From NCBI GenBank assembly GCA_013151555.1, contig JAADIA010000058.1, positions 1 through 10,574 on the forward strand: 10,574 nucleotides of DNA, in the 5' to 3' direction. This stretch comes from Nitrospirota bacterium (GTDB lineage Bacteria; NPL-UPA2; JAADIA01). Both the position numbers and the translations under genes were made by a program. The notes below the pieces were generated by a model that worked only from the letters and a program-made list of their open reading frames with translations, ran no database searches and was not told where the DNA came from. How positions within the stretch are numbered: the first letter of the stretch is position 1; each line of letters begins with the position of its first letter. Positions 1 through 10,574 of the stretch are shown here, piece after piece.

Positions 1-104
<104 letters not shown>

Positions 105-150
105 CTACAAGAAATTCTCGTAACAACCGATAAACCCCATCCATTTATTT

Positions 151-236
151 TTCACCGCAGAGGTCGCAGAGCCCGCAGAGAGTTCCCTTTTGAAATATAA
201 TTCTCTTTTCCTCAGCGATCTCGGCGTTCTCAGCGG
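151..236. repeat. CGCAGAG-type intergenic inverted repeat, copy 1
   Basis: The left arm contains three 9-base units in tandem (CGCAGAGGT, CGCAGAGCC, CGCAGAGAG at 156-182). The right arm (209-235) contains three related units in the opposite orientation, read on the minus strand as CGCTGAGAA, CGCCGAGAT and CGCTGAGGA. An A/T-rich spacer of about 26 bases separates the arms. A second copy lies at 4551-4628 in the opposite overall orientation. Similar CGCAGAG-rich intergenic elements are familiar in environmental anaerobe genomes. Their function is not known to me. Confidence 0.8.
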
Positions 237-289
237 TAATTTTATAATTTGAAACTTTTAATTTGCACCGGTGATTTATACTTTCCTGA

Positions 290-1213
290 TTACCGTTTCC
301 GGGCAATAATTACTCTCTCAATTCCTGAATAATCTTTTATAATCTCCGGATAATGGAATCGGTTCTTCTCAATAATAAGTTGTTCTACAACCTTCGCCTG
401 ATTTATTCCCATCTCTAAGGCTAAATAACCACCCGGGCGCAGGAAAGTAACGGCTCCCTCAATAAGCGGCGGATAGAATTTAAGACCGTCCTCTCCCCCA
501 TCGAGAGCCGCTCGCGGTTCAAAACAACTCACCTCCGGCTGAAGAGAGTCAAGTTCAGAAGTAGAAACATAAGGGGGATTGGAAATCAACAAGTCCACCT
601 TTCCCTCTAAACCCCGGAAAATCGCTCCCGGACCCGGCCGGCCAAGAGCAAACATATCTCCCTGAAGGAAAGTTATCTCCTGCCCACTCCCAAGCCTCTG
701 CGCATTTTCCCTTGCTACCTGCAAAGCCGACTCCGAAATATCGAGAGCATAGACCTGACAAGGAAGGGTTTTGGACAGGGTAATAGCAATATTACCACAT
801 CCGGTACCGATATCGATAATGGGAAAATAAGAGTTCGGAGTCAAGAATTGACTTTGGATAGCATGCCAACTTTTAATTTTTTTTAAAGCCGCTTCGACCA
901 ATATCTCCGTTTCCGGACGAGGAATCAGCACCTTTTCATTGACCAGAAAATCCCCCGACATGAACTCAGCCTGGCCGGTTAAATACTGCCAGGGAATACG
1001 TTCCTTCCTTCGTTCAATCAAATTCCGGAAAGAAGATAAGCTCTCCGCCGACAGAAACTCTTCAAAGTTAAGATAAAGATAGCTCTGCCCCCGATTCAGA
1101 ACATGGCCAAGCAAAAGCTGAGATTCCAACAGAGACATCTCTATCCCTTGCTCTTCGAGATAACCACTTCCCCACTTCAGGGCATCAACCAATCGCCAGG
1201 ATTTTGTTGCCAT
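290..1213 (-). CDS. prmC: Peptide chain release factor N5-glutamine methyltransferase
   Basis: This protein of 307 residues (typical length for PrmC/HemK) transfers a methyl group from S-adenosylmethionine to the glutamine of the GGQ motif in release factors RF1 and RF2, tuning translation termination in the cytoplasm. The N-terminal helical domain covers about residues 1-90, followed by the family motif RPETE (99-103). The SAM-binding motif I is DIGTGCG (134-140). The catalytic NPPY, which grips the target glutamine, is at 212-215, followed by the family-typical EPRAALDGGEDGL. The ATG at 1213 has GAGAGG upstream at suitable spacing. PrmC genes often follow prfA, but here the upstream neighbour is priA, 264 bases away, and murA lies downstream. 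The frame is intact and all key residues are present. Confidence 0.95.
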   Translation of the reverse strand: MATKSWRLVDALKWGSGYLEEQGIEMSLLESQLLLGHVLNRGQSYLYLNFEEFLSAESLSSFRNLIERRKERIPWQYLTGQAEFMSGDFLVNEKVLIPRPETEILVEAALKKIKSWHAIQSQFLTPNSYFPIIDIGTGCGNIAITLSKTLPCQVYALDISESALQVARENAQRLGSGQEITFLQGDMFALGRPGPGAIFRGLEGKVDLLISNPPYVSTSELDSLQPEVSCFEPRAALDGGEDGLKFYPPLIEGAVTFLRPGGYLALEMGINQAKVVEQLIIEKNRFHYPEIIKDYSGIERVIIARKR

Positions 1214-1369
1214 GAAGAACCTCTCAAAGAAGCTGTAAGTTCTTTAAGTTAACCTTATGAAACTTATGAACCGTACATAACTCCTATTATAGGGTAACAA
1301 ATTCAGGAAGTGGCGTCAATAGAAAACCGGCGGGCATTCCTATATAAGATGTCGACGTACTCGGTTTAT

Positions 1370-1461
1370 CTCCCGGGAGGAGCGCTGCGCCTAACGCAGT
1401 CAGGCGGCACCCCCACCGTTTTGCTGCTGAAAACAAAGATGTGGGGGCAAGAAAGAACCCC
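1370..1461. other. Possible structured RNA or attenuator-like region between priA and prmC
   Basis: The 264-base gap (1214-1477) has no convincing ORF but contains a dense set of GC-rich self-complementary elements. These are the palindrome CTCCCGGGAG (1370-1379); a 5-bp hairpin CTGCG/CGCAG (1385-1389 with 1395-1399); and a 7-bp stem CCCCCAC/GTGGGGG (1410-1416 with 1441-1447). The last stem encloses an inner 5-bp stem GTTTT/AAAAC (1418-1422 with 1430-1434). GGGG at 1444-1447 can instead pair with CCCC at 1458-1461, which would exclude the larger stem. No run of T follows on either strand, so it is not a classic terminator. I could not match it to 6S, SRP, tmRNA, RNase P or a known riboswitch by eye. 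The strand is undecided. Confidence 0.35.
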
Positions 1462-1477
1462 GCGAATAATTTGAGGG

Positions 1478-3463
1478 CTAAAGCATGCCCATGGGGTCAA
1501 TGTCGAGAAGTATCTTAACTCCCCTGGAAGCAGGCCCTTTTAGTTGAGTTAAGCTTTCTTTGACTACCTCCCGCATTTGACAGACTTTGTTTCCTTTGAG
1601 AATTATCCGCCATCTCCATCTGGATTTGAGGCGAGGAAGAGGAGCCGGCACCGGACCCAGGACTTCTACCCCTTTTTCCGCTCCGGCCTCCAAGAGCTTG
1701 CCTAAACTTTGGGCCAATTTTATCAAGCGATCTTGATTTGGACTTTGAAGGGTTATATTGATTAAATGTTTGAAGGGAGGATATCCCAACTCCTGGCGAA
1801 ATTTTATTTCCTGCCGGTAGAAACCAGCATAATCGTGAAGGCGAGCGGACTGGATACTATAATGTTCAGGATTGTAGGTCTGAACAATTACTTTCCCCCC
1901 CAGATCCCCGCGTCCCGTTCTTCCTGCTACCTGGGTGAGCAACTGGAAAGTCCGTTCGCCAGCCCGGAAATCGGCTAAGCTTAAGGCCGTATCGGCAGAA
2001 ACTACTCCTACCAAAGTCACCCGGGGGAAGTCCAGACCCTTGGCAATCATCTGAGTTCCAATTAAAATATCGACTTCCTGTTTCCGGAAAGAATTTAACA
2101 TCCGGGCGTGGGAACCTTTCCTGGTCATGGTATCGGAATCCATGCGACCCAGGATTGCCTGAGGAAAAAGTTTGGCCACTTCATTTTCCACCTTCTGAGT
2201 TCCTACTCCCAGATAACCGATTTTTCGGCTCCGGCATTCAGGACAGAACTGCGGTTTTTCCTGTTGACAGTTACAATAATGGCAATGAATTCTATCTGTT
2301 TTGGAATGATAGATAAGAGATACATCACAATGTTTACAACGAACCACCTCTCCACATTCCCGGCAAAGGACGAAAGTGGAAAACCCGCGTCGATTTAAGA
2401 AGAGAATAACCTGTTCTCTCCTTTCCAATGTTTCCCGGATGGCTTGCTGCAGGAAGAAAGAGAATACAGAACGGTTCCCCCTGGTAATAAGTTCTTTCCT
2501 CATATCGATAATTTCCACTTCCGGCATAACTCTATCATCAACTCGCCGGGTAAGCTGAGCTAACTTATAATTTCCCCGTCCAGCTTGAAAGTAAGATTCC
2601 AATGAGGGAGTAGCCGTGCCCAGAATAACGACGGCTCCGGCTGCCCGAGCCCTTTCCAGAGCTACTTCCCGGGCATGATATTTAGGCGTCTCGGCCTGTT
2701 TATAAGAGGTTTCGTGTTCTTCATCAAGAACAATTAAACCCAGGTCTTTCACCGGCGCGAAGATAGCCGAACGAGCTCCGATAACAATATCGGCTTTGCC
2801 CTCTCTTATCCTCACCCACTCCCGGTAGCGTTCCCCGGCAGATAAACGGCTGTGCCAGAGAGCAATTCTTTCTCCAAAACGGGACCGGAACCTTTCCACC
2901 GTCTGAGGAGTAAGAGATATCTCGGGAAGAAGAACTATGGCTTGTTGTCCTCTTTCCAGAACTCGGGCAATAGCATGAAGGTAAACTTCTGTCTTGCCGC
3001 TTCCGGTAACGCCATGAAGGAGAACAACCCCGGAACGGTTATGCAGACATTTTTCGATAAGCTGAAGAGCTTCCTGCTGTTCAGAAGTAGGAATTAGAAA
3101 GGAAGATTTCGCCCCGGGGTCCGTCTCAACAGCCCCTTTCTCCTTTCTAACTTTCTTCACGACCGGAGGAGACGCTGCCTTGAGAGCTTCTCCCCAGGAG
3201 CAACCATAGTAATCGGCTATCCAGCGGTTAAGCTGGAGCATCTCTTCGTTAAATATGGGGAAAGGGTCCAGGACATTTCCAATTTTCTTTACCGGATAAG
3301 GTGGTTTTTTTTCGGTCAATCCGACTACATAACCGTTAAGCTGCCGCCCGGAGAAAGGAACCGCTACCCGCATCCCTATTACGATTTCCCCGCATATTTC
3401 CTCAGGGACGGAATAAGTGAAGGTCCGGTCAATAGGGAGAGGAACAGCTATCTGAGCATACAT
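1478..3463 (-). CDS. priA: Primosomal replication restart helicase PriA
   Basis: PriA binds stalled or repaired forks and reloads the replicative helicase. It is a 3'-to-5' superfamily 2 DNA helicase. The N-terminal fork-binding domain starts MYAQIAVPLPIDRTF, a family signature. Helicase motifs are Walker A GVTGSGKT (151-158), DEEH box (247-250), GTATP (282-286) and QVAGRTGR (511-518). The zinc-binding insert has eight cysteines at 367, 370, 376, 379, 394, 397, 407 and 410. The C-terminus DIDPMGML is also typical. At 661 residues it is somewhat shorter than many PriA proteins (about 730), with nothing obviously missing. The ATG at 3463 fits the family N-terminus but has no good Shine-Dalgarno sequence. 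A 35-codon ORF stops one base upstream (TAAAATG), so translational coupling is possible. Confidence 0.96.
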   Translation of the reverse strand: MYAQIAVPLPIDRTFTYSVPEEICGEIVIGMRVAVPFSGRQLNGYVVGLTEKKPPYPVKKIGNVLDPFPIFNEEMLQLNRWIADYYGCSWGEALKAASPPVVKKVRKEKGAVETDPGAKSSFLIPTSEQQEALQLIEKCLHNRSGVVLLHGVTGSGKTEVYLHAIARVLERGQQAIVLLPEISLTPQTVERFRSRFGERIALWHSRLSAGERYREWVRIREGKADIVIGARSAIFAPVKDLGLIVLDEEHETSYKQAETPKYHAREVALERARAAGAVVILGTATPSLESYFQAGRGNYKLAQLTRRVDDRVMPEVEIIDMRKELITRGNRSVFSFFLQQAIRETLERREQVILFLNRRGFSTFVLCRECGEVVRCKHCDVSLIYHSKTDRIHCHYCNCQQEKPQFCPECRSRKIGYLGVGTQKVENEVAKLFPQAILGRMDSDTMTRKGSHARMLNSFRKQEVDILIGTQMIAKGLDFPRVTLVGVVSADTALSLADFRAGERTFQLLTQVAGRTGRGDLGGKVIVQTYNPEHYSIQSARLHDYAGFYRQEIKFRQELGYPPFKHLINITLQSPNQDRLIKLAQSLGKLLEAGAEKGVEVLGPVPAPLPRLKSRWRWRIILKGNKVCQMREVVKESLTQLKGPASRGVKILLDIDPMGML

Positions 3464-3464
3464 T

Positions 3465-3572
3465 TTATATTATAACCTGAGCCGTTCGAGTGAGGGGTTC
3501 CGGCATCGTTCTCATAGTTTCATCGGCAAGAAGAATTCTCTTTTTAAGTTCGGATAAAAGTTTCTTGTTCAC
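3465..3572 (-). pseudogene. 35-codon ORF resembling the N-terminus of methionine synthase/homocysteine methyltransferase; relic or small leader gene
   Basis: A GTG-initiated ORF with AGG six bases upstream encodes 35 residues and stops one base before the priA start. Residues 5-23, LLSELKKRILLADETMRTM, look like the opening of MetH-type homocysteine S-methyltransferases, where a helix is followed by a motif such as RILxxDGAMGTM. The three departures in that motif (E for G, T for A, R for G) would each need only one G-to-A change at the codon level (GGA to GAA, GCT to ACT, GGA to AGA). The remaining twelve residues do not resemble the family. It may be a decayed gene fragment left beside priA, or a short translated leader coupled to priA. 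The likeness rests on about 20 residues read by eye, so the call is tentative. Confidence 0.35.
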
Positions 3573-3600
3573 TCTATACCTACATCCTATAATTTAGATA

Positions 3601-3733
3601 CTGGACTTCAGACTATAAAATACAGACTATGGACTTTAGACTAAAAGAAGGTAAGAAAATTCGTTGCTCCGCTCCTCATAACTTTTACTATACTTCAAGA
3701 AAAAAGTCTGAGGTCTATGGTCTATGATCTGAA
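3601..3733. repeat. GACTAT/GACT-rich intergenic repeat with inverted arms
   Basis: The left block (3601-3642) is built of imperfect GACT units, including GACTTCAGACTATAA, CAGACTATGGACTTTAGACT and close variants. The right block (3706-3733) reads on the minus strand as TTCAGATCATAGACC followed by ATAGACCTCAGAC, an imperfect inverted counterpart. The roughly 60 bases between them show no coding features. It fills most of the gap between cooC and the mini-ORF. Similar low-complexity repeats built of GACTATGG-like words occur in the intergenic regions of some environmental bacteria. I see no mobile-element gene attached. Confidence 0.6.
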
Positions 3734-3739
3734 TTATAA

Positions 3740-4495
3740 CTATATCCCTAACTTTTCCACTATCCCTTTTACGGCTTTGACCGCCGTTGACTCAGCCGGG
3801 AGTTCGACAAGCGGCTTCCCTTCTCCGTCATACTCATAGATGAGCTCATCTTCAGGAATAACTCCCGCGAGTCCTATCCCGACCTTTTCAAGGTGAGAAG
3901 ACAAGATAGAACTGCTTTCAGGTTTGGCCCGATTGAGAACAAGAAATTGTTTACCTACGGAAATTTTTAAGTTGGACACCATCTGGTGGATTCTTTGCAC
4001 CGTTTTCAACCCTCGCACCGTAGGATCGGAAACAATGAGAAGAAAATCAACGTCGCGGGTCGTCTTCCGGCTGAGATGTTCCAAACCTGCTTCATTATCC
4101 ATAATAAGGTAAGGGTAACGGGAAGATATCTTATCGATAATGGAACGCAAGAGATTATTCGTATAGCAATAACATCCCGGTCCTTCCGGACGACCCATGC
4201 TCAGAAGGTCCATCCCCGAAGACTCAATCAGAGCCCTTTCTATCTTTAAATTGAGATAGTCGGTCTTAGCCATACCGGCAGGGAGATTATCTTTATTCCG
4301 AAGCATCTCTTCGCAGATATCTCCTACGGTATCTTCGATTTCCAAACCCAAAGCATCTCCCAAGTTAGCATTGGGATCGGCATCCACCGCCAGAATGGGT
4401 TTTTTGTTTTCCCCAAGCAGATAACGGATGAGCAGAGAAGAGAAAGTAGTTTTCCCCGTTCCTCCTTTGCCGGCTACAGCAACACTTAAACTCAT
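3740..4495 (-). CDS. cooC: CooC-type nickel-insertion ATPase (carbon monoxide dehydrogenase maturation factor)
   Basis: CooC is a cytoplasmic, MinD-like P-loop ATPase that dimerises and delivers nickel to the C-cluster of anaerobic CO dehydrogenase. The 251-residue length fits the family. The deviant Walker A GKGGTGKTT is at residues 9-17, the switch-like VDADPN around 37-42, and the family motif GPGCYCYTNNLLR at 105-117. The last supplies Cys108 and Cys110, the CxC pair that binds nickel or zinc at the dimer interface. MDNEAGLEHLSR (132-143) is also characteristic. The ATG at 4495 follows GGGAGGA at good spacing. It is flanked by repeats, and no CO dehydrogenase or acetyl-CoA synthase gene is in the window, so it is an orphan here. 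It implies a nickel CO dehydrogenase elsewhere. A role for a related but different metalloenzyme is less likely given the CxC motif. Confidence 0.9.
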   Translation of the reverse strand: MSLSVAVAGKGGTGKTTFSSLLIRYLLGENKKPILAVDADPNANLGDALGLEIEDTVGDICEEMLRNKDNLPAGMAKTDYLNLKIERALIESSGMDLLSMGRPEGPGCYCYTNNLLRSIIDKISSRYPYLIMDNEAGLEHLSRKTTRDVDFLLIVSDPTVRGLKTVQRIHQMVSNLKISVGKQFLVLNRAKPESSSILSSHLEKVGIGLAGVIPEDELIYEYDGEGKPLVELPAESTAVKAVKGIVEKLGI

Positions 4496-4530
4496 TTAAT
4501 AATCCTCCCGGAAAGCATAAACCACACCTT

Positions 4531-4558
4531 AACCTAATTACCGCAACCTAATTGCCGC
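4531..4558. repeat. 14-base tandem duplication at the edge of repeat copy 2
   Basis: AACCTAATTACCGC (4531-4544) is followed directly by AACCTAATTGCCGC (4545-4558), differing at one base. The second unit runs into the CGCTGAG units of the neighbouring repeat. It looks like a local slippage or insertion-associated duplication of the element end. Confidence 0.75.
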
Positions 4559-4628
4559 TGAGAACGCCGAGCTCGCAGAGAAAATGAAAATCATATTTAA
4601 AAAGCAAGTAATCTCTGCGTTCTCTGCG
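4551..4628. repeat. CGCAGAG-type intergenic inverted repeat, copy 2
   Basis: The left arm has the 9-base units CGCTGAGAA, CGCCGAGCT and CGCAGAGAA (4556-4582). The right arm, read on the minus strand, has CGCAGAGAA and CGCAGAGAT (4628-4611). The first 30 bases match the minus strand of copy 1 (240-211) at 27 positions, so the two copies are in opposite orientation. Together they bracket prmC, priA and cooC. The arms are separated by about 28 A/T-rich bases. Confidence 0.8.
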
Positions 4629-4662
4629 ATGAAAATTAAAGGGATGGTATTTGCCTGTAGTT

Positions 4663-5592
4663 TTACAAGTTTTTCTTAAAATAGTCCCCGGTCTTTTTCA
4701 ACCCTTCCTCAAGCGTCATCTCCGGTCGCCATCCCAGCACTGTTTTCGCCCGGGAAAAATTCAAATAGGTCTTCAATATCTCTCCGGCCCGGGAAGGATG
4801 GTAAACCGGCTTCCCCGGGAAACCGGTTATCTCCGCCAGGTTCTTAAAAAGCTCGTTAACTGAGACACCTCGAGCAGTTCCAATGTTAATGACATCTCCC
4901 CCTTCTCCTTTATTAAGGGAAAGAACATTGGCCCGGACCACATCTTCAACATAAACATAGTCACGAAGTTGCTCTCCGTCTCCAAAGATAGAGATAGACT
5001 CGTTCTGCAACATCGCTCTGATAAAGATAGCGATTACCCCCGCTTCTCCCTCAGGGTCCTGCCGCGGTCCGTAGACATTGCCGTACCTCAAAGCAGTAAA
5101 ATCCAATCCGTAAGTCTCCCGATAGAAGTAGAGATAGTATTCTCCGGTACATTTGCCTACCCCGTAAGGGGAGAGAGGTTTCACTAAAGATTTCTCATCA
5201 AAAGGTAAATTGTCATTCCCTTCCCCGTAAATCGCTCCTCCCGAGGAAGCAAAAATAACTTTTTTCACCCCATGTTTCCGGCAGTTTTCCAGGATGTTCA
5301 AGGTTCCTATTATATTGACTTCGGCATCGAATTGGGGATCAGCTACAGATTTTCTAATATCCATCTGGGCAGCGTGATGATCGACATAATCGGGTTTTTC
5401 TTCCTTAAACACTTCTTCCAACCGGGAATCCCGGATATCCATCTCATAAAATTTCGCCTGGCTGTTCAGGTTCTCCTTCTTTCCGTGGGAGAGGTCATCA
5501 ACAATGACCACTTGATATCCTTCTTTAATTAAGCTGTCCACAAGGTGAGAACCGATAAACCCGGCGCCTCCGGTTACTAAAACCTTAGCCAT
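4663..5592 (-). CDS. NAD-dependent epimerase of the UDP-glucose 4-epimerase (GalE) family
   Basis: This extended short-chain dehydrogenase/reductase of 309 residues probably epimerises a UDP-sugar such as UDP-glucose/UDP-galactose or their N-acetyl forms, feeding cell-envelope polysaccharide synthesis in the cytoplasm. The Rossmann motif GGAGFIG is at residues 8-14, with the acidic pair after the second strand (VDDLS, 31-35) favouring NAD over NADP. The catalytic Tyr143 and Lys147 lie in SPYGVGK. SSGGAIYG (117-124), GNVYGPRQDP (171-180) and RDYVYVEDV (210-218) are family signatures. A longer frame begins at an ATG at 5610, but GGAGGAGG lies between that ATG and the one at 5592, so 5592 is the better start. 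The cyclophilin gene lies 51 bases upstream and may share a transcript. Substrate cannot be decided from sequence; related dehydratases remain possible. Confidence 0.9.
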   Translation of the reverse strand: MAKVLVTGGAGFIGSHLVDSLIKEGYQVVIVDDLSHGKKENLNSQAKFYEMDIRDSRLEEVFKEEKPDYVDHHAAQMDIRKSVADPQFDAEVNIIGTLNILENCRKHGVKKVIFASSGGAIYGEGNDNLPFDEKSLVKPLSPYGVGKCTGEYYLYFYRETYGLDFTALRYGNVYGPRQDPEGEAGVIAIFIRAMLQNESISIFGDGEQLRDYVYVEDVVRANVLSLNKGEGGDVINIGTARGVSVNELFKNLAEITGFPGKPVYHPSRAGEILKTYLNFSRAKTVLGWRPEMTLEEGLKKTGDYFKKNL

Positions 5593-5643
5593 TCTTCCTC
5601 CTCCTAACATTCATTATTGACATTGCCGCTTTGAGTATATAAG

Positions 5644-6216
5644 TTACTTCTCCACTACCGCCCGCTTAATGACTACGGGCGAAATCGGTACGCCACGACG
5701 ACCATCCTTGGCATGAACAGGAAGGTTTGCAATCTCATCTACAATATCCATACCTTTCACCACCTTACCGAATACACAATATCCCCAGCCTCGCAGAGTC
5801 TTTTTCTTATAGTTCAAGAAAGAGTTATCCGCTAAATTGATGAAGAACTGTGCCGTAGCAGAGTTCGGCTGACTTGTCCGGGCCATAGCCACTGTTCCCC
5901 GTTGATTCTTAAGCCCGTTGTCAGCCTCGTTAACAATCGGTTTGCGGGTAGGTTTCCTCTGCATATCGACAGTTAAACCTCCCCCCTGAATCATAAATCC
6001 CTTAATTACCCGGTGAAAGATGGTGCCGTCATAAAACCCGTCCCGGACATAACGGAGAAAATTCTCCACGGTCTTCGGTGCCTCCTGCGGATAAAGTTCC
6101 AGGACAATAACGCCCCGGTTGGTTTCAAAACGCACCCGCGGATTGGGAGCATCCGCCCAAATAAGTTGTGCAGACCAAAGTAAAACGATTGCGAGTATAC
6201 TTACGAGTTTTTTCAA
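5644..6216 (-). CDS. Exported cyclophilin-type peptidyl-prolyl cis-trans isomerase
   Basis: Cyclophilins isomerise Xaa-Pro bonds and help fold exported proteins. An N-terminal signal peptide is visible: KK at positions 2-3, a hydrophobic stretch at about 4-20 (LVSILAIVLLW...), and a likely cleavage near WADA (20-23). No lipobox cysteine is present, so a periplasmic or extracellular soluble protein is expected. The catalytic core contains FHRVIKGFMIQGG (67-79) with Arg69 as the conserved catalytic arginine. TAQFFINLAD (121-130) and the VFGKVVKGMDIVDEI block (148-162) follow. I chose TTG at 6216 because AAGGAG lies seven bases upstream of it. The longer reading from TTG at 6237 would place this Shine-Dalgarno sequence inside the gene and spoil the signal peptide's short charged end. 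Total length is 190 residues. It is transcribed towards galE and divergently from nuoE. Confidence 0.92.
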   Translation of the reverse strand: MKKLVSILAIVLLWSAQLIWADAPNPRVRFETNRGVIVLELYPQEAPKTVENFLRYVRDGFYDGTIFHRVIKGFMIQGGGLTVDMQRKPTRKPIVNEADNGLKNQRGTVAMARTSQPNSATAQFFINLADNSFLNYKKKTLRGWGYCVFGKVVKGMDIVDEIANLPVHAKDGRRGVPISPVVIKRAVVEK

Positions 6217-6360
6217 ATTAGTTCTCCTTATGTGCAAAGGCCCATTTTACCAAACAGAAAAAATTCCCTCTATAAATATTCCGGGATATTCCTTAGAAAA
6301 AGTTACTATCTTGCCAACTGGATATTAGCACAACGTCCGAAAAAGTCAAGGAACAAAGGG

Positions 6361-6429
6361 ATGGCGAAAGGGAAGGAAAAACTTCCCCGGGTTAAGAAAG
6401 AAATTAACAACCCCTACCGGCATTGGTAG
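6361..6429 (+). CDS. Possible 22-residue basic peptide ORF, doubtful
   Basis: An ATG preceded by AAGGAACAAAGGG opens a 22-codon frame, MAKGKEKLPRVKKEINNPYR plus two residues, rich in lysine and arginine. It lies in the divergent gap between the cyclophilin gene and the nuoE-like gene. There is no recognised family, and a random ORF of this size is common. It is recorded because of the acceptable ribosome binding site; nothing else supports it. Confidence 0.15.
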   Translation: MAKGKEKLPRVKKEINNPYRHW

Positions 6430-6500
6430 TGACAGATAGGAAGAATTGGCAGAGAGACTTAATGGTTTGCAGAACCCGGTTAATTTCTTCAAAAAATTTC

Positions 6501-6529
6501 TTTTCAATTCTTACACTTCATGGTATCTT
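6501..6529 (+). promoter_or_regulatory. Candidate sigma-70-type promoter for nuoE-nuoF
   Basis: TTTTCA (6501-6506) and TATCTT (6524-6529) each match four of six consensus positions and are separated by exactly 17 bases. TGG directly before the -10 box gives an extended -10 element. Initiation would fall near 6536, leaving a leader of about 90 bases before the proposed nuoE start. This is only a consensus match by eye. Confidence 0.35.
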
Positions 6530-6626
6530 AGAACAAGTTATTAACGATCGGACTTTTCTCAACCTTATCCCTGTCCGCCCCGAAGGTGCGATTAAGAATT
6601 GGCTTCTATCCGGAAAGAGAGATGTT

Positions 6627-7070
6627 GTGGAAGAACGTCTGAAAACAATTTTTTTATCTTACCACGGTAAAAGGGACGAACTAATTCCGATTCTCCAGCA
6701 GGTTCAGGAAGAGTTTGGCTACCTTCCCGAGCAAACTATGCTCGAGGTAGCCCGGTTTACCGGTGTGCCCGAAAGCCGGGTATATGCCGTGACTACATTC
6801 TACACCCAGTTCCGGTTTACTCCCATAGGGAGAAACCATGTGATAGTATGCCGGGGAACTTCCTGCCATGTCCGGGGGGCACCGCGGATACTGGAGGAGA
6901 TAGAAAAGCAACTGGGTATAAAAGAGGGAGAAACCACCTCCGACCGGGAATATTCTCTGGAAACCGTGGCTTGTATCGGAGCCTGTGGCTTATCCCCTTG
7001 TATTATGATAAACAAAAAGGTCAAAGCTAAAATGACACCTAAAAGGGTAGCAGAACTTTTTAAAGTATAA
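6627..7070 (+). CDS. NuoE-like [2Fe-2S] thioredoxin-fold subunit of an NAD(H) oxidoreductase
   Basis: NuoE/HydC-type subunits carry one [2Fe-2S] cluster and pair with NuoF in complex I, bifurcating hydrogenases and NAD-dependent formate dehydrogenases. The four cluster cysteines are present as C-x4-C (Cys75, Cys80 in VCRGTSC) and C-x3-C (Cys116, Cys120 in CIGAC). The helical N-terminus ELIPILQQVQEEFGYLP (18-34) and VYAVTTFYTQF (52-62) are strongly typical. I start at GTG 6627 (GAGAG five bases upstream), giving 147 residues. The frame stays open to 6423 and a 215-residue form is possible, but those first 68 codons do not look like the family. The nuoF-gltD fusion follows after 118 bases and is its presumed partner. 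The spacing is wider than usual for such a pair. Confidence 0.88.
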   Translation: MEERLKTIFLSYHGKRDELIPILQQVQEEFGYLPEQTMLEVARFTGVPESRVYAVTTFYTQFRFTPIGRNHVIVCRGTSCHVRGAPRILEEIEKQLGIKEGETTSDREYSLETVACIGACGLSPCIMINKKVKAKMTPKRVAELFKV

Positions 7071-7085
7071 CGCCTAAGCGTTTTT
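7069..7085 (+). terminator. Weak hairpin with short T run after nuoE
   Basis: The nuoE stop codon runs into AACGC, a CTAA loop and GCGTT, with a run of five T (7081-7085). The 5-bp stem is short, so at most partial termination or a processing site between nuoE and the fusion gene is likely. Confidence 0.25.
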
Positions 7086-7188
7086 ACGCCTACCTTCTTA
7101 TACTTCCAGGGGTTATCAGGAAAAGGAATTCCCCGCAAAAAGAAATGAGAAGCAAGGCGACGAATTCTCTTGCGAAAGGTGGTCAAGG

Positions 7189-10100
7189 ATGAGTTTTGAT
7201 GATGTCCGACGTCAGGCAAAAGAAGAATGGAAAGCCTTGCAGGATAGTCAGAGACCGTTGATTCTCGTGGGCACAGCTACCTGCGGCCGCTCTGCCGGAG
7301 CGGCAGAAGTTCTGGAGACCTTTCAACAGGAGTTAGAAAACCGCAATCTCAACGGCCGGACCATGGAAGTAGGCTGTTTGGGACTGTGTTATGCCGAACC
7401 GGTAGTCTGTATCATCAAACCGTCCCGTCCGGGCATCTGCTACGGCAACGTCACTCCCGAAAAAGCAAAGGAACTCCTTGAAAGTTATCTTGTCAACGAT
7501 GACCCCCGGCCGGATTATGCCCTGGGCACCATCGGAGACGGAAACATTGCCGGAATCCCCGATCTTTTCCAAACCCCCGTGCTCAAACCTCAGGTAAGAA
7601 GGACCCTGCGTAACTGCGGTTTTATCGATCCCGCAAATGCAAAGCATTACCTCGCTCATAACGGTTACAACGGCTTCCTAAAAGCACTCCGGATGAGTCC
7701 GGAACAGATAATTGCGGAAATAAAAAAAGCCGGCCTGAGAGGACGAGGTGGAGCCGGTTTTCCCACCTGGCGAAAATGGCAATTCTGCCGGGAGGCAAAA
7801 GGCGAAGAGAAATATCTTATATGCAATGCCGATGAAGGTGACCCCGGCGCTTTCATGAACAGGTCCCTCATCGAGGGTGACCCGCATTCCCTTTTAGAAG
7901 GAATGCTCATCGCCGGCTATGCCATCGGAGCCAGGGAAGGCTATATCTATTGCCGGGCGGAATATCCCCTGGCCCTGGAAAGATTACAGACAGCTCTCCG
8001 GCAGGCGGAAGAATACGGACTGCTGGGTGAAAATATATTAGAATCAGGATTCGGTTTTCAGATAAAAGTGAAGGAAGGAGCCGGAGCTTTTGTCTGTGGC
8101 GAGGAGACAGCCTTAATTGCTTCTATCGAGGGAAACCGGGGAATGCCCCGCCCCCGTCCACCCTTCCCCGCCGTCTCGGGACTATGGAAAAAACCCACTA
8201 TTATCAATAACGTAGAAACGCTGGCTTGTGTAACCCTTATTCTGCAGAACGGAGCCGGCTGGTTTACTCAATACGGTACCGAAAAGAGCAAAGGCACAAA
8301 AACCTTTGCCCTGGTAGGCAAGGTGAACCGGACCGGGCTTGTGGAAGTACCCCTGGGCATTACCTTGAGACAGATGATCTATGAAATAGGCGGAGGGATT
8401 CCTGAAAACAAACGCTTGAAGGCCGTGCAAACAGGTGGCCCTTCAGGGGGATGTATTCCTCACAACCTCCTGGATATCCCGGTAGATTACGATTCGCTTA
8501 AAGCAGCCGGGACCATCATGGGTTCGGGCGGTATGGTGGTAATGGATGAGAACACCTGTATGGTGGATTTCGCCCGCTACTTCCTCGACTTTGCCCAACA
8601 GGAATCTTGCGGTGAATGCGTCCCCTGCCGGCTGGGCACAAAGCAGCTGTTGGAAATTCTGGAAGACATAACCCGGGGAAAGGGTAAGCCGGAAGATATC
8701 GACCTCCTCGTGGAACTGGCCGAAGCCATTAAAATGGGTGCCCTTTGCGGCCTGGGACAGACTGCTCCCAACCCGGTGCTGACTACCATTCGCTACTTCC
8801 GCGACGAATACGAAGCGCATCTGAAATACAAGCGCTGCCCGGCCGTCGTATGCAAGGAAATAATCTCCTCACCGTGTCAACACGTCTGCCCCATAAGTAC
8901 GGAAGCCGCCACTTATATCTCTCTCATTGCCGAAAAGCGTTTCCGGGAAGCTTTTGCTATCATCCTTAAAGATAACCCCCTGCCCTCCGTTTGCGGCCGG
9001 GTATGTCACCATCCCTGCGAGTCCAAATGTCAGGCCGGGAAATGGGACCGCCCTATTGCCATCAGAGCCCTGAAGAGATTCGTTGCCGACTATGCCCGGC
9101 AAGCGGGAATATCCCTGGAAACGGAACAAAGAACGGGCGGGGAAAAGGTCGCCATAATCGGTTCCGGACCGGCAGGATTAATGGCGGGCAGGCACCTTGC
9201 CAATAAAGGATATGAAGTTACAATTTTCGAGGCTTTAGATGTTCCCGGGGGAGGACTGGCTGTTTATATACCGGAGTTCAGATTGCCCCGGGATATCCTC
9301 AACACCGATATAGAAAATATTAAAAAGGCAGGCGTAAAGATTAAGACCAATACCAGAATCGGGAAAGATATCCCTTTCGATGAGCTTTTAAACAATTACC
9401 GGGCCGTCTTTATCGCTGCCGGGGCTCATAAATCACGGAAACTACACATTCCCAACGAAGATACCGATGGCGTGATGGAAGCTATGGAATTCCTGAAGAA
9501 TGTCAACCTGAAGAAAAAGGTTCTCATAGGCAAAAAGGTGGGAATTATCGGCGGAGGTAATGCGGCTGTAGATGCAGCCCGGGCTGCCGTCAGGCTTAAA
9601 GATTGTGAGAAAGTCCTTATAATTTACCGGCGGACAAGAACGGAGATGCCCGCCTTCGCAGAGGAAATAGAAGCCGCCCTCGAGGAAGGAGTTGAGATTC
9701 AATTCCTCCGGGCGCCAACCAAAATAATAACCGAAAAAGGAAAGATTGCCGGCGTGGAATGCGTAAAAATGGAATTGGGAGAAAGGGACGAAAGCGGCCG
9801 GAGAAGACCCGTCCCCGTTGCCGGTTCGGAGTTCATTATTAACCTGGATACTTTATTAGTCGCCATTGGAGAAGACCCCGACCTTCGTTTTCTCGGCCAG
9901 GGGCGAGACATAGAAGTTTCTAAAAGAGGGACTATCGCCGTAGACCCGGAGACTCTGGTCACAAATGTAGCAGGAGTTTTCGCCGGCGGAGATATCGTCA
10001 CCGGTCCCAACACCGTAATAGAGGCCATGTCCGCCGGAAAAATCGCTGCGGAAGGAATCGACAAATACATCCGGGGAGAAAGTTTAGCCAGAGAATACAA

Positions 10101-10332
10101 ATTAACCAGACCCTCGATGTATCTACCTCCGGTAGAATTAACCGAACAAGAGATAGAAGAAGCCCGGAGACCGGCAATCCCGTCTTTACCGGTAAGCGAA
10201 AGAAAAAATAACTTTAAAGAAGTCGATCTAAATATAACGGAAGAAACAGCCATAAAAGAAGCCCGACGTTGTCTCAGATGCGATTTAGAGACCGAAGACG
10301 GGAAAAAGCAATTAGAGCAGAAACAAAGATAG
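7189..10332 (+). CDS. NuoF-GltD fusion: NAD(H)-FMN subunit joined to an FAD-NADP(H) reductase
   Basis: This is one intact frame of 1047 residues with RBS AGGTGG before the ATG. Residues about 20-95 form a thioredoxin-like [2Fe-2S] domain (Cys32, Cys63, Cys67). The NuoF core follows: FMN/NAD-binding GLRGRGGAGFPTW (182-194), NADEGDPGAF (213-222), GAFVCGEETALI (299-310), NNVETLA (340-346), and the N3-type [4Fe-4S] ligands Cys474, 477, 480 and 520. From about 548 a GltD/NfnB-like half begins. It has Cys550, 555, 563, 567, 602, 606, 610 and 614 for two predicted [4Fe-4S] clusters, FAD motif GSGPAG (658-663), NADP(H) motif GGGNAAVDAA (788-797), YRRTRTEMPA (813-822), a C-terminal AGGDIVTGPNTVIEAM (932-947) and RRCLRC (1026-1031). 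Inferred role: cytoplasmic NADH/NADP(H) electron transfer with NuoE, possibly ferredoxin-linked bifurcation. No hydrogenase or formate dehydrogenase catalytic subunit follows. Confidence 0.93.
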   Translation: MSFDDVRRQAKEEWKALQDSQRPLILVGTATCGRSAGAAEVLETFQQELENRNLNGRTMEVGCLGLCYAEPVVCIIKPSRPGICYGNVTPEKAKELLESYLVNDDPRPDYALGTIGDGNIAGIPDLFQTPVLKPQVRRTLRNCGFIDPANAKHYLAHNGYNGFLKALRMSPEQIIAEIKKAGLRGRGGAGFPTWRKWQFCREAKGEEKYLICNADEGDPGAFMNRSLIEGDPHSLLEGMLIAGYAIGAREGYIYCRAEYPLALERLQTALRQAEEYGLLGENILESGFGFQIKVKEGAGAFVCGEETALIASIEGNRGMPRPRPPFPAVSGLWKKPTIINNVETLACVTLILQNGAGWFTQYGTEKSKGTKTFALVGKVNRTGLVEVPLGITLRQMIYEIGGGIPENKRLKAVQTGGPSGGCIPHNLLDIPVDYDSLKAAGTIMGSGGMVVMDENTCMVDFARYFLDFAQQESCGECVPCRLGTKQLLEILEDITRGKGKPEDIDLLVELAEAIKMGALCGLGQTAPNPVLTTIRYFRDEYEAHLKYKRCPAVVCKEIISSPCQHVCPISTEAATYISLIAEKRFREAFAIILKDNPLPSVCGRVCHHPCESKCQAGKWDRPIAIRALKRFVADYARQAGISLETEQRTGGEKVAIIGSGPAGLMAGRHLANKGYEVTIFEALDVPGGGLAVYIPEFRLPRDILNTDIENIKKAGVKIKTNTRIGKDIPFDELLNNYRAVFIAAGAHKSRKLHIPNEDTDGVMEAMEFLKNVNLKKKVLIGKKVGIIGGGNAAVDAARAAVRLKDCEKVLIIYRRTRTEMPAFAEEIEAALEEGVEIQFLRAPTKIITEKGKIAGVECVKMELGERDESGRRRPVPVAGSEFIINLDTLLVAIGEDPDLRFLGQGRDIEVSKRGTIAVDPETLVTNVAGVFAGGDIVTGPNTVIEAMSAGKIAAEGIDKYIRGESLAREYKLTRPSMYLPPVELTEQEIEEARRPAIPSLPVSERKNNFKEVDLNITEETAIKEARRCLRCDLETEDGKKQLEQKQR

Positions 10333-10351
10333 TAGTGGATATACTCAAATT

Positions 10352-10379
10352 CGAAATACGAAACTCGAAATACGAAACA
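10352..10379. repeat. 14-base tandem repeat ahead of the four-helix-bundle gene
   Basis: Two adjacent units, CGAAATACGAAACT (10352-10365) and CGAAATACGAAACA (10366-10379), differ only in the last base. TTCGAA words flank them on both sides (10350-10355 and 10382-10387). It sits between the stop of the fusion gene and the next start codon. In my experience such CGAAA-rich repeats often precede genes for four-helix-bundle proteins in environmental genomes. No terminator is visible in this gap. Confidence 0.75.
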
Positions 10380-10386
10380 AATTCGA

Positions 10387-10574
10387 ATGACCAAAAAACA
10401 AAATTCAAAACGATATGACTTGGAAGACCGCACCCTGAAATTTGCAAGGGGGGTGAGAACTTTTGTAAGAAAGTTGCCCAAGACAACGGGGAATATTGAA
10501 GACGGGAAACAAGTTATTAGGAGTTCAGGATCAGTAGGAGCGAACTATATTGAAGCTAACGAGTCCCTAAGCAA
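10387..10574 (+). CDS. Four-helix-bundle protein (23S rRNA intervening-sequence type), truncated by window edge
   Basis: The first 62 codons are present. The translation contains YDLEDRTLKFARGVRTFV (10-27), then IEDGKQVIRSSGSVGANYIE (43-62 region) and EANES. These are hallmarks of the S23/IVP family of about 120-residue helical proteins, first seen encoded inside spirochaete 23S rRNA intervening sequences but most often free-standing. Members form pentameric helical bundles, and their cellular role is unsettled. The ATG at 10387 has no clear Shine-Dalgarno sequence and directly follows the 14-base tandem repeat. No rRNA sequence is nearby. The gene is unrelated in function to the redox genes and marks the end of the two-gene redox unit. 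Confidence 0.9.
   Translation, partial: MTKKQNSKRYDLEDRTLKFARGVRTFVRKLPKTTGNIEDGKQVIRSSGSVGANYIEANESLS

Follow-up and report, generated by a model that had tools for sequence, protein, structure and literature searches.

A NuoE gene and a NuoF-GltD fusion gene as a putative variation on the Bfu enzymes, with a possible link to formate dehydrogenase

Bfu enzymes govern the balance of NADH, NADPH, ferredoxin, H2 and formate in anaerobes. The locus analysed here raises the question of what such an enzyme might do when its NuoF-like subunit is fused to GltD and no hydrogenase or formate dehydrogenase is encoded beside it. The window, a complete contig of 10,574 bp (C5), carries the gene pair and little else downstream of it (Table 1). 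A preliminary description had recorded an intact NuoE-like gene and a 1047-residue NuoF-GltD fusion, and had suggested a ferredoxin-coupled bifurcating transhydrogenase. Both genes are confirmed by Pfam, by the single open reading frame of the fusion and by homologues in dozens of genomes.

Table 1. Features of the window, with their positions and the basis of each assignment.
Feature	Position	Strand	Basis or remark
NuoE/HydC/StnA-like (BfuC) subunit, ~147 aa	6627..7070	+	2Fe-2S_thioredx PF01257, E 6e-50
NuoF-GltD fusion protein, 1047 aa	7189..10332	+	single uninterrupted 1047-codon ORF
N-terminal thioredoxin-like domain, HydB/StnB type	7255..7533	+	E 2e-5; alignment to 8oh5_B
NuoF core: FMN/NADH site (Complex1_51K, PF01512), SLBB, [4Fe-4S] B1	7636..8823	+	Pfam and alignment
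Stretch with B2/zinc-site ligands C457, T495, H544, C550, C555	8557..8853	+	alignment to 7t2r_B
Fer4_20 domain of GltD	8857..9108	+	Pfam; occupies the place of the HydB/StnB ferredoxin domain
GltD/NfnB-like FAD and NADP(H) domain	9139..10086	+	Pfam and alignment; R698 aligns with StnC R239
C-terminal EARRCLRCD motif	10201..10284	+	C1028, C1031 to the Fer4_20 clusters
Dispersed repeat	10347..10402	.	shortly 3' of the fusion; copies on >20 further contigs of this genome
5' part of another gene, truncated where the contig stops	10387..10574	+	no Pfam family; outside the system

The NuoE gene opens with GTG at 6627, in agreement with its homologues, and its frame can also open at TTG 6423. The product has a thioredoxin fold with one predicted [2Fe-2S] cluster (C1), for which all four cysteines are kept (C-x4-C ... 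C-x3-C, as CRGTSC and CIGAC), and by sequence it has what defines BfuC in the Bfu family, a NuoE-like subunit with C1. The Pfam domains of the fusion follow one another as thioredoxin-like [2Fe-2S], Complex1_51K, SLBB, NADH_4Fe-4S, Fer4_20 and Pyr_redox_2, and its fold is predicted with confidence (pLDDT 87.6, pTM 0.83). The N-terminal thioredoxin-like [2Fe-2S] domain that bears B5 in Bfu enzymes is present, with three cysteines (C32, C63 and C67) as in StnB instead of four, the cluster itself being predicted only. The FMN/NADH site and cluster B1 of a BfuB are likewise found, with C474, C477, C480 and C520 (PF10589) as the B1 ligands, and the model superposes on 9bov_B with a Z score of 57.7 and an rmsd of 1.7 over 526 residues.

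The ligands of B2 (Cys, Cys/Thr, His, Cys and Cys) are a mark of bifurcating BfuB subunits and are missing in non-bifurcating homologues (PMC9304861). By alignment the fusion has the complete set, its ligands corresponding to C438, C476/T, H525, C531 and C536 of 7t2r_B and including the "bifurcator" His; C457, H544, C550 and C555 are invariant across 39 fusions. Other reports place zinc at the B2 site. The earlier view that a bifurcating-type NuoEF core is locked in one chain to an NfnB/StnC-like NADP(H) domain is thus upheld by the retained B1 and B2/zinc ligands.

Beyond this core the fusion parts from the Bfu pattern. Pfam detects no Fer4 dicluster of the C-terminal ferredoxin type (B3, B4; IPR017896) in it, and Fer4_20 starts where that domain would stand; the unfused BfuB of locus L092 has the dicluster at residues 561-621. 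The sequence match to 8oh5_B ends at 530 of 584, and in the predicted model, where residues 23-626 align with 8oh5_B 1-580 (554 residues, rmsd 2.1), Fer4_20 lies over part of the place that the ferredoxin domain takes there. Fer4_20 is predicted to hold two [4Fe-4S] clusters, with C563, C567, C602, C606, C610 and C614 as ligands together with C1028/C1031 from the terminal motif, which is C-terminal in the fusion and N-terminal in NfnB. As predicted from these features, the fusion is not a BfuB under the published definition, which demands the ferredoxin domain, and the pair is a putative Bfu-type (HydBC/StnAB) core with GltD swapped in for that C-terminal domain.

The nearest solved relatives of the pair are the Stn/Nfn-Bfu (StnABC) transhydrogenases of Sporomusa ovata (8oh5), C. 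saccharolyticus (9bov) and T. sibiricus (9n5u), which bears out a kinship with the Sporomusa-type Nfn named in the preliminary description. They have in common the NuoE plus NuoF-like core, the thioredoxin domain, the B1 and B2/zinc ligands and, in GltD, both a StnC-type Lys at the FAD-proximal cluster (K629, aligned with the cluster ligand Lys170) and an Arg (R698 = R239). Stn, however, has NuoF and GltD in two chains and keeps the ferredoxin domain that the NuoF part of the fusion lacks. Whereas the GltD of StnC lies inside a NuoG-like chain with an N-terminal Fer2, that of the fusion has no Fer2/NuoG-like arms around it and is joined straight to the NuoF C-terminus. NfnAB shares the NfnB-like NADP(H)-FAD domain at ~45% identity, but the window has no gene for an NfnA (PyrK-like, FAD + [2Fe-2S]) partner, the PF10418 matches of the genome lying elsewhere; the residue at the proximal cluster is Lys and not the Glu of NfnB, and the NADH site is the NuoF FMN. 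In the beta subunit of the NADP-dependent formate dehydrogenase of M. thermoacetica (SfrB2/FdhB), GltD stands behind NADH_4Fe-4S (B1) as it does in the fusion, and the Moorella SfrB-type beta subunit is 41% identical to the fusion over 442-1031. This protein has no NuoE, thioredoxin or FMN domain and has lost the B2/zinc ligands; it adjoins a NuoG-like Fe-S subunit and FdhA, and its use of NADP(H) is known (PMC5736913, PMC13040438).

NuoE and the NuoF half find their closest relatives in Fdh-Bfu (the Type 1 formate-linked Bfu) and in the unfused NuoE-BfuB-FdhA operons of L092, L040 and L094, whose BfuBs have a ferredoxin domain and no GltD, the reverse of the fusion. NuoE is 75% identical to the NuoE adjoining the L092 BfuB, and the NuoF half is sister to that BfuB (support 100/98; 80% identity). 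A single old fusion inherited whole is ruled out for the NuoF half (one fused clade, p-AU 1.5e-5), and its pairing with L033 is also rejected (p-AU 5e-4). The GltD half groups with the GltDs of older fusions at moderate support (78/91), and its grouping with StnC GltDs is rejected (p-AU 0.007). These trees indicate that the fusion gene is a mosaic, its halves having different phylogenetic histories.

Dozens of genomes, drawn from many phyla, encode full-length fusion homologues at 45-56% identity, well beyond chance similarity; a search for a close fused relative near the genome of L092 found full-length fusions in 34 of 198 genomes and none closer than 56% identity. Fusions of HydABC-like operons (Moorella L063; Desulfobacterales L050 and L066) have the same domain order and junction, and their GltD halves group with that of the window, whereas their NuoF halves fall in other clades; the catalytic partner is mostly next door, and we found no characterised example. 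Moorella HydABC is not claimed as one, since, besides the fusion, M. thermoacetica DSM 21394 encodes a BfuB that is unfused. The literature searched, which left subscription papers mostly outside, held no description of a NuoF-GltD fusion. A comparison of neighbourhoods, named beforehand as a test that could overturn the transhydrogenase proposal, went largely against it: a hydrogenase, formate dehydrogenase or NuoG-like Fe-S subunit adjoins the fusion in 34 of the 48 fused loci, with the identity of the partner varying between loci rather than conserved. FdhA-like partners stand beside the fusions of L034, L050, L052, L066, L067 and L080, the operons of L066 and L067 running on into metV and that of L066 also into metF. 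Elsewhere FeFe HydA or a short Fer2 (NuoG-like) subunit is the neighbour, and the fusion adjoins complex I genes in L037 and a NiFe large subunit in L089; the fusions of L053 and L114 have no adjacent partner.

In the window the contig ends only 242 bp past the fusion stop codon, and the break was likely caused by the dispersed repeat. What comes next after the fusion is a repeat-flanked, unrelated gene and not fdhA. The preliminary description was right that such a gene begins here, whereas the four-helix bundle it assigned rests on 62 codons, with homologous stretches on two other contigs. The absence of a hydrogenase or formate dehydrogenase holds for the window, and no FeFe hydrogenase (HydA H-cluster domain, PF02906) was matched in the genome, a metagenome-type assembly that is 93.7% complete and of which all 99 contigs were read. 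It does not hold for formate dehydrogenase in the genome: a truncated FdhA followed by FdhD lies at the end of contig C86. This fragment is 68.5% identical to the FdhA that directly follows the L092 BfuB (Fer2 to molybdopterin), and the matches ranked next are FdhAs from that BfuB clade. Its N-terminus is missing from the assembly, so that a NuoG-like Fe-S domain is assumed. Overlaps in this assembly are 91 bases of exact identity and contigs <3 kb are missing from it; comparison of contig ends gave no overlap partner for the C5 or the C86 end. A single NuoF and a single NuoE occur in the genome, whose Wood-Ljungdahl genes include FTHFS, ACS, AcsC, AcsE and AcsV.

We favour, with somewhat better than even confidence, a reading in which the pair serves a formate dehydrogenase as its NAD(H)/NADP(H) module and may bifurcate, NADP(H) then replacing ferredoxin. 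Together, NuoE and the fusion would make up a diaphorase core of BfuBC type, with the FMN as its site of electron exchange with NAD(H) and the fused GltD, through FAD and two [4Fe-4S] clusters, as the route to NADP(H). The core would serve a cytoplasmic formate dehydrogenase, most likely with the truncated C86 gene as its FdhA subunit, whose NuoG-like N-terminus would contact cluster B1; the enzyme would probably supply or consume formate for the Wood-Ljungdahl pathway. NADP(H) may be the substitute for ferredoxin in true bifurcation (2 formate + NAD+ + NADP+) or merely a second outlet. This reading draws on the retained B1 and B2/zinc ligands and the lack of the ferredoxin domain, on the closeness of the NuoF half and NuoE to the L092 pair, which precedes FdhA, on the match of the FdhA fragment to the L092 FdhA in a genome with a single NuoF/NuoE, no FeFe hydrogenase and Wood-Ljungdahl genes, on the FdhA-like partners of other fusions, and on the precedent of the M. 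thermoacetica beta subunit. Both the physical association with FdhA and the direction of the reaction are what we infer, and it is more likely that the contig end cut the formate dehydrogenase off than that there is none. Against the reading stand the separate contigs, C5 and C86, on which the two loci lie, the missing N-terminus of the FdhA fragment, the lack in the window of the L092 order, with fdhA directly after bfuB, and the two partnerless fusions of L053 and L114.

The pair might instead be a stand-alone, two-subunit transhydrogenase that bifurcates with ferredoxin, taking NADH at the FMN and NADP(H) at GltD. The ligands of a bifurcation-type core are complete, the same reaction is performed by StnABC and T. 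sibiricus Nfn-Bfu, whose parts are homologous (PMC10482914, PMC9304861), no BfuA was detected in the assembled genome (Fer2_4 occurs only in AcsV), and L053 and L114 provide parallels. The fusion, however, lacks the ferredoxin domain, the proposed site of ferredoxin reduction in Stn and Hyd, so a ferredoxin-coupled enzyme would need another docking site, which could be the Fer4_20 clusters or, at cluster B1, the face left free by BfuA. Moreover, the genome already carries an NfnAB-like pair, with a PF10418 match adjoining the NfnB-like gene, a catalytic partner is encoded beside most of the fused relatives, and an unpaired FdhA matches the sister locus. We therefore consider this proposal, of which the core type has survived, unlikely, and less likely than the formate-linked reading. 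A simple non-bifurcating NADH:NADP+ oxidoreductase, with electrons running from FMN through B1 and Fer4_20 to FAD and no third substrate, would fit K629, which matches Lys170 of StnC, whose FAD is reported as non-bifurcating (PMC10482914), and not the Glu of NfnB; so short a path requires nothing more, and the contig has no BfuA. It is nonetheless rather improbable, as the B2/zinc-site ligands are all kept and the non-bifurcating Moorella SfrB-type protein lost them.

The variety of partners beside fused relatives would suit a NAD(P)H module for some other third substrate, the partner (a NiFe hydrogenase or a BfuA, complex I-like or otherwise) having its gene in sequence that the assembly misses, but the sister NuoF/NuoE pair goes with FdhA, and FdhA is the only orphan partner seen here, which makes this a slim prospect. 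Least probable by far is an assembly chimera of a BfuB gene and a GltD gene. The different histories of the halves and the metagenome-type assembly could suggest one; yet the join is in frame and at the same place as in dozens of independent natural fusions, GC3 is alike across the halves (0.56 and 0.57), neither half is found elsewhere in the genome, and a 91-base exact overlap is not expected between genes so diverged.

The NuoF-GltD architecture, as predicted here, is a new variation on the known Bfu enzymes, and such fusions are widespread. The census that defines the Bfu family requires the ferredoxin domain of BfuB (PMC9304861), so its definition would leave NuoF-GltD fusions out. Should these fusions nonetheless bifurcate, ferredoxin would not be obligatory to the mechanism, and the role of B3 and B4 could be tested by comparing fused with unfused enzymes. 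The window gene would make a clean natural experiment of this kind, having an 80% identical unfused sister that differs mainly in one domain. A bolder idea, which we hold only tentatively and with some doubt, is bifurcation free of ferredoxin, in which the fused GltD, wired in through the Fer4_20 clusters at the former ferredoxin-domain position, would make NADP(H) the low-potential partner and a single enzyme would link formate or H2, as the mid-potential substrate, to NAD(H) and NADP(H) alike. If this is true, the fusions would amount to a large, uncounted bifurcating branch spread over many phyla, in which the ferredoxin domain was exchanged for GltD at least twice.

The NuoF-GltD fusion joins a core resembling that of the bifurcating (Bfu) enzymes to a covalent NADP(H) module, and departs from the Bfu family in lacking one defining feature, the ferredoxin domain. 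Along the chain Pfam recognises a thioredoxin-like stretch, Complex1_51K, SLBB, NADH_4Fe-4S, Fer4_20 and Pyr_redox_2, in that order. The NuoF half is HydB/StnB-like throughout (match to 8oh5_B, E 1e-211), and an AlphaFold2 model built with 39 natural homologues as input (pLDDT 87.6, pTM 0.83) superimposes on 9bov_B over 526 residues (Z 57.7, rmsd 1.7). The ligands of the B1 [4Fe-4S] cluster are retained (C474, C477, C480 and C520), while C457, T495, H544, C550 and C555 align with the B2 ligands C438, C476/Thr, H525, C531 and C536 of NiFe-HydB (PMC9304861), a position to which other authors have assigned zinc (PMC10482914). The four Cys/His residues of this B2/zinc set are invariant across 39 fusions, and the B2-site His is reported to be absent in non-bifurcating homologues (PMC9304861). 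The ferredoxin-type C-terminal domain (clusters B3/B4) is absent: the match to StnB stops at residue 530 of 584 and the Fer4_20 region of GltD follows directly. StnB up to residue 580 superimposes on the model up to residue 626 (554 residues, rmsd 2.1), suggesting that Fer4_20 may sit at the ferredoxin-domain position. In the GltD half, K629 lies at the position of the StnC cluster ligand Lys170, where NfnB has Glu, and R698 at that of StnC R239; the FAD of StnC is reported to be non-bifurcating (PMC10482914).

The simplest history suggested by the sequences is that an ordinary BfuB (the NuoF/HydB/StnB-like subunit) swapped its ferredoxin domain for the GltD half of a pre-existing fusion. The NuoF core shares 80% identity with an unfused BfuB, that of locus L092 (Phycisphaerae HyVt-337), and pairs with it in the tree (100/98), nested among unfused proteins; the GltD segment has its best identity (57%) to fused GltDs and groups with them with moderate support (78/91). 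A single fused clade for the NuoF halves was rejected (p-AU 1.5e-5), as was kinship of the window GltD with StnC GltDs (p-AU 0.007). In a quick tree the NuoF half of another fused protein (L079:5872-9063) groups with unfused Fdh-linked BfuB proteins, making it a possible second mosaic.

Fusions of this kind are common. Full-length examples were present in 5 of the 60 genomes sampled and in 34 of 198 genomes related to one planctomycete, and a GTDB scan gave 38 loci that passed its length filter. The published Bfu definition requires IPR017896 in BfuB; because Pfam finds no such ferredoxin domain in the fusions, we infer that they have been left uncounted. The literature searched yielded no description of a NuoF-GltD fusion, and one may exist. 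An adjacent catalytic-type partner or Fe-S subunit is found at 34 of 48 fused loci (FeFe HydA at 18, a short Fer2/NuoG-like protein at 9, an FdhA-like molybdopterin protein at 6 and a Fer4-rich protein at 1). Contig ends cut short the majority of the others; at L053 and L114, kilobases of flank contain no adjacent partner. In three Desulfobacterales/delta-type loci (L066:1668-10727, L067:1901-9404 and L068:3-5573) the order is FdhA, NuoE, NuoF-GltD, metV, metF, placing the fused module within Wood-Ljungdahl methyl-branch gene clusters; metF is seen in L066 and lies off the contig in L067, as does the upstream part of the cluster in L068. At L050:2898-9030 an FdhA-NuoE fused protein (972 aa) is encoded immediately 5' of the fusion. 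In Moorella thermoacetica DSM 21394, which has an unfused BfuB elsewhere, an apparently uncharacterised cluster (L063:4928-11100) runs NuoE, ATPase, thioredoxin-like, NuoF-GltD, FeFe HydA. The fusion at L037:3-6653 (genome G029) adjoins complex I genes (NuoA/B/C/D/G-like), as though serving complex I as a dehydrogenase module able to use NADPH. In a genome of the same order (G002, L038:8936-14953), a Stn-like operon of NuoE, BfuB and short StnC is followed by two CooC-like and corrinoid/acetyl-CoA pathway genes.

The window is the complete contig C5 (10,574 bp), one of 99 in a 1.81-Mb genome with an estimated completeness of 93.7%. Over its first 91 bp it overlaps exactly with the beginning of contig C1, which lies inverted relative to it; the contigs are thus probably neighbours. 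Beyond the repeat that follows the fusion, a further gene runs for 62 codons before the contig end breaks it off, so missing downstream neighbours amount to an absence of data. Despite the CooC/MinD-like ATPase gene near the module and the presence of ACS, AcsC, AcsE, AcsV and FTHFS, CODH (PF03063) was not found in the genome's contigs; it may lie in the missing part.

Features of the window around the NuoE/fusion module
Feature	Positions	Strand	Remarks
CooC/MinD-like ATPase	3740-4495	-	near the module
NuoE	6627-7070	+	intact; Pfam 2Fe-2S_thioredx
NuoF-GltD fusion	7189-10332	+	one intact 1047-codon ORF
Dispersed repeat	10347-10402		3' of the fusion stop codon; short; copies on >20 other contigs, frequently arranged as inverted pairs

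A candidate partner is a formate dehydrogenase. At L092, whose NuoE is 75% identical to that of the window, the gene after the NuoE-BfuB pair encodes an FdhA of 900 aa that carries Fer2 and NuoG-type Fe-S domains. On contig C86 of the window's genome, FdhD is preceded by a 258-aa FdhA C-terminus that the contig end interrupts. This fragment shares 68.5% identity with the FdhA of L092, and next among its matches come FdhAs belonging to the same BfuB clade. This genome has no second NuoE or NuoF, no FeFe hydrogenase (at 93.7% completeness) and no Fer2_4 protein besides AcsV. It carries FTHFS, ACS, AcsC, AcsE and AcsV, so an enzyme forming or using formate is expected. No overlap partner for the C5 or C86 end was found among the genome's contigs, and the assembly holds no contig below 3,030 bp; if the two ends are linked, as hypothesised, at least about 2.1 kb of sequence would be missing between them. 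The GC3 of FdhA (0.54) is nearer to that of the fusion (0.56-0.57) than to that of most window neighbours (0.46-0.50), which is weak evidence. The preliminary description instead proposed, as a candidate function, a stand-alone ferredoxin-dependent bifurcating transhydrogenase. That has a real chance, given the bifurcation-type core and given that BfuA, the partner subunit docking at B1, is not among the assembled genes, but the fusion is missing the ferredoxin domain, an NfnAB-like pair is already present (contig C72), and the orphan FdhA would be left to account for.

With FdhA as the partner, formate electrons would enter at B1 via its Fe-S arm. NAD+ would take them up at the FMN, while the Fer4_20 clusters would carry them to the GltD FAD for reduction of NADP+; the same path could run in reverse for CO2 reduction. 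The NADP-dependent Fdh beta subunit of Moorella (PMC13040438, PMC5736913) is a precedent for B1-to-GltD wiring. A gene of M. thermoacetica beside a NuoG-like start encodes an NADH_4Fe-4S plus GltD protein with 41% identity to residues 442-1031 of the window fusion and, unlike the fusion, is without the B2/zinc ligands. The retained B2/zinc site may let the window enzyme bifurcate with NADP(H) replacing ferredoxin.
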